NCBI GenBank assembly: GCA_003228915.1
Contig: QIGL01000115.1
Location: 1 to 61,563, forward strand
Reading direction: 5' to 3'
Source of the DNA: Acidiferrobacteraceae bacterium
Lineage (GTDB): Bacteria; Pseudomonadota; Gammaproteobacteria; Acidiferrobacterales; SZUA-150
Length of the DNA stretch: 61,563 nucleotides
Positions 1 through 61,563 of the stretch are shown in pieces (within the stretch, counting starts at the first letter, position 1; each line of letters begins with the position of its first letter). Made by a program: the position numbers and the translations under genes. Under the pieces are notes generated by a model. That model was not told the origin of the DNA, ran no database searches, and saw only the letters and a program-made list of their open reading frames with translations.

Positions 1-1153
1 AAGCTTTCATAAAAATAAGTAACAAATCATCGAGAAATTTTCTGCCCAGTTCTGTAGGTTTGATTTTTTCCGTACTCCAGGTGATGAGTTTTTTTAATTC
101 AGCCTGTTTTAATTGATCCCGAATATCGACTATGGCGATGCCTGTTCGTTCTGTGAATGATTTTGGATCAAAACCGTCGGATAGGCGAAGGGCGTTCATC
201 ATAAATTCCGAGGCCAGGTCCTGTCGATTTAATTTCGTCGAGCCGCCAATTCGTTGATCAGTACTGACGTTGTCCATGTAAGTTTGCGGATGTTTTATTT
301 TCCAGGAGCGGGTGATGGATTCGTGATCACTAATCTTGCCATGGGCACCGGCACCAATACCCAGGTAGTCACCGAACTGCCAGTAATTCAGGTTGTGTTT
401 GCAAGTATAACCCGCTGTGGCATAGGCGGATACTTCATATTGCCTGTAAGCCGCGCGTGACAAATGTTGTTGTAAAACTTCTTGCATGTTTGCCAGGTCA
501 TCATGTGCGGGCAAGGCCGGGGGTTTGGTATAAAAGTAAGTATTTTTTTCGATGGTCAACTGGTAGAGGGAAATGTGTTGTGGCGCCAATGCGATTGCCT
601 GTTTGATATCAGAGTCGGCCTGTTCGATGGTTTGGTTTGGCAGGCCAAACATTAAATCCAGGTTGAAACTGTTAAAGCCGGCAGTGCTGGCGATTTCGGC
701 TGCCCGTATCGCCTGTTTGCTGTCGTGAATGCGACCCAGGGCACACAGGCTGTCATCGTGGAAGCTCTGGATACCAATTGATAATCTGTTTATGCCCGCT
801 TGCCTGAAATCTTTAAAACGGGCCAGTTCCAGGGAGCCGGGGTTGGCCTCCATGGTGATTTCGCAATCGGGTAACAAGTTGAGTCGTGGTCTGATTTCGG
901 AAAGCAGTTTGAAAATTGATTCTGGTGCAAACAGGCTGGGAGTGCCGCCACCAATAAAAATGGAACTGATACGCCGACCCCAAACCGAGGACAGCTCTTG
1001 TTCCAGGTCCTGCAAGAGCGCGTTGATGTATTCCGGTTCCGGTAGCTCTGTCCTGGCTTCGTGAGAATTAAAATCACAGTAAGGACATTTTTTTACACAC
1101 CAGGGTATGTGTATGTAGAGTGAAAGTGGTGGTGGGGTTTTAAGGCCGAGCAT
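1..1153 (-). CDS. hemW: Radical SAM heme chaperone HemW (3' end cut by window)
   Basis: HemW is a radical SAM, 4Fe-4S heme chaperone of the cytoplasm, often mis-called an oxygen-independent coproporphyrinogen oxidase. Reading leftward from the ATG at 1153 gives 384 codons with no stop before the window edge, so only the last few residues are missing. The radical SAM cluster is CX3CX2C at about residues 19-26 (WCVKKCPYCDF), followed by GGGTPS near residue 68 and a HNLNYW...GIGAGAHG segment, all typical of the family. True coproporphyrinogen dehydrogenase (HemN) has a longer N-terminus, so HemW fits better. It follows rdgB in the same direction, as in many gammaproteobacteria, but a 170-base gap with a palindromic repeat lies between them. 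Confidence 0.93.
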   Translation of the reverse strand, partial: MLGLKTPPPLSLYIHIPWCVKKCPYCDFNSHEARTELPEPEYINALLQDLEQELSSVWGRRISSIFIGGGTPSLFAPESIFKLLSEIRPRLNLLPDCEITMEANPGSLELARFKDFRQAGINRLSIGIQSFHDDSLCALGRIHDSKQAIRAAEIASTAGFNSFNLDLMFGLPNQTIEQADSDIKQAIALAPQHISLYQLTIEKNTYFYTKPPALPAHDDLANMQEVLQQHLSRAAYRQYEVSAYATAGYTCKHNLNYWQFGDYLGIGAGAHGKISDHESITRSWKIKHPQTYMDNVSTDQRIGGSTKLNRQDLASEFMMNALRLSDGFDPKSFTERTGIAIVDIRDQLKQAELKKLITWSTEKIKPTELGRKFLDDLLLIFMKA

Positions 1154-1195
1154 TTTTAATTATACAATTTTATTTCTTGCTAATAATTTGAGAGG

Positions 1196-1268
1196 CGTCA
1201 TACCTGACTTGATCCGGTATCCAGGAAATTAATATAAACCCTGGATTCCTGTTTCCACAGGAATGACG
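1196..1268. repeat. Imperfect palindromic intergenic repeat
   Basis: The stretch begins CGTCATACC and ends GGAATGACG. Inner arms GGTATCCAGG and CCTGGATTCC are also complementary, so the whole element can fold into one long stem. It resembles the widespread CGTCATTCC...GGAATGACG class of dispersed bacterial palindromes. It sits between hemW and rdgB and would be transcribed with them. Confidence 0.6.
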
Positions 1269-1323
1269 GAGTGTGCTGGATTTTGTTTTTTCACGTCGAG
1301 ATCAAGATGTTTGTTATAAAACT

Positions 1324-1932
1324 TCAAGCGAGATTTTCTAACGCCGCTAACAGTTTTCGTAAAGCCTGACCGCGATGACTGACGGCATTTTTTTCATCGG
1401 GTTTGAGCTGGGCCGCTGAGCAGTTATGGGTGGGCACATAAAAAACCGGGTCATAACCAAATCCACCTTCACCTTCGGGTTCAAATAATATTCGGCCTTC
1501 CCAGGTGCCCTGGAAAATTAACGGGGTCGGGTCATGTTTGTGACGCATATACACCATCAAACACTGGAAGCGGGCGTTGCGTTTTGCTTCTGGCACATCT
1601 TTTAACGCGACCAGCAGTTTTTCCAGGTTCGCGCGGTCGCCGTCTTTATTATCAACACCTGCGTACCGTGCCGAGTATATGCCCGGTGCACCATCCAAAG
1701 CGTCTACTTCAATGCCAGAGTCATCGGCAATGGCGGGCAAACCCGTATGGTCAGCCGCATGGTGGGCTTTGAGAATGGCGTTTTCGACAAAGGTGAGACC
1801 GGTCTCATCGGCATCAGTTACATTAAAGTCCGACTGTGGCACCACTGCCAGGTTAATGCCTGACAATAGCTGGCCAATTTCTCTTACTTTGCCCGGGTTG
1901 CTCGAAGCGAGGACTATTTTACGCTGGTTCAT
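1324..1932 (-). CDS. rdgB: Non-canonical purine NTP pyrophosphatase RdgB/HAM1
   Basis: The enzyme hydrolyses dITP, XTP and related deaminated purine triphosphates to monophosphates, keeping them out of DNA and RNA. The 202-residue length matches the family (about 197). Visible hallmarks are [10 protein letters not shown] near residue 10 (substrate binding), [11 protein letters not shown] in the middle (metal-binding acidic residues), GFGYDPVF and SHRGQAL near the C-terminus. It lies 29 bases downstream of rph in the same direction, a common arrangement, and is followed by hemW. Confidence 0.95.
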
Positions 1933-1961
1933 GTTTGTTTATAACTCGTTTACAGGTGTTA

Positions 1962-2678
1962 CTAAATCCCAAGGGCCTGTTTTTGGTGATCGATTAAATC
2001 AGCAATACCCGCCTGGGCAAGTTTGGTCATCTCGTTCATTTCTTCCAGGCTAAAAGTGGCGCCTTCAGCAGTGCCCTGGATCTCGATAAACTGGCCGCTG
2101 GCGTCCATGACAAAATTCATATCGGTTTCGGCATTGGAGTCTTCGATGTAATCGAGATCAAGAATAATATTACCATCGTGGATACCTGCCGAAACTGACG
2201 CAACCATATGGTTCAGGGGGCTGGTTTTAATTAAGCCCTTTTCCATGATATGGCTGATGGCGTCCATGAGGGCAACACAACCGCCGGTAATAGAAGCAGT
2301 GCGGGTGCCACCGTCTGCCTGGATCACATCACAATCTATGGTGATTGAACGTTCGCCCAGGGCCTTAAGATCCACCGCGGCGCGCAGGGAGCGACCAATC
2401 AGTCGCTGGATTTCAAGTGTCCGCCCGCCTTGTTTGCCGCTGGCGGCTTCCCGGCGCATGCGCGAATTGGTCGAGCGGGGCAACATGCCGTACTCGGCGG
2501 TAATCCAGCCCTGTCCTTTATCGCGCAAAAAACGCGGGATGCGTTCTTCGACGGTGGCATTACACAAGACCTTGGTATTACCGAACTCTATTAATACCGA
2601 GCCTTCCGCATGGCAGGTATAGTTTCGGGTAATTTTGATTTCGCGCATTTGGTTTTTATTGCGACCACTGTGTCTCAT
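1962..2678 (-). CDS. rph: Ribonuclease PH
   Basis: RNase PH is a phosphorolytic 3'-5' exoribonuclease that trims tRNA precursors and other RNAs. The start [10 protein letters not shown] at 2678 is chosen over an upstream in-frame start at 2705 because family members begin MRPSGR and a GGAG motif lies five bases before this ATG. The protein is then 238 residues, the usual length. Conserved segments include [28 protein letters not shown] and the [18 protein letters not shown] region that carries the phosphate site and active centre. It is third in the leftward kinase-phosphatase-rph-rdgB group. Confidence 0.95.
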
Positions 2679-2783
2679 GTGTACTCCGTAAAGTTTATTA
2701 ATCAATTGGATGGGTTTCTAAAATAAAAATTGGTAAGGCTCGAAGGTTTAGCCTAATGTCATAAAATCGGCGTTTGTTTAGTT

Positions 2784-3743
2784 TTAGTTTTTCTTTTGGC
2801 GATTTTTCAAAAAATCTTCCAGATTCTGCAGCGTTTGTTCGGCATCATCAATGACTTTTTGCTGAAGATTTTTTGATTTATCGTGATTGGCGACAGGTTT
2901 GTTTTGTTTGTCCGGTTGTTTTATTTGCTTCCTGGCATCTTCCCATAAGGTCTGTTGGTCAACCGTTTTAATGGCAGTGGCCTGGAGTGGAGCAGATTTC
3001 GTTATTTTATCACGCCAGCGCAGGCTGGCAACGGTGATATTGTCACAAGACGACTGCATTTTGATTTCAGCTTCATGTAACAGCTCTTCTATACCTTCAT
3101 CAAGGTCTTTATAAGCCAGGAACGGTAAAATTTGTTCATTATTCAGTGCTTCCCAAATGCCATCTGAGCAAAGCATGATGTTGTCACCGGGCTCCAGTTT
3201 TGTTTCTTCACCCAGGGTCACCGAAGGTTTGTATTTACCCCCGATGCAATTGGATAAATAATTTTTTTTCGGGTGATGCTGCATATCTTCTTCGCTAATC
3301 AGTCCGTGTTGGTGCATTTTTTCTACCGGGCTGTGGTCAATTGTCCGGGTAACAACTTTTTGATTGCGGACATGGTAAAGACGACTGTCGCCAACATGGG
3401 CCCAATAGGCATAACCCCCCTGGACCAGGCACAAGACCAGCGTAGTTCTTGGTTTTTTATCAGGAAATTTTTCAGTGGTTCTGGTAAAAATTTGTTTGTT
3501 TGCTTCGATAACTGTCAGGGCCAGGAATGAAGATGGCTGGGTAATAATGGGTTGCCGAATATTTTTGTAGGCACGAATGGCATATTCAGTGGCAATCTCT
3601 GCTGCTATTTCACCGCCCGCATGACCGCCCAGGCCGTCAGCCAGTGCCAGCAAAATAGAATTGTCTTTTTCCGCATAGGCCACCCGGTCCTGGTTACTGC
3701 GACGACCGCCGGTGCGACTATAAGTAGCCAGCTCGTATTTCAT
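2784..3743 (-). CDS. PP2C-family serine/threonine phosphatase
   Basis: This is a metal-dependent PPM/PP2C protein phosphatase, expected to dephosphorylate Ser/Thr residues in the cytoplasm. Metal-binding motifs are intact: RRSNQDR near residue 15, ALADGLGGHAGGE near residue 33, GDSRLYHV mid-protein, LCSDGIWE, and a DNITVASL motif closing the catalytic domain at about residue 240. A charged, Lys/Gln-rich tail of about 75 residues follows with no membrane segment. The start lies one base after the stop of the upstream kinase gene, so the two are almost certainly translated from one mRNA and act as an opposing pair. The substrate is unknown. Confidence 0.92.
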   Translation of the reverse strand: MKYELATYSRTGGRRSNQDRVAYAEKDNSILLALADGLGGHAGGEIAAEIATEYAIRAYKNIRQPIITQPSSFLALTVIEANKQIFTRTTEKFPDKKPRTTLVLCLVQGGYAYWAHVGDSRLYHVRNQKVVTRTIDHSPVEKMHQHGLISEEDMQHHPKKNYLSNCIGGKYKPSVTLGEETKLEPGDNIMLCSDGIWEALNNEQILPFLAYKDLDEGIEELLHEAEIKMQSSCDNITVASLRWRDKITKSAPLQATAIKTVDQQTLWEDARKQIKQPDKQNKPVANHDKSKNLQQKVIDDAEQTLQNLEDFLKNRQKKN

Positions 3744-3744
3744 A

Positions 3745-4677
3745 TTACTTCCGGCCCCACGGTAAATTGATGGGTGTCATGTACCAGGGCTGGTTAAATA
3801 TTTTTGCCAGGTCGGAATCTTCGTTTAAAAAATCAACCAATTCTTCAACGGATTGGGGCCTGTCATTTTGATTGAGCTGCAAACACCAGTCGACGGCCTC
3901 GAGTAATTGCGCCGAGTAGGGCCTGCCAAAATAACCCAGGGTTGCCGGTCGATAAGTATCTTTTTTGATCCGGTCTGTGGCAGCGGGTGGTGCCTTGCCG
4001 CACATGCAAGCATAGATTGATGCGCCGAGGGCATAGATATCTGTCCAGGGTCCGACTGTTTTGTGCTCATGTTGTTCGATTGGCGCAAACCCACGGGTCA
4101 GTGTGTGCGGCCCCGAGGGCTGGTTATCAATCATGGCCTCGCGAACTGCGCCAAAGTCCAGTAAAAACGGGCTGCCACCCAGGCGTAGAAAAATATTGGC
4201 GGGTTTAATATCCAGGTGCAGGAGATTGTGGGTGTGTAATTCGTAGAGACCATTCAGTAGTTCCGGAAACACGGTACGAATAAATTTTTCTGACAAACTA
4301 CCGCCGTGACGTTTTATGTAATAACGCAGGTCTTTACCTTTCTCGTAATCCATCACCATGTAAACGGTGTTGTTTGCCCGAAAAAAATTTATTACGTGGA
4401 CGATATTGGGATGGTTCAGTTTTGCCAGGGCGGCGGCCTCGTCAAAAAATCGTTTAAAGCCTTGTTTGAAATGAGCAACATTCTCTTTGGCGATACACTG
4501 GACTGCATGGTCTTTTGTTCGTAGCGCCTGTTTTTCCGGTAAGTATTCCTTGATGGCAACTTTTTTATCTGTTTCCAGATCGGTGGCCAGGTACACGATA
4601 CTGAATCCACCACCACCAATAGTGCGGTCAATCTTGTAATGCTGGATTTGTGTTCCTTTCGGTAAAGCGTTTTTCAT
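3745..4677 (-). CDS. Hanks-type serine/threonine protein kinase
   Basis: This is a compact 310-residue eukaryotic-like kinase with only a catalytic domain and no transmembrane or PASTA region. The glycine loop is IGGGGFSIVY (about residues 20-29), the lysine is in VAIKEYLP, the catalytic loop is HLDIKPANIF (HLD in place of the commoner HRD), and the magnesium loop is DFGAVRE. An APIEQH segment matches the bacterial APE region. It is the first gene of the leftward group and divergent from yicC; the 199-base gap between them holds a TATAAT at 4833-4838 pointing toward yicC. The phosphatase follows directly. The target is unknown, although the co-located genes are RNA and nucleotide enzymes. Confidence 0.93.
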   Translation of the reverse strand: MKNALPKGTQIQHYKIDRTIGGGGFSIVYLATDLETDKKVAIKEYLPEKQALRTKDHAVQCIAKENVAHFKQGFKRFFDEAAALAKLNHPNIVHVINFFRANNTVYMVMDYEKGKDLRYYIKRHGGSLSEKFIRTVFPELLNGLYELHTHNLLHLDIKPANIFLRLGGSPFLLDFGAVREAMIDNQPSGPHTLTRGFAPIEQHEHKTVGPWTDIYALGASIYACMCGKAPPAATDRIKKDTYRPATLGYFGRPYSAQLLEAVDWCLQLNQNDRPQSVEELVDFLNEDSDLAKIFNQPWYMTPINLPWGRK

Positions 4678-4876
4678 AACGGGTGAAATCCTGATCCCTG
4701 CTTCGTATTAAATTGTTGAACTTACCTTATATACTAGCCCGTATCAGGTATTGTCCGTTGTTTTTAGCTTGAAACCGGGATATTCCTGTAAATTGCCTGA
4801 TTTAGCTAATATTCTGGCGCCGATTATCACTATATAATAAGCCATATGCCACTTTTTAGCATTTTCAGGAGTTTCC

Positions 4877-5743
4877 ATGCCACTTAGTATGACCGCTTTT
4901 GCCCGCATTGATCGCGCCACCGACTGGGGTGATATCGTCTGGGAGTTACGTACCGTTAACCACCGTTACCTGGAATTATCCCCGCGCTTGCCAGAAGTGT
5001 TGCGGGCGCTGGAACCAAAAATAAGGGATGCCGCCAATAAAGTATTAACCCGGGGCAAGGTGGATTTGAATTTAAGATTCCAGCCAGGTGCTATTAACAG
5101 CGAAGAAGTAAACCTGGACCTGGATCTGGTAAAAAAATTACTGGCCGCCGCCAATCAAATCAACACAATGACCGAAAATAGCCAACCCGTTAATATTCCA
5201 GATTTGTTGCGCTGGCCCGGTGTGGTCAAAGAACCAAAACTTGATAATGAGGCCCTGCAGACTAAAGTATTAGAAATTTTATCGGAGGCCCTGGCAGAAT
5301 TAGTACAAACCAGACGCCGGGAAGGCGACAAGCTCAAGCTCATTATGCTTGAGCGGGTACAGGCGATGAAAAAAACAGCACTCGCTGTTGCCGAAATTAT
5401 GCCCGAGATCCTGCAAAATTTTCGCCAGCGCTTAAATGAACGCCTGCAGGAAATCATTGCCGAGGTTGATACGGATCGTATTGAACAGGAGCTGGTGATT
5501 TATGCCCAAAAAATCGATGTGGCCGAGGAGCTGGATCGACTCCAGGTGCATCTTGAGGAAGTGGCGCGCGTACTGGAGCAGGAAAAACCCATCGGTCGGC
5601 GCCTGGATTTTTTAATGCAGGAACTTAACCGGGAGGCCAATACCCTGGGTTCAAAAGCCACGGACATTCGCCTGACCAATGCCGCGATGGAATTGAAGGT
5701 CTTGATTGAACAAATGCGGGAACAGGTACAGAATATCGAGTAG
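4877..5743 (+). CDS. yicC: YicC-family endoribonuclease
   Basis: YicC-type proteins are conserved bacterial endoribonucleases implicated in small-RNA turnover and stationary-phase fitness. The 288-residue length, the N-terminal MTAFAR followed by ELRTVNHRYLE, and the C-terminal GRRLDFLMQELNREANTLGSKA pattern (spread over about residues 240-265) are diagnostic. A GGAG motif lies just upstream of the ATG. It leads the rightward core group and is followed by gmk, as in many gammaproteobacteria. Confidence 0.95.
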   Translation: MPLSMTAFARIDRATDWGDIVWELRTVNHRYLELSPRLPEVLRALEPKIRDAANKVLTRGKVDLNLRFQPGAINSEEVNLDLDLVKKLLAAANQINTMTENSQPVNIPDLLRWPGVVKEPKLDNEALQTKVLEILSEALAELVQTRRREGDKLKLIMLERVQAMKKTALAVAEIMPEILQNFRQRLNERLQEIIAEVDTDRIEQELVIYAQKIDVAEELDRLQVHLEEVARVLEQEKPIGRRLDFLMQELNREANTLGSKATDIRLTNAAMELKVLIEQMREQVQNIE

Positions 5744-5891
5744 AGCCACTCTGCATGAGTCTATTTTCCCTCCCAGCAGCGTTATAAATGACCTCAAAAT
5801 ACTCATTTACTTCGTGTAAACTCCGTTTTATCGGTCAGTTATGCCTTGCTGGTACGAAAACTAACTCTCATGCAAAGGCCTCTCATACGTC

Positions 5892-6521
5892 ATGGCAACC
5901 AAGATAAATTCAAAGATAAATTCTAAATTATTTATTCTTTCGGCACCTTCTGGTGGTGGCAAGTCCAGCCTGGCCAAAGCATTGGTCGAGCAGTCCCCGG
6001 ACATCGCGATTTCGGTGTCACACACCACCCGGGCCCCGCGGCCTGGTGAAACAGATGGCCAGCATTATCATTTTGTGACTGTCGCGGAATTTAACAAGTT
6101 ACTGGCAGCAGACCAGTTTCTTGAGCACGCCCGGGTATTCGATAATTATTACGGCACCTCTCATGAGGCGATTAAAAAATTACTGGCCTCGGGGAAACAC
6201 GTATTACTCGATATCGACTGGCAAGGCATGCGCAAAATAAAAGAAAAGGTTCCCGATGCCACCAGTATTTTTATTTTGCCGCCATCGCAACAGGAATTGC
6301 TCAAGCGATTACAATCTCGTGGCCAAGACGATGAGCAAACCATCTCCCGGCGCATGCAGGAGGCGATATCGGAAATGCGCCACTATACGGAATTTGATTA
6401 TGTCATTACCAATGACGATTTTGATCTGGCCCTGGCCGATCTGTCGGCCATTATCCATGGCCAGCCAGAGCGCCTGCGGGCAAAAAAGCCGGATATGGCA
6501 CTGCTGCTAGCCGAGGTTTGA
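5892..6521 (+). CDS. gmk: Guanylate kinase
   Basis: The enzyme phosphorylates GMP to GDP with ATP in the cytoplasm. Its P-loop is [11 protein letters not shown] near residue 20. The GMP-binding segment contains [21 protein letters not shown] and YYGTSHEAI, and the [11 protein letters not shown] strand follows. Length is 209 residues, as expected. It precedes rpoZ and spoT, the classic gmk-rpoZ-spoT order, linking guanine nucleotide supply to the stringent response. Confidence 0.97.
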
Positions 6522-6656
6522 TGAATAATTAGCAGTTTTTCAGGCTTTTACCACGATTTTTGATATAGACAGGGACTTTTGCCCCAATTTTCAGTATTCT
6601 TGCCCGTTCCGGTCTATTCCATATAATATAAATTCACAGCAACAAAGAGGTTAGCA

Positions 6657-7004
6657 ATGGCACGTATTACAGTAGAAGATTGTCTTGAAAATGTAGACAA
6701 CCGGTTTCAACTTGTTTTGGTTGCGAGTAAACGCGCTCGCCAGATAATGAATGGTGCAGAACCTCATGTTGAACGGGAAAATGACAAACCTACGGTTATT
6801 GCATTGCGTGAAATTGCTGAAGGTTTTGTAAGTAAAGATATACTCAATGAAGAAATTCAGCAGGCGTTAATGGAAGAGGATGAAACCACAAACGAAGCCG
6901 AAGTCTCCGCAGGCGAAGAAACAACCGCAGAAGCCGGGCCAGCAAAAACTGAGCCAGCTGAAACCGGGCCTGCAGAAGCAACAGGCGACAATACAGAAGC
7001 GTAA
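6657..7004 (+). CDS. rpoZ: RNA polymerase omega subunit with acidic tail
   Basis: Omega assists assembly of RNA polymerase and forms part of a ppGpp site on the enzyme. The N-terminus [19 protein letters not shown] and the KRARQI...[10 protein letters not shown] core are canonical, and AGAGG precedes the ATG. At 115 residues it is longer than E. coli omega (91); the extra tail is a low-complexity Glu/Ala/Thr/Pro stretch with repeats such as [18 protein letters not shown]. The coding region of that tail also carries an alternative-frame ATG for spoT. Confidence 0.95.
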
Positions 7005-9135
7005 TTCCTACCCTGAGGAAGAACGCAGGTTACTGATCAGTGAGCTTTGTGAAGTACTAGAACAGTACCTGGATAATGACGCGGTAGCAGATGTCTACCG
7101 TGCTTATCTTTTTGGTGCCCAGGCCCACGAGGGCCAACGCCGAAAAAGTGGCGAACCCTATATCTACCACCCCCTTGAAGTTGCCCGAATCCTTGCCGCC
7201 ATGCAAATGGATGGCAAAAGTATTGTTGCTGCCATTTTACATGATGTCATTGAAGATACAGCAAGCTCTAAAGAAGAAGTAGCCAAAGAATTTGGTGAAG
7301 ATGTTGCCGAGCTTGTTGATGGTGTTAGCAAGATTGGTCAAATCGAATTCTCCTCGAAAGAAGAAGAGCAGGCAGAAAATTTTCGTAAAATGCTGCTGGC
7401 CATGTCCCGGGATATTCGCGTCATCCTGATCAAGCTTGCCGACAGGTTGCACAATATGCGTACCATCGAGGCCATGCCAAGAGACAAGCAACGCCGGATC
7501 GCCAGGGAAACCCTTGAGATTTATGCCCCCATCGCCAATCGTCTCGGTGTCAGGCAATGGGCATACGAGTTAGAGCGCCTGGTATTTGCGACCCTGTACC
7601 CGCTGCGTTACGCAGTACTCAAACAGACCATGAAACAACGGCAAGGCAATCGCAAGGCGATTGTCAGTAAAATTGGCGATGCCATTGTTAACCGCCTGGA
7701 AACCAGTGGTATTACTGGTGATGTGACTGGCCGGGAAAAACATCTCTACAGCATCTATCGCAAGATGAAAGAGAAAACGCTCACCTTTGACGAAATTTAC
7801 GATGTGTATGCATTTAGAATAACGGTTGATACGGTGGATACCTGTTATCGCGTGCTCGGTATTGTTCACAGTCTTTACAAACCAATCCCCGGTCGTTTTA
7901 AAGATTACCTGGCGATTCCCAAGGCCAATGGTTACCAGTCTCTGCACACGATTGTTTTTGGTCCCTACGGGTTATCCCTGGAAATTCAAATACGAACCGA
8001 AGAAATGCACCGGGTGGCCGATGTCGGCGTTGCTGCCCACTGGTTATACAAATCTGGCGCCGACAGTGAAGGTTTGATTCAGCGACAGGCCCTGCAATGG
8101 TTGAAAGATTTGCTCGAAATACAGCAAAAAGCAGGCAACTCCAGTGAATTTCTCGAGCATCTGAAGGTAGATTTATTCCCGGACGAGGTTTACGTGTTTA
8201 CGCCTAACGGAGAAATTAAAAAATTACCGCGTGATGCGACTGCGGTCGATTTTGCCTATGATGTCCATACTGGTGTCGGTAACCGCTGTATTGGTGCCAA
8301 GGTAAACTACAAACTGGTACCACTCAGGACCCAGTTGAAAAATGGTGATCACGTAGAAATTATAACCTCTGAGTGGGGCAGGCCAACGCCATCATGGTTA
8401 AACTATGTTGTCACCAGTCGCGCTCGCGCTCATATTCGTGCTTTTTTGAAATCACAAAAAAATGAAGAGTCATGTTTGCTGGGCGAAAGATTGCTTGATA
8501 AGGCCGTGACCGTGATTGGTTTCGAATTAGGTCAAATTGAGGAAAAACAAAAAAAGAAATTACTAAAAAAATTACAAATTAAAAAGTGGCAGCTGTTACT
8601 GGAGGAAATTGGAATCGGTAACCGTATTGCTGATATTGTCGCCCGGCAACTGGTTTCTGATATTTCCGGAAAATCAAAAAAAGATAAAGATGCTGGCTTG
8701 GCCATTACTGGCACAGAAGGCGTGGTCGTGACCTTTGGTAAATGTTGTTATCCAATTCCAGGAGACCCGGTACTGGGTTATTTGTCTGCTGGCAGGGGGG
8801 TTGTTGTCCATACTGCTGATTGTCCCAACCTGGGAAAATTTCAAAAACATCCGGAGCGTTGGCTGGACGTACATTGGGAAGACGATCTTAAAGGCGTATA
8901 CCAGGTCGCCATCCAGGTCGAGAGTCGTAATGAACAGGGTGCATTGGCTTCTATTGCCGCTGCTATATCTGATCTGGATGCGAATATTGACAAGGTCACG
9001 TTTGCAGAACGTGATGGTAATTTTTCTGCATTGAATATAATCATAGAAGTCACTGACCGGGTACATCTTGCCAGGATAATGCGTAAAATTCGTGTCCAGG
9101 AGATGGTTTCGCGTATTATCAGAGTTAAAGGTTAG
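6880..9135 (+). CDS. spoT: Bifunctional (p)ppGpp synthetase/hydrolase SpoT (start uncertain)
   Basis: SpoT makes and degrades (p)ppGpp. Domain order is an HD hydrolase with an intact HDVIEDT motif, a synthetase region ([23 protein letters not shown]), a TGS domain ([20 protein letters not shown]), a zinc-finger-like region, and a C-terminal ACT domain. The intact HD motif favours SpoT over RelA. The longest frame starts at an ATG at 6880, but its first 48 or so codons are rpoZ tail read in another frame and have no family likeness. Homology to E. coli SpoT begins near 7030. No ATG, GTG or TTG occurs in frame between 6880 and 7201, while a CTG lies at 7033 after a GAGGAAG. The coordinates given use the 6880 ATG; the CTG is a real alternative. 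Confidence 0.9.
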
Positions 9136-9211
9136 ACCGCCAGGTAAAATAACTTAATTATAATAATAAGAATAATAATAAATAATTTTATAAATCATTG
9201 GGATCATCTAT

Positions 9212-9592
9212 ATGTCCATCGAAATAATAAAAACAGACCAGGCGCCACAGGCCATTGGCACTTACTCGCAGGCGGTAAAAAAAGGTAAAACAGTATACTT
9301 GTCGGGCCAGATTCCATTAGTGCCGGCAACCATGGAAATGGTCGATGGAGATATCAACCAGCAAATCAAGCAGGTTTTTGAAAATCTGGATGCAGTCTCC
9401 CGGGCCGCAGGTGGTAGCCTGAAGAATGTCGTAAAGTTAAATGTTTATTTAACTGATCTTGGTAACTTTCCGGTGGTCAATGAAATAATGGCAAACTATT
9501 TTAAAGAGCCTTACCCGGCCCGGGCTGCGGTTGGTGTAAAAGCCTTGCCAAAAAATGCAACCGTAGAAATGGATGCCGTGCTTGAATTGTAA
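9212..9592 (+). CDS. ridA: RidA/YjgF enamine-imine deaminase
   Basis: RidA hydrolyses reactive 2-aminoacrylate and related imines released by PLP enzymes. The protein has 126 residues, the family length, and shows [18 protein letters not shown] at the N-terminus, SGQIPLVP, and the closing [20 protein letters not shown] segment containing the catalytic arginine. It lies between spoT and recG in the same direction, a known neighbourhood. Confidence 0.95.
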
Positions 9593-9601
9593 GTTTTGGA
9601 C

Positions 9602-11710
9602 ATGAGTGCTGATAGCCCCGGTAGTACTGGTAACAAAGTTAATCTCGGCGAGTTAGCCACGACGGTATTAAAAGGTGTTGGCCCCAGTCTTGCCGAAAAG
9701 CTGCAACGCCTGGACTTGTATTGTATCCAGGACCTGTTGCTGCACTTACCCTATCGTTACCAGGACCGAACCCGTGTAGTACCGATTGGCAGTCTTGTGC
9801 CCGGTATCGAGGCACTCATCGTTGGTACAGTTGAAATTACCGACGTGGTTTACCGCAGGAAACGCAGTATGTTATGCCGGATCAGTGATGGGTCCGGGTT
9901 TATTACTTTACGATTTTTTTATTTTTCCGGGAAACAACAGCAAAGACTCAGTCGTGGTACCCGGATAAGCTGTTTTGGCGAAGTCCGACAAGGCCCCAAT
10001 AGTCTTGAGATTATTCATCCTGAATATGAATTCATCGCTGACGATCAGGCCAGCGTTAGTAGTGACTCGCTGACGCCATTTTACCCGGCAACGGAAGGTG
10101 TTCAGCAACTGACGCTGCGTAAATTAATCACCCAGGCAATCAAAAAGTACTTACCGGCATTACTGGAAATCCTGCCAGAAAAAATCTGCACCGAACTGAA
10201 TTTAGCTTCATTGCAGGATGCATTACTTGCCGTGCACCAGCCGGAAAAAAATGTTAATACCGAACAGCTGATGCTGGGCATTCATCCGCTCCAGCGGCGT
10301 TTGTCGTTCGAGGAGTTATTGGCACACCAGCTTAGCCTCAAGGCATTGTTGAAAAAGAAAAAGCTAAAAAACGCGCCTGCCATAACCGGCACAGGCGACC
10401 TGGTAAAACAATTCATAAACAAGCTTGGGTTTACACTTACTGGTGCGCAATCGAAAGTAATTCATGAAATAGAGAATGATCTCCGGCGTCCCCATCCAAT
10501 GCAGCGTTTGGTGCAAGGGGATGTGGGTTGTGGCAAGACTATTATCGCCGCCGCCGCCGCATTGAGTTTAGTTGAGAGTGGTTACCAGGCGGTGATCATG
10601 GCGCCAACAGAATTATTGTGCGAGCAGCATTATAAAAATTTCAGTGACTGGATGATACCCCTGGGCATTAACTGTGTCGCCCTGCAAGGCCGGTTAAACA
10701 CGGCTGATAAAAAGTCTGCCTTGCAAGATATCGCATCAGGTAAAGCAAATATTATTATTGGTACCCATGCCTTGTTCCAGTCTGGCGTGGTTTATAAAAA
10801 TCCGGGCCTGGTGATTGTGGACGAACAACACCGGTTTGGCGTCCACCAACGGCTTGCCCTTCTCGAGAAGGGCGAGGAAAATAATTTTTTGCCACATCAG
10901 TTAATCATGACGGCCACACCCATTCCCCGAACATTGGCACAGACCCTTTACGCAGATCTTGATGTTTCCGTGATTGATGAATTACCGCCGGGCAGGAAAC
11001 CGGTCAAAACTGCTGTCATCTCAGCGACACGCCGGGGAGAAATTGTCAAAAATATCGAACAGGCATGTAAAGCGGGCCGACAGGCCTACTGGGTTTGTCC
11101 CCTGATTGAGGAATCGGAGGCCTTGCAGTTACAAACTGCCACGGACACCGAGGCTGCATTAAAGGAGGCCTTGCCAGATTTGCGTATTGCCATGGTCCAC
11201 GGACGGCTGGCGGGCGATAAAAAAGAATCCATTATGCGCAGTTTTAATAATCATGACACAGATTTACTGGTTGCCACCACGGTGGTCGAGGTTGGAGTTG
11301 ATGTACCCAATGCCAGTATGATGATTATTGAGCATTCCGAACGTTTAGGGTTATCACAATTACATCAACTGCGGGGCCGGGTTGGCCGCGGTAGCGATGA
11401 GGCGACGTGTGTGTTGTTATACCAGGCGCCCCTGTCCGAAATAGCCAAAGATCGTCTTAATACCATGCGCGAAACCAACGATGGTTTCGAGATTGCCCGC
11501 AAAGACCTGGAAATACGCGGGCCTGGAGAGATGTTTGGCACCCGCCAAACCGGTCTGCCACGTTTCCGGATCGCCGATTTAATGCGTGATCAAGTTTTAC
11601 TGCCCCAGGTGCAACAGGCGGCCCGGTCTATTGAAGAAGAATTCCCGGCCACCATCCAGCCACTGTTAAAACGCTGGCTCAGGCGGGCCGGTGACTATAA
11701 TACTGTGTGA
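9602..11710 (+). CDS. recG: ATP-dependent DNA helicase RecG
   Basis: RecG remodels stalled replication forks and Holliday junctions. The N-terminal wedge/OB domain is followed by a superfamily 2 helicase core. The Walker A motif is GDVGCGKT (usually GDVGSGKT), Walker B is DEQHRFG, then [11 protein letters not shown], and the C-terminal helicase has QLRGRVGRG. An in-frame TTG at 9596 gives two extra residues, but the ATG at 9602 is preferred; neither has a convincing ribosome site. Length is about 702 residues. The gene begins ten bases after ridA and ends just before ubiA. Confidence 0.96.
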
Positions 11711-11726
11711 TATTATCTCCCTGGCT

Positions 11727-12599
11727 ATGACAAAAATTAAACAACGCCTTTACGAATACGTACAACTAACGCGCCTCAACCGGCCCATCGGAATTTTATT
11801 GTTATTGTGGCCAACCCTGTGGGCCTTGTGGATAGCCGGTGCCGGCAAACCCGCCGTACTGGTGTTAACCGTTTTTGTGCTGGGCACCATCCTGATGCGC
11901 TCTGCAGGCTGTGTCATAAATGATTACGCAGACAGGGATATTGATCCCCACGTAAAACGCACATCTGGACGACCACTGGCTGCTGGCCGGGTGAGCGAGA
12001 AAGAGGCGCTGGTTTTGTTTATCGTGTTAGCGTTAATCGCGTTCGGTCTGGTGTTGTTGCTCAACTGGCTCACCATCGCTTTATCTTTTGTTGGCGCGGC
12101 GCTAGCGGTCAGTTATCCATTTATGAAGCGCTATACCCACTTGCCACAATTTTATTTAGGCGTCACATTTGGCTGGGCCATTCCCATGGCCTTTGCTGCC
12201 GAAACCGGCAGTGTGCCGTTAGTTGCCTGGATTTTATTTACCGCAAATATTTTTTGGGCGGCGGCATACGATACTGCCTACGCCATGATTGATCGTGACG
12301 ATGATATCAAAATTGGCGTCAAGTCCACGGCGATATTATTTGGACAATACGATCGACTCATGATTGCTATTAGTCACGTGATTGCCTTGCTCTTGTTATA
12401 CTGGGTTGGCGAGCAGGTTGGCCTGGGTTGGTGGTATCAAATCGGCCTGGTTATCGCTGCCGGCCTGGCTATTTACCAGCAGATACTCATTAAAGATCGT
12501 GACAAGGCTAAATGTTTCCGGGCCTTTCTCGATAACAATCGTTTTGGCCTGGCCATATTTGCCGGTCTTTTTCTGGATTACTTGTTAGACTTTAATTAA
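11727..12599 (+). CDS. ubiA: 4-hydroxybenzoate octaprenyltransferase
   Basis: UbiA attaches the polyprenyl tail to 4-hydroxybenzoate in ubiquinone synthesis, within the inner membrane. Both aspartate-rich motifs are present: NDYADRDID near residue 70 and DRDDDIKIG near residue 190, amid several hydrophobic segments. The ATG at 11727 is chosen because [20 protein letters not shown] matches the family N-terminus; a GTG at 11691 would overlap recG. The stop overlaps the aroE start. Its presence implies the organism makes ubiquinone. Confidence 0.93.
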
Positions 12600-13441
12600 T
12601 GATGGCCACTGCAAAAAAACTGGAAAAATTCGCTGTATTTGGTCACCCCATTGGCCATAGCAAATCGCCTGTTATTCACCAGCAGTTCGCCAAACAGTTT
12701 GGACTGGATATTACCTATGAAGCCATTGATGTAGCCGAAAACGAGTTTGAACAAACTGTTCGCGAGTTTGGCAAAAACGGTGGTAACGGCCTGAATATAA
12801 CCGTGCCTTACAAACTGGAAGCCTGGCAACTTGCGGATGTCCGAAGTGAGCGCGCCGAACTGGCTGGTGCGGTCAATACTTTAAAATTCTCAACTGGTAA
12901 TAATGGCGAACTTAAAATATTTGGTGACAATACTGATGGGGTAGGTCTGGTGACTGATATCCAGGGTAATTACCAGGTAAAAATCAAAAATAAAAAAGTA
13001 TTGGTATTAGGGGCGGGTGGTGCAGTACGGGGTATATTGGCACCGTTACTGGATTGTCAACCGCAGTTATTATTGCTCGCCAATCGTACTGTGAGTAAGG
13101 CAGAAGTATTGGTTGAAATATTTGGGCACAAGGGAACAATAAAAGCGACCGGTTTTGATAATTTGGCCGATCAGCAATTTGACCTGATCATCAACGGTAC
13201 CGCTGCCAGCCTCAAAGGTGAAGTACCACCACTTCCTGGAACAATTTTTGCAAAAAACGCCCTTGCCTATGATTTGATGTATAGCGCTGAACCAACACCT
13301 TTCATGGAATGGGCAAAAAATCAGGGCGCGGCCAAACAGACCGACGGCCTGGGCATGCTGGTGGAGCAGGCCGCTGAGTCGTTTTACATCTGGAACGGGT
13401 TGCGACCGGATACTGGACCAGTGATAAAATTGTTGCGATAG
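12599..13441 (+). CDS. aroE: Shikimate dehydrogenase (NADP+)
   Basis: AroE reduces 3-dehydroshikimate to shikimate in aromatic amino acid synthesis. The N-terminal GHPIGHSKSP motif, NITVPYK with the catalytic lysine, the GAGGAVRG dinucleotide loop and the NRT cofactor-specificity motif are all present. The 280 residues fit the family. The ATG at 12599 overlaps the ubiA stop (TAATG); the next codon is also ATG. A gap of 335 bases to the next gene ends the core block. Confidence 0.95.
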   Translation: MMATAKKLEKFAVFGHPIGHSKSPVIHQQFAKQFGLDITYEAIDVAENEFEQTVREFGKNGGNGLNITVPYKLEAWQLADVRSERAELAGAVNTLKFSTGNNGELKIFGDNTDGVGLVTDIQGNYQVKIKNKKVLVLGAGGAVRGILAPLLDCQPQLLLLANRTVSKAEVLVEIFGHKGTIKATGFDNLADQQFDLIINGTAASLKGEVPPLPGTIFAKNALAYDLMYSAEPTPFMEWAKNQGAAKQTDGLGMLVEQAAESFYIWNGLRPDTGPVIKLLR

Positions 13442-13776
13442 AGGGTTTAGCGCCAAGCCTGTTATTCGATTGCTGTGAGATTCAATTTTTAACCGTAGCT
13501 ACATATTAATAGTGTGACCCGGAAATGTTGGTTGCATAAACAAAGTCGTGGGTGCATATTGTTACACTGGAATAACAAGAGAGGTGAATCCGCGTAGTTT
13601 TATAAAAAAACAGGGATGGGCGTACGGCTGTAGTTAGCACATATCAGTGCAACTTATCCAGGTGTATGTGTGGCGGTTTTTATTCTTGCCGTCATTATTA
13701 GCACGTTTTCTTCGTGCCATGGTTAAGGGCGTCCAGAAGGTAATACTGGTTTTTCTTGTGAGGACTGGAGGTTACA
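13442..13776 (+). promoter_or_regulatory. Intergenic leader of respiratory operon with weak promoter candidate
   Basis: The 335-base gap contains no plausible gene. A possible sigma-70 promoter is TTGCAT at 13532-13537, a 17-base spacer, and CATATT at 13555-13560. The strongest signal is GGAGG five bases before the TTG start at 13777. No terminator hairpin for aroE was seen. Confidence 0.3.
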
Positions 13777-14619
13777 TTGACTGATCGGCTTTATGGAATG
13801 GGTGGCGTGTCATCCGGCAAAGGGAAGCCGGGCCGCAAGCGTTATGCAATGGCCATAGATCTGCGTCGTTGCACTGGATGTAATGCTTGTACCGCTGCCT
13901 GCAAGACCCACTTTGATGTACCGTTGGGAGAATGGCGCATCTGGGTAATGGAAACAGAAGTCGGAAAATACCCGGATACCAAGCGTTATGTATTGCCGCG
14001 ATTGTGCAATCAGTGTGACGACCCACCTTGTATACCGGTTTGCCCGACCCAGGCAACTTTCAAACATCCAGATGGTTTTGTCCTGCAGCGCTACAACCGT
14101 TGTATCGGTTGTCGTGCCTGCATGGTGGCTTGCCCGTATAACGCCAGGCACCTGCTGCCCGATCACCGACGGGACAAACGTAACCCCCGCAACGTGGCTG
14201 ATAAGTGTGATTTCTGCGTGGTGCGCGTGACTCGCGGACTGGCCCCGCTTTGCGTGACTTCCTGCACCGGTGGTGCCCTCATATTCGGTGATATCAACGA
14301 CCCCGAAAGCGAAGTGGCACGCACGGTCAGGGACAACAAGGTATTTACCCTGCGACCGGAGTTGGGTACTGCGCCGCAGGTTTACTACATTGGTTTGAAC
14401 GAGTCTGTTGCCGATCCGGAATTCGCTTTCCTTAACCGTAGTGCCCAGCTTCGTGAGCGTTACGCTACCTTCAAACGTAATAGCGAGGTCGGCGGCGAGA
14501 TGGCCGGTAACATCGATGAGTCCGATATGGGATTTTTTGGTCTGGTGCGCCAGGGGCTGCACAATTTCGGGACCTTTTTTGCGGAAGCGCCGAAAAAGTT
14601 CTTTAGAGGTTTATATTGA
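13777..14619 (+). CDS. Four-cluster ferredoxin subunit (B subunit of Qrc/ACIII/Psr-like complex)
   Basis: The protein is the electron-wire subunit of a complex iron-sulfur molybdoenzyme-type assembly. It carries four cysteine groups with 16 cysteines: CTGCNACTAAC, CNQCDDPPCIPVC, CIGCRACMVAC and a split CDFC...LCVTSC, matching DmsB/PsrB/TtrB proteins. The TTG start at 13777 is set by GGAGG five bases upstream and by the lack of a better start. No export signal is visible, so it is presumably co-exported with the TAT-tagged partner encoded at 15534. Its stop overlaps the next ATG by one base (TGATG), indicating translational coupling. Confidence 0.92.
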   Translation: MTDRLYGMGGVSSGKGKPGRKRYAMAIDLRRCTGCNACTAACKTHFDVPLGEWRIWVMETEVGKYPDTKRYVLPRLCNQCDDPPCIPVCPTQATFKHPDGFVLQRYNRCIGCRACMVACPYNARHLLPDHRRDKRNPRNVADKCDFCVVRVTRGLAPLCVTSCTGGALIFGDINDPESEVARTVRDNKVFTLRPELGTAPQVYYIGLNESVADPEFAFLNRSAQLRERYATFKRNSEVGGEMAGNIDESDMGFFGLVRQGLHNFGTFFAEAPKKFFRGLY

Positions 14620-15521
14620 TGGAAGGTCAGGTCATCGCCAACGCCTTCCAAAATGCATACTGGGGATTTCCCATTGCCCTGTACTTTTGGCTGGTGGGTG
14701 CCTCAGCCGGCTCGTTCGTGATCAGCACACTGGGCTGGGTGTTCGGTGTTAAGAAATATAAACCCCTTGCACTTTTCGCTTCAAATACCGCCATCGTGGC
14801 GCTATTGATTGTGCCGGTATTACTGATCATTGATGCGGGCAAGCCCTATCGCTTCTTTCACCTCTTTATCTTTGCCCACTGGTCGGCACCAATGGTATGG
14901 GGTTCGTTTCTCATCATGACCTACCCAATTGCCATGGGGTTCTACAGCTTTTTTGTCCACAAAGAGAATCAACTTTGGGCGCGAAGACTGGGGATCCTGG
15001 CAATCGTGCTGGCGCTGTCTACCCACTGGTACACGGGGGTCGTCATGCAGCTGAACCCTGCGCGCCTGCCCAATCATACCTCGGTGGCACCGCTCCTGTT
15101 CCTGACCGGTGCCTATGTCTCGGGCATCGGACTGCTCATTCTCTGTTTGTGGTTACGCAATTTTCTGGTGACAGTTACAGCCAGGGTGTCTCCCGAGCTA
15201 ATGGCAGACATGGCGCGTCTGATGCTTTATGGCATTGTCTTCGATCTTTTTTTGTTGGGAAATGAGTTCCTGCAGATGACGTACGGGACTGGTGAAGAGC
15301 GCACCATCCTTTATGAGGTGCTGTTGGGTGTATTCCGCTGGCCGTACTTATACATTGAAGTTGTATGGGGCCTGCTCTTGCCGTTGATTATCCTGGTTAT
15401 TCCCAGGATCAGACGGTCGCTTAACGGTGTACTGGTAGCCGCCTTTATGACTGCCACCGGTGTTTATGGCATGCGCATCTGGTGGGTGATGGCAGCACAA
15501 TATTACCAGGGCCATTTTTAG
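14619..15521 (+). CDS. NrfD/PsrC-family membrane subunit
   Basis: NrfD/PsrC proteins are inner-membrane subunits with about eight helices that bind and oxidise or reduce quinones. This 300-residue protein is hydrophobic throughout and starts GFPIALYFWLVGASAGSF, close to the PsrC/NrfD first helix. The ATG at 14619 is preferred over TTG at 14616 because it overlaps the upstream stop and lies at a reasonable distance from AGAGG. It sits between the ferredoxin subunit and the molybdopterin homologue, so it is the membrane anchor and quinone module of the complex. Confidence 0.9.
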   Translation: MEGQVIANAFQNAYWGFPIALYFWLVGASAGSFVISTLGWVFGVKKYKPLALFASNTAIVALLIVPVLLIIDAGKPYRFFHLFIFAHWSAPMVWGSFLIMTYPIAMGFYSFFVHKENQLWARRLGILAIVLALSTHWYTGVVMQLNPARLPNHTSVAPLLFLTGAYVSGIGLLILCLWLRNFLVTVTARVSPELMADMARLMLYGIVFDLFLLGNEFLQMTYGTGEERTILYEVLLGVFRWPYLYIEVVWGLLLPLIILVIPRIRRSLNGVLVAAFMTATGVYGMRIWWVMAAQYYQGHF

Positions 15522-15533
15522 GGGGCGGGAAAT

Positions 15534-17882
15534 ATGAGAATTAGCCGACGTGGATTTTTACAAGTGTGTTTGGCTGTTGCCAGCGTGCTCGGGTACAAAA
15601 GAAAGGCCGTCGCTATGGAAGTGGCTCTTGGTGACCAGTCTTACAATTTCATCAAACGCCAGCCACGGGAACGTGTGTTCTCTTGTTCTCCTTTGCCACT
15701 GCACGACAATCCGGTTGAGGCCTGGGTGGAAGATGACCCCACTACTGTGAACCTGCTGACTGGTAAACCGGGCAGGCAAGTGGTCGAAATTTCCGGCGTG
15801 ACCGAATCTAATCGCAGCCGGGGGAGGGTAAGTGCTGCTGATTCCTCATCCTGGCTACAATTATCTGACGGTGATCGCTTAACACAACCACTCAAACGTG
15901 TGGGCGCCCGGGGCTCAGGAAAATGGCAGCGGATTTCCTGGCAACAGGCACTTGAGGAGGTTGGTCTTGCCGTTAAAAACAGTTCGCCGGAAGCCGTAGC
16001 ATTGTTGCGCGGTAAAGACACCAGTGCCGGGGCCTGGGATCGCTTTTTGCATACTATTGGTTCAAATACTGTGATCGAACTGGGTGATACCACCAATCGA
16101 CAGGCAGCGTTGCAAACGGTTTGGGGAGAGAAGGATTCGATTCCCGATTTGGCCCATAGCCATTACATACTCAATTTTGGTACCAATTTTTTTGTCAGCC
16201 ACCCGGACTATGCAGCTGAGGCCCTTGATGGCAGGATCTTCCGCCGCGCCCGGATTGTCACCTTTGATCCGCGCTGCTCAAAAACCGCCGGCCTTTCAGA
16301 CCAATGGGTGCAGGTACGCCCTGGGACGGACGGAGTGATAGCGTTGGCGATGACCCGTTACCTGCTGGAGAATGGCTGGGCGGATAAAGCTGCCATCAAA
16401 CGGCTTAGCAACCTCAGTGCTGTTCGTCTGGGTCAGGAATTGAAACCCTATACACTCGAGTATGCCGCGGAGGTCAGTGGTGTACCGGCGTTAACTATTC
16501 GTCGCATTGCCCGGGAGTTTGCCGAGAGCGGGCGAGGCTGTATCCTGACTGGCGCCGGCACGAGCGGACATGCCAACGGCTACGATACCGAGCGGGCCCT
16601 GATGTTGCTGCCCCTGGTAATCGGCGCGCTGGAGATAAGGGGGGGTAATTGCCTGCCACGGCGCCTGGAACTGGGTGGAATTGCGCCTGCACCGCCGATT
16701 CCCCGGAGCAAGAATCCAGCGAGCAATCCTTATCAATTCCCGTTTCAAGCCGGGAAACAATATCCCGTTAATGTACTTTTCGGATACAACGCCAATCCGG
16801 CATTCAACGTGCCGTCGGCAGCGCTTTGGCGCGACACACTGTCCGATCAGAACCGGGTCGGTTTATTTGTTGGTATTGGTACTTTCAGGAACGAAACCTG
16901 GGAACTGGCAGATATCATTCTTCCCGAGACCCACTGGTTGGAGCGTAACGAACCAGTGCGGGGAGAGGGAAGCCTGCTACCCTGGGTGGGTCTCAGGCAG
17001 CAAGCGGTTGCCCCCCCGGTCCAGGTCAGGGAGTTACGTGAAATCCTGCGGGATATCATTCATGCAACCGGGGATAATAAGCAAGCGCGCTACTGGCGAT
17101 TTAGCAATACCAGGGAATGGCTGGGAGAACAGCTTAATGGCGTTGCTGGCCTGAAAAAAAATGGCGGCTGGGACCTGGTGGCCAAACACAGTGGAGTGTG
17201 GCCTATTTATGGTTACCTGGATCCGGTGCTGCGTCGTATTGTCGACGAGCAGGGCGAGGAGGTGTTACCGAAATACGGCTTGCCTGTCAGGCTGAACCTT
17301 GATCCTTTCCCGCACTGGCAAGCGGCTGCAAATGTCGCTACCAGTAACGACGAGCTTACCTTGTTGGTGCATGCTTCTGACTACCATGCCGGAGATGCCT
17401 CGTCTAATAACAAGGTGATGGCGGAGATGACCTTGGCCAATAATTTGCAGATCAACACTGGAACTGCGGCAGGCCTGGGTATTCGCGATGGCGAGCTGGT
17501 GCGAGTGACCTCGCAGGCAGGTTACCTGGTGACCCGCGCCCACGTTACCCAGTCCATCCGACCAGAGGTGGTGGCCATGCACCGTGACGGGGGCCATTGG
17601 AGCATTGGTAGTGTGGCCAGTGGTAAGCTGGATTCGAAGCCAGAGAATACCCCCGTCAATCTGGACCACGACATTGTTCATAACCTGTGGTGGTCAGACT
17701 TTGGAGTTCACCCCATGGATCTGATTGTTCCTGTGTTTGACAAAAAAGGTGGCGGACCTGCCTATGCTACTCCGGTAAAGGTGGACAAGGCGCAAGCCGG
17801 CGACGCCTATGGCACGGTTAAGGTCGACACATCGACACTACTTGCATTTAAGCGCGCCGCTGCGACATCGAAAAAGGCATAA
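15534..17882 (+). CDS. TAT-exported molybdopterin-oxidoreductase-family protein lacking most metal ligands
   Basis: The fold is that of the DMSO reductase/PsrA superfamily: LKRVGARGSGKWQRISWQQA near residue 121, DPRCSKTAGLSDQW near 246, RPGTDGVIALAM near 263, and a C-terminal dinucleotide-binding-like domain. A twin-arginine signal SRRGFLQ lies at residues 4-10. Only five cysteines occur (12, 51, 249, 337, 374). Aligned by eye to PsrA-type proteins, the N-terminal 4Fe-4S ligands correspond to Cys51, Leu54, Asn59 and Ser101, and the Mo-ligand position falls at about Gly185 (ELGD). The frame is continuous across these sites, so this is substitution rather than a frameshift. Loss of cofactor ligands is known for QrcB and the ActB N-terminal domain. 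The protein is probably structural or electron-relaying rather than a terminal reductase. Confidence 0.85.
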   Translation: MRISRRGFLQVCLAVASVLGYKRKAVAMEVALGDQSYNFIKRQPRERVFSCSPLPLHDNPVEAWVEDDPTTVNLLTGKPGRQVVEISGVTESNRSRGRVSAADSSSWLQLSDGDRLTQPLKRVGARGSGKWQRISWQQALEEVGLAVKNSSPEAVALLRGKDTSAGAWDRFLHTIGSNTVIELGDTTNRQAALQTVWGEKDSIPDLAHSHYILNFGTNFFVSHPDYAAEALDGRIFRRARIVTFDPRCSKTAGLSDQWVQVRPGTDGVIALAMTRYLLENGWADKAAIKRLSNLSAVRLGQELKPYTLEYAAEVSGVPALTIRRIAREFAESGRGCILTGAGTSGHANGYDTERALMLLPLVIGALEIRGGNCLPRRLELGGIAPAPPIPRSKNPASNPYQFPFQAGKQYPVNVLFGYNANPAFNVPSAALWRDTLSDQNRVGLFVGIGTFRNETWELADIILPETHWLERNEPVRGEGSLLPWVGLRQQAVAPPVQVRELREILRDIIHATGDNKQARYWRFSNTREWLGEQLNGVAGLKKNGGWDLVAKHSGVWPIYGYLDPVLRRIVDEQGEEVLPKYGLPVRLNLDPFPHWQAAANVATSNDELTLLVHASDYHAGDASSNNKVMAEMTLANNLQINTGTAAGLGIRDGELVRVTSQAGYLVTRAHVTQSIRPEVVAMHRDGGHWSIGSVASGKLDSKPENTPVNLDHDIVHNLWWSDFGVHPMDLIVPVFDKKGGGPAYATPVKVDKAQAGDAYGTVKVDTSTLLAFKRAAATSKKA

Positions 17883-17886
17883 CCCA

Positions 17887-19173
17887 ATGGCGAGAATATG
17901 GAAAATCATGGTTACCACGGCGCTCAATATAATAGCGTCGATCCGCAATTCGTTTAGCCGTATGACGAAGAAAAGAAAGATTATCGTCGCTGCAGCACTC
18001 GGTGTAACGGGCTTGATCCTGATTTTTAGTGTCGGCAAGGTTGGCATCCTGCCTGTGTACGGCGTTAAGTCGGTGTTCCAGACTCCGGGAACCTGTAGCG
18101 CCTGCCACGAGACCTGGTATAACGAGGCCGCTTATGCCTTTAACCCCAAAGGCAATCAACATTCTCCCTCCTCGGGAGTGACCATCGGCTGTGCCGAGTG
18201 CCACCCGGTTCAGTACGAGGAATACCAGCTTTCAGCCATGGGCGGCAGTAAAAACGAGTTACGGCCCGGATGTACCAATTGCCACGACAAATCACACTCA
18301 GTATTCCAATGGTTCACGCACATGTATCGGGGTGATGAGGTCTGGACCCAAATGGTGCAACTAGCGCTGCGTGACCGGGATCTTTACAACACCGAGCTGG
18401 GACTGCGTCTTGCCCCAAAAGCGCGCGCGCGATTCATCGAGACGGACAGTGCCCGCTGCCGGGAATGCCATCGGCCTGATAACCTGCCCCTGTTCAAGGG
18501 CACGCTCGGTGAATACCTGCCCGGGCTTTTGCCGCACCAACAAGCAAAAGAACAAAATATCACCTGTATACAATGCCATCAGAACCTGACACACAATCTC
18601 TCCTTTCCAGTCCCCTGGCGCGGTAAGTCAAATAGGGCAGTGCAAGGTAGTCTCGAAGCGGGGAAACAAAAATCCGCGACCTGTACCGGTTGCCACGGGG
18701 CCGATGGCAATAGCGCCCAATCCGTGTTCCCCAGTATCGCAGGATTAAATGCCAACTACCTCACCCAGCAGTTGCGGGCATTCAAGGCGGGCAGGCGGAA
18801 AAACGTCATTATGCAAGGCTTTGCGGCGACGCTGAGCGAACAGGACATGGCGGATCTGGCAGCCTACTACAGTGAACAGGAAATGCGTCCCACCCGGTTC
18901 TGGCCCAAAGTGTTGTCGCTACAGCTACGGGCAAACCTGGAAATCGGTGAGGCACTATACAAGCAAAGTTGCGCGCGTTGTCATGGTTTGACCGGCCTTG
19001 GCCAGGGTATTTTTCCAGCGCTGGCGGGCCAGTACTCCGATTACGCAGTCGCACAAATGCTTGCCTTCAAGACCGCAAATCGCGAAGAGCACTCCATTAT
19101 GCGTGACGTGGCAAAAGGGCTTAGTGAAAAAGACTTGAGACTGATCTCCGACTACCTTGCGGGGCTTAAGTGA
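17887..19173 (+). CDS. Membrane-anchored heptaheme cytochrome c (NapC/NirT-like plus c4-like)
   Basis: The 428-residue protein has an N-terminal membrane anchor (about residues 31-50) and seven CXXCH sites: at 70, 102, 129, 191, 227, 266 and 362. The first five lie in a NapC/NirT-like part; the CRECH and CIQCH...THNL segments match that family closely. The last two lie in a c4-like diheme part with CTGCHGADG, FPSIAGL, LTQQLRAFK and a second copy (FPALAGQ, AVAQMLAFK). The start at 17887 follows the previous stop by five bases. NapC proteins take electrons from quinols and c4 cytochromes often feed cbb3 oxidases, so this one polypeptide could bridge quinol to a terminal acceptor. I do not recall this fusion as a standard one. 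Confidence 0.9.
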   Translation: MARIWKIMVTTALNIIASIRNSFSRMTKKRKIIVAAALGVTGLILIFSVGKVGILPVYGVKSVFQTPGTCSACHETWYNEAAYAFNPKGNQHSPSSGVTIGCAECHPVQYEEYQLSAMGGSKNELRPGCTNCHDKSHSVFQWFTHMYRGDEVWTQMVQLALRDRDLYNTELGLRLAPKARARFIETDSARCRECHRPDNLPLFKGTLGEYLPGLLPHQQAKEQNITCIQCHQNLTHNLSFPVPWRGKSNRAVQGSLEAGKQKSATCTGCHGADGNSAQSVFPSIAGLNANYLTQQLRAFKAGRRKNVIMQGFAATLSEQDMADLAAYYSEQEMRPTRFWPKVLSLQLRANLEIGEALYKQSCARCHGLTGLGQGIFPALAGQYSDYAVAQMLAFKTANREEHSIMRDVAKGLSEKDLRLISDYLAGLK

Positions 19174-19658
19174 GCGAAAAGATACTGGATAATTTGTCGG
19201 AGAACGGCCCTCTCGAGCAGCACCGGACTTCTGCACACAGTGACCTGCTTATCTATGACGTATTTATTAACGTGGAAGGTTTACGGGTACGGGTGCCGAG
19301 ACCTCTATTCGGTTTTATTCCTTTCGGTGTCAGCAAACAGTTCGGATTTTACGTCGTGATGAAGTTTGCTGCACCCGGGTCCAGCGAGCCAGGGTTATTG
19401 TTGAGCCTGGCCAGGTCGGCGCTAGCCAGCGAGTTTGCACCGGTTAGCAAGAGCTCACCGGATGAGTGGCAGCTACGACAAATAAACTGTCGTGAGCTCG
19501 GTGCAGCAGCGCCAATGTTTCAGCAGCCGGATTGTGTCGACCAGGACTGGGGCGCACTATGGTATGAGATTGGGGATGAGGCCGCGAAACAAAGTCGTTA
19601 CGAGCTGGCAAAGAAACGTCTGTGGGACGAAGACTTCAAGGTGCCGAGAGCATCTTAA
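19170..19658 (+). CDS. Small unrecognised protein of the respiratory operon
   Basis: The product has 162 residues with no signal peptide, membrane helix or cysteine cluster; its two cysteines are isolated. I do not recognise the family. A GTG start at 19170 overlaps the previous TGA by four bases, and the stop overlaps the next ATG, so it is tightly coupled to its neighbours. Composition is mixed alpha/beta with a charged C-terminal helix. Position suggests an accessory or maturation role for the complex. It does not look like a TorD-type chaperone, which is normally larger and helical. Confidence 0.75.
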   Translation: MSEKILDNLSENGPLEQHRTSAHSDLLIYDVFINVEGLRVRVPRPLFGFIPFGVSKQFGFYVVMKFAAPGSSEPGLLLSLARSALASEFAPVSKSSPDEWQLRQINCRELGAAAPMFQQPDCVDQDWGALWYEIGDEAAKQSRYELAKKRLWDEDFKVPRAS

Positions 19659-20827
19659 TGAACGAGCACAGCATTCTTTACCTCCGGGGTGACACAGTTA
19701 ATAAAGGCACCAGTGAAATTGCGCTCGGGATTGATCAGGCACAGTGCCTGAACCTCAGGGGGCGACACGTCAGCTGCACGCGGTGTGCCGACAGTTGCCC
19801 GGTAAAGGCGTTGGTACTGACCGCAGACGAGGTCCGCCTGGATGGGGAGCGCTGTACCGCATGCGGTGCTTGCTTGCCGATTTGTCCGTCAGGCGCCTTA
19901 TTATTAAGCGGATTCGACCCGCAGCAATTTCTGGAAACCGTGGCAGATTCGGCCGAGGTCCACATACACTGTAGTCGGAGTGGCCATCCCGATGCTGGCA
20001 ACACTGTGCCCTGTCTTCAGGTTCTGGATGCCCGCTTGCTGGCTGCGGTGGCAGCTGACGGTGCCCAAACCGTGGTGTTACATGGCGCCGATCATTGTTC
20101 GGATTGTGATCGAGGTGACGCCCGTGCCACCATCGAGCAAATGCACGCTGAGCTAAAAAAATGGTTCACGGGCCTCCCTGTACACCTCACAGTGGAGCAG
20201 GGTGTGCAGATCGAAACGGGAGTACAATCGGGTGCGGAGCAGGTTGATCTCGGCCGTCGAAATTTTCTGCGTTTAGCCAATGCGAAGCCTGACCACGGTG
20301 TTTCAAAGTGGTCTGACGAGGTTGTACCCGAACGGGAGCAGGCAGCATTGCGCTGGCCCCTTTTGTCGAGTAATGGAAGTGCCTGTCGCCCATCCTCCTA
20401 CCAGGAGTTGCTGGCAGTGCGAGCTGAGTTACTTCCCTGGCGAGACCACTATTTGCCCTGGCGCGCACGAAAGTTTAGCGATGCATGTAGTGTCTGTCTA
20501 ACCTGTGCCCAACTCTGCCCCACGGGGGCGCTGGTGGCAGAGGAGACCAGGTCGACAATTTCCATTTTGTTTCATTTGCGTTTATGTACGGACTGCGGCC
20601 TGTGCGAAAATCTCTGTCCAGAAAACGCCATTTCAAACACCTATGTCACAGGCCCGGAAGTATTGTCCACACCATCATATCCCGTGATGCATCGCGATTT
20701 ACATAAGTGCAAAAACTGCACCCGCAATTTTGTTCCCGGGCCAGGCTCAGGAGAGCTGTGCACGACTTGCCAGAACGAGTACAATGTAACTAACGAATGG
20801 AGGGCAATGTTGACTAAATTGCCCTAA
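19658..20827 (+). CDS. Cytosolic polyferredoxin with two 2x[4Fe-4S] modules
   Basis: The protein has two ferredoxin modules separated by a central domain. Module one is CTRCADSC then CTACGACLPIC (about residues 40-80). Module two is CSVCLTCAQLC then CTDCGLCENLC (about residues 270-320). A further pair, CKNC and CTTC, near the C-terminus looks like a zinc or rubredoxin-like knuckle. The middle holds CSRSGHPDAGN and HCSDCDRG. There is no signal peptide, so it should be cytosolic. The ATG at 19658 overlaps the upstream stop, and the upstream in-frame start at 19622 would overlap that gene. NapF-like maturation or a soluble electron donor or acceptor to the complex are both possible. Confidence 0.85.
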   Translation: MNEHSILYLRGDTVNKGTSEIALGIDQAQCLNLRGRHVSCTRCADSCPVKALVLTADEVRLDGERCTACGACLPICPSGALLLSGFDPQQFLETVADSAEVHIHCSRSGHPDAGNTVPCLQVLDARLLAAVAADGAQTVVLHGADHCSDCDRGDARATIEQMHAELKKWFTGLPVHLTVEQGVQIETGVQSGAEQVDLGRRNFLRLANAKPDHGVSKWSDEVVPEREQAALRWPLLSSNGSACRPSSYQELLAVRAELLPWRDHYLPWRARKFSDACSVCLTCAQLCPTGALVAEETRSTISILFHLRLCTDCGLCENLCPENAISNTYVTGPEVLSTPSYPVMHRDLHKCKNCTRNFVPGPGSGELCTTCQNEYNVTNEWRAMLTKLP

Positions 20828-20887
20828 GTGCAGACGATTATCATTACGATTTTCGCGATGACTTAAGCTAAAAAAGGAGGACATATC

Positions 20888-21376
20888 ATGTACACACACA
20901 CTGTAAAGAAATTCAGGCAAGCCGCACTCGTTTTGATCAGTGTGGTCATTTTTAGTCCTGTAGCCACGGCTTCAGATGCCCCTGAGAATTTCCAGGTGGC
21001 CAAAGGTATCGCGATTTACCTGGGTGTGATGCCGGCCGAGGTCATCAAGGGTGACCACAAGACAAACAAGCAGACCAAGAAACATAAAAGGGCGCTCAAG
21101 AGGGAACACCGTGATCATGTGGTCGTGGCATTATTTGACAATGCTACCGGTAAACGAATCGAAAATGCCAAGGTCAAGGCTGGCGTTATGGAGTTCGGAT
21201 TGGGGACCAAGGTAAAAAAGCTTGATCCTATGAAAATTGCCGGCACGATTACCTACGGCAACTACTTCGATATGCCCAATAAAGATATATATCACATAGT
21301 GATACAAATACGCCGCCCAGGTATAAAGGGTGTCGTTGAAGCAAAATTCACACACAAGCATTTCGTCAAGAAGTGA
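20888..21376 (+). CDS. Periplasmic protein of unknown function at operon end
   Basis: A strong AGGAGG seven bases before the ATG supports this 162-residue frame. An N-terminal signal peptide ends near ATASDA (about residue 29). The mature part is lysine/histidine-rich (KTNKQTKKHKRALKREHRDH), then a beta-rich segment with VVVALFDNATGKRI, TYGNYFDMP and a closing IRRPGIKGVVEAKFTHKHF. I do not recognise the family; an immunoglobulin-like beta sandwich is plausible. It lies 60 bases after the polyferredoxin in the same direction and may share the transcript or have its own promoter. Confidence 0.75.
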   Translation: MYTHTVKKFRQAALVLISVVIFSPVATASDAPENFQVAKGIAIYLGVMPAEVIKGDHKTNKQTKKHKRALKREHRDHVVVALFDNATGKRIENAKVKAGVMEFGLGTKVKKLDPMKIAGTITYGNYFDMPNKDIYHIVIQIRRPGIKGVVEAKFTHKHFVKK

Positions 21377-21620
21377 TAGCTAGTATGTGATGCGGTGTTA
21401 TGACAAGGGCCGGAATATGGTTAGGGTTTACTTGTCAGTGTAAGGCATGTTGTAATGTCGGTTTAAATTGATAGTAACTTCATTACAATATGCTTTATGG
21501 AGATGTGTGGTCGACGTGATAATTTAATTACGATTCCAGCATAACGATACGATGGACTGCTGACGTTGTTATAAAACCCGCCTCGTTTTATAACGCTAAA
21601 TACATCAAACTCAGTTGGGT
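21377..21620. other. Gene-free gap with a perfect AT-rich stem-loop
   Basis: No gene is supported here. At 21568-21594 the ten-base arms GTTATAAAAC and GTTTTATAAC are perfectly complementary around a seven-base loop. This could end the upstream operon or be a site for a DNA-binding protein; there is no clear T-run, so a terminator call is weak. Confidence 0.35.
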
Positions 21621-21836
21621 CTAACGAAAGGTACTCGACCACAAGTTATCGAAAACACCGTCGTTCTGTGACCAGACAGCGGTAATATTGTCGCTGCTTT
21701 CAACGACTAGCCTCCCACTTTTAACGTTACCCAGATCCTCGGTCTCAATCTTTCCGGCCACACCCCAGCCGCTACCTACCGTGTAGCGGTTGGCCCAGAA
21801 ATTATTAACTATCACATCTGAATTTAAGGCGAATTG
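21621..21836 (-). pseudogene. Remnant of a beta-propeller-like repeat protein
   Basis: An open stretch of about 70 codons between stops encodes FWANRYTVGSGWG, then AVWSQNDGVFDNLW. These match one unit of a tandem repeat common in large secreted proteins (WANRYT.GTGWG...AVWSQ.DG). Only about one unit is present, with no signal peptide and no good start, so it looks like a leftover of a longer gene. A small functional protein cannot be excluded. Confidence 0.45.
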
Positions 21837-21868
21837 TCAGTATCCGGAGCAGATGCTACACTGAACGA

Positions 21869-22285
21869 ATGAGTGCCTGGCGCAAGCAAATAAGTAATTA
21901 TAAATCAGTTAGTTGGCTATTAGTCGCAGCCATTCTGCTGGTGTCGGTATTGCCTGCCCACTATCACCTGCACCATCTTATTGGTAATACTTCAGCAACC
22001 CATAGCCACGCTACTGATTTACATTTATCCGCTGACAAACTGGCGCAATCGCACCACAATGATGGTGCGACGATTATTAATGCTGCCCCTAATGGCCTGT
22101 TGAGCAAATGGGATGGCGAGATCAATAAGCCGGATATTACGCCACTGGTAATCCTGGTTGCATTTTTTACCTTATTTTCCATCTTCAGTATTAAAAGAAT
22201 TTTCCGGCCGGACCAGGCCACAAGTTTTTATAAACAAATATTATATAGAGTATCTCCCCCACTTCGCGCACCACCCCTGAACTAG
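21869..22285 (+). CDS. Histidine-rich small membrane protein heading the czc-like operon
   Basis: The 138-residue protein has a hydrophobic segment near residues 16-30, a His-rich middle (HYHLHHLIG, THSHATDLHLS, SHHNDG) and a second hydrophobic segment near residues 90-110. The His-rich loop would face the periplasm and could bind zinc, cobalt or similar ions. I do not know a named family. A promoter-like TTGTCA - 17 bases - TACACT lies at 21834-21862, so close to the ATG that the message would be almost leaderless. It precedes the czcCBA-like genes in the same direction. Confidence 0.75.
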   Translation: MSAWRKQISNYKSVSWLLVAAILLVSVLPAHYHLHHLIGNTSATHSHATDLHLSADKLAQSHHNDGATIINAAPNGLLSKWDGEINKPDITPLVILVAFFTLFSIFSIKRIFRPDQATSFYKQILYRVSPPLRAPPLN

Positions 22286-22477
22286 TACCAGCTTTCGCAA
22301 TCAAACTTTTACCAGTAATTGCCTGAACGGTGATTATTACCCGGAATATGCATTTTTTGATTGGTTTCTTCGCAGGCACCAACCATGAATGTACGTAAAA
22401 TTTTCGGATATTAAAATGTCATTCTTATATTTCTTTTAACGCATGAATACAAAAAATTATTTACAAAGGTTTTGAAA

Positions 22478-23764
22478 ATGTTTCTGATAACCAAACAAAC
22501 GACGATTATTATTTCGGCATGGTTTGTTATATTACTTATGTTTTTGCCGCTTAGTCATGTCCAGGCAGAAAATACTGGCAATATACAATCCGCACCCGGC
22601 GAGCTGCGTCAGTTCATTGAAATATTACTGCCTGTCCATCCTCGTTACGTTGCCGCCGAGGCTGAACTGGCAGTTGCCAGGGCACAGTACGATGCCGCAG
22701 ATAAAGCTATCTATAATCCTGAACTGGAGCTTGATGCAGAGAAAACCGATATTCAAACGGCAACGATTGGCTTAAGTCAAACCATTGACTGGGGCGATCA
22801 GCGTGGTGCCAAAACACAAATTACCAAATTTCGTCTTGCTGCGGCCGAAGCAAAGTTCCAACGAGAGCGACAACAACTCATCCAGGATCTGTTCGTCGCG
22901 CTCAGTAATTATCAAAACAAGACACGACTGGCTGAGCTATCAAACCAGCGCCTGAAGATAATGAAGGACTTTTATGATATTGCCCGGAAAAGATATACCG
23001 TAGGTGATTTGAGTCAAGTTGAGCTGGATCTTGCGCAACTGGCATATAGTGAGTCGGTATTTAAAAATGCACAAACCTTGTCTGATCAGGTTCGTGCCGA
23101 ACAGAGTTTTTATGCCTTGTATAGTATCAGTACAGGAACGACCAGTTCTTCGCTTCCCGATTTATCTCTAGATTTTCAGAACATAGAAATTCCAACGGGT
23201 CTGGACGCTTTTTTGATGACTCTTCCGCAAATGCGAATGTTGCGTGCCAATGTTGATGCAAGTAAATACGTAATCGATTTGCGGGAGAGTGAAGCGAGCG
23301 CCGACCCGACCATCGCACTACGGGGCGGCAAGGAAGATGAAGAAACCCTGGCCGGTTTGACTTTGACAATTCCGTTAAATGTTCGAAATACTTTTAGCGC
23401 TGAAATTGAGGCAGCCAGGAAAGAATACTTGCAGGCAGAGCAGCTCGCTCAACAAGCGTACCGTAATTTACGACGAGATATTAAATCGTCAACCCAGCAC
23501 TACCAGCTTACTCTAAGCGCCTGGCGTCAATGGCAAAAAAGCGGCCAGGTGAGCGTGAAACGTCAATTGGGAATACTCAGGCGACTGTGGCAGGCGGGCG
23601 ATATAAGCACAACGGATTATCTTGTCCAGATTAAACAAAATCTGGATACCCAGTCTGCCGGTATAGAGCTTAACTCTACACTCTGGGCAAGTTGGCTAAC
23701 CTGGCTGGAAGCAACTGCCCAAATTGAATCATGGCTACAACTTCAAGACACGAGGAAACAATAA
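22478..23764 (+). CDS. CzcC-like outer-membrane factor (TolC family)
   Basis: This is the outer-membrane channel of a tripartite heavy-metal RND pump. It has a signal peptide ending near VQAE, then two long helical hairpin repeats typical of the outer membrane efflux protein family, including LAELSNQRLKIMKDFYDIARK and DISTTDYLVQ. The ATG at 22478 is preferred to a TTG at 22472 for spacing from AAAGG. It is followed at one base by the adaptor and then the pump. Metal specificity cannot be read from this subunit. Confidence 0.88.
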   Translation: MFLITKQTTIIISAWFVILLMFLPLSHVQAENTGNIQSAPGELRQFIEILLPVHPRYVAAEAELAVARAQYDAADKAIYNPELELDAEKTDIQTATIGLSQTIDWGDQRGAKTQITKFRLAAAEAKFQRERQQLIQDLFVALSNYQNKTRLAELSNQRLKIMKDFYDIARKRYTVGDLSQVELDLAQLAYSESVFKNAQTLSDQVRAEQSFYALYSISTGTTSSSLPDLSLDFQNIEIPTGLDAFLMTLPQMRMLRANVDASKYVIDLRESEASADPTIALRGGKEDEETLAGLTLTIPLNVRNTFSAEIEAARKEYLQAEQLAQQAYRNLRRDIKSSTQHYQLTLSAWRQWQKSGQVSVKRQLGILRRLWQAGDISTTDYLVQIKQNLDTQSAGIELNSTLWASWLTWLEATAQIESWLQLQDTRKQ

Positions 23765-23765
23765 A

Positions 23766-25046
23766 ATGTTACGAATGACATTAATATTTATTACGATATT
23801 CACTTTCTTAAGTCTGGCAGCTTGTAGTCAGGGCGAGTCTGAGTCAAAACAAAAGACGGTAAGTAACGACGTCGAACCCAGTAAACATGAGGAGAGCGAT
23901 AACCATGAGGATGGCGAGCATCATGACAGTAAAAAAGAGGCGGGACATGATGACAATGAAAGCCATAAAGACACTGAGCATCACGACGAAGGTGCAGAGA
24001 AAGGCGGTCATGAGGAGGGCGGAACTACCCAACTGAAGCCGGCACAAATGCAAGCGGCAGGCATAATTGTTGAGCCCCTTGTTTTAAGCGAAGTATCCAC
24101 GATTATACGGGCTCCGGGTGAGGTCAAACTTAATAGTTATCGTACTATCAAGGTGTCGCCACGAATCAATGCCCAGGTGATAAAACGCCATGCCCGTCTT
24201 GGTGAAGAGGTCAGTGAAGGCCAGAACCTGGTAACACTCTCCAGTGTCGAGATGGCTGATGCCCAAGGTAAACTGTTGCTTGCTGATAAAGAATGGAAGC
24301 GTGTAAAAAAACTGGGTCGCAAGGTGATATCAGGCCGTCGCTATAGTACAGCGAAAGTGGATTATGAAAAAAGTTATGCCAAGGCCAGGGCCTTTGGTAT
24401 GAATAAGGCAGATATCAAGGCGCTGCTTAAACAAAAACGTAGTGCCGATGGTTCGTTTACTTTGGCAGCTCAACAAGCAGGCCGTGTACTGCACGATAAA
24501 TTTATTGTTGGTGAACGTGTTGAGGCAGGTTATGAGCTAATGGTAATCGCCGATGAGTCTACTATGTGGGTTCAGGCGCGCATGACGCCAGGTCTTGTCG
24601 GTCAAATTGACGTCGGTAACACAGCCGAGATCCTGCTAGAGAGCCAACGCCTGCCTGCAAAAGTTATCCAGCTTCACCACACCCTTGATGAAACTACCCG
24701 CACCTCGGCAGTACGCCTGGAGGTGGCGAATGAAAATGATCGCCTGCATGCCGGTATGTTTGTGACAACCTTGGTAACTTCGCGCAATAAAAACAAGGCC
24801 TTGCAAGTTCCGGAAGCTGCTGTTCTGCGCAGTGCCGACGGGGACTGGCAGGTGATGGTTGAGCAAGATGAAGCCGGGGAGTTTAAAGCCGTTGAGGTAA
24901 AAGTAAAAAATATCAGTGATGGCAAGGCTGTCATTGAGGGTCTTGGGAATAATATTATCCGGCCTGGAACCCGTGTTGTCACCCAAGGTGCGTTTTTTGT
25001 CCAGTCTGAACTGGCCAAAGGCGGCTTTGAGATACACAACCATTAG
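23766..25046 (+). CDS. CzcB-like periplasmic adaptor lipoprotein with His-rich N-terminus
   Basis: This is the membrane-fusion subunit of the RND pump. A lipobox LAAC ends the signal, so it is a lipoprotein. A 60-residue segment packed with His, Asp and Glu follows (for example HEDGEHHDSKK), a likely metal-binding region. Then come the standard lipoyl, barrel-sandwich and membrane-proximal domains (IKVSPRINAQVIKRHARLG; PGTRVVTQGAFFVQSELAK). The ATG at 23766 overlaps nothing and starts two bases after the czcC stop; an upstream frame start would lie inside czcC. Confidence 0.9.
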   Translation: MLRMTLIFITIFTFLSLAACSQGESESKQKTVSNDVEPSKHEESDNHEDGEHHDSKKEAGHDDNESHKDTEHHDEGAEKGGHEEGGTTQLKPAQMQAAGIIVEPLVLSEVSTIIRAPGEVKLNSYRTIKVSPRINAQVIKRHARLGEEVSEGQNLVTLSSVEMADAQGKLLLADKEWKRVKKLGRKVISGRRYSTAKVDYEKSYAKARAFGMNKADIKALLKQKRSADGSFTLAAQQAGRVLHDKFIVGERVEAGYELMVIADESTMWVQARMTPGLVGQIDVGNTAEILLESQRLPAKVIQLHHTLDETTRTSAVRLEVANENDRLHAGMFVTTLVTSRNKNKALQVPEAAVLRSADGDWQVMVEQDEAGEFKAVEVKVKNISDGKAVIEGLGNNIIRPGTRVVTQGAFFVQSELAKGGFEIHNH

Positions 25047-25058
25047 AGGCGGGTTGAC

Positions 25059-28000
25059 ATGTTAAATAAACTAATTGATATAGCTGTTGGCAGCCGCCTG
25101 TTAGTGGTGCTTTCGTTAATCGCGATTTTATTTGCCGCGTTTTTAATTTTACCAAAACTTAACCTTGATGCCTTTCCTGATGTGACCAATGTTCAGGTAA
25201 CGGTTAATACCGAGGCGCCGGGCCTGGCTGCAGAAGAGGTGGAACAATTAATTACCTTTCCGATTGAAGCGGTGATGTACAGCCTGCCGGATGTTGAGGA
25301 AGTACGTTCTATTTCCAAAACCGGATTGTCCGGTGTCACCGTGGTATTTACAGAAGGCACAGATATTTATTTTGCCCGGCAATTGGTATTTGAACGACTA
25401 CAAGCTGCGAAAGAAGAGATACCCGATGGTGTGGGTGTGCCCGCCATGGGGCCAAATACTTCGGGGCTAGGCCAGGTATTCCAGTACATGATTCGTTCCG
25501 AAAAACGTGGCCAGTTTGACGCATTAACCTTGCGTAGCTTGAATGACTGGGTCGTAAAGTTGTTGCTTATGCCCGTTGATGGTGTCACCGAGGTATTATC
25601 GTTTGGTGGTGAGGTGCGGCAATACCAGGTACAACTGGATCCGCAGCGCTTGCTCAGTTTCAATTTAACCTCACGAGATGTTGCCGAAGCGTTGGCGGCC
25701 AATAACCGTAATGCCGGTGGCTGGTATATGGACCGTGGCGCTGAACAGTTGATTATTCGTGGCGTTGGTTGGGTGCGTAGTGGCGAAGATGGCCTGCGTG
25801 ATCTGGGTAATATTCCCCTGAAACAGGAAAATGGTAATGTGGTTAAGGTAAGCCATGTCGCCAATGTCCGTTTTGGCGCCGAAATTCGCCAGGGCGCAGT
25901 GACCATGACCATGCGTGATGAACAGGGTCAGCCACAACAACTGGGTGAGGTGGTAGTAGGGATTGTCATGAAACGTATGGGCGCCAATACCAAGGCCACG
26001 ATCGACGGCATTAAATCACGCCTGCCAATTATTCAACAGGCCTTGCCCGAGGGTGTGATTCTTGATCCGTTTTATGATCAGTCAGATCTGGTGAGCAAAG
26101 CAGTGAGCACCGTGACAAAGGCTTTACTTGAGGCTTTTGTCCTGATTATTATTGTTTTATTACTGTTCCTGATGAATGTTCGTGCAACATTACTGGTGTT
26201 GTTATCGATTCCTATTTCAATTGGGCTGGCACTCATGGCCATGGCTTACTGGGGTGTGTCGGCAAACTTAATGTCACTGGGTGGGCTGGCTATTGCCATT
26301 GGCATGATGGTAGACGGATCGGTGGTGATGATGGAACATATTTTTAGTCACCTAACTCATGCGGATGCAGACCACAGGGAGCATCAGAAACAGGCCCAAA
26401 ACGATGAGCATCCCTATGACTCGGAGCATGATAGCCACGGTATGGCACTGCGTATCCAGGAGTCCGCCAAGGAAGTGGGCCGACCGGTATTTTTTGCGGT
26501 ACTCATTATTACTATCGTTTTTGCGCCCCTGTTTTCACTGGAAGGGGTCGAGGGTAAATTATTTCAGCCCATGGCGATATCGATTGTACTGGCGATGGCT
26601 GCCTCCCTGATCGTTGCCCTGATGGTAATCCCGGCCCTTGCCACTTATGCGTTTAAAACAGGTGTGGTTGAAAAACAAAGTCCGGTGTTACAACCCATTG
26701 ATAAACATTATCGAATACGACTCAAGCAGGCGTTGGACAAAAAAAGTTTAATAGTGAAATCGGCAATTGGCCTTTTTATTGGCTCACTATTACTGGTGCC
26801 CTTTTTAGGGACCGAGTTTGTTCCGGAGCTGGAAGAAGGCACCATAAATGTGCGTGTTACCCTGGCACCATCTTCCAGTTTAAAAACGGCACTTATGGTC
26901 GCTGAAAAACTGGAACAACAGCTTATGACTTTTCCCGAAGTCCTGTATGCATCCAGTCGTATTGGTCGTGCCGAAGTGGGCGGCGACCCGGAACCGGTAT
27001 CGAATGTAGAAATTTTTATCGGCCTGAAGCCTATCGATGAATGGGAATCGGCTTCGGATCGCAAATCAATTCAAGTCTTGATGGAAGAGAAAATGTCGGT
27101 CATACCAGGATTGTTATTTAATTTTTCCCAGCCCATTGCAACCCGTGTCGATGAATTATTATCCGGCGTGAAGGCGCAGTTGGCAATTAAATTATTCGGC
27201 GCAGATCTGGGCGTACTGGTTACCAAGGGCAAGGAAATCGAAGCCCTGGTAAAAAAAGTCGAAGGCACGCGCGGTGTTGCCCTTGAGCAAACAGAAGGCG
27301 AGGCGCAACTGGTGGTGCGACCGGATCGAGACAAGCTTGCTCGATATGGTATTCCAGTTGACCAGGTCATGAGCCTGATTAGTGATGCAGTGGGCGGCCA
27401 GGAGGCCGGACAGGTAATACGCGGCAATGAACGCTATGACATCTATGTTCGGTTGGCGGAACAACATCGCAATAGCGTCGAAGCCATCAGCAGCCTGATT
27501 TTACAGGCCGCCGATGGTGCCTGGGTACGCGTTGGTGACGTAGCGAAAGTCGCCATTGAGTCCGGTCCACCACAGATACGCCGTGATGACGTGCAGCGTC
27601 GGGTGGTCATCCAGACTAATGTGGAGGGTCGTGATATGGGTGGGCTGGTAGCCGAGATTGATCAACGTATTCGTAAGGAAATTAAACTACCATCTGGATA
27701 TAGCGTGGTATTCGGTGGTCAGTTCGAAAACCAGCAACGGGCCCAGGCAAGGCTTATGATTGTCGTGCCTTTATCTCTTGGTTTAATATTTTTATTGTTA
27801 TATTTTGCATTTAGCTCGGTTGGACAGGCATTGTTAATAATGTTGAATGTGCCCATGGCGTTGATTGGCGGTATCGCGGCCTTGTTTTTCTCAGGGCAAT
27901 ATCTTTCTGTACCTGGATCGATCGGTTTTATAGCCCTGTTTGGTGTCGCCGTATTAAATGGCGTGGTCATGGTCAATGCCATTAACCAGCGTTTTGAAGG

Positions 28001-28250
28001 CGGCTCGTCGATTCAGGAAGCGATTTTTGAGGGCGCTTTATCTCGTTTACGCCCGGTGTTGATGACAGCATTCATTGCCGCCCTTGGCTTGATCCCGATG
28101 TTATTAGCCACTGGTGTCGGTTCGGAAGTGCAACGACCCCTGGCGACTGTGGTTGTCGGCGGTTTGTTCTCATCAACTTTACTGACACTGTTTTTATTAC
28201 CAGTATTGTATGAAAAATTTTCTCTGAAAAAATATGTCTATGAAGAATAA
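25059..28250 (+). CDS. czcA: CzcA-like heavy-metal RND efflux pump
   Basis: This is the inner-membrane proton-driven pump exporting divalent metals, 1063 residues, with the twelve-helix RND layout. The N-terminus LNLDAFPDVTNVQVTVNTEA is typical of CzcA/CusA proteins. The proton-relay region in helix 4 reads GMMVDGSVVMMEH, with the DG form seen in Co/Zn/Cd pumps rather than the DA form of Cu/Ag pumps; His replaces the usual Asn after the Glu. A His-rich insertion follows (HLTHADADHREHQ and HPYDSEHDSHG) at about residues 430-465. Gene order gives a full CzcCBA set. The exact metal is inferred only. Confidence 0.9.
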   Translation: MLNKLIDIAVGSRLLVVLSLIAILFAAFLILPKLNLDAFPDVTNVQVTVNTEAPGLAAEEVEQLITFPIEAVMYSLPDVEEVRSISKTGLSGVTVVFTEGTDIYFARQLVFERLQAAKEEIPDGVGVPAMGPNTSGLGQVFQYMIRSEKRGQFDALTLRSLNDWVVKLLLMPVDGVTEVLSFGGEVRQYQVQLDPQRLLSFNLTSRDVAEALAANNRNAGGWYMDRGAEQLIIRGVGWVRSGEDGLRDLGNIPLKQENGNVVKVSHVANVRFGAEIRQGAVTMTMRDEQGQPQQLGEVVVGIVMKRMGANTKATIDGIKSRLPIIQQALPEGVILDPFYDQSDLVSKAVSTVTKALLEAFVLIIIVLLLFLMNVRATLLVLLSIPISIGLALMAMAYWGVSANLMSLGGLAIAIGMMVDGSVVMMEHIFSHLTHADADHREHQKQAQNDEHPYDSEHDSHGMALRIQESAKEVGRPVFFAVLIITIVFAPLFSLEGVEGKLFQPMAISIVLAMAASLIVALMVIPALATYAFKTGVVEKQSPVLQPIDKHYRIRLKQALDKKSLIVKSAIGLFIGSLLLVPFLGTEFVPELEEGTINVRVTLAPSSSLKTALMVAEKLEQQLMTFPEVLYASSRIGRAEVGGDPEPVSNVEIFIGLKPIDEWESASDRKSIQVLMEEKMSVIPGLLFNFSQPIATRVDELLSGVKAQLAIKLFGADLGVLVTKGKEIEALVKKVEGTRGVALEQTEGEAQLVVRPDRDKLARYGIPVDQVMSLISDAVGGQEAGQVIRGNERYDIYVRLAEQHRNSVEAISSLILQAADGAWVRVGDVAKVAIESGPPQIRRDDVQRRVVIQTNVEGRDMGGLVAEIDQRIRKEIKLPSGYSVVFGGQFENQQRAQARLMIVVPLSLGLIFLLLYFAFSSVGQALLIMLNVPMALIGGIAALFFSGQYLSVPGSIGFIALFGVAVLNGVVMVNAINQRFEGGSSIQEAIFEGALSRLRPVLMTAFIAALGLIPMLLATGVGSEVQRPLATVVVGGLFSSTLLTLFLLPVLYEKFSLKKYVYEE

Positions 28251-28258
28251 ATTTTAAA

Positions 28259-28885
28259 ATGGATACCAGAGACTCTGAAAAGCACTCATGTAGTTGTGAT
28301 GTTACTGAGGAGACCAGCCATGGTGAACGCCGTGTTTTAATCATTGTATTGCTAATTAATGGCGGCATGTTTATCGCCGAGTTTGGTGCCGGATTATTGA
28401 GCCATTCAACTGCGCTGATAGCCGATTCTCTTGATATGCTTGCCGATGCACTGGTTTATGCCATTGGCATTTACGCCCTGGGACGGCCACTACACTGGCG
28501 TAGTCGTGCGGCGCTTACAAACGGGATTTTACAAATACTGTTAGCACTGGGTGTTGTTATCCAGGTGATTATAAAGTTATACACCCAGGCATTACCAGAG
28601 CCTGGCATCATGGGGATATTTGGTGTTATTGCCCTGATCGCTAATACCATCAGTTTTTTCCTGTTGATGCGATTTCGTGACGGTGATATCAATATGCGCG
28701 CCACCTGGATATGTTCACGCAATGACATGATTGGTAATGTTGGTGTACTGATTGCGGCCGGGCTGGTTTTTTATACTGGCAGGGGTTGGCCCGATATTGT
28801 CATAGGGTTGATTATTGCCGGTGTGGTGACGCATTCAGCCTGGAAAATTATTCACGAGGCATGGCAGAACCTGAAGAATGACTAG
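28259..28885 (+). CDS. Cation diffusion facilitator (CzcD-like), lacking C-terminal domain
   Basis: This 208-residue CDF protein has about six membrane helices. GGMFIAEFGAGLLSHSTALIADSLDMLADA carries the helix-2 HxxxD-type site (S-D-x-x-D pattern around residues 57-65), and NVGVLIAAG is the helix-5 region. The N-terminus is Cys/His-rich (HSCSCD). It ends just after the membrane domain, without the usual 80-residue cytosolic C-terminal domain. It starts eight bases after czcA and would share its message. Confidence 0.85.
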   Translation: MDTRDSEKHSCSCDVTEETSHGERRVLIIVLLINGGMFIAEFGAGLLSHSTALIADSLDMLADALVYAIGIYALGRPLHWRSRAALTNGILQILLALGVVIQVIIKLYTQALPEPGIMGIFGVIALIANTISFFLLMRFRDGDINMRATWICSRNDMIGNVGVLIAAGLVFYTGRGWPDIVIGLIIAGVVTHSAWKIIHEAWQNLKND

Positions 28886-28911
28886 AAAATAAGGATTTTA
28901 TGACCTATATA

Positions 28912-29050
28912 CTAAGGAAGCTCTGATTAATAATTGTTTGTCATTCCGACCGAAGCGGAGGAATCTTGTAACTTCCTGATACTACTGAAGTTCCGTGGGT
29001 TGAGATCTCTCCACTACGGTCGAGATGACAATTGATCAAAGCTTCCTTAG
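28912..29050. mobile_element. MITE-like inverted-repeat element (139 bp)
   Basis: The element starts CTAAGGAAGCTCTGATTAAT and its other end, read on the complement, is CTAAGGAAGCTTTGATCAAT, giving about 20-base terminal inverted repeats with two mismatches. Inside, GTCATTCCGACCGAAGCGG and CGGTCGAGATGAC form another inverted pair. It carries no gene. TATA flanks the left end and GTATA the right, a weak hint of a target duplication. It lies between the czc-like and cus-like operons. Confidence 0.65.
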
Positions 29051-29242
29051 GTATAAATAGGACATGGCCATGCAATTATAAAATAATCAGGCGTTAAATA
29101 ATTTTGTTAATACGGAACTTAACAGCTAGAAAACGCTCTTATTTAACATATTACAGTGTACAATCCGGTGCCATGCAAAATAGTACAAAATCGAGATATT
29201 ACCAAATCAAGGAATAGCAAAGTACAAATAACAATAACTCAT

Positions 29243-29692
29243 ATGCTCAATTATTTCCGACAACACAATCTGCGTAAAGGCCTGTGGTTGATTATCCTTT
29301 TTGGTAGTCTGCTGACCCAGGCGCAGAACCTGTACGCCTGTGATTTGATAGACGACGGCCTGCAAACTGCTTGTTGTTGCGATAAAGATATGGACAAGGG
29401 CTGCTCCATGGGCGGTGGTTGTGATGCTTCTGCCGAGGGGTTGTTGACCGGTTGTTGTGAAGTCAGCACCACGGTTGATGTTGGCCTGCAAGACGTTGCC
29501 CGGGCTGATTCGCTGAATCACAAACTGGTGCTTTTACTGGATGCGCCGCAACCACCTCCGGCGATTATCACGAGCAAAATAATTTTACCGTTACGAATAA
29601 ATTCTCAGTCTGCAGTTACAAGCGATCAATCCAGTATTAATCCGACACCTGGTAACCACACCTATCTAGTCACCCAGCGCATCCGCGTTTAA
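29243..29692 (+). CDS. Cys-rich secreted protein heading the cus-like operon
   Basis: The 149-residue product has an N-terminal signal segment (GLWLIILFGSLLTQAQNLYA), then cysteine pairs and a run, ACCCDKDMDKGC, and GCCEVS. Such clusters suit soft metals such as Cu(I) or Ag(I). The rest is proline- and polar-rich. I do not recognise a named family. The ATG at 29243 gives a proper signal peptide; a GTG at 29156 would add 29 unlikely residues. It lies 91 bases before the outer-membrane factor gene. Confidence 0.7.
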   Translation: MLNYFRQHNLRKGLWLIILFGSLLTQAQNLYACDLIDDGLQTACCCDKDMDKGCSMGGGCDASAEGLLTGCCEVSTTVDVGLQDVARADSLNHKLVLLLDAPQPPPAIITSKIILPLRINSQSAVTSDQSSINPTPGNHTYLVTQRIRV

Positions 29693-29783
29693 CACCCCAC
29701 TTTTTTATTCACATGATGTTGGCGATTAATGTCGCCAGATTTCTTCAGGCATCAATTTCTTATGTGTTTTAAAGAGGTGTACC

Positions 29784-31154
29784 GTGTTTCAAAATATTTT
29801 CTACAGAAACAAGACTATTCACAGTAAGAATAGTAATAAATTGTTTTTAATGGGCGTATTGCTGATGTTTGTTACAACCATGACAACGGTTATAGCAGCG
29901 AACCAGGATAAGTTATTTCTAACAGATGACCGTCTGGAAATAAAACAGCTCATCCAGATGGTGTTAGAACGTAATCCATCTTTGGCAGCGATGCAGCAAG
30001 CATGGCAGGTGGCAAAAAACCGTATTAACCAGGTTTCGTCATGGGATGATCCCATGTTGTCCTATTCTGTTGCCCCAGGAACAAGTGGTCTGGATGATCA
30101 GGACCTGGGACAAAAAATACAGCTATCCCAAAAATTACCCTGGCCGGGAAAGCTGGGCCTGAAAGAAGACAGTGCCCGTTTTCAGGCCCAGGCAAAACAG
30201 GAAAATATAGAAGTGGTGCGACTACGATTGATCGAGGTATCGGTCAGAAGTTTTGCGGACTGGTATTACATCCACCAGGCCCTGCGTATTAACCGGGTCA
30301 ACCAGGATTTGTGGCAGGAGTTCCGTGTAATCGCCGAACTTAAATACGCTACCGGGCGTGCCAGCAAACAGGATGCGTTGCGTGCCGAAATGGAACAAGC
30401 GATGCTTGAGCACGCAGCCATTGTCTTGCTGCGTAAAAAACGAAATATCCAGACAAGCCTGAATACACTTTTGAACCGGTCACCAGACAGTCCGGTTCCA
30501 CCACCTGGAACCATGCCAGCAGCGGAATTATTACCGACTGTAAAAAAATTGCGGCAAACGGCGCTACTTAACCATCCTGAATTGAAAGCCCTGGTCACCA
30601 CAGAAAAGGCCAGCGCAGCCCAGGTAAAACTGGCCGAACGCGAATACTATCCGGATTTCAGGATTAATGCCGGTTACAACAGCCTCTGGGCCCAGGAAGA
30701 AAAACGCTATACCGTTGGTCTGGGTATCAATATCCCGCTGGCATTTAGTAGACGTAATGCCAGGGTCAGTGAAAAACGCGCATACAAACAGCAAATAAAA
30801 TGGCAGCTTTTAGAAAAGCAGGCCGAGATAACCGGCGCTGTCCAACGAGCCTATAACGGCGCACAGGAGAGCCGTCATGTGCTGCAACTATACCGGAAAA
30901 AACTTTTGCCCCTGGCAGAAGAAAATCTCCAGGCTGCCAAATCCGATTATCAATCAGGTAAAGGTAGTTTTCTTGACCTGGTCAGTGTCGAAAAAAATTT
31001 AATACAGACGCAATTAAATCAGGCCCAGGCACTGGCTGATTATCAAAGCCGCCTGGCAATATTGGCACGACATGTCGGTGACCCCGGTTTGCTGAATATT
31101 GACATAGCTGTCGTCAGTGACTTGCGAGATGAAATTCAAGGTGAAGCACAATGA
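29784..31154 (+). CDS. CusC-like outer-membrane factor (TolC family)
   Basis: This is the outer-membrane channel of the second tripartite pump. A GTG start at 29784 is supported by AGAGGTG a few bases upstream and by the N-terminal signal region (LFLMGVLLMFVTTMTTVIAA). The mature protein contains ERNPSLAAMQQAWQVAKNRI and the DDPMLSYSVAPGT segment found in CusC/heavy-metal TolC proteins, with two helical hairpin repeats. Its stop overlaps the next ATG by four bases (ATGA). Confidence 0.88.
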   Translation: MFQNIFYRNKTIHSKNSNKLFLMGVLLMFVTTMTTVIAANQDKLFLTDDRLEIKQLIQMVLERNPSLAAMQQAWQVAKNRINQVSSWDDPMLSYSVAPGTSGLDDQDLGQKIQLSQKLPWPGKLGLKEDSARFQAQAKQENIEVVRLRLIEVSVRSFADWYYIHQALRINRVNQDLWQEFRVIAELKYATGRASKQDALRAEMEQAMLEHAAIVLLRKKRNIQTSLNTLLNRSPDSPVPPPGTMPAAELLPTVKKLRQTALLNHPELKALVTTEKASAAQVKLAEREYYPDFRINAGYNSLWAQEEKRYTVGLGINIPLAFSRRNARVSEKRAYKQQIKWQLLEKQAEITGAVQRAYNGAQESRHVLQLYRKKLLPLAEENLQAAKSDYQSGKGSFLDLVSVEKNLIQTQLNQAQALADYQSRLAILARHVGDPGLLNIDIAVVSDLRDEIQGEAQ

Positions 31155-33154
31155 AATCATTCCTAACAGAAAATCGTGTCATTATTTCTTCAGTAATAGT
31201 ATTTACAATTTTACTGATTATTATAACAAGCTGGATATTTTCCGGGTCGTCAGGCAATGGCGGGGATTTTGATGACAGGTCGGCCCACTATGCCGGGCCC
31301 TTTAAAGTAGCCGTTGTCCTTAACCCGGCCAAACCAAAGGTTGGCGATAACAGTCTTACCATAAAGCTGCGCGACAAGAATAACCAGCCAGTGACGGATG
31401 CCAAAATAAAGGCTGTGGCAGAAATGCCGGCCATGGGTTCCATGGCCGCAATGCCAATACCGGCCGTAATGAGCCATGACGGTGGTGGTGATTATACCGG
31501 TGACTTCGAGTTACCCATGAAGGGCGCCTGGCCATTATCCCTTGAGATTGTTTCGGCCAAAACGGGCGACGCCCGCCTCGATTTCGACATGTCTACCAGT
31601 CGTGCTGGCGTGCGTCTAGGCTCGGCTACTGAAAGCAAAATTCCACGGGCAGACACCAACAACAAAACCCGTTCCGACTCGGTATCTAAATCGAGCGATA
31701 GAATAAATGCTGCTGGTAAATTTCAGGTTGCTGGAAAATACAAAATCAAGGTTCAGTTAGAACCGGCTACCCCAACGGTGGGCAAGAATAAACTAACAAT
31801 TGTAATTCAGGATAAAACTGGTCAACCAGTTACAGGCGCAAAAATTCGTATTGTGGCGCAAATGCCGGCCATGGGCAGCATGAAAGCCATGAATATTCCG
31901 GCTGTTATAAATGAAGCCGGGGCGGGGATCTATAATGGTGAACTGGAACTCCCCATGGCCGGTGAATGGCCGCTGGCTGTAGACGTGGAGACTGAAACAC
32001 TAGGCCACGGTGATTTAATTTTCGATTTGGAAACGGGCCAACAAGGCTTAACGGTGGCAAGCGCCACGCCCGCTGGTATATCCCACTACACTTGTTCTAT
32101 GCATCCCTCGGTAAAATCGGCGACACCAGGGACTTGTCCCATTTGTGCCATGACCCTGGTACCAGTAACAAAAAAGGAAATTAAGTCTGGCGGCATTAGC
32201 ATGGATGCCCGCCGTCGCCAGTTAATTGGTGTGATTACGGGTCTGGCCCAAGAGAAACAATTAATCCAGGTCATACGTGCCGCCGGCCGGGTAAATTTTG
32301 ATGAAAGCCACATGACCGACATTACCCTCAAGTTCAACGGCTGGATTGGCAAGCTGTATGCGGATTTTGTCGGTGCCCCGGTAAAAAAAGGTCAGCCCCT
32401 GTTTACTGTTTACAGTCCCGAATTATTGTCAGCACAACAGGAATACCTGGAAACCCTGCGCCGTCGCAAAAATAAACAGGATACATTATTGCGGGCATCG
32501 CGCCAGCGGTTATCGCTTTGGGACATCACACCGTCACAAATTCGCCAGTTGGAAAAACGGGGCACGGCGATTGAATATTTACCCATCATCTCTCCCGCAA
32601 ACGGTACGGTTGTTGAAAAAACAATTGTCGTCGGTAGTGCCGTCAAGGCCGGTCAAAAACTTTTACGCATTGCTGACCTGTCAACCGTCTGGGTCGAAGG
32701 TGAGATTTATGAATTCGAAATCCCGTTGGTCAAAGTGGGCATGGAGGCAAAAATTGTTTTACCCGATCAGCCTGGAAAAAATTTGCAGGGCAAAGTGAAA
32801 TATATTTATCCCTACCTGCAAGGTGATACCCGCACTGCCAAGATTCGTGTTGAGCTGGACAATCGTGACGGTGTTTTAAAGCCTGACATGTATACCCACT
32901 TGCACCTGAAAGTGGATCTCGGCAAACGCCTGGTGGTGCCTGAAAGCGCCGTGTTATATGCCGGTGACAGCCGGGTCGTATTTCTTGATTTGGGTAATGG
33001 CCGATTACAACCGCGCAAAATTAAAACCGGGGTTCGCAACGCCGAAGACATTGAAGTGCTGGAGGGCTTGCAGCCCGGTGACAAGGTGGTGACCTCGGGA
33101 AATTTCCTGATTGCCGCAGAGAGCAAACTGAAAGCGGGGATTGATCAATGGTAG
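31151..33154 (+). CDS. cusB: CusB-like adaptor with two YtkA-like domains and a heavy-metal-binding motif
   Basis: The 667-residue adaptor starts with a membrane anchor (residues 10-30). Residues 49-150 and 195-300 are two similar Met-rich beta domains of the YtkA/FixH type; each has MPAMGSM followed by IPAV and a PWxLP-like closing pattern. Residues 312-338 hold YTCSMHPS...GTCPICAMTLVP, the heavy-metal-binding motif of CusB relatives. A standard membrane-fusion core with VNFDESHMTDITLKFNGWIG follows. The repeats imply an internal duplication. It overlaps both neighbours and links CusC to CusA. Confidence 0.88.
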   Translation: MKSFLTENRVIISSVIVFTILLIIITSWIFSGSSGNGGDFDDRSAHYAGPFKVAVVLNPAKPKVGDNSLTIKLRDKNNQPVTDAKIKAVAEMPAMGSMAAMPIPAVMSHDGGGDYTGDFELPMKGAWPLSLEIVSAKTGDARLDFDMSTSRAGVRLGSATESKIPRADTNNKTRSDSVSKSSDRINAAGKFQVAGKYKIKVQLEPATPTVGKNKLTIVIQDKTGQPVTGAKIRIVAQMPAMGSMKAMNIPAVINEAGAGIYNGELELPMAGEWPLAVDVETETLGHGDLIFDLETGQQGLTVASATPAGISHYTCSMHPSVKSATPGTCPICAMTLVPVTKKEIKSGGISMDARRRQLIGVITGLAQEKQLIQVIRAAGRVNFDESHMTDITLKFNGWIGKLYADFVGAPVKKGQPLFTVYSPELLSAQQEYLETLRRRKNKQDTLLRASRQRLSLWDITPSQIRQLEKRGTAIEYLPIISPANGTVVEKTIVVGSAVKAGQKLLRIADLSTVWVEGEIYEFEIPLVKVGMEAKIVLPDQPGKNLQGKVKYIYPYLQGDTRTAKIRVELDNRDGVLKPDMYTHLHLKVDLGKRLVVPESAVLYAGDSRVVFLDLGNGRLQPRKIKTGVRNAEDIEVLEGLQPGDKVVTSGNFLIAAESKLKAGIDQW

Positions 33155-36100
33155 ATGACAAGCCTGGCCAAAATCCCGATGACCATAATACTAATAGTAA
33201 CAATGGGTCCATCGAGCGCCTGATACGATACTGTGCGCTCAACCCGTTACTGACCCTGTTGATTATTCTGGCGGCGGCGTTCTGGGGTTATCGTTCACTG
33301 GAAAATACATCGCTGGATGCCATTCCGGATTTATCAGACGTCCAGGTAATTATTTATACCGAGTGGACGGGTCGCAGCCCGGACCTGGTGGAAGATCAAA
33401 TCACTTATCCCTTAACGACAACATTACTGGCCGCACCTAACGTGGAGTTTGTTCGCGGCCAGAGTTTTATGGGCCTGAGTTTTGTTTATGTCATTTTTAA
33501 AGATGGCACCGATATCTACTGGGCTCGTTCACGGGTGCTGGAATATCTCAACAGCGCCGTGGCAAAATTACCCGACGGGGTTCGTCCCACCCTGGGGCCG
33601 GATGCCACTGGTGTTGGCTGGGTGTTCCAGTATGCACTGGTGGATAAAACCGGCAATACCAGCCTGGCGGATTTGCGCAGCCTGCAGGATTTTACCCTGC
33701 GTTACTGGCTGGAATCTGTCGAGGGTGTCGCCGAAGTGGCCTCCGTGGGTGGATTTGTCAAGGAATACCAGGTCAATATCGATCCCAACAAGCTGGCCGC
33801 CTCTGGCATTCCATTGCAAAAAGTCGCCCAGGCGATTCGCCGTTCTAATAATGATGTCGGTGGCCGGGTACTGGAAATCTCCGGCCATGAACATTTTATT
33901 CGTGGTCGCGGTTACATCAAGTCCCTGAAAGACATTGAAACAATTAGTCTTGGCGTCAGCAAGCGTGGCACACCAATTACGGTCCGTGATGTGGCCAAAG
34001 TTAGTATGGGACCAGCCATGCGGCGCGGCATTGCTGAACTGAATGGTGAAGGCGAAACCGTTGGTGGCATTGTCATTATGCGTTACGGTGAAGATGCATT
34101 GGCGGTCATTGAGCGTGTCAAAAAACGTATCAAGGAAGCGAGCGCCGGCTTACCGAAAGGTGTCGAAGTCATCACCACTTATGACCGTTCGGTCCTGATA
34201 AAAAACGCCATTGATACCCTCAAGACAACCCTGACCGAAGAAATGATCGTGGTCTCCCTGGTGATTATGATTTTTTTATTACATTTCCGATCCGCGCTGA
34301 TTGCAATATTAACTATTCCGATTGCGATACTGTTGTCTTTTATTCCCATGGCTGAACAACACCTGACCGCAAATATTATGTCTCTCGGTGGTATCGCTGT
34401 GGCCATTGGTGCCATGGTGGATGCCAGTATTGTAATAATTGAAAATATACACAAACGACTTGAAGCCGCCAATCTGGGCGGGGATGAAAACGCGGGTGAT
34501 AGTGCGACGAATACTAAGCGACGTGATGTCATTATCCAGGCCATGCAGGAAGTGGGGCCGAGTATTTTCTTTTCACTATTGATTATTACAGTATCCTTCA
34601 TGCCGGTATTTGCCCTGGAAGGCACTGAAGGCCGGTTATTCAAACCCCTGGCTTTTACCAAAACCTACTCTATGGGTTTTTCAGCCTTGCTGGCGATTAC
34701 CTTTACCCCGGCATTGGCAGTATTGTTGATCAGAGGAAAAATCAGGGGTGACAAAAGCCCGCTCAATCAATGGCTGGTGAAAGTTTACACGCCCGTGGTT
34801 CATTTCGCGGTGCAATTCCGGTACTGGGTCATTGGAGCTGCCGGCCTGTCCATGTTGCTTACGATTCCGGTTTTTTTGAAGTTGGGTAATGAATTCATGC
34901 CGCCGTTAAATGAAGGCAGTATTTTGTACATGCCCACTGCCTTGCCCGGCATGTCTATCACCGAGGCCGGCAAGATTCTGCAATCCATGGATCGACAATT
35001 GAAAAAATTTCCGGAAGTGGAGACGGTCTTCGGGAAAATTGGCCGTTCTACCAGCCCCACCGACCCGGCACCTTTGTCCATGGTAGAAACCGTGGTGACC
35101 TTAAAACCAAAAGATCAATGGCGCGAAGGTCTGGAATGGGATGACCTGATTGCCGAAATGGATGAGAAACTAAGTTACCCGGGCATGCCCAATATCTGGT
35201 GGATGCCGATCCAGACCCGCACTGAAATGCTGGCCACGGGTATTCGATCTGCACTGGGCATTAAAGTATTTGGTGCCGACCTTGCGACCATTGAGGCGAC
35301 TGCGGTCGAGATCGAAAAGGCCTTGCTGGCAGACGAACGCACGAAAGGCAATACGCGTAGTGCATTCGCTGAACGCCTGACCGGTGGTTACTTTCTCGAT
35401 TTTAATATTAACCGGGAAAAAATTGCCCGTTATGGGTTAACTATTGCTGATGTTGAGGATGCCTTGTTGGCTGCTGTCGGTGGACTCAAGGTCTCGGAAA
35501 CCATCGAGGGTCGCGAGCGTTATGCTATTACTTTGCGCTATGCCCGTGAGTTCCGTGACAACCCGCAGGCATTAAAACGGGTGTTGGTATCAACCGCCAG
35601 TGGTGCCCAGGTTCCCATCAGCCAGTTGGCAGAAATAAAATTCTTGACCGGGCCACCTATGTTACGCAATGAAGATGGCCAGCTGGTGGCGTTCGTGTTT
35701 GTTGATGTCAAAGACATTGGTATTGCCGATTACGTGGAACTGGCCCGCGAGGTAGTGAAGGACAAGGTTACTATCCCGGCCGGTTATCGCATTGCCTGGG
35801 CCGGGCAGTTCAAATATTTTGAACGGGCCAAGGCCAAGTTCAAAATCCTGGTACCCTTGACCCTGTTTATTGTCTTTTTTATGTTATTCGTCAACCGGAA
35901 ATCGATTACGGAAGCGTTAATAATTTTAATCGCCATCCCGTTCTCGTTGGTGGGCGCCATCTGGTTGTTATTCCTGCTCGACTATAACCTTAGCATCGCT
36001 GTCTGGGTGGGCATGATTGCCCTGGCCGGTCTTGATGCCGAAATGGGTATTCTGATGATGTTGTACCTGGGTATGAGTTATCAGCAAAAACTGGAGGCAG

Positions 36101-36366
36101 GGGGTTTGCATACGCAATACGATTTAAGCCAGGTAATTGTCGAGGGCGCTGGTCAGCGGATTCGACCCATGCTCATGACCGGGATGGCCCTGTTGCTGGG
36201 TTTGCTTCCTATTTTATGGAGCTCGGGTGCTGGTGCCGATGTCATGAAACGCATCGCTGCCCCCATGATAGGCGGTATCACCACGGCATTACTGATGGTG
36301 TTGGTAGTGTTTCCGGCAATTTTTGCCATCTGGAAAGAAAGGCAACTGAAACTGGATTTACGTTAA
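33148..36366 (+). CDS. cusA: CusA-like Cu(I)/Ag(I) RND efflux pump
   Basis: This is an inner-membrane pump of 1072 residues. The helix-4 segment GAMVDASIVIIEN has the DA form typical of CusA copper/silver pumps, in contrast to the DG form of the pump at 25059. N-terminal LDAIPDLSDVQVIIYTEWTG and QYALVDKTG are also CusA-like. The start overlaps the end of the adaptor gene. The operon ends here; a MerR gene converges from the other strand six bases later. Confidence 0.92.
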   Translation: MVDDKPGQNPDDHNTNSNNGSIERLIRYCALNPLLTLLIILAAAFWGYRSLENTSLDAIPDLSDVQVIIYTEWTGRSPDLVEDQITYPLTTTLLAAPNVEFVRGQSFMGLSFVYVIFKDGTDIYWARSRVLEYLNSAVAKLPDGVRPTLGPDATGVGWVFQYALVDKTGNTSLADLRSLQDFTLRYWLESVEGVAEVASVGGFVKEYQVNIDPNKLAASGIPLQKVAQAIRRSNNDVGGRVLEISGHEHFIRGRGYIKSLKDIETISLGVSKRGTPITVRDVAKVSMGPAMRRGIAELNGEGETVGGIVIMRYGEDALAVIERVKKRIKEASAGLPKGVEVITTYDRSVLIKNAIDTLKTTLTEEMIVVSLVIMIFLLHFRSALIAILTIPIAILLSFIPMAEQHLTANIMSLGGIAVAIGAMVDASIVIIENIHKRLEAANLGGDENAGDSATNTKRRDVIIQAMQEVGPSIFFSLLIITVSFMPVFALEGTEGRLFKPLAFTKTYSMGFSALLAITFTPALAVLLIRGKIRGDKSPLNQWLVKVYTPVVHFAVQFRYWVIGAAGLSMLLTIPVFLKLGNEFMPPLNEGSILYMPTALPGMSITEAGKILQSMDRQLKKFPEVETVFGKIGRSTSPTDPAPLSMVETVVTLKPKDQWREGLEWDDLIAEMDEKLSYPGMPNIWWMPIQTRTEMLATGIRSALGIKVFGADLATIEATAVEIEKALLADERTKGNTRSAFAERLTGGYFLDFNINREKIARYGLTIADVEDALLAAVGGLKVSETIEGRERYAITLRYAREFRDNPQALKRVLVSTASGAQVPISQLAEIKFLTGPPMLRNEDGQLVAFVFVDVKDIGIADYVELAREVVKDKVTIPAGYRIAWAGQFKYFERAKAKFKILVPLTLFIVFFMLFVNRKSITEALIILIAIPFSLVGAIWLLFLLDYNLSIAVWVGMIALAGLDAEMGILMMLYLGMSYQQKLEAGGLHTQYDLSQVIVEGAGQRIRPMLMTGMALLLGLLPILWSSGAGADVMKRIAAPMIGGITTALLMVLVVFPAIFAIWKERQLKLDLR

Positions 36367-36372
36367 CTTGAT

Positions 36373-36792
36373 TTAGGTTTTTTGGTCAGACGCGGACTCA
36401 TTATCTTCCAGGCCCTCAATAATGGGACAGCCATTTTCATCGCCCTGGCAAAGATTAAGCAATAACTGAAGTTCGTTGCGTAACAAGGTGAGCTCATCTA
36501 CCTTGGTTTCCAGGTCTTTAAGTTTGTCGGCGGTTAGCTGGCGAATGCTGTCCCGTGCTTTTAATGGATTTTCGCGCATAACGATAAGTTGTTTGATTTC
36601 TTCGAGAGAAAAATTCATGTGTTGGGCGCGTTTTATGAATTTCAGGCGAGAAATATCTTTATCATTATATAGACGAAGCCCCGATTGATTGCGGGAAATG
36701 TTGGGCAGTAAACCGAACTTTTCATAGTAGCGCAGCGTGTCAGCGGTCAGGCTCGTCTGTTTTGTCACTTCACCGATTTTATACATGGCCAT
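36373..36792 (-). CDS. MerR-family metal-responsive regulator (CueR-like)
   Basis: The 139-residue protein has an N-terminal winged helix (YKIGEVTKQTSLTADTLRYY) and a dimerisation helix. The metal loop is CQGDENGCPII, with cysteines six residues apart, similar to the CueR loop. The position equal to Cys79 of ZntR or Cys82 of MerR is not a cysteine (it aligns to Arg), so a monovalent metal such as Cu(I), Ag(I) or Au(I) is more likely than Zn or Hg. It lies three bases after the CcdA-like gene and is therefore the last gene of an eight-gene leftward operon, implying autoregulation through the operators at 41326-41417. Confidence 0.88.
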   Translation of the reverse strand: MAMYKIGEVTKQTSLTADTLRYYEKFGLLPNISRNQSGLRLYNDKDISRLKFIKRAQHMNFSLEEIKQLIVMRENPLKARDSIRQLTADKLKDLETKVDELTLLRNELQLLLNLCQGDENGCPIIEGLEDNESASDQKT

Positions 36793-36795
36793 AAT

Positions 36796-38118
36796 TTAAT
36801 ATTCGATAATAAAAAAGTACTCATTGAGTAAATGGAGACCCGTAACGATTAATACAAGTCCGGCAAAAATTTCAATTTTCTTTTGGTAACGTGACAGCAC
36901 TCGTAGTGATTCCAGCCAGCCCATGCTCCATACGCCCAGCATAATAGGTATGCTACGACCCAGGGAAAAAGCAAGCAATAGCGCGAAACCAAAAGCGACC
37001 GAACCAATAGCGGCGCTGGCGGTTAAAGCCACCAGCAGGGCCGGTGTGCAGAACGGACAAAGCGCAACTGAAAACGGAAATCCCAGTAAAAATGCACCCC
37101 AGACACCCTTTACTTTGCCAGCCTTGACGCCAAACCAGGGCAAGCGAATATTCAGCCAACCCGCCCAGACAAGCCCCATCACGATCAAAAGTGGCCCGAG
37201 GAATAAACCCCATTCTCGACCCATCACATTTTTAACCCAATCACCGCCGAGGGCAGCCGCGACACCGAGTATGATATGGATCACGAACATGCCCGACACA
37301 AAGGCTGCGCCCAGTATTAATGCGCGACGCTGTTCATGTTCCCTGTCGTCGTGGGCCCTGGCGACATAGGCCAGCACGACCGGAATAGAAGCAAACGAGA
37401 TCGGGTTAAAGCTGAATACAAAACCAGCCAGGAACGCCAGGCCGACCCCTGCCCAGCTTGCCTGAATTAACACGTCTTTGAATTCTGTGATGTTGATATC
37501 AAGTGATGGCATTAATAAAAACAAGGCCAATCCAATTAATAACACCGCGGTAAGATAGGGGCTGCCTTTGGCCGATCGCTGCAGAAAATCAAGACCATCC
37601 TCATCCAGGCCCCTGAAAGATGCAATCACCATGGGCACGGTGAACAACGTGGCAAATAAAAATCCTGCCAAGGTGGCATAAATAATTGAGTCCAGCGTGA
37701 TGACCATACCAATGACAATTGCGATTAGCGGTAATGTGCAAGCCGGTAAAGTCAGGCCCAATCGTATTGAATGGGGCAGTTTTTTTGATCCTGGCAGGAG
37801 TTTAAAAAACTCAAGATGGGGGATGGGAAGATAAATAAACCGCGATACTATATATATGATCGCCAATGCCGACAGAATAATGCTTGGCAGTGTGTTACCC
37901 CAGACTGGCGGACTGGTGAAGATCACAAAAGAAACAAATAAAATAATTAATAACAAACAACGGCTGAGCCAGACCGCGAGCAGGCTTTGGCAACACGCCT
38001 TTTTATCGCCAGACTGGTTGGCCCTGGCCGAAAACAAGGTGTGGGTGGCAATGGTGCAGGGCTCAAAAAATGCCAATAACCCCAGCAGTGTTGCGCTAAG
38101 CAGGGTCAGGGTAATCAT
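36796..38118 (-). CDS. Double CcdA/DsbD-like membrane electron carrier
   Basis: The 440-residue protein is almost all membrane helices. It contains two CcdA-like halves. The first (about residues 1-200) keeps a cysteine in FFEPC21 and another in LTLPAC127. In the second (about 215-440) the first cysteine site reads FSFNPI, so it is lost, while the second site reads VALCPFC357. CcdA/DsbD proteins carry reducing equivalents from cytosolic thioredoxin to the periplasm. With the thioredoxin-fold neighbour, it could keep periplasmic CXXC metal proteins reduced. The start is two bases from the stop of that neighbour. Confidence 0.82.
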   Translation of the reverse strand: MITLTLLSATLLGLLAFFEPCTIATHTLFSARANQSGDKKACCQSLLAVWLSRCLLLIILFVSFVIFTSPPVWGNTLPSIILSALAIIYIVSRFIYLPIPHLEFFKLLPGSKKLPHSIRLGLTLPACTLPLIAIVIGMVITLDSIIYATLAGFLFATLFTVPMVIASFRGLDEDGLDFLQRSAKGSPYLTAVLLIGLALFLLMPSLDINITEFKDVLIQASWAGVGLAFLAGFVFSFNPISFASIPVVLAYVARAHDDREHEQRRALILGAAFVSGMFVIHIILGVAAALGGDWVKNVMGREWGLFLGPLLIVMGLVWAGWLNIRLPWFGVKAGKVKGVWGAFLLGFPFSVALCPFCTPALLVALTASAAIGSVAFGFALLLAFSLGRSIPIMLGVWSMGWLESLRVLSRYQKKIEIFAGLVLIVTGLHLLNEYFFIIEY

Positions 38119-38120
38119 GG

Positions 38121-38390
38121 TCAGGTCTCTTTATCCAGACGGTCGAGCAAGGCCGTGCGCAGTTTTTCTGCCGACGGCAGGCCGGTAAATACGAGCTCGT
38201 CATTGATTGCAATGGCAGGGGTGGATAACACGCCTAAAGCCACGACATAATCCAGTTCTTTCAGTATATCGACTTCGCGCCATTGAATCCGGTCACCACC
38301 CAGTTCATCGGCCATTTTATGGAGTACTTCCCGGGCATGGGCGCACTTGGTGCAACCGGGAGAGGTAAAGACTTCAACTTTTACGGTCAT
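38121..38390 (-). CDS. Thioredoxin-fold protein (CTKC)
   Basis: The 89-residue protein matches small thioredoxin/glutaredoxin-like redox proteins: VEVFTSPGCTKC with a CXXC pair at residues 13-16, then a cis-proline strand STPAIAIND and FTGLPS. There is no signal peptide, so it is cytosolic. It is flanked by a CcdA-like gene and an outer-membrane barrel gene, suggesting it feeds electrons to the membrane carrier. Thioredoxin-like proteins of this short type are often found next to CcdA. Confidence 0.85.
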   Translation of the reverse strand: MTVKVEVFTSPGCTKCAHAREVLHKMADELGGDRIQWREVDILKELDYVVALGVLSTPAIAINDELVFTGLPSAEKLRTALLDRLDKET

Positions 38391-38401
38391 AATATTAAGC
38401 C

Positions 38402-39322
38402 CTAAAAATTTGCACGGACACCAGCTCGAACAATATATCCATTCTCTAATGCGGTGCCATTTAGATTTTGCACGACCGGGATCTGGACAGCGGTTTCGGC
38501 AATCCAGCGTTTTGTTACGTACTGGATACCAGGGCCGAGAAACAAACGGGTACCGTTGGAATTGGGATCATTGCTGCCGTTAACACTATTTTTTTCCTGG
38601 CGAACCAGGTTTGCCTCCAGGACACCAAATAGATAATCTGGAATACCACCTTCTGCGCTGGTCCGCCAGAGCCGATACTGTAACGATGCATCGAGGCGGG
38701 CGATAGTACCTGCTGCAAAATCATTGGCTTCATTATTGACACGATAACTTGCCTGGGCATCGACCTGGTAACGTAAGGTTTGAAAGGTTGTCACGACACC
38801 CGCGAAATAATCCCAGGAACCAGTGCCCAGCTGAACTGGTGGTGGCAAGGCGCCAAGATTGTCACGCGCGTCGTTCTTGCCCGTCGGAGCTTTGACACCT
38901 GCAAACGGGGCGATACGGAAGGTTTGGCCCGGTTGATTATTCTGGTAAGCGGTATAACGCGTAAAAACGGACACATCACCCAGGCCGCGATTGCTGCGAT
39001 TAATTTTCTGGCCTGCGATTTTCAGATCCATGTCAATATCACGGTAGGGCAGTATGCCAAATACTGTCCACCGGTGATTGATGCCATAACCCATTGCCGT
39101 GACGGCAGCGGATGCAGTCCGATCACGATTGGCGGCACTGGGATCATCACCGGATTGATTGACGATCAGTTGTTCACGAACGAGAAATTCACCTTGTGCC
39201 ACAGGTAAGGCCGTATTAAAAGTAATTGGGGCTGCGGTACTGGCTGTACTCCATAACAGTACGGTCATCACCAACCCGGCGATGCCTAGGTTATTCCAGA
39301 AATATTCAGGTCTGTCTTTCAT
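38402..39322 (-). CDS. Outer-membrane beta-barrel protein (MetA-pathway-like)
   Basis: The 306-residue protein has a signal peptide (LVMTVLLWSTASTAA) and alternating beta strands ending in aromatic residues, with a C-terminal phenylalanine (AGVRANF) typical of outer-membrane barrels. Strand text such as GLGDVSVFTRYTAYQ and LFLGPGIQYVTKRW resembles the transporter-like meta-pathway phenol degradation family. A second barrel in the same operon (40429) shares the GDVSVFTKYRF pattern. Role is unknown; metal or organometal uptake is only a guess. Confidence 0.75.
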   Translation of the reverse strand: MKDRPEYFWNNLGIAGLVMTVLLWSTASTAAPITFNTALPVAQGEFLVREQLIVNQSGDDPSAANRDRTASAAVTAMGYGINHRWTVFGILPYRDIDMDLKIAGQKINRSNRGLGDVSVFTRYTAYQNNQPGQTFRIAPFAGVKAPTGKNDARDNLGALPPPVQLGTGSWDYFAGVVTTFQTLRYQVDAQASYRVNNEANDFAAGTIARLDASLQYRLWRTSAEGGIPDYLFGVLEANLVRQEKNSVNGSNDPNSNGTRLFLGPGIQYVTKRWIAETAVQIPVVQNLNGTALENGYIVRAGVRANF

Positions 39323-39373
39323 CGTTACTTCCTGAATATTGATTCAGACGCTTGATCATTTTTTGCCAGTGGA

Positions 39374-39784
39374 TTATGCGTCTAGCCAGATACGGATTGG
39401 CAGGAGCAAATAGGAGGCTGTAAAACCAATGCCCCAGATCACCAGCGAGCTCCAGTAAATCCGTTTATTCCATTTATGGGCTGTATTACATGCTTTTGCC
39501 AACTCCTGATCGGCAGGACAGGAACGACTGGAACGAAACATTAACCAGCCGGATACCAGTAACATGAGGCCGGAAAATGCAAACACCCAAATCTTGTAGT
39601 GGGTCAGGGTCACCAAAAAAGGAAACGTGCTGGTCATGGCCACTACCGTGGCGCCCATACCAAGGGAGACAAAAATAATTGGCAATGCACAGCATATTAA
39701 CGTGCCAGTCGTGGAAAACAGGGTAAAAAAAGTAACACTTTTTTGTTTTAAGTCAGCAGTCATAATTAATGCATCACTGCTCAT
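39374..39784 (-). CDS. MerT-like small membrane protein (CCALP motif)
   Basis: The 136-residue protein has about four hydrophobic segments. Helix one includes a vicinal pair in GTLICCALPIIFVSLGMGA, comparable to the MerT pair in GASVCCIGPLVLLSLG. A second cysteine set occurs in RSCPADQELAKAC. MerT moves Hg(II) inward, but the CCALP type is separate and its cargo is unknown. An ATG at 39784 overlaps the preceding HMA gene by 11 bases; an ATG at 39763 is the alternative and lacks a ribosome site. Confidence 0.75.
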   Translation of the reverse strand: MSSDALIMTADLKQKSVTFFTLFSTTGTLICCALPIIFVSLGMGATVVAMTSTFPFLVTLTHYKIWVFAFSGLMLLVSGWLMFRSSRSCPADQELAKACNTAHKWNKRIYWSSLVIWGIGFTASYLLLPIRIWLDA

Positions 39785-40073
39785 TCGTCTTAACCGTCAT
39801 GCCTTTGAAGTCAAAGCCGTTATCCAGTAACATTTTTTTAACGTAGGCTTCAGTCAGGTTTACTGAACCATCAGTTTTAACAAACAATAGCCCGTCAATA
39901 TCCACCTCAAAATCCTTTACGCCCTTCATTTCTAAAAATTTCTCTTCCAGGTCATAAACACAGAAATCACAGTCAAACGAGTTGGTATGGATGGTATAAA
40001 CTTTGCTACCTGCCCAGACACTTGCCGAAGCCGTGATAGCCAAAACCGTAACCAGGATTTTCAATCGCCTCAT
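39774..40073 (-). CDS. Secreted HMA-like protein (CDFC)
   Basis: The 99-residue protein has a signal peptide (LVTVLAITASASVWA) and an HMA-type ferredoxin-like fold with SFDCDFCVYDLEEKFL carrying the CXXC site at the helix start. It is similar to MerP in layout but the motif contains Phe between the cysteines, as in the two sister proteins at 40085 and 41561. It sits 11 bases from the preceding gene and overlaps the MerT-like gene, so the pair may act like MerP-MerT. Confidence 0.8.
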   Translation of the reverse strand: MRRLKILVTVLAITASASVWAGSKVYTIHTNSFDCDFCVYDLEEKFLEMKGVKDFEVDIDGLLFVKTDGSVNLTEAYVKKMLLDNGFDFKGMTVKTNEQ

Positions 40074-40084
40074 TCTTATGTACC

Positions 40085-40378
40085 TTAAAGCGGAAATTTT
40101 TTCATGCTGCGATAAGTGAAACCCGCATCCTTAAACAGTTTTTTCATTTGTTCTTCGGTTAATTCCTTGCCCTCGGCAATATTTACACTAACCAGACCTT
40201 TGTTAAGATCAACAGTGATATCACTGGCACCTTCAACGGCCTTCAGTTTTTTCTCGACGCCATAGGCGCAGAACGGGCAGGCCAGACCATCTACACGCAT
40301 TTCGTATCTTGTGCCAGCTGCAAAAACGCTTTGTAAAAACAATAAGCTGAACAGACCGATTAAAATTTGTTTTTTCAT
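40085..40378 (-). CDS. Secreted HMA-domain protein (CPFC)
   Basis: The 97-residue protein has a signal peptide ending near VFA and one heavy-metal-associated domain with VDGLACPFCAYGVEKKL. The motif C-x-F-C-x-Y-G-V differs from MerP (CAACPITV). The ATG at 40378 is chosen because a GGAG lies eight bases upstream; an ATG at 40384 would be too close to it. It is second in the MerR-controlled operon. Confidence 0.83.
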   Translation of the reverse strand: MKKQILIGLFSLLFLQSVFAAGTRYEMRVDGLACPFCAYGVEKKLKAVEGASDITVDLNKGLVSVNIAEGKELTEEQMKKLFKDAGFTYRSMKKFPL

Positions 40379-40428
40379 TCTCATGACTCCACTAAATTAA
40401 TAAAAGTAAATTAAAAACATATACAGAA

Positions 40429-41292
40429 TTATAAATGCCACTCAAATATTAGTTTGGCGCGGTAGTCCGCGTTCTGCTGGTTACCACCAAGATTCTGATA
40501 AATGGGAACCTGTACCCCAGCCTTGATGGCAAAGTTGCGCTTGGTCCAGAAAATACCTGGTGATAGAAACCATGCAGTGCCGCCAGTATCGGCTAGTGCT
40601 ACCCCACCCACTTCTGCCCGCTGACCAAATTCACCATTGAGCTCGAGTAACCAGACGGTATCTGGTTCCAGGTAACCTGTTGGTGTTGGGCGAATACCGC
40701 CTACAAAATCAATTCGAATCATGTCGCCACGATCAACCCGGATACCGCTGGTATCATTGGTGCCATTAAAACGATAGCGGGCACTGGCCCAGCGATACCA
40801 TTTACGACCTTCGTAACCGTAGGTTAGACCTAGAATGGTATCAGTCGTGCCTTTACCCAGTGCCGGGGTTTTATTGTCAGCGGCAGTATCGGTGATTACC
40901 TTAATAAAAACTGCACCCGACTCCTGGAGACCCAGCGAGTCTTTACGCCAGAAACGGTACTTGGTGAAAACTGACACATCACCATTACCACTACTGCTAT
41001 CGTTTTCAGTCTGTTTGAAATCATAGGGTAAATTTATGCCCGCTGCCCAGTCGCCAGTGATCCCGTAAGTTGTTTGTAAGACCAGTGCTTGTTCTTTGTT
41101 ATCACCTGCTTGTCTTGATTCAATATCAGCGGCAAATTCCACGCCTTGTTTGAACAAAACATGGGGGCCAATGCCGAACACAGGATCATGGGCCAGGGCC
41201 GGCGCACTGGTTATGGCCAGCGCCAGCGCCAGTCCCGGAATCAGGCCCTGGTAACCTGGATATCCGGAATGGGTTAATTTATTAAAAAACAT
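40429..41292 (-). CDS. Outer-membrane beta-barrel protein, first gene of MerR-controlled operon
   Basis: The 287-residue protein has a signal peptide (ALALAITSAPALA) and a repeated beta pattern, with GNGDVSVFTKYRFWR, ARYRFNG and a final FEWHL. It shares strand patterns with the barrel at 38402. The ATG at 41292 is preferred over a GTG at 41319 because AGGAG lies eight bases upstream of the ATG. It is the first gene after two tandem MerR-type promoters. Function is unknown. Confidence 0.75.
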   Translation of the reverse strand: MFFNKLTHSGYPGYQGLIPGLALALAITSAPALAHDPVFGIGPHVLFKQGVEFAADIESRQAGDNKEQALVLQTTYGITGDWAAGINLPYDFKQTENDSSSGNGDVSVFTKYRFWRKDSLGLQESGAVFIKVITDTAADNKTPALGKGTTDTILGLTYGYEGRKWYRWASARYRFNGTNDTSGIRVDRGDMIRIDFVGGIRPTPTGYLEPDTVWLLELNGEFGQRAEVGGVALADTGGTAWFLSPGIFWTKRNFAIKAGVQVPIYQNLGGNQQNADYRAKLIFEWHL

Positions 41293-41325
41293 GTACAAAT
41301 CTCCTGATATGTTGTTCACGTTATT

Positions 41326-41356
41326 TATGACAACCTAGAGCCAACTCCAGGTTCAA
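41326..41356 (-). promoter_or_regulatory. Proximal MerR-type operator/promoter
   Basis: Read on the minus strand, TTGAAC is followed by CTGGAGTTGGCTCTAGG and, after a 19-20 base spacer, GTCATA or TCATAA. The imperfect dyad CTGGAG-N4-CTCTAG sits in the overlong spacer, as in MerR-controlled promoters. It lies about 35 bases upstream of the start at 41292. Confidence 0.55.
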
Positions 41357-41386
41357 TTTAATTGAAAACCATCTCAACTGCCAGAA

Positions 41387-41417
41387 AGTCTACTACCTAG
41401 AGCTGGCTCCATGTCAA
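41387..41417 (-). promoter_or_regulatory. Distal MerR-type operator/promoter
   Basis: On the minus strand a perfect TTGACA is followed by a 19-base spacer containing TGGAGCCAGCTCTAGG, then TAGACT. The dyad and the long spacer are the signature of promoters twisted open by MerR-family activators. It faces the leftward operon and repeats the proximal site's layout. Confidence 0.7.
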
Positions 41418-41560
41418 GAAATATCTGGTTCTTTGGTTGTTTACAGCGGGGTTTTCAGTTTTTTTGCCTGCAATAACCCGGTGTTGCTAATATGATGCTG
41501 CTGGTTTGTTAGGCTGAGTAGAGATATCAGCACCTTTAATTGTGCCACGGGAGTTTAAGT

Positions 41561-42121
41561 ATGTTGAAAAATTCGTTTTTAGTATTATTGCTGTTGACCT
41601 GGAGTGTGCATGCTAATGCCAAAGAAATTATTTACCAGGGAAAAGTAGAGGGCATGGTTTGTGCATTTTGTGTTTATGGTGTGAGTAAAAAAATTGGCCA
41701 ATTGCCTGAAGTTGATGCGCAGACGGTTAACGTCGATCTCAAATCAGGATTGGTTAGCTTCCATAGCGCATCGGAACTAAGCCTGGAAAAAGTATCCAGG
41801 GTATTTTCCGGTTCCGGTTTTAAACTTGTTGAGCTGAAAAAAGTTGATCAACCGACGCTAAAAATGGCTGTTTATGAAAAAAAACCAGCGCTTGTTTTTA
41901 ATCTCAATAATACTGATATAAAAAAATATGGCGCCATACTCGAGTCTATAGGTGATATTGCCTCTGCCGAGACCGGCAAACTGGTAATCAAGGCGCCTGA
42001 ATCTCTCGAGACTGAGTTATTGAAACCCATGATTGGCGGTAAACAAAAAATTGCCAGGGTTCAGTTTGACTTCGACAATAATAAAGAAATTCAAATAAAG
42101 TTATACCTCAGGGCTGAATAA
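41561..42121 (+). CDS. Secreted HMA-domain protein (CAFC) with a second domain
   Basis: The 186-residue protein has a signal peptide (VLLLLTWSVHANA), an HMA domain with VEGMVCAFCVYGVSKKI, and a second domain of similar size with no CXXC. The ATG at 41561 is favoured by GGGAG seven bases upstream; a TTG at 41540 precedes that site. It is transcribed away from the MerR operon, which encodes two other proteins with the same C-x-F-C signature. Likely a periplasmic metal carrier or sensor; cargo unknown. Confidence 0.8.
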   Translation: MLKNSFLVLLLLTWSVHANAKEIIYQGKVEGMVCAFCVYGVSKKIGQLPEVDAQTVNVDLKSGLVSFHSASELSLEKVSRVFSGSGFKLVELKKVDQPTLKMAVYEKKPALVFNLNNTDIKKYGAILESIGDIASAETGKLVIKAPESLETELLKPMIGGKQKIARVQFDFDNNKEIQIKLYLRAE

Positions 42122-42228
42122 CAAATCTAATTCACAGTCCAAGGCAATAAGAGGAATAAAATCAGGAAAATAAATTTTTTGAATTATTGTCAAAGAATAA
42201 AATTCTGACCGGGTTATTCCTGACTAAT

Positions 42229-43203
42229 TTATTCAGGCCGCCATTTCTGTATCCGGTTATTTCTGAAATCGGCAGCAAATACGGTGCCGTCGTCAGCAAC
42301 TGCTACGGCGATGGCCTTATCAAACTGACCTGGCCCCTTGCCCCGTTTACCAATTGATGTCAGGAAAGTGCCGTCTGGCATAAATTTCTGGATACGGTTG
42401 TTATAGAAGTCGGCAACAAACACATTGCCCTGTTTGTCGAAATCGATACTGGTCACCGTGGCAAACCAGCCATTGAAAGGCCCGAAGATATTGATTGCCC
42501 ATGGCCCGCCCCATTTACGCAGGAATTGTCCATCGGCCCCAAATACCTGGATCCGGTCATTATAACCATCTGCCATGAACAGGGTGCCATCGAGAGCCAG
42601 GGCCACATCGGTAGGGTAGTTAAACTCACCGGCCATGAAACCAATTTTGCCAGTTTTGCCCCATTGTCTGACGAAACTACCGTCAGCACGTAGTTGCTGA
42701 ACTCGTTGACCATAAAAATCGGCGACAAAAACGTCGCCATTAGGGGCGACTGCCACGCCACCCGGTGAACCGAGCTCGCCCGGCCCTTTGCCTGCTTTGC
42801 CGATACTGCGTTTGTAGATACCGTCCAGGCCAAACACCTGGATTCGGTCATTCCAGTAGTCGGCTACGTACAGTTCATTGCCAGCAATAACCATGTTCAT
42901 TGGCCGGCCAAGCTGGTCGCGGCCATCACCCTTGCTGCTAATCTGGCGCTTGAACTTACCGTCAAAATCAAAAACCTGAACACGACCATTACGTGCATCG
43001 CTGACAAACACCTCGCCCTTGTGTACAGCTAAACCAGTGGGGTCATTAAACTGGCCTGGCGCTGAACCTTTTTCGCCCCACGCCTTTACAAAAACGTAAC
43101 CTGGGCCACTGGCCGAGGGTATCCAGAACAACCAGGTGATAGCTACAATTAAAAGCAAGAAAATGGTAAAACCACCCAGTATTTTCAGTAATATTTTACC
43201 CAT
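42229..43203 (-). CDS. Membrane-anchored NHL-repeat beta-propeller protein
   Basis: After one N-terminal membrane helix (residues 10-30) the 324-residue protein has about six NHL repeats, each with a pattern like VFVADFYGQRVQ or LYVADYWNDRIQVF followed by GPGQF. NHL proteins form propellers that bind proteins, RNA or ligands. It should face the periplasm. AAGGAA lies seven bases before the ATG. A MerR-type promoter lies upstream at 43346-43376, placing it in the metal regulon. Its specific role is unknown. Confidence 0.87.
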   Translation of the reverse strand: MGKILLKILGGFTIFLLLIVAITWLFWIPSASGPGYVFVKAWGEKGSAPGQFNDPTGLAVHKGEVFVSDARNGRVQVFDFDGKFKRQISSKGDGRDQLGRPMNMVIAGNELYVADYWNDRIQVFGLDGIYKRSIGKAGKGPGELGSPGGVAVAPNGDVFVADFYGQRVQQLRADGSFVRQWGKTGKIGFMAGEFNYPTDVALALDGTLFMADGYNDRIQVFGADGQFLRKWGGPWAINIFGPFNGWFATVTSIDFDKQGNVFVADFYNNRIQKFMPDGTFLTSIGKRGKGPGQFDKAIAVAVADDGTVFAADFRNNRIQKWRPE

Positions 43204-43345
43204 GAATCAGTTCCTTTTATTGGCGTTGATATCAGATCGGTAGCTCAATGAGAATGTTCAGTAACTCACAGGTAGGTGATAATTATTATGACATCCTGAT
43301 TCGTGTCACAGTTTCACTTAATCTTAAAGTTACCGGATGATGACA

Positions 43346-43376
43346 ATTCTACACTCTGGAGTTAACTCCAGATCAA
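43346..43376 (-). promoter_or_regulatory. MerR-type operator/promoter of the NHL gene
   Basis: On the minus strand TTGATC is separated from TAGAAT by 19 bases that contain the perfect 16-base palindrome CTGGAGTTAACTCCAG (43356-43371). Spacing and dyad match MerR/ZntR-class promoters and the two operators before the operon at 41292. The start codon is about 140 bases downstream. Confidence 0.75.
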
Positions 43377-43591
43377 GGATTTCTGTGAATTTTTTGTAGC
43401 TAAATTTTTATTTAGCAATTGTGATAACCAATGAGGCATTGAGCTATGCGTGAATCACGAGTGCTCATTTCGGTCGCACAGTAGAGGCAAATATCGAGAC
43501 TGCTATTGTCAGCAGCCGGGTATAAAAAATGAATCACCCAGGCTAATCAATAGCTAAAGGCGATCGTATTTTATACACCCCGAGAAATTTA
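43377..43591. other. Gene-free gap between NHL promoter and cytochrome gene
   Basis: No gene is supported. A perfect seven-base stem, GCTAAAT-TTTT-ATTTAGC, lies at 43399-43416, but no T-run follows on the minus strand, so a terminator for the cytochrome gene is unproven. Confidence 0.3.
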
Positions 43592-44245
43592 CTAATGGGC
43601 ATGCCCGTCATCGTTATGACCAGCTTGTTTTTTCTTCATCGGTTCTTTGTGAGCCTTAGTGCCACCAGAGTTTGTTTGGTGATTATCTTGCATTTTCATC
43701 GATGAACTACTGCCATGACCACCATTTTTATGGGTGTGCTCGCCACTCTCAACAAGCTGTAGATATTGTTTAGGCGTCATATCCTTTAGAGCCGATATCA
43801 GTGCGATCATATCCCATATTTGTTCATCGCTATTATTTGTTCCCCACCCTGGCATGCCAGTCATCCTGATACCATTTTTTATTACCCAAAATTTTTCAGA
43901 TGGTTTATCGGTAAACTTGTCATATTTATACAATACCGGTGGTGCTGGATTGAGACCTTCATATAGCTCTGAAGTATCCGTTCCTGGTGCCAGGTGGCAC
44001 TGACTGCACATGGCAGCATAATTGCCGGCACCGCGTTTGACCCTGGCTTTATCCGTAAGATCTGGAACCGTTATGTTTCCTGCACGTGCAACAATTGACC
44101 TGACACGAACCAGCTCAAAAAATTTTTCTGATACTTTCCAATGTTCTACATTTGCGGCTACATTAAAAACACCAAACCAGATAAATGAAAACCCGAATAT
44201 AACGGCGCCTATACCCAGGCCTAATATTATTTTAGTGCGCGACAT
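43592..44245 (-). CDS. Membrane-anchored monoheme cytochrome c with His-rich tail
   Basis: The 217-residue protein has an N-terminal hydrophobic anchor, one heme site CSQCH near residue 80, and a likely Met ligand within RMTGMPGWG. The C-terminal 50 residues are His/Met/Lys-rich (HTHKNGGHG, HNDDGHAH), a possible copper-binding tail. GAGGAGG lies upstream of the ATG. It follows copB in the same direction, so it probably serves copper handling or feeds electrons for copper oxidation. Confidence 0.87.
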   Translation of the reverse strand: MSRTKIILGLGIGAVIFGFSFIWFGVFNVAANVEHWKVSEKFFELVRVRSIVARAGNITVPDLTDKARVKRGAGNYAAMCSQCHLAPGTDTSELYEGLNPAPPVLYKYDKFTDKPSEKFWVIKNGIRMTGMPGWGTNNSDEQIWDMIALISALKDMTPKQYLQLVESGEHTHKNGGHGSSSSMKMQDNHQTNSGGTKAHKEPMKKKQAGHNDDGHAH

Positions 44246-44352
44246 ATTTCAGTTGCCTCCTCAGTTGTTAATTAATACCGGCTATATTCCATAGCCCGAC
44301 TATTTTTATCTTAAAGTAAAAAAAACGACTCCGACGTAATGTAATCATTGAA

Positions 44353-44371
44353 CGTAATATAAAATATTACG
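44353..44371. repeat. Perfect short inverted repeat
   Basis: CGTAATAT-AAA-ATATTACG is a perfect dyad between copB and the cytochrome gene. It may be a weak stem or a regulator site. Confidence 0.3.
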
Positions 44372-44392
44372 CCGAAATCGTACTTTCAGTTT

Positions 44393-45097
44393 TTAAAACC
44401 AGGCACGAATACCAGCTACCAACCGCGCATCAAATATGTCGTCGCCGGCATCCTTGACGTAAGAAGCAGTTCGGCCATAGGTCCTGGTAAAGTTTACACC
44501 GATATAGGGTGCAAATTCCCGGACAAATTCATAGCGTAAACGCAAGCCAGTTTGTAGATCCGACAAGCCAGATCCTCTGCCTGTTTTCTCGTCATCTTTA
44601 CCATAAAAATTAAGAGTAATCTCAGGTGTGAGAATTAACTTTTGAGTGAACATGATTTCGTATTCACCTTCAAGTCGCAAGGCAGAACGTCCTTCACTGC
44701 CAACAAACAGGGCAGTATCGACTTCAAAAAAGTAAGGCGCCAATCCCTTGAAGCCAATTGCAAACCAGTCCCGGTTAGGTTTCGGTTTGTTATCGTGGCG
44801 CCAACCGGCCTGTATATCCCAGTAGGGTGCAATTGCCCGGCTGTAAAGTGCCTGCACTTCCAGTTCTTCTGTTTCAGAACCGACATATTCTACGTCCGTT
44901 TTGAACCAGATCTTGTTCAGGTCCTTGCCTATCCAGGCCTCACCCTCCAGTACTGCTGGATCATCACCGTCACCAACTCGTGTTTCCAGCTGATTAATCA
45001 TGACCATGCCAAGCAGTGGATCGTTACTACCACCGGCAGCAAATACTGAACTTGAAAAAAGTATGCCTGTTAAGGCGATTAATGATTTGTAATTCAT
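44393..45097 (-). CDS. copB: Copper resistance outer-membrane protein CopB
   Basis: CopB/PcoB is an outer-membrane barrel that works with the CopA oxidase. The 234-residue protein has a signal peptide, MINQLETRV, WRHDNKPKPNRDWFAIGFKG and LRLEGEYEIMFTQKLILTP, characteristic of the family, and ends in Phe. The usual Met/His-rich N-terminal extension is missing; only the barrel core is present. AAAGGAGG lies before the ATG. It starts 13 bases after copA. Confidence 0.9.
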   Translation of the reverse strand: MNYKSLIALTGILFSSSVFAAGGSNDPLLGMVMINQLETRVGDGDDPAVLEGEAWIGKDLNKIWFKTDVEYVGSETEELEVQALYSRAIAPYWDIQAGWRHDNKPKPNRDWFAIGFKGLAPYFFEVDTALFVGSEGRSALRLEGEYEIMFTQKLILTPEITLNFYGKDDEKTGRGSGLSDLQTGLRLRYEFVREFAPYIGVNFTRTYGRTASYVKDAGDDIFDARLVAGIRAWF

Positions 45098-45110
45098 TTT
45101 TGCGCCTCCT

Positions 45111-46970
45111 TTAGCTTACTTCAACGTGTCGGAACATGCCGGCAGCCATATGATAAAAAAGATGGCAGTGATAAGCCCATCCACCCATTGCGTCAGCCGT
45201 GACGAGATAACTGATTTGAGCACCGGGCTGTGCAATCACGGTGTGTTTACGCGGAATATGTTTGCCATCGCCGGTCTCCAGATCACTCCACATACCATGT
45301 AAATGGATGGGGTGATTCATCATGGTGTCGTTTACCAGGTTTATTCGTAAACGTTCACCAAATTTCATTTTCAGCTTGTCCGCATCATCCAGTTTAATGC
45401 CATTCACAGACCACATGTAGCGACTCATATTTCCGGTCAGGTGATACTCTATTTCCCGCGTCGGTTCCCTCGGGTCATAGGTTTTATAGAGACTGCGAAT
45501 ATCACCATAGGTCAGTACCCGGCGCCCATTGTTGCGCAAGCCAATGCCTGGATCATCTAGTCTGAACTGTGGATCTTCGGCACGCATATCTACGTGGGCA
45601 CCAAATTCTGATTTCACGTGTGTCACTTTACGACTGGTGCCATAACCTGCTTTACCCGAACCCATCTTGGGCATATCCATTTTCGAGTGATCCATACCTT
45701 TCATGCCACCACCATTCATTTTCGAGTGATCCATGCCTGCCATGTTACCGCCACCACTCATGTCATGCCCCATAGCGCCATGATCCATGTTAGCCATGTT
45801 CATACCCATGTCACCATGAGTCAGAATTATATCAGGGTCCATTTTTGGGGCAGCGATGGTTAATGAAGGATCAGGCGTTAAAGTGCCACGCGCATAACCT
45901 GTGCGGTCAATGGATTGCGAGAAAATGCTGTAGGCACGATCATCACTTGGCTCGACTATTACATCATAGGTTTCCGCAACACCGATACGAAATTCATCAA
46001 CCGTGACCGGTTCAATGTCTTGACCATCAGCAGCCACTACCGTCATCTTCAGGCCCGGGATGCGTACGTCAAAAAATGTCATGGCAGCAGCATTAACAAA
46101 GCGCAGTAAAACTTTTTCGCCTTTTTTAAATAACCCTGTCCAGCCATCAGCAGGTGCCCGGCCATTAGTAAGGTAGGTATAGGTGTAGCCGGTTACGTCA
46201 GAAATATCCCGGTCTGACATGCGCATCTGGTTCCACATATTGCGTTGTGCCCAGAACTTGCTCCAGCCGTTCTTGGTCAAATCTCCCATAGCATCACCAA
46301 TGGTGCGTTCACGGAAATTATAATAATCAGAACGTTTTTTCAGTTTATGAAAAACAGAAGTGGGTTTTTCATCCGTCCAGTCTGAGATTACGACAACATA
46401 ATCGCGATCAAACTTGTACGGCGCTGGTTTGATGGGATCAATCACGATAGCACCATAGGCTCCGGTTTGTTCCTGGAATCCCGAATGGCTGTGATACCAG
46501 TAGGTGCCACTTTGGTTAAGCTTAAACCGGTACTTAAAAGTTTCGCCCGGCTTGATGCCTTTAAAATTATCGGAAATATTGGGTACGCCATCCATTTCAC
46601 TGGGTAAAATAATACCGTGCCAGTGGATCGAGGTGTCAGCCGCCATGTTATTGGTCACATTTAGGGTAACGGTATCGCCTTCTTTCCAGCGTAAAGTCGG
46701 TGCTGGCACTGAGCCATTAATCGCAGTTGCCAGTCGATTAGCACCGGTAAAATTTACCTGGCTGTATGAGTAAGCAAGGTCAAAGTTTCTTCCGCGCAAA
46801 ATTTCAGGCCCACCGAGGACTTTTTTGGCTGCCGAGGTTGAATCGGCGCTTGATTTTGCAAACGCATTTGCACCAAACCCCATCATCGCACCACCTGCGG
46901 CCAATCCTGTAACAAACCGACGGCGCGATGGTGAAAATGGTTGTTCGCCGGGTAAATATATCTTGGACAT
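45111..46970 (-). CDS. copA: Copper-resistance multicopper oxidase CopA/PcoA
   Basis: This periplasmic multicopper oxidase oxidises Cu(I) and has a TAT signal (SPSRRRFVTG). Copper sites are visible as HWHGIILP, YWYHSHSG, HPIHLHG and HCHLFYHMAAGM. Between domains is a Met/His-rich stretch with repeats such as MDHSKM and MAGMDH. The ATG at 46970 is favoured by AAGGA seven bases upstream; a frame start at 47012 would add 14 residues that overlap a hairpin. The mature enzyme has the usual PcoA length, about 600 residues. It is followed by copB. Confidence 0.94.
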   Translation of the reverse strand: MSKIYLPGEQPFSPSRRRFVTGLAAGGAMMGFGANAFAKSSADSTSAAKKVLGGPEILRGRNFDLAYSYSQVNFTGANRLATAINGSVPAPTLRWKEGDTVTLNVTNNMAADTSIHWHGIILPSEMDGVPNISDNFKGIKPGETFKYRFKLNQSGTYWYHSHSGFQEQTGAYGAIVIDPIKPAPYKFDRDYVVVISDWTDEKPTSVFHKLKKRSDYYNFRERTIGDAMGDLTKNGWSKFWAQRNMWNQMRMSDRDISDVTGYTYTYLTNGRAPADGWTGLFKKGEKVLLRFVNAAAMTFFDVRIPGLKMTVVAADGQDIEPVTVDEFRIGVAETYDVIVEPSDDRAYSIFSQSIDRTGYARGTLTPDPSLTIAAPKMDPDIILTHGDMGMNMANMDHGAMGHDMSGGGNMAGMDHSKMNGGGMKGMDHSKMDMPKMGSGKAGYGTSRKVTHVKSEFGAHVDMRAEDPQFRLDDPGIGLRNNGRRVLTYGDIRSLYKTYDPREPTREIEYHLTGNMSRYMWSVNGIKLDDADKLKMKFGERLRINLVNDTMMNHPIHLHGMWSDLETGDGKHIPRKHTVIAQPGAQISYLVTADAMGGWAYHCHLFYHMAAGMFRHVEVS

Positions 46971-46988
46971 AATTAATTCCTTCTTGGT

Positions 46989-47029
46989 AGCAAGTTTGGG
47001 AAAAGCGAACAAAACGCTTCAAACTTGCT
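46989..47029 (-). promoter_or_regulatory. Stem-loop in the copA leader
   Basis: Ten-base arms AGCAAGTTTG (46989-46998) and CAAACTTGCT (47020-47029) are perfectly complementary, and inner AGCG/CGCT can extend the stem. It lies directly before the copA ribosome site. Without a T-run it is not a simple terminator; leader control of copA is possible. Confidence 0.5.
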
Positions 47030-47105
47030 TGTTTATTCAAATATAAAAACTGACTTATTTGTTGATTTATCTTGCCAGTGTAAATAAAAGGCAAGTTACA
47101 TCACA

Positions 47106-47130
47106 AATAACGGGCGTGGCTAGCCCGGTT
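47106..47130 (-). terminator. Candidate terminator after the Cys/His-rich gene
   Basis: On the minus strand CGGGC-TAGCCAC-GCCCG is followed by TTATTT. The stem is only five pairs and the T-run is broken, so strength would be modest. Confidence 0.35.
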
Positions 47131-47538
47131 TCAGGCTTTCGGAGGTCGAAACAAGGAAAAGAATAAAATGGAGGTTAGGCTTGAATCATTATTTAACGAA
47201 TAATCGGCCGTGTTATGAAACACGTCTGAATTGTTATTAAACGGGGACATCACTGTGGCAGCGGCTGTGCAGTGATCAACCGTGCACTGGTCCTGATTGC
47301 AGTCATGGTCATAACAATGGATTTGCGGTGTCGCAACATGTTGAGCTTTATTTTTATTCTGCTGGCTTTTATTCATTGTGTGTTGTTGTGTCGCCGTGCC
47401 CGTCACCATTCCGCAATCGGCCATGCTTGCAAAAGCACCTTGTAATGGCGCAACCGCCAGAACCAGGATCACGGCCAGAGAAATTAGTTTACGCGAAATT
47501 AGTTTGCGTGAAATTAGGTTGTCAGACAGGGATTTCAT
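47131..47538 (-). CDS. Small secreted Cys/His-rich protein
   Basis: The protein has about 135 residues, a signal peptide (LAVILVLAVAPLQGAFA) and a metal-binding-like middle (HCYDHDCNQDQC, DHCTAAA). The N-terminus carries a tandem repeat LISRKLISRKLIS. I do not recognise a named family; CopL-type copper proteins are a loose comparison. A GTG at 47547 is an alternative start. It precedes copA in the same direction. Confidence 0.7.
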   Translation of the reverse strand: MKSLSDNLISRKLISRKLISLAVILVLAVAPLQGAFASMADCGMVTGTATQQHTMNKSQQNKNKAQHVATPQIHCYDHDCNQDQCTVDHCTAAATVMSPFNNNSDVFHNTADYSLNNDSSLTSILFFSLFRPPKA

Positions 47539-47547
47539 GAACTGCAC

Positions 47548-47871
47548 ACTATCATAACCTTATGAATTGCACCAAATGGATCATTGTTACCAATATACTA
47601 ATGTAGTCAGAATCAGGTGATATGAGTCGAGGATTTTGAGAAAGTTCACTGGCTAACGAATTTCTCAACAAGGTTTGGCTGCTACACCAGAGTTATGCAT
47701 ACCTGATAGTTAGGTAAAGATCGTAATACCCGCCAGAAATTTTTATCACCTATCACCTTGAATTTAATCACTTTTTAGAACAGTTCTAAACAAAAGCGAA
47801 CTATTTGTTTATTATAGAGTCTGTAGTTAACAACGGACTTCAAATATCAAATATAAGGGGGGATACTGCTT
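47548..47871. other. Intergenic region between copper block and mer operon
   Basis: The 324-base gap has no supported gene. TTAGAACAGTTCTAA at 47775-47789 is a perfect dyad around its central base and could be a regulator site. AAGGGGGGA lies before merR. Confidence 0.35.
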
Positions 47872-48273
47872 ATGAGCTTATCACTGACAATTGGCCGCCT
47901 GGCCCGAAAATCTGGTGTAAATATTGAAACGGTTCGTTATTACCAGCGGCTCGGCATTATTCAGGAACCTGCCAAACCCGCGCAGGGTTATCGTATTTAC
48001 ACGCCAGCTACCGTGGATCGCATCCTGTTTATTCGGCGCGCCAAGGAATTGGGCTTTAGCCTGGGGGAAATCGCCGAATTACTGGAGCTTGGCGAGGGTC
48101 ATTGCGAAGATGTCAGGCACCGGGCCGAAGAAAAAAGGTCTTATATTGATCAGCAAATCAGTGACTTACAAAATTTGCGCGCAACCCTGGACCAACTCAT
48201 CAAAACTTGCCAGGCTGGTAGTGACAAGGCCCATTGTCCCATTGTCGAAACTTTGACAGGCACAAAATCCTGA
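47872..48273 (+). CDS. merR: Mercuric resistance regulator MerR
   Basis: MerR represses and, with Hg(II), activates the mer promoter. The 133-residue protein has the Hg ligands Cys78, Cys113 and Cys122 (GEGHCEDVRHRAEEK; CQAGSDKAHC), with the 35- and 9-residue spacings of Tn501 MerR. The helix-turn-helix is IGRLARKSGVNIETVRYYQR. Unlike Tn21/Tn501, merR points the same way as merTPBA, which are driven by a promoter 33 bases downstream of its stop. Confidence 0.94.
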   Translation: MSLSLTIGRLARKSGVNIETVRYYQRLGIIQEPAKPAQGYRIYTPATVDRILFIRRAKELGFSLGEIAELLELGEGHCEDVRHRAEEKRSYIDQQISDLQNLRATLDQLIKTCQAGSDKAHCPIVETLTGTKS

Positions 48274-48305
48274 TTATCCATATATAAGCCCTGATTTCCA
48301 AAATC

Positions 48306-48337
48306 TTGACTCTGTACCCAGGTACGGGGTTTATACT
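48306..48337 (+). promoter_or_regulatory. MerR-controlled mer promoter
   Basis: TTGACT at 48306-48311 and TATACT at 48332-48337 are 20 bases apart. Between them the dyad GTAC-CCAG-GTAC (48314-48325) matches the MerR operator core. The merT start follows 34 bases downstream. Confidence 0.8.
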
Positions 48338-48370
48338 TACCAGCAATCTGTGATCAGGAGTGTAGAAACA

Positions 48371-48730
48371 ATGGCTGAAACAACCTCACCATCCAATAAA
48401 GGCTCAATGATTGGCGCCGGGCTCGCTGCCATTGGGGCGTCCGTGTGTTGCATTGGTCCACTGGTTCTATTGAGTTTGGGCATTGGTGGCGCCTGGATCA
48501 GCACCCTGTCGGCACTTACCCCCTACCGCTGGATATTCATTACCATCACCCTGGGGTTTTTGGGTTGGGCCTTTTACAAACTCTACATTGTCCCCCGTCA
48601 ATGCGCACCTGAGGAGGCCTGTGCCGTACCCAGTGTCCAGCGTAACCAACGCATAATTTTCTGGGTAGTGACGGTTTTTCTGGCGGCACTCATCGCCTTC
48701 CCCTGGTATGGCACCATGTTTTTTGAATAG
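48371..48730 (+). CDS. merT: Mercuric ion transporter MerT
   Basis: MerT is an inner-membrane importer passing Hg(II) from MerP to MerA. The 119 residues hold three helices, a vicinal pair in GASVCCIGPLVLLSLG in the first helix, and a second pair in RQCAPEEACAVP on the cytoplasmic loop. The ATG at 48371 follows GGAG by nine bases. It is first in merTPBA. Confidence 0.95.
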   Translation: MAETTSPSNKGSMIGAGLAAIGASVCCIGPLVLLSLGIGGAWISTLSALTPYRWIFITITLGFLGWAFYKLYIVPRQCAPEEACAVPSVQRNQRIIFWVVTVFLAALIAFPWYGTMFFE

Positions 48731-48776
48731 TTTGAGATAGCAGCTAACTTAAAAACACTGAATAAGGAGTATTAAT

Positions 48777-49070
48777 ATGTTTCGCAAAACCCTGGCCCCG
48801 TTATTTATAACAATCATGCTCGTGGTTGTATCTTTTAGCGTACAGGCCGTGACAACCAAAACCGTTACCCTGGACGTTCAGAACATGACTTGTAAGTTTT
48901 GTCCCATTACGATTCGCAAGGCCCTGAAAAAAGTGCCAGGAGTTACCGAGGCGTCGGCGTCACTGGAAACCAAAACCGCCACCGTGACTTTCGATCCGGC
49001 AAAGACCAATGTAGAGGCCCTGATTAAGGCCACGACCAATGCCGGGTATCCGTCAACCCTGAAGAAATAA
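48777..49070 (+). CDS. merP: Periplasmic mercury-binding protein MerP
   Basis: MerP captures Hg(II) in the periplasm. The 97 residues have a signal peptide ending at VQA, the HMA motif NMTCKFCPITIRKAL and the closing TNAGYPS. The variant CKFC contains Phe before the second cysteine, where classic MerP has CAAC. It lies between merT and merB. Confidence 0.94.
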   Translation: MFRKTLAPLFITIMLVVVSFSVQAVTTKTVTLDVQNMTCKFCPITIRKALKKVPGVTEASASLETKTATVTFDPAKTNVEALIKATTNAGYPSTLKK

Positions 49071-49095
49071 TTTAGTAAAATAATCCAGGAGATTA

Positions 49096-51389
<2,294 letters not shown>

Positions 51390-51529
51390 GGCCCTTTGTA
51401 TTAAAGGGGTACAGCGAAAAATTTGGAATTTGCTATGCTACAATATTCCTTAAGTGGTTTTTTTATAGAGTTCTCAGACTGTACCCCGAATAAAAAAACA
51501 TGGACTAAAAATCTCTCCAGGACAAATTA

Positions 51530-53257
51530 GTGACGCGAGATAATCAACTTTTGAATTCAGACAAATATCGTCCCAAATGGGGTGACTTAGCACTGATCTA
51601 TTTATTCTTTTTCTATTTTTCAGGCGTTTACCAGGCCCTTGTATTCAGTGCCGGCATGGCCGGGGGTGCCGGTATGCGTCAGGCACTGCTCATGAGTGTG
51701 CTTTGGTTGATTCCAGTTTTGTTATTTCCCCGCTACACACGCAGCGTTACCGCATTCATAGGTTTGATCCTGTGGGCCAGCTCGTTGGTCAGCCTGGGTT
51801 ATTTTGCCTTATATGGGCAAGATTTTTCCCACAGCGTTATTTTTATAATTTTTGAAACCAACCCGGCTGAGTCCACTGAATTTCTCCAGTCGTACTTTCG
51901 CTGGTGGATGATTCTCGCGCTGGCAGTCTATAGCTATTTACCCTATTTGTTATGGAAACAGTTACGCCCAGTCCACCTGGCTAACAGGCAACGAACAATT
52001 ACAGTAATAGTAGCTATTTTCATAGTTAGCTGGCCATTTAGTAATCGCTTGTTGATCAAACAAACTTCTCTTCAAGTTGCCCTCGACCTGCAAGCCAAAC
52101 TGATGGAGCCCGTTGCTCCCTGGCACCTGGTAGTAGGTTTTCTGGAATATAAAAAACAGTTAGCAGCTGCGGAAAAAATTTTATTGCAGGTTAACAAACT
52201 GCCGCCCCTGGAAAACCTGTCAGATGACCATGCAAATAAGCCCATGAACCTGGTATTGGTTATCGGCGAGTCAACCAATCGTCAACATATGGGAATTTAT
52301 GGGTACTCGCGAGACACCACGCCCCGGCTCGAAGCGCTGCAAGATGAGTTACTGGCTTTTGACAATGTTTACACGCCACGACCCTATACCATAGAGGCGC
52401 TGGAACAGGCGTTGACTTTTGCTGATGAAAAACATCCGGACCTGTACCTGAAAAAGCCCACGCTGATTAATTTAATGAAGCAGGCCGGTTATAAAACCTA
52501 CTGGATAACCAATCAACAAACCCAAACAAAAAGAAATACCATGTTGACTATGTTCTCGAAACAGGCTGATCAGCAGTTTTACATGAACAATAACCGTAAT
52601 CAGAACAGCGCCCAATACGATGAGGTCGTACTAGCACCCTTTAAAAAAGTGTTAAATGATGATTCTAGTAAACGTAAATTTATTATAATTCATCTCCTGG
52701 GTACCCATCGTAAATACAATTACCGTTACCCCGATAAATTTTCAGTATTTGATAATTATAAAGGACCACCCTGGCTCAACGAGGAACAGACAAAAGAGTA
52801 CAACAGTTATGATGACGCAGTATTATATAATGATTTCGTTATCTCATCGCTGATAAGCGCACTGAAAGAAAAACAACAAGCTAACGACCTGTTATTGTAT
52901 TTTTCAGATCATGGTGAGGAGGTCTATGACTATCCGCAAAAGCTGTTCGCTGGTCGTAATGAGGCAGCACCAACCAGCGCAATGTATACCATCCCTTTTA
53001 TAGTATGGGGTAACGAAATATGGCGAAACGAACACAACTTAAAATCGCTTCGTTCCTACAGCCATCGTCCATACACGTTATCAGATTTAATTTATACCTG
53101 GTCCGATCTTGCCGGACTTTCGTTTAAGGGATTTGATGCAACCCGTAGTATTGTGAATAAAGATTACAAAAAACATCCCGTCTGGATTGGCAGCCCCGGG
53201 AAAGAAAAAAACATGCGTGATTTGAATCGTCGACCATTTAAAAAAATAGTTCAGTAA
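51530..53257 (+). CDS. Phosphoethanolamine transferase-like sulfatase-fold enzyme
   Basis: The 575-residue protein has five N-terminal membrane helices and a periplasmic alkaline-phosphatase-fold domain. The nucleophile motif is VIGESTNRQHMGIYGY and the metal site is FSDHGEEVYD. This is the EptA/CptA family layout, whose members move phosphoethanolamine onto lipid A or core sugars. The closer match is to the CptA/EptC branch, but the acceptor cannot be told. It starts with GTG at 51530. Inverted 13-14 base repeats flank the gene (51401 and 53274). Confidence 0.85.
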   Translation: MTRDNQLLNSDKYRPKWGDLALIYLFFFYFSGVYQALVFSAGMAGGAGMRQALLMSVLWLIPVLLFPRYTRSVTAFIGLILWASSLVSLGYFALYGQDFSHSVIFIIFETNPAESTEFLQSYFRWWMILALAVYSYLPYLLWKQLRPVHLANRQRTITVIVAIFIVSWPFSNRLLIKQTSLQVALDLQAKLMEPVAPWHLVVGFLEYKKQLAAAEKILLQVNKLPPLENLSDDHANKPMNLVLVIGESTNRQHMGIYGYSRDTTPRLEALQDELLAFDNVYTPRPYTIEALEQALTFADEKHPDLYLKKPTLINLMKQAGYKTYWITNQQTQTKRNTMLTMFSKQADQQFYMNNNRNQNSAQYDEVVLAPFKKVLNDDSSKRKFIIIHLLGTHRKYNYRYPDKFSVFDNYKGPPWLNEEQTKEYNSYDDAVLYNDFVISSLISALKEKQQANDLLLYFSDHGEEVYDYPQKLFAGRNEAAPTSAMYTIPFIVWGNEIWRNEHNLKSLRSYSHRPYTLSDLIYTWSDLAGLSFKGFDATRSIVNKDYKKHPVWIGSPGKEKNMRDLNRRPFKKIVQ

Positions 53258-53336
53258 GGGAGAAAAGGGGGGTCAGTACCCTTTAAGGCTCACAACTATT
53301 AGTTAAAGATTGCTGCTAATCGTTATAAGTAAAAAA

Positions 53337-53606
53337 ATGAATGAGACTTTAAAAATATCAATATCTAAAAAATTTAGAAATACTCCTATGGGTTTTTTGA
53401 GAATAAGGAGAAATCTGGATATTGTTGAATTTTCAGATTCTGAAACAGAGGCCTACTTAAGAAAAACTATCTTGGCAACACATCTTGATGAGATAGAAAC
53501 AAAAGGAAAAAATCATTATTTCAAATGCTTAAAAAATAATGCCATTTTAACTGTGAATTCTCATACGTTCACTATTATTACAGCAAAAATAATTAACAAA
53601 AATTAA
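53337..53606 (+). CDS. DUF3781-like small protein in AT-rich cassette
   Basis: The 89-residue frame starts at the ATG at 53337 and ends KIINKN. Segments GFLRIRRNLDI, KGKNHYFKC and TVNSHTFTIITAK fit the DUF3781 family, whose role is unknown. The base composition is far more AT-rich than the flanking genes. It is followed by an attC-like site, so it may be an integron cassette gene. Confidence 0.65.
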   Translation: MNETLKISISKKFRNTPMGFLRIRRNLDIVEFSDSETEAYLRKTILATHLDEIETKGKNHYFKCLKNNAILTVNSHTFTIITAKIINKN

Positions 53607-53643
53607 ACTTAATTATTGGCGAATTAGCAGTTGAAAGTAAAAA

Positions 53644-53694
53644 CACATAACCACACGTTTAACTTGACCCCGCAGTTTAACTCGACGTTATGTG
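53644..53694 (+). other. Integron attC-like recombination site
   Basis: CACATAAC at 53644 and GTTATGTG at 53687 are perfectly complementary outer arms. Inside, CGTTTAACTTGAC and AGTTTAACTCGACGTTATG follow the L and R box layout of attC sites (compare TTAACTCCGGCGTTAG in aadA attC). Length is 51 bases, short for attC. The core GTTATGT deviates from GTTRRRY by one base. Confidence 0.5.
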
Positions 53695-53710
53695 ATAAAA
53701 AGGAAGCACA

Positions 53711-54322
53711 ATGAAAAGGACAGCGATTATGAAATTTAGCAAAATAATAATTGTAATATATCTATCTTTTATTGTTTCTGCTTGTGCCACAACAAGAATA
53801 AATACATATAGTATTGATGGGAAAGAAGCTATATGTAACGGAGAAAATATTAATCTTGGTTCAGTAGTTATTCTTCCTGAAGTAGCATGGAGAAAAGATC
53901 AAAAAGAGCCTAAAAAGCGTGAAGAAATGGCCCTAAATGAAATTAAAAAGGCATTTAAAAACATGTCATGCGGAAAGGTTTTATTACCTAATGGAGTCAA
54001 AGACTTTTCGAATTGGTCAGGAATGATAGGGGAAAAATTATTAGCTAAATTTTCTAACGAAGGATTTGATACGGTTATTATTATTAGAATTGAAGAACTG
54101 ACTCCAAGATTAAATATTACATTTTCAATCCCGTTTCTATGGAGTGGGGAAAATGAAGCAGACTTTCATGTCAAAGTTATATCTGTAAAAACCGGTAAAG
54201 TATTTAATGACATGCGAATACAAAGAGTAACAGGCGGGCTATTCCATATTCGACCAGCTGAATGGTCTAAAGACGAACTCTATTTGGCATTACAACAAAT
54301 AGTTCAGTCCGCTTACAGGTAA
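53711..54322 (+). CDS. AT-rich lipoprotein of unknown function
   Basis: The 203-residue protein has a lipobox (IVSAC) after a hydrophobic signal. AAGGAAG precedes the ATG, and the gene begins 16 bases after the attC-like site. The body includes SVVILPEVAW, a central Gly/Lys region and VTGGLFHIRPAEWSKDELYLAL; I do not recognise a family. Base composition is AT-rich and unlike its neighbours, consistent with transfer. Its last 10 bases overlap the convergent yrdA gene. Confidence 0.75.
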   Translation: MKRTAIMKFSKIIIVIYLSFIVSACATTRINTYSIDGKEAICNGENINLGSVVILPEVAWRKDQKEPKKREEMALNEIKKAFKNMSCGKVLLPNGVKDFSNWSGMIGEKLLAKFSNEGFDTVIIIRIEELTPRLNITFSIPFLWSGENEADFHVKVISVKTGKVFNDMRIQRVTGGLFHIRPAEWSKDELYLALQQIVQSAYR

Positions 54323-54837
54323 TCGTTTTTCAGATTGACATAATGGCTGGCTGAGTAGCCGAACCAGGCGATTTCTTTTTCTGTGAGTTTTCGTATTCGT
54401 TTTGCCGGTCTGCCTAACCACAAATAGCCACCTTCCAGTTCCTTGCCCTCAGTGACCAGGCTGCCCGCGCCTAATAAAACGTGTTTGTTTATCATAGCCC
54501 CGTCCAGGATTACCGAACCAATTCCGATCAGGCATTGATCTGCGATACAGCAACCGTGGACGGTGACGTTATGGCCAATGGTCACTTCATTGCCAATGGT
54601 AACACTATAACCATCGGGTAAATCGCTATAGTTATGGGTCACGTGGACAACGGTACCATCCTGAATATTACTGCGCTCACCAATAGTAATGGTATTGACG
54701 TCACCCCGGATCACGGCCATGGGCCAGACTGAACAATCTTTGCCCAGTGTCACATCGCCAATGACGCAGGCCTGTTCATCCACATAAACGCCACTGGCCA
54801 GTTCTGGGGAAATATTTTTATAGGGTCGGTTGGCCAT
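54313..54837 (-). CDS. yrdA: Gamma-carbonic-anhydrase-family hexapeptide protein (YrdA-like)
   Basis: The 174-residue protein is a left-handed beta helix with repeats such as VIGDVTLGKDCSVWPMAVIRGD and IGNEVTIGHNVTVHGC. Metal-site histidines appear in GTVVHVTHN and GHNVTVHG. YrdA homologues bind zinc; carbonic anhydrase activity is not certain. It lies 13 bases after gor. Confidence 0.9.
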   Translation of the reverse strand: MANRPYKNISPELASGVYVDEQACVIGDVTLGKDCSVWPMAVIRGDVNTITIGERSNIQDGTVVHVTHNYSDLPDGYSVTIGNEVTIGHNVTVHGCCIADQCLIGIGSVILDGAMINKHVLLGAGSLVTEGKELEGGYLWLGRPAKRIRKLTEKEIAWFGYSASHYVNLKNDYL

Positions 54838-54850
54838 TAGACGCTAAATA

Positions 54851-56203
54851 TCATCGTAGGGTAACGAATTCTTCAGCAGCGGTCGGGTGGATGGCAACAG
54901 TATTGTCAAAATCTTTTTTAGTTGCACCCATTTTAACGGCCACCGCAAATCCCTGGATAATTTCATCGGCCTGGTCACCAATAATATGGGCGCCAATAAT
55001 CTTTTCCTGGTCACCAACACAAACAAGCTTCACCAGCGTTTTCGGTTTGCGCTTCGTTAATGCGTAATACATATTGGTAAAACGTGACTGATAGGTTTTG
55101 ATACTGCTCTCACCATAACTATCGCGGGCCTCATCTTCGCTTAACCCGACAGTGCCGATAGGGGGGTGACTGAAAATGACGGTCGGGATAGTCTCATAAT
55201 CCAGCCTGGCATCGGCCTGGTTATTAAACAGACGATCGGCCAGGCGTCGGCCAGCAGCAATGGCCACAGGGGTCAAGGCAACTCGTCCAGTTACATCACC
55301 GACCGCATAAATGTTTTCCTGGTTCGTATTTTGAAATTCATCTGTTTCAATAAAACCCCTATCATTTGTTTCGATACCAGCCTCTTCCAGGCCCAGGCCA
55401 CGGGTCCTGGGGGATCTGCCCGTAGCCCAGATGACGGTATCAAACCCGGTCATCTCCTCACCGCCTTTGCTTTGCAGGGTAATCAGGCCGTCCTCTTTTT
55501 TTACCAGGCAGTCAAGATGAATACGGGTAAGTATATTGATGTTCGCATGCTGCATTTCTTCCATCAGGCTATCACGGATCGTGGCATCAAAATTTTTCAA
55601 AAAATGTTCACGGCGTAACAATATAGTCACGTCCGACCCCAGTGAATTTAACAGGCCAGCCAGTTCCACGGATATGTAACCGCCACCGACCACCATTATT
55701 TTTTTGGGTTGTTGTGCTAATTCAAAAAAGTCATCACTGGTAATACCCAGTTCTGCTCCTGGCAGGTCAGGTCGCACGGGTTCGCCGCCGACGGCCACAA
55801 GAATATGATCTGCCGTATATTTTTTGTCAGCAACTATTACCGTATGCTGGTCCAGGAATTTTCCATAACCATCAATGCGTGAGACTTCAGAGGCATTTAT
55901 ATTTTTATCATAGATTTTATTTAGTCGCTGAATGTATTCATCGCGGGACTGTTTGACTTTTTGCCAGCTAAATCCTTTGACATCAATATCAAAACCATAA
56001 TCACTGGCATCATGGAGGGTCTCGGCAATACTCGCTGCATTCCACATCACTTTTTTGGGTACGCAGCCGACATTAACGCAGGTGCCACCAATTGCCCCGG
56101 ATTCAATAATGGCAGTTTTAGCACCATGAGCCGCCGCCCGCCGGGCAGAGGCAATACCACCACTGCCGCCACCGATTACCAGGTAATCAAAATGTGTTGT
56201 CAT
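54851..56203 (-). CDS. gor: Glutathione-disulfide reductase
   Basis: The enzyme reduces GSSG with NADPH in the cytoplasm. The FAD loop [17 protein letters not shown] and the redox pair in [13 protein letters not shown] are present, with the C-terminal [14 protein letters not shown] containing the active histidine. Length 450 residues matches the family. It sits with yrdA and srkA in a stress-linked leftward group. Confidence 0.93.
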
Positions 56204-56228
56204 ACTGTTTATATATACTCGTCATTGT

Positions 56229-57218
56229 TTAAGGATGCCATTGTAATGGCGGCGCATCCAGTAATGCCAGTTGTTCACGCAAGGTGAGTATTTGTTCTTC
56301 CCAGTAGCGAATGGTATTAAACCAGGGAAAATTCCTGGGAAAGGCCGGGTCAGACCAGCGACGTGCCAACCAGGCGCTGTAATGTAATAGACGCAGGGTG
56401 CGCAAGGGCTCAACCAGGGCCAACTGGGCCGGATTGAAATCCGCGAATTGTGTGTAACCTTCAAGTAAAGGCTGTATTTGTTGTTGCATTTCAGCCTGAT
56501 CACCACTCAATAATAACCATAAATCCTGAATGGCAGGACCTGTCATGCAGTCATCCAGGTCGACAAAATGGGGTCCGGTTTCCGTCCACAGCAGGTTACC
56601 CAGGTGAAAGTCGCCATGCAGGCGTATTTTTGTGAAAGTATCCATGGCCGTGAGACTGTCAGTCAGTTTCTGCAAGACCTGTTCAGAAATCGCCGTGTAC
56701 GAGGCAACAAGATAATCAGGAATAAAGTCATTTTCAAGCAGGAATTTCACCGCCTGTGTGCCATAAGTCTCAAGACTTAATACCGGTCGATGCTGGAAAT
56801 GGGCGCTGGCAGCCAGTCGGTGCAACCTGCCCAGGAAACGACCCAGCAGGCGACGATGCTCGTCATTATTTAACTCGGGTGTCCGGCCCGGCTGCCACGG
56901 AAAGAGGGCAAAACGAAAGTCTTTATAACAACTTAAGGCGCTGCCAGCCGGCGATAACATGGGTGCGACCACCGGAATTTCCTGTTCAGCAAGCTCCAGT
57001 GCAAACTGGTGTTCCTCTTCAATTGCCTCATTTGTCCATCGATCCGGGCGGTAAAATTTAACTGCCACCGGTGGGCCCTGTTCTGTTTCGATGCGGTAGA
57101 CCCGGTTTTCATAGCTGTTCAGGGCCAGCAAACCACCGGTACAAACCAGGTCATATTGCTCGACAGCCGATAAAATGACCTCCGGGGTCAGACGATCGTA
57201 AGGGTGTTCACTGCTCAC
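56229..57218 (-). CDS. srkA: Stress response kinase SrkA (YihE/RdoA family)
   Basis: SrkA is an aminoglycoside-phosphotransferase-fold protein kinase that protects cells under envelope and oxidative stress. The catalytic motif HGDFHLGNLLW and the DFG-equivalent FVDLDDCMTGP are clear, and the N-terminus YENRVYRIE and VAVKFYRPDRW fit. Length is 329 residues. It is upstream of gor in the same direction. Confidence 0.92.
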   Translation of the reverse strand: MSSEHPYDRLTPEVILSAVEQYDLVCTGGLLALNSYENRVYRIETEQGPPVAVKFYRPDRWTNEAIEEEHQFALELAEQEIPVVAPMLSPAGSALSCYKDFRFALFPWQPGRTPELNNDEHRRLLGRFLGRLHRLAASAHFQHRPVLSLETYGTQAVKFLLENDFIPDYLVASYTAISEQVLQKLTDSLTAMDTFTKIRLHGDFHLGNLLWTETGPHFVDLDDCMTGPAIQDLWLLLSGDQAEMQQQIQPLLEGYTQFADFNPAQLALVEPLRTLRLLHYSAWLARRWSDPAFPRNFPWFNTIRYWEEQILTLREQLALLDAPPLQWHP

Positions 57219-57333
57219 GCTGGTATACTCACTATTGTTTTCAAGGCCTTATTGCGGGATTATGCACCAGAATCAGTAATAATATCGTAATTCGCTGAGA
57301 TTGATATTTTAAGGAATTAAGCAGGAGACAGGA

Positions 57334-57957
57334 ATGCTGCGGTTTGTGGGAATAATTTTATTAATTTTGCCGTTTTCAGTTGTGGCAGAAAGTGTTTATG
57401 TTACTGATCAGCTCACTGTCGGGATCTTTAGCGGGCCCAATGAGCAGCCGCCAGAGCTGAAACGGGTGAATAGTGGAGATATGCTGGAGGTTATTGAGCG
57501 GGCTGAGGGTGCGGTTAAGGTGCGAGATGCGTCTGGCACCGAAGGCTGGTTAAACGTAAATCTTGTCTCGTCGGCCAAACCCGTTCGCGCCCAACTGGGC
57601 GCTGCTCGTGCCGAAGTTGATCGCTTACAGTTGGCCCTAACAGCTACCAAGGCACAGTTGCAATCACTAAATATTCGCCTAAAAAAGGCGCAGGATGGTT
57701 TATCGGAAGAAAAGAATCGTGCTTTGGATCTGACGGGCCAGCTGTCAAAGGCGACAGTGGCGACAGAACTGGCAAATAAGCAGAAAATTGCGGCACAGGA
57801 AGCGCCGACCCAAACACCATTTATATCGGCTGATATTGCCTATGGCATGTGGATACTCATTTCATTTGCCATGCTCGTTGGCGGTTTTATCGTTGGTTAT
57901 TCCTGGGTCAGGGAAAAATACCGACGAAAACTTGGCGGAATGTATTTACGGTTATAA
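57334..57957 (+). CDS. TIGR04211-type SH3/coiled-coil membrane protein (YgiM-like)
   Basis: The 207-residue protein has a signal peptide, an SH3-like region (GDMLEVIERAEGAVKVRD, EGWLN), a coiled coil (residues 90-155) and one C-terminal membrane helix near residues 172-192. This order is that of E. coli YgiM relatives. The envelope role is not settled. Confidence 0.88.
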   Translation: MLRFVGIILLILPFSVVAESVYVTDQLTVGIFSGPNEQPPELKRVNSGDMLEVIERAEGAVKVRDASGTEGWLNVNLVSSAKPVRAQLGAARAEVDRLQLALTATKAQLQSLNIRLKKAQDGLSEEKNRALDLTGQLSKATVATELANKQKIAAQEAPTQTPFISADIAYGMWILISFAMLVGGFIVGYSWVREKYRRKLGGMYLRL

Positions 57958-58023
57958 ATAGATAAATAAAGACTCGCATGTTTTAAATTAAGATATTTTG
58001 TTTTTCAGCCTGGAGGGATAAAC

Positions 58024-58515
58024 ATGGTAGCTAAAAGAAATATTTTGCTGGCGATTGTAATATCAACTTTATATATTGCGCCTTCAGAGGCAGCCAGGCT
58101 TTATAAAGTAGTTGATGAATTTGGGAACGTGTCTTACCAGGCCCGTCCGGCGCCCCTGGACCCCGGTGTCATTACCGAAGAAAAGAATTTTGGTGATGGC
58201 GGCCAGAGAACGTCAAACAATTCATTAGCGCAAATTGCCAGGAAAAACCCGGTCGTTATATATACCGCTCCAAACTGCAATAGTTGTGATAATGCCCGCA
58301 AGTTTCTCGATAATTTAAATATCCCTTACACAGATAAAAACGCCCAGGGCAATGATGAGGTAAGCGAAGAGCTCAGGCGAGTGAGTGGCGGTTTAACTGT
58401 TCCTGTCATTACCATCGGCAAAAAAGCGCTAGTGGGATTTACAAAACCCTGGCTGGAAAGTGAGCTGGAAAAAGCGGGATACCCTGTTCCCGGGGAAAAA
58501 ACAGCACAACAGTAG
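58024..58515 (+). CDS. Secreted glutaredoxin-like protein with DUF4124-like start
   Basis: A signal peptide (residues 1-23) is followed by RLYKVVDEFGNVSYQ, a DUF4124-type start, and a glutaredoxin domain with CNSC (TAPNCNSC) and a TVPVITIG cis-proline strand. Export of a glutaredoxin-like domain is unusual and suggests a periplasmic thiol task. It is 163 residues and 66 bases after the SH3 gene. Confidence 0.83.
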   Translation: MVAKRNILLAIVISTLYIAPSEAARLYKVVDEFGNVSYQARPAPLDPGVITEEKNFGDGGQRTSNNSLAQIARKNPVVIYTAPNCNSCDNARKFLDNLNIPYTDKNAQGNDEVSEELRRVSGGLTVPVITIGKKALVGFTKPWLESELEKAGYPVPGEKTAQQ

Positions 58516-58616
58516 GCAGAATTTCAATACAAGCAGCTAACTTCAGAGCCGCTGTCAGGCCGTTAATCTTGTATGCCTGCGGCGCCCACCGGGCAAGAAT
58601 TTTACTTCCGTATTCT

Positions 58617-59459
58617 TTATGAATCAGACAGGGAAAATCCCCATACATCTTTTAACAACAATGCCAGTCCTTCAAAGTCTTTTTTGTTTGCTGGCAGTAT
58701 AGGGTTACCTTTTTTGTTGAAACGTTTGTGAAAAGCCTGCATTTGGCCAACTGCACTTTTGGATAACAGGGCGGCCACCAGCTTTTCTTTTTCTTTAGCG
58801 CCGAACCTGGGCCCGGCAGTAAATGCCTGGTTGGCAATACCTTTACTGTTGAATATGACCCGGCCTGCTTTTTTCTTTTTATTTAGCTTGTTAAACATTT
58901 TATCGCGCATTACCGCTCCCACGCATGTTCCTTTAGCGGCCTTGGCATAACCTTCGGGAAAACTTTTAACCTCAACCACCAGGGGTTGTCGGACTGGATT
59001 GGTAAACAGGCTGTATATAGTAAGTGTAGCGAGATTTGGTGGCGCCAGGCCACATACAGTTCGACCCATCAGGTCGTGGTAATTATTAATGCCCTTGTTA
59101 TTTTTGGCAACCATAATACTGAAAGCAAGTTTCCCCGGTAGTTTAACCAGGGGAACGTGTTTGGTTTTAAGTATGCGCCAGGAAACAAAATGGGGGCCGT
59201 CAAACACCAGGTCGTATTTACCCTTTTGCATATTGTTCTGGTAAGAAAGCCAGTTACCAGGATGTTGGTAAACAATTTTTTTGCCCAGTACTGTAGACAG
59301 GTAGGCGGCAATGGGTTGGTAGACTTGATTTTCTTTTTCTGCCGAACCACGTGGCGGCGCAGAAAATATATATTGATTGGCAGCAATACCGGGCAATGAA
59401 AACGCCGTAAAAGACATTGCCACAAGTACACAAAAAAATTCTTTAAGTCTCAATTCCAA
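58617..59459 (-). CDS. PhnD-like ABC transporter binding protein
   Basis: The 280-residue periplasmic protein has a signal peptide (FCVLVAMSFTAFSLPGIAA) and the phosphate/phosphonate-binding family layout: FSAPPRGSAEKENQVYQPIAAYL, then DLVFDGPHFVSW, VAKNNKGINNYHDLMGRTVCG, and FPEGYAKAAKGTCVGAVM. No partner permease is in the window. The neighbourhood has iron-type signals, so the ligand may not be phosphonate. Confidence 0.83.
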   Translation of the reverse strand: MELRLKEFFCVLVAMSFTAFSLPGIAANQYIFSAPPRGSAEKENQVYQPIAAYLSTVLGKKIVYQHPGNWLSYQNNMQKGKYDLVFDGPHFVSWRILKTKHVPLVKLPGKLAFSIMVAKNNKGINNYHDLMGRTVCGLAPPNLATLTIYSLFTNPVRQPLVVEVKSFPEGYAKAAKGTCVGAVMRDKMFNKLNKKKKAGRVIFNSKGIANQAFTAGPRFGAKEKEKLVAALLSKSAVGQMQAFHKRFNKKGNPILPANKKDFEGLALLLKDVWGFSLSDS

Positions 59460-59824
59460 AACAGCTCTCCTGGTAAATTATTAAACGCCCCGGACTTCAT
59501 TTATAGGTCTGATACATATCTGGCCGGATATAAAACGGTCGGGCCTTCATAACATTATTATAATGTTAATTATGATGACTTTTGTCATAGGTTCAGTAGG
59601 TATAGATGGATCAATCGAAAATAAATTCCCTAAAAAGCCAACAAAATCACTTAACAGAGAAATCGCAAGGTTCATGCCAATCACACAAATTTTATAGGAG
59701 TATTACAAATACAAATGAGAATTATTTGCATTTAGAATAGAATTAGGCATAATGCGCGTCCTGAGGTGCAATAGTCTAAAAAATTGCATATAGATTCACT
59801 GATATTTGTAGGAGAACGGTTTTA
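59460..59824. other. Divergent intergenic region with palindromes
   Basis: No gene is supported in this 365-base gap. AACATTAT-T-ATAATGTT at 59551-59567 is a perfect dyad nearer the leftward gene. A Fur-like site lies at 59714-59732 nearer the rightward gene. Confidence 0.4.
59714..59732 (+). promoter_or_regulatory. Candidate Fur box
   Basis: AATGAGAATTATTTGCATT contains TGAGAAT-T-ATTTGCA, matching the 7-1-7 Fur pattern TGATAAT-N-ATTATCA at 11 of 14 arm bases. It lies about 95 bases upstream of the gene at 59825. Confidence 0.5.
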
Positions 59825-60604
59825 ATGAAACAGAATAAGCTGATTATCACGATTTTTGCCCTGACCATGCTGTTTACAAGCAGTATTGCACAAGCACGCA
59901 CTTTTAAGGTGTATGGTTGGAGTACGCCCAAGGAAAATGAATTTGAGTTGGTGTACTGGACTGATTACGTAGCGAAATCAGAACAAAACATGAATTTCTT
60001 TGGAGAGGTCGTGGAACGCGAGGGTTTGCGGGCAGACACCTTTGAGGTGGAATACGGTGTTACTGATCGATTCACCATAGCGGGTTACGTCGACTTTGAA
60101 CAACCTCGTGGCGAAAACATGGAATATATCCAGTCTCGCGTGGTTGCTTTGCGTTATCGATTTGGCGAAAAAGGGGTAGGCCTGTTCAATACCGCAGTTT
60201 ATCTCGAGTATTACCTGCCGAACCAGGATTACCAAAGCAAGAAAAAGGAAAAAATTGAGACCCGGATTATTCTTGAGAAGAACCTGGGTAATTTTAATAT
60301 ACGATTGAATCCCAAGTTTGAAAAAGTAGTCAGTGGCCCGGACGTCGAAGAGGGTATCGAATTTGAGTATGGTGCCAGCGTTTACTGGAAAGCAGCTGCA
60401 CCGATTAAAATTGGACTGGAGTTTTATGGCGGTATTGGTGAGCTGACTAACGTCAAGCCAACAAAAGAACAAAAGCACTACGTTATGCCAGCTGTAAAAT
60501 GGTATATCACTGACAGCCTGGAATGGAATTTTGGCGCTGGTTTTGGCATTTCCACCGCTGCTGACGATATAGTGATCAAGAGCATCCTGGAGTGGAAAAT
60601 CTAG
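59825..60604 (+). CDS. Putative outer-membrane beta-barrel protein (DUF6662-like)
   Basis: The 259-residue protein has a signal peptide ending near AQA and repeated beta strands with turns (FEVEYGVTDRFTIAGYVDFE; RVVALRYRFGEKG; AVYLEYYLP), ending in LEWKI. This resembles small barrel families such as DUF6662. TAGGAG lies before the ATG. With the Fur-like site and the iron-type binding protein downstream, a role in metal or phosphate stress is possible. Confidence 0.75.
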   Translation: MKQNKLIITIFALTMLFTSSIAQARTFKVYGWSTPKENEFELVYWTDYVAKSEQNMNFFGEVVEREGLRADTFEVEYGVTDRFTIAGYVDFEQPRGENMEYIQSRVVALRYRFGEKGVGLFNTAVYLEYYLPNQDYQSKKKEKIETRIILEKNLGNFNIRLNPKFEKVVSGPDVEEGIEFEYGASVYWKAAAPIKIGLEFYGGIGELTNVKPTKEQKHYVMPAVKWYITDSLEWNFGAGFGISTAADDIVIKSILEWKI

Positions 60605-60682
60605 ACGCCAGGTATTTTTAATATTCCCCTGTTATTGGCATGAACTGGTAATGGGCTTGTAGATAAAATCAGGATTTGCATT

Positions 60683-61563
60683 ATGAAGAAATTAATTTTG
60701 TTTTTAATTGTAGCATCCAGTTTTCTTGGCGCCGCGAACACCAGCATTTTCGCCGCCGATAAACTGGTGGTGTACTCTGCTCGTAATGAACAACTGATTA
60801 AACACGTATTTGATGCTTATCGAAATGAAACCGGAACAGATATTTCATTTATTACCGACAAGGCCGCACCGTTACTTGTCAGGCTGAAGGCAGAGGGAAA
60901 AAGAACACCGGCAGATGTCCTGATTACGGTTGATGCTGGAAATTTATGGAAAGCAGAACAGGATGGCGTGTTACAACCCCTGAACTCAAAAATTCTGAGC
61001 AAAAATATTCCAGCCAGTTTGCGGGATCCGAAAAATAACTGGTTTGGCATGTCTGTCAGGGCACGAACAATTGTTTACCATCCTGGTCGTATAAAAGCCC
61101 AGGAATTGTCCAGCTACGAGGCACTTGCCGAACCAAAATTTAAAGGCCGTTTATGTTTAAGGACATCAAAAAAAGTATATAACCAGTCACTGGTTGCCAT
61201 GCTGATCGCCCGCCACGGTGAGGTAAAAACAGAAGCTATTGTTAAAGGCTGGGTTGCTAACCTGGCTACGAAAGTATTTTCTAACGACACTTCGGTTATG
61301 AAAGCAATACTTGCGGGGCAGTGTGATATTGGTATTGTTAATACTTACTATTACGGAAGATTGTTAAAAAAGGATCCTGGAATTAAACTAAAATTGTTTT
61401 GGCCTAACCAAAAAACCCACGGTGTTCATGTCAATATTTCCGGGGCCGCTGTTACCCGATATTCAAAACATAAAGTTGCGGCACAGAAATTTCTCGAATG
61501 GTTATCAGGCCCAACCGCCCAAAGGCTTTTTGCCGACAGTAATATGGAATACCCGGCCAATAA
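60683..61563 (+). CDS. Ferric ABC transporter binding protein (FbpA/FutA-like), 3' end cut by window
   Basis: From the ATG at 60683 the frame runs 293 codons to the window edge with no stop, so a short C-terminal part is missing. A signal peptide ends near [38 protein letters not shown] and the tyrosine cluster NTYYYGRL (iron ligands in FbpA/FutA proteins) identify the family. It would supply Fe(III) to an inner-membrane permease outside the window. Confidence 0.88.

Follow-up and report, generated by a model that had tools for sequence, protein, structure and literature searches.

What kind of respiratory machine do the six genes at positions 13777-20827 of the window encode, and does it belong to a known family? 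The window is the whole stretch of 61,563 nucleotides analysed here, contig 4 of a 2.66 Mb draft genome (G000) of an Acidiferrobacteraceae bacterium, a gammaproteobacterium of the sulfur-oxidising type. A sequence-only reading had proposed that the locus encodes a single machine, a variant quinol:cytochrome c oxidoreductase akin to Qrc and alternative complex III (ACIII). All six genes that it named are present, in the order given and on the + strand, and their features are as follows.

13777-20827, + strand: operon of six genes in the order B, C, A, cytochrome, unknown protein, polyferredoxin
13777..14619, + strand: B, a four-[4Fe-4S] ferredoxin of the PsrB/TtrB/DsrO/QrcC type (PF13247, model scores, 16 of 16 Cys)
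14137..14139, + strand: Tyr121 of B (CPY motif), which presumably corresponds to QrcC Tyr113 close to the quinone site (CPYxA alignment)
14616..15521, + strand: C, an NrfD-type membrane subunit of 301 aa with about eight TM helices (PF03916, E 9e-33)
15534..17882, + strand: A, a MopB-fold subunit of 782 aa with a Tat signal (PF00384 and PF01568, alignments, tree)
17809..19173, + strand: heptaheme cytochrome, a pentaheme NapC/NirT-like domain joined to cytochrome c4 (seven CxxCH, PF03264, c4 match)
17980..18036, + strand: membrane anchor of the cytochrome (hydropathy)
18646..19167, + strand: diheme cytochrome c4 domain (PDB 6q2u, 1etp)
19170..19658, + strand: small protein of 162 residues with a GTG start (homologues in other operons of this layout)
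19658..20827, + strand (ORF listed from 19622): polyferredoxin (Fer4 families)

The genes had also been described as tightly overlapping, and their junctions do overlap or almost touch. B and C overlap by 4 nt, C and A are separated by 12 nt, the cytochrome and small-protein genes overlap by 4 nt, and the small-protein gene meets the polyferredoxin gene in a TAATG overlap, the polyferredoxin start being more likely at ATG 19658 than at 19622. The overlap between A and the cytochrome gene, however, depends on the start codon chosen; starts at 17887 or 17962, the latter common to relatives, leave a short gap, and one of these two is probably the true start. The operon is not a chance arrangement, as the same order occurs again at L019 and L057 and most of it at L101-L106. 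The idea of one machine is supported.

A search of genomes for this gene order recovered the layout, here termed W3, sporadically in several families. By identity of A, the closest copies are L019 (96%) and three near-complete ones, L057 (81%, from another family of the class), and L101 (69%) and L102 (63%), both outside the class; L104, L105 and L106 are more remote. Its occurrence is patchy: in a sample of 369 genomes of the class, G113 was the sole match besides the genome of the window, and 4 of the 78 genomes of the class of G605 gave a match. Two further sets of operons, mostly from draft genomes, are related to it. The second set, W2, comprises 11 loci, 10 of them with a complete A, in G149 and G269 and at L058, L062 and L107-L115 (outside the class, same phylum), and has the order B-C-A-pentaheme cytochrome, with no c4, unknown protein or polyferredoxin. 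In the third set (L059, L060, L061 and L116), B-C-A is accompanied by the polyferredoxin and a chaperone of the TorD family, with no cytochrome.

The W2 operons are linked to nirS. A cd1-type nitrite reductase gene lies near 10 of the 11, usually accompanied by a small cytochrome c; at the eleventh (L111) only 456 bases of contig remain beyond the cytochrome gene. The nitrite reductase at L109 scored 578 bits against NirS of P. aeruginosa, and much lower against NirN. Enzymes of the cd1 type are fed by periplasmic cytochromes. In one W2 relative (G149/G269) the operon adjoins dsr. As partner in the genome of the window itself nirS was rejected, a search there giving weak beta-propeller matches only, although several strong cd1-domain matches were found in G001. 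The W2 neighbourhood also resembles that of a magnetotactic coccus in which a second nirS lies next to a NirC-like cytochrome (PMC6783814).

In B, all 16 Cys residues are conserved, which is sufficient for four [4Fe-4S] clusters, and the CPYxA motif is present in every one of 24 aligned B proteins. Its tyrosine, Tyr121 of B, is presumably the counterpart of QrcC Tyr113, a residue described as essential and near the quinone site (PMC13059093). In C, residues D73, R79, Y139 and R287 are invariant across W2, W3 and their catalytic cousins. Since B keeps its 16 Cys and the CPY tyrosine, and C its conserved polar residues, the quinone-to-Fe-S half of the complex looks intact in these alignments; as in NrfD/PsrB redox modules, an NrfD subunit is paired with a four-cluster ferredoxin carrying a conserved putative quinone-site Tyr. 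Model scores for B were 207 bits for TtrB, 206 for DsrO (cut-off 200) and 124.3 for QrcC (NF041782, cut-off 400). Although B passes the DsrO cut-off, its assignment as DsrO was rejected, as the tree places the DsrO of the same genome far off. Nor is C assigned to DsrP: it reached 66 bits against that model, below the cut-off of 350. Besides C, the genome has a single NrfD, and this one is DsrP-like.

The cytochrome had been read as a fusion of NapC and c4. Its C-terminal half, with the last two of seven CxxCH motifs, is indeed a cytochrome c4 (residues 280-453 match PDB 6q2u, E 2e-29), but the first five hemes belong to a pentaheme relative of NapC/NirT (PF03264) and not to tetraheme NapC. The pentaheme domain is common to W2 and W3, the c4 domain being added in most W3 proteins. 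The small protein has homologues at L057 and L101-L105 and no family match in Pfam or NCBIfam, and its single-sequence fold prediction had a pLDDT of 34.6. The polyferredoxin, probably cytoplasmic, has four Fer4 motifs flanking a Cys-rich middle and is 40% and 29% identical to those of cofactor-keeping cousins. Its probable role is that of a residual assembly factor; the small protein would be an accessory component.

We consider it reasonably probable that the product of the operon is a membrane-bound quinol:cytochrome c oxidoreductase in which A serves as a cofactor-free scaffold; the direction of electron flow, the absence of pterin and the assembly are what we infer. Quinol would be oxidised at the interface of C and B, on the periplasmic side, and its electrons would travel through the Fe-S clusters of B into the pentaheme domain, from there to the fused cytochrome c4 and finally to the cbb3 oxidase, the usual partner of c4; in W2, nitrite reductase would be the end point. 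A, formerly a PsrA/PhsA-like Mo subunit, would dock B, C and the cytochrome, and its Tat signal would export the A-B pair. Cytochromes c4 are high-potential donors to terminal oxidases. As structures show c4 together with cbb3 oxidase (PDB entries 8smr and 8snh) and the genome itself encodes cbb3, a chain from quinol through c4 to the oxidase would be the simplest one here. A quinol:cytochrome c oxidoreductase agrees with the c4 part and with the link of W2 to nirS. A cytochrome as electron exit, in place of a polysulfide or tetrathionate reductase, is supported, as had been proposed. Besides cbb3-type and aa3-type oxidases, the genome carries a dsr cluster (L039), a SoeA-like operon (L040) and a cytochrome bc1 complex. 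A simple replacement of bc1 was ruled out, as the cytochrome c1 family was matched in all eight genomes searched.

The same complex could instead run in reverse, as a Qrc-like cytochrome c:quinone reductase that carries electrons from periplasmic sulfur or iron oxidation through c4 to the quinone pool, possibly by pmf-driven reverse transport. We regard this main rival as unlikely, if worth serious attention. Qrc, the system with the closest layout, runs in this direction (PMC13059093). The dsr cluster of the genome and the W2 operon beside dsr are likewise what such a role might lead one to expect. Nevertheless, reducing quinone from c4, a high-potential cytochrome, would be uphill, the bc1 complex is present and could carry out reverse transport, and the linkage of W2 to nirS indicates that electrons leave via cytochrome c.

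Three sites on the + strand bear on what A has kept and lost.

15540..15563, + strand: twin-arginine motif of A, SRRGFLQ (sequence)
15681..15842, + strand: N-terminal Fe4S4 region of A (residues 50-103), degenerate, with every ligand Cys replaced (alignment with relatives keeping CxxC...CAKG)
16083..16100, + strand: former Mo-ligand site of A, changed from the TSVCESSKK type to the GDTTNRQ type (alignment)

The description of A as cofactor-poor held up well. PF00384 and PF01568 were found in A, with no match to the Fe4S4 domain family, and every complete W3 protein (seven distinct ones aligned, plus that of L019) has lost all Fe4S4 Cys residues and the Mo-ligand Cys. The 10 complete W2 proteins all keep three Fe4S4 Cys and an Asp, and all lack the Mo Cys; third-set proteins still have the Mo-ligand Cys and, at the Fe4S4 site, three Cys with Asp in the fourth position. 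The pocket motifs of A, KG after the last Cys and NH before the Mo Cys, are replaced as well. A chaperone of the TorD/NarJ type adjoins A in all four third-set genomes, whereas among the W2 and W3 genomes searched no A has one beside it. A whole-genome search with one Pfam family, which could miss a diverged chaperone and covered some incomplete genomes, found none in six of the seven W3 genomes searched (G000, G001, G605, G497, G500 and G422) and none in W2 genomes G149, G450, G460, G589 and G501.

Loss of the protein ligand is by itself compatible with Mo-bisPGD, which AioA and IdrA bind with no such ligand. A could thus still be an enzyme that holds Mo- or W-bisPGD in their manner and catalyzes an unknown periplasmic reaction, which we think improbable. 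Ten catalytic-type relatives have 188 invariant positions in common, of which W2 retains 75% and W3 59%, and in B and C the operon has the partners that Psr-type enzymes have. Against catalysis stand the complete loss of the Fe4S4 site in W3, the missing chaperone, the replaced pocket motifs and the addition of a multiheme cytochrome. We infer from these losses that A carries no pterin; because A would then have no cofactor left, electrons would have to pass from B to the hemes.

Kinship of A with Qrc or ACIII, which the sequence-only reading had implied, was not supported by comparison. In the tree of A, W2 and W3 group together (bootstrap/SH-aLRT 100/99), with the third set next outside (99/99), followed by Psr-like proteins (95/81). 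ActB of G140, the single ActB included, falls far outside on a very long branch, and it was not found in a search with A at 1e-4. The lineage nearest to A outside W2 and W3, an undescribed one, retains the Mo Cys together with TorD and the polyferredoxin. Quicker trees of B and C recovered the grouping of W2 with W3 (SH-aLRT 93 and 100, respectively), the third set again being nearest outside in that of B, so that the trees of A, B and C agree. The best NCBIfam match of A was PhsA (NF012032), at 211 bits and below the cut-off of 694. With QrcB, which is absent from the tree, the comparison is one of scores: the QrcB model (NF041783, cut-off 440) gave 134.9 bits for A and 159-180 for catalytic Psr-like relatives.

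That the operon belongs to the Qrc or ACIII family after all, with subunits that have diverged, is therefore very improbable, since the shared kinds of parts (NrfD, a four-cluster ferredoxin, a cofactor-less MopB protein and a multiheme cytochrome) are set against QrcB and QrcC scores far under their cut-offs, a QrcB score no higher than that of catalytic Psr-like proteins, an ActB far outside in the tree, no TIGR04519 ActB domain in G000, a NapC-like pentaheme cytochrome, and no ActB fusion, ActD, ActE or ActF in the operon. ACIII (ActABCDEF) does resemble the complex in its NrfD, Fe-S chain, Mo-free MopB domain, anchored pentaheme cytochrome and exit through a further cytochrome c. ActB, however, joins MopB and Fe-S parts in one protein and is akin to ArrAB (PMC10100899), whereas here A and B have separate genes, A falls close to PsrA/PhsA-like proteins and the pentaheme cytochrome carries c4 as a fused domain; ActF of ACIII is a second NrfD-like protein. 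The ActA-like pentaheme cytochrome of G140 was not matched by that of the operon. QrcABCD of sulfate reducers likewise combines a multiheme cytochrome, a cofactor-less Tat-exported MopB protein, a four-cluster ferredoxin and NrfD, a likeness seen here by sequence only, but its cytochrome is different, and here the order is B-C-A-cytochrome with two genes more. QrcD has been reported only in Deltaproteobacteria (PMC8076601).

PsrABC/PhsABC are closer in the origin of A, with PhsA as best family match and the Psr-like group next outside in the tree; in contrast to them, the complex has no Mo ligand, Fe4S4 site or chaperone and has added a cytochrome. The third-set operons, sister to W2 and W3 in the tree of A, share its polyferredoxin but keep the Mo Cys, three Fe4S4 Cys and TorD, and have no cytochrome. 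By these trees and alignments, A descends from a catalytic lineage of the PsrA/PhsA-like kind, in which cofactors and chaperone were lost and a cytochrome was gained. Because the third set, with Mo Cys, TorD and polyferredoxin, is nearest to it outside W2 and W3, and no kinship with Qrc or ACIII was found, the resemblance to both looks convergent, its independence from Qrc being judged on scores and not on a tree. The predicted complex works like ACIII and Qrc and, by the features tested, is a member of neither, QrcB having been compared by scores. Searches of the CC-licensed literature found no description of this operon, and none of the 12 types of NrfD complex in a 2021 review (PMC8076601) has its gene set.

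The composition of the operon, its motif losses, its shared ancestry and its gene linkage are established at the level of sequence, and we lean, if only slightly, towards an independent origin of a Mo-free quinol:cytochrome c oxidoreductase built on a MopB scaffold, with its steps still surviving. These steps would lead from the catalytic type, with Mo Cys and TorD, to W2, with the Mo ligand lost, the Fe4S4 Cys kept and a pentaheme cytochrome dedicated to cd1 nitrite reductase, and on to W3, with Fe4S4 lost and c4 fused, probably feeding the cbb3 oxidase. A survey of the MopB superfamily lists three independent losses of the Mo cofactor and does not mention QrcB (PMC10100899). If our reading is true, this would be a further loss, this time among PsrA/PhsA-related proteins and with living intermediates visible, and the interest of the case lies in these survivors and in the link to nirS. 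The transition from metalloenzyme to respiratory scaffold would become testable, as would the question of why bacteria that have bc1 retain a second quinol:cytochrome c route, and the nirS linkage hints at a source of electrons for nitrite respiration that has gone unrecognised.

The six-gene operon is followed by a further gene, and metal efflux genes lie downstream:

20888-21376 (+), secreted-looking protein of 162 residues, no known family, after the operon
22472-28250 (+), CzcCBA-like metal efflux operon, as read from ORF sequences

Because homologues of the 162-residue protein also stand after the operon in the relatives L019 and L057, its gene may be a seventh member. The CzcCBA-like operon encodes an outer-membrane efflux protein, an RND pump and a membrane-fusion protein whose N-terminus is His-rich.

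Further features lie at other loci:

L106:6575-7912, heptaheme cytochrome of the most basal relative in W3, the clade sharing the operon layout
L122:3315-5060 and L123:2909-4663, formate-dehydrogenase-like MopB operons
L039:12307-13607 (= G000:C8:64806-66106), dsrP-like NrfD gene in the dsr cluster of the window's genome
G001:C2:109617-118005, three cd1-domain genes

The L106 cytochrome has the same pentaheme part as other W3 cytochromes and a differently arranged diheme tail, which suggests that tails were gained or swapped. One genome, G422, holds two diverged W3 operons (L104 and L105). In L122 and L123, a polyferredoxin gene appears to sit next to a possible TorD-like gene, a hint that polyferredoxins of this kind help to assemble MopB systems.

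The dsrP-like NrfD gene is spread over several frames with an internal stop, and is either a pseudogene or an assembly error. Finally, the cd1-domain genes of G001, a same-genus relative, are missing from the window's genome, and nitrite respiration may therefore be variable within the genus.
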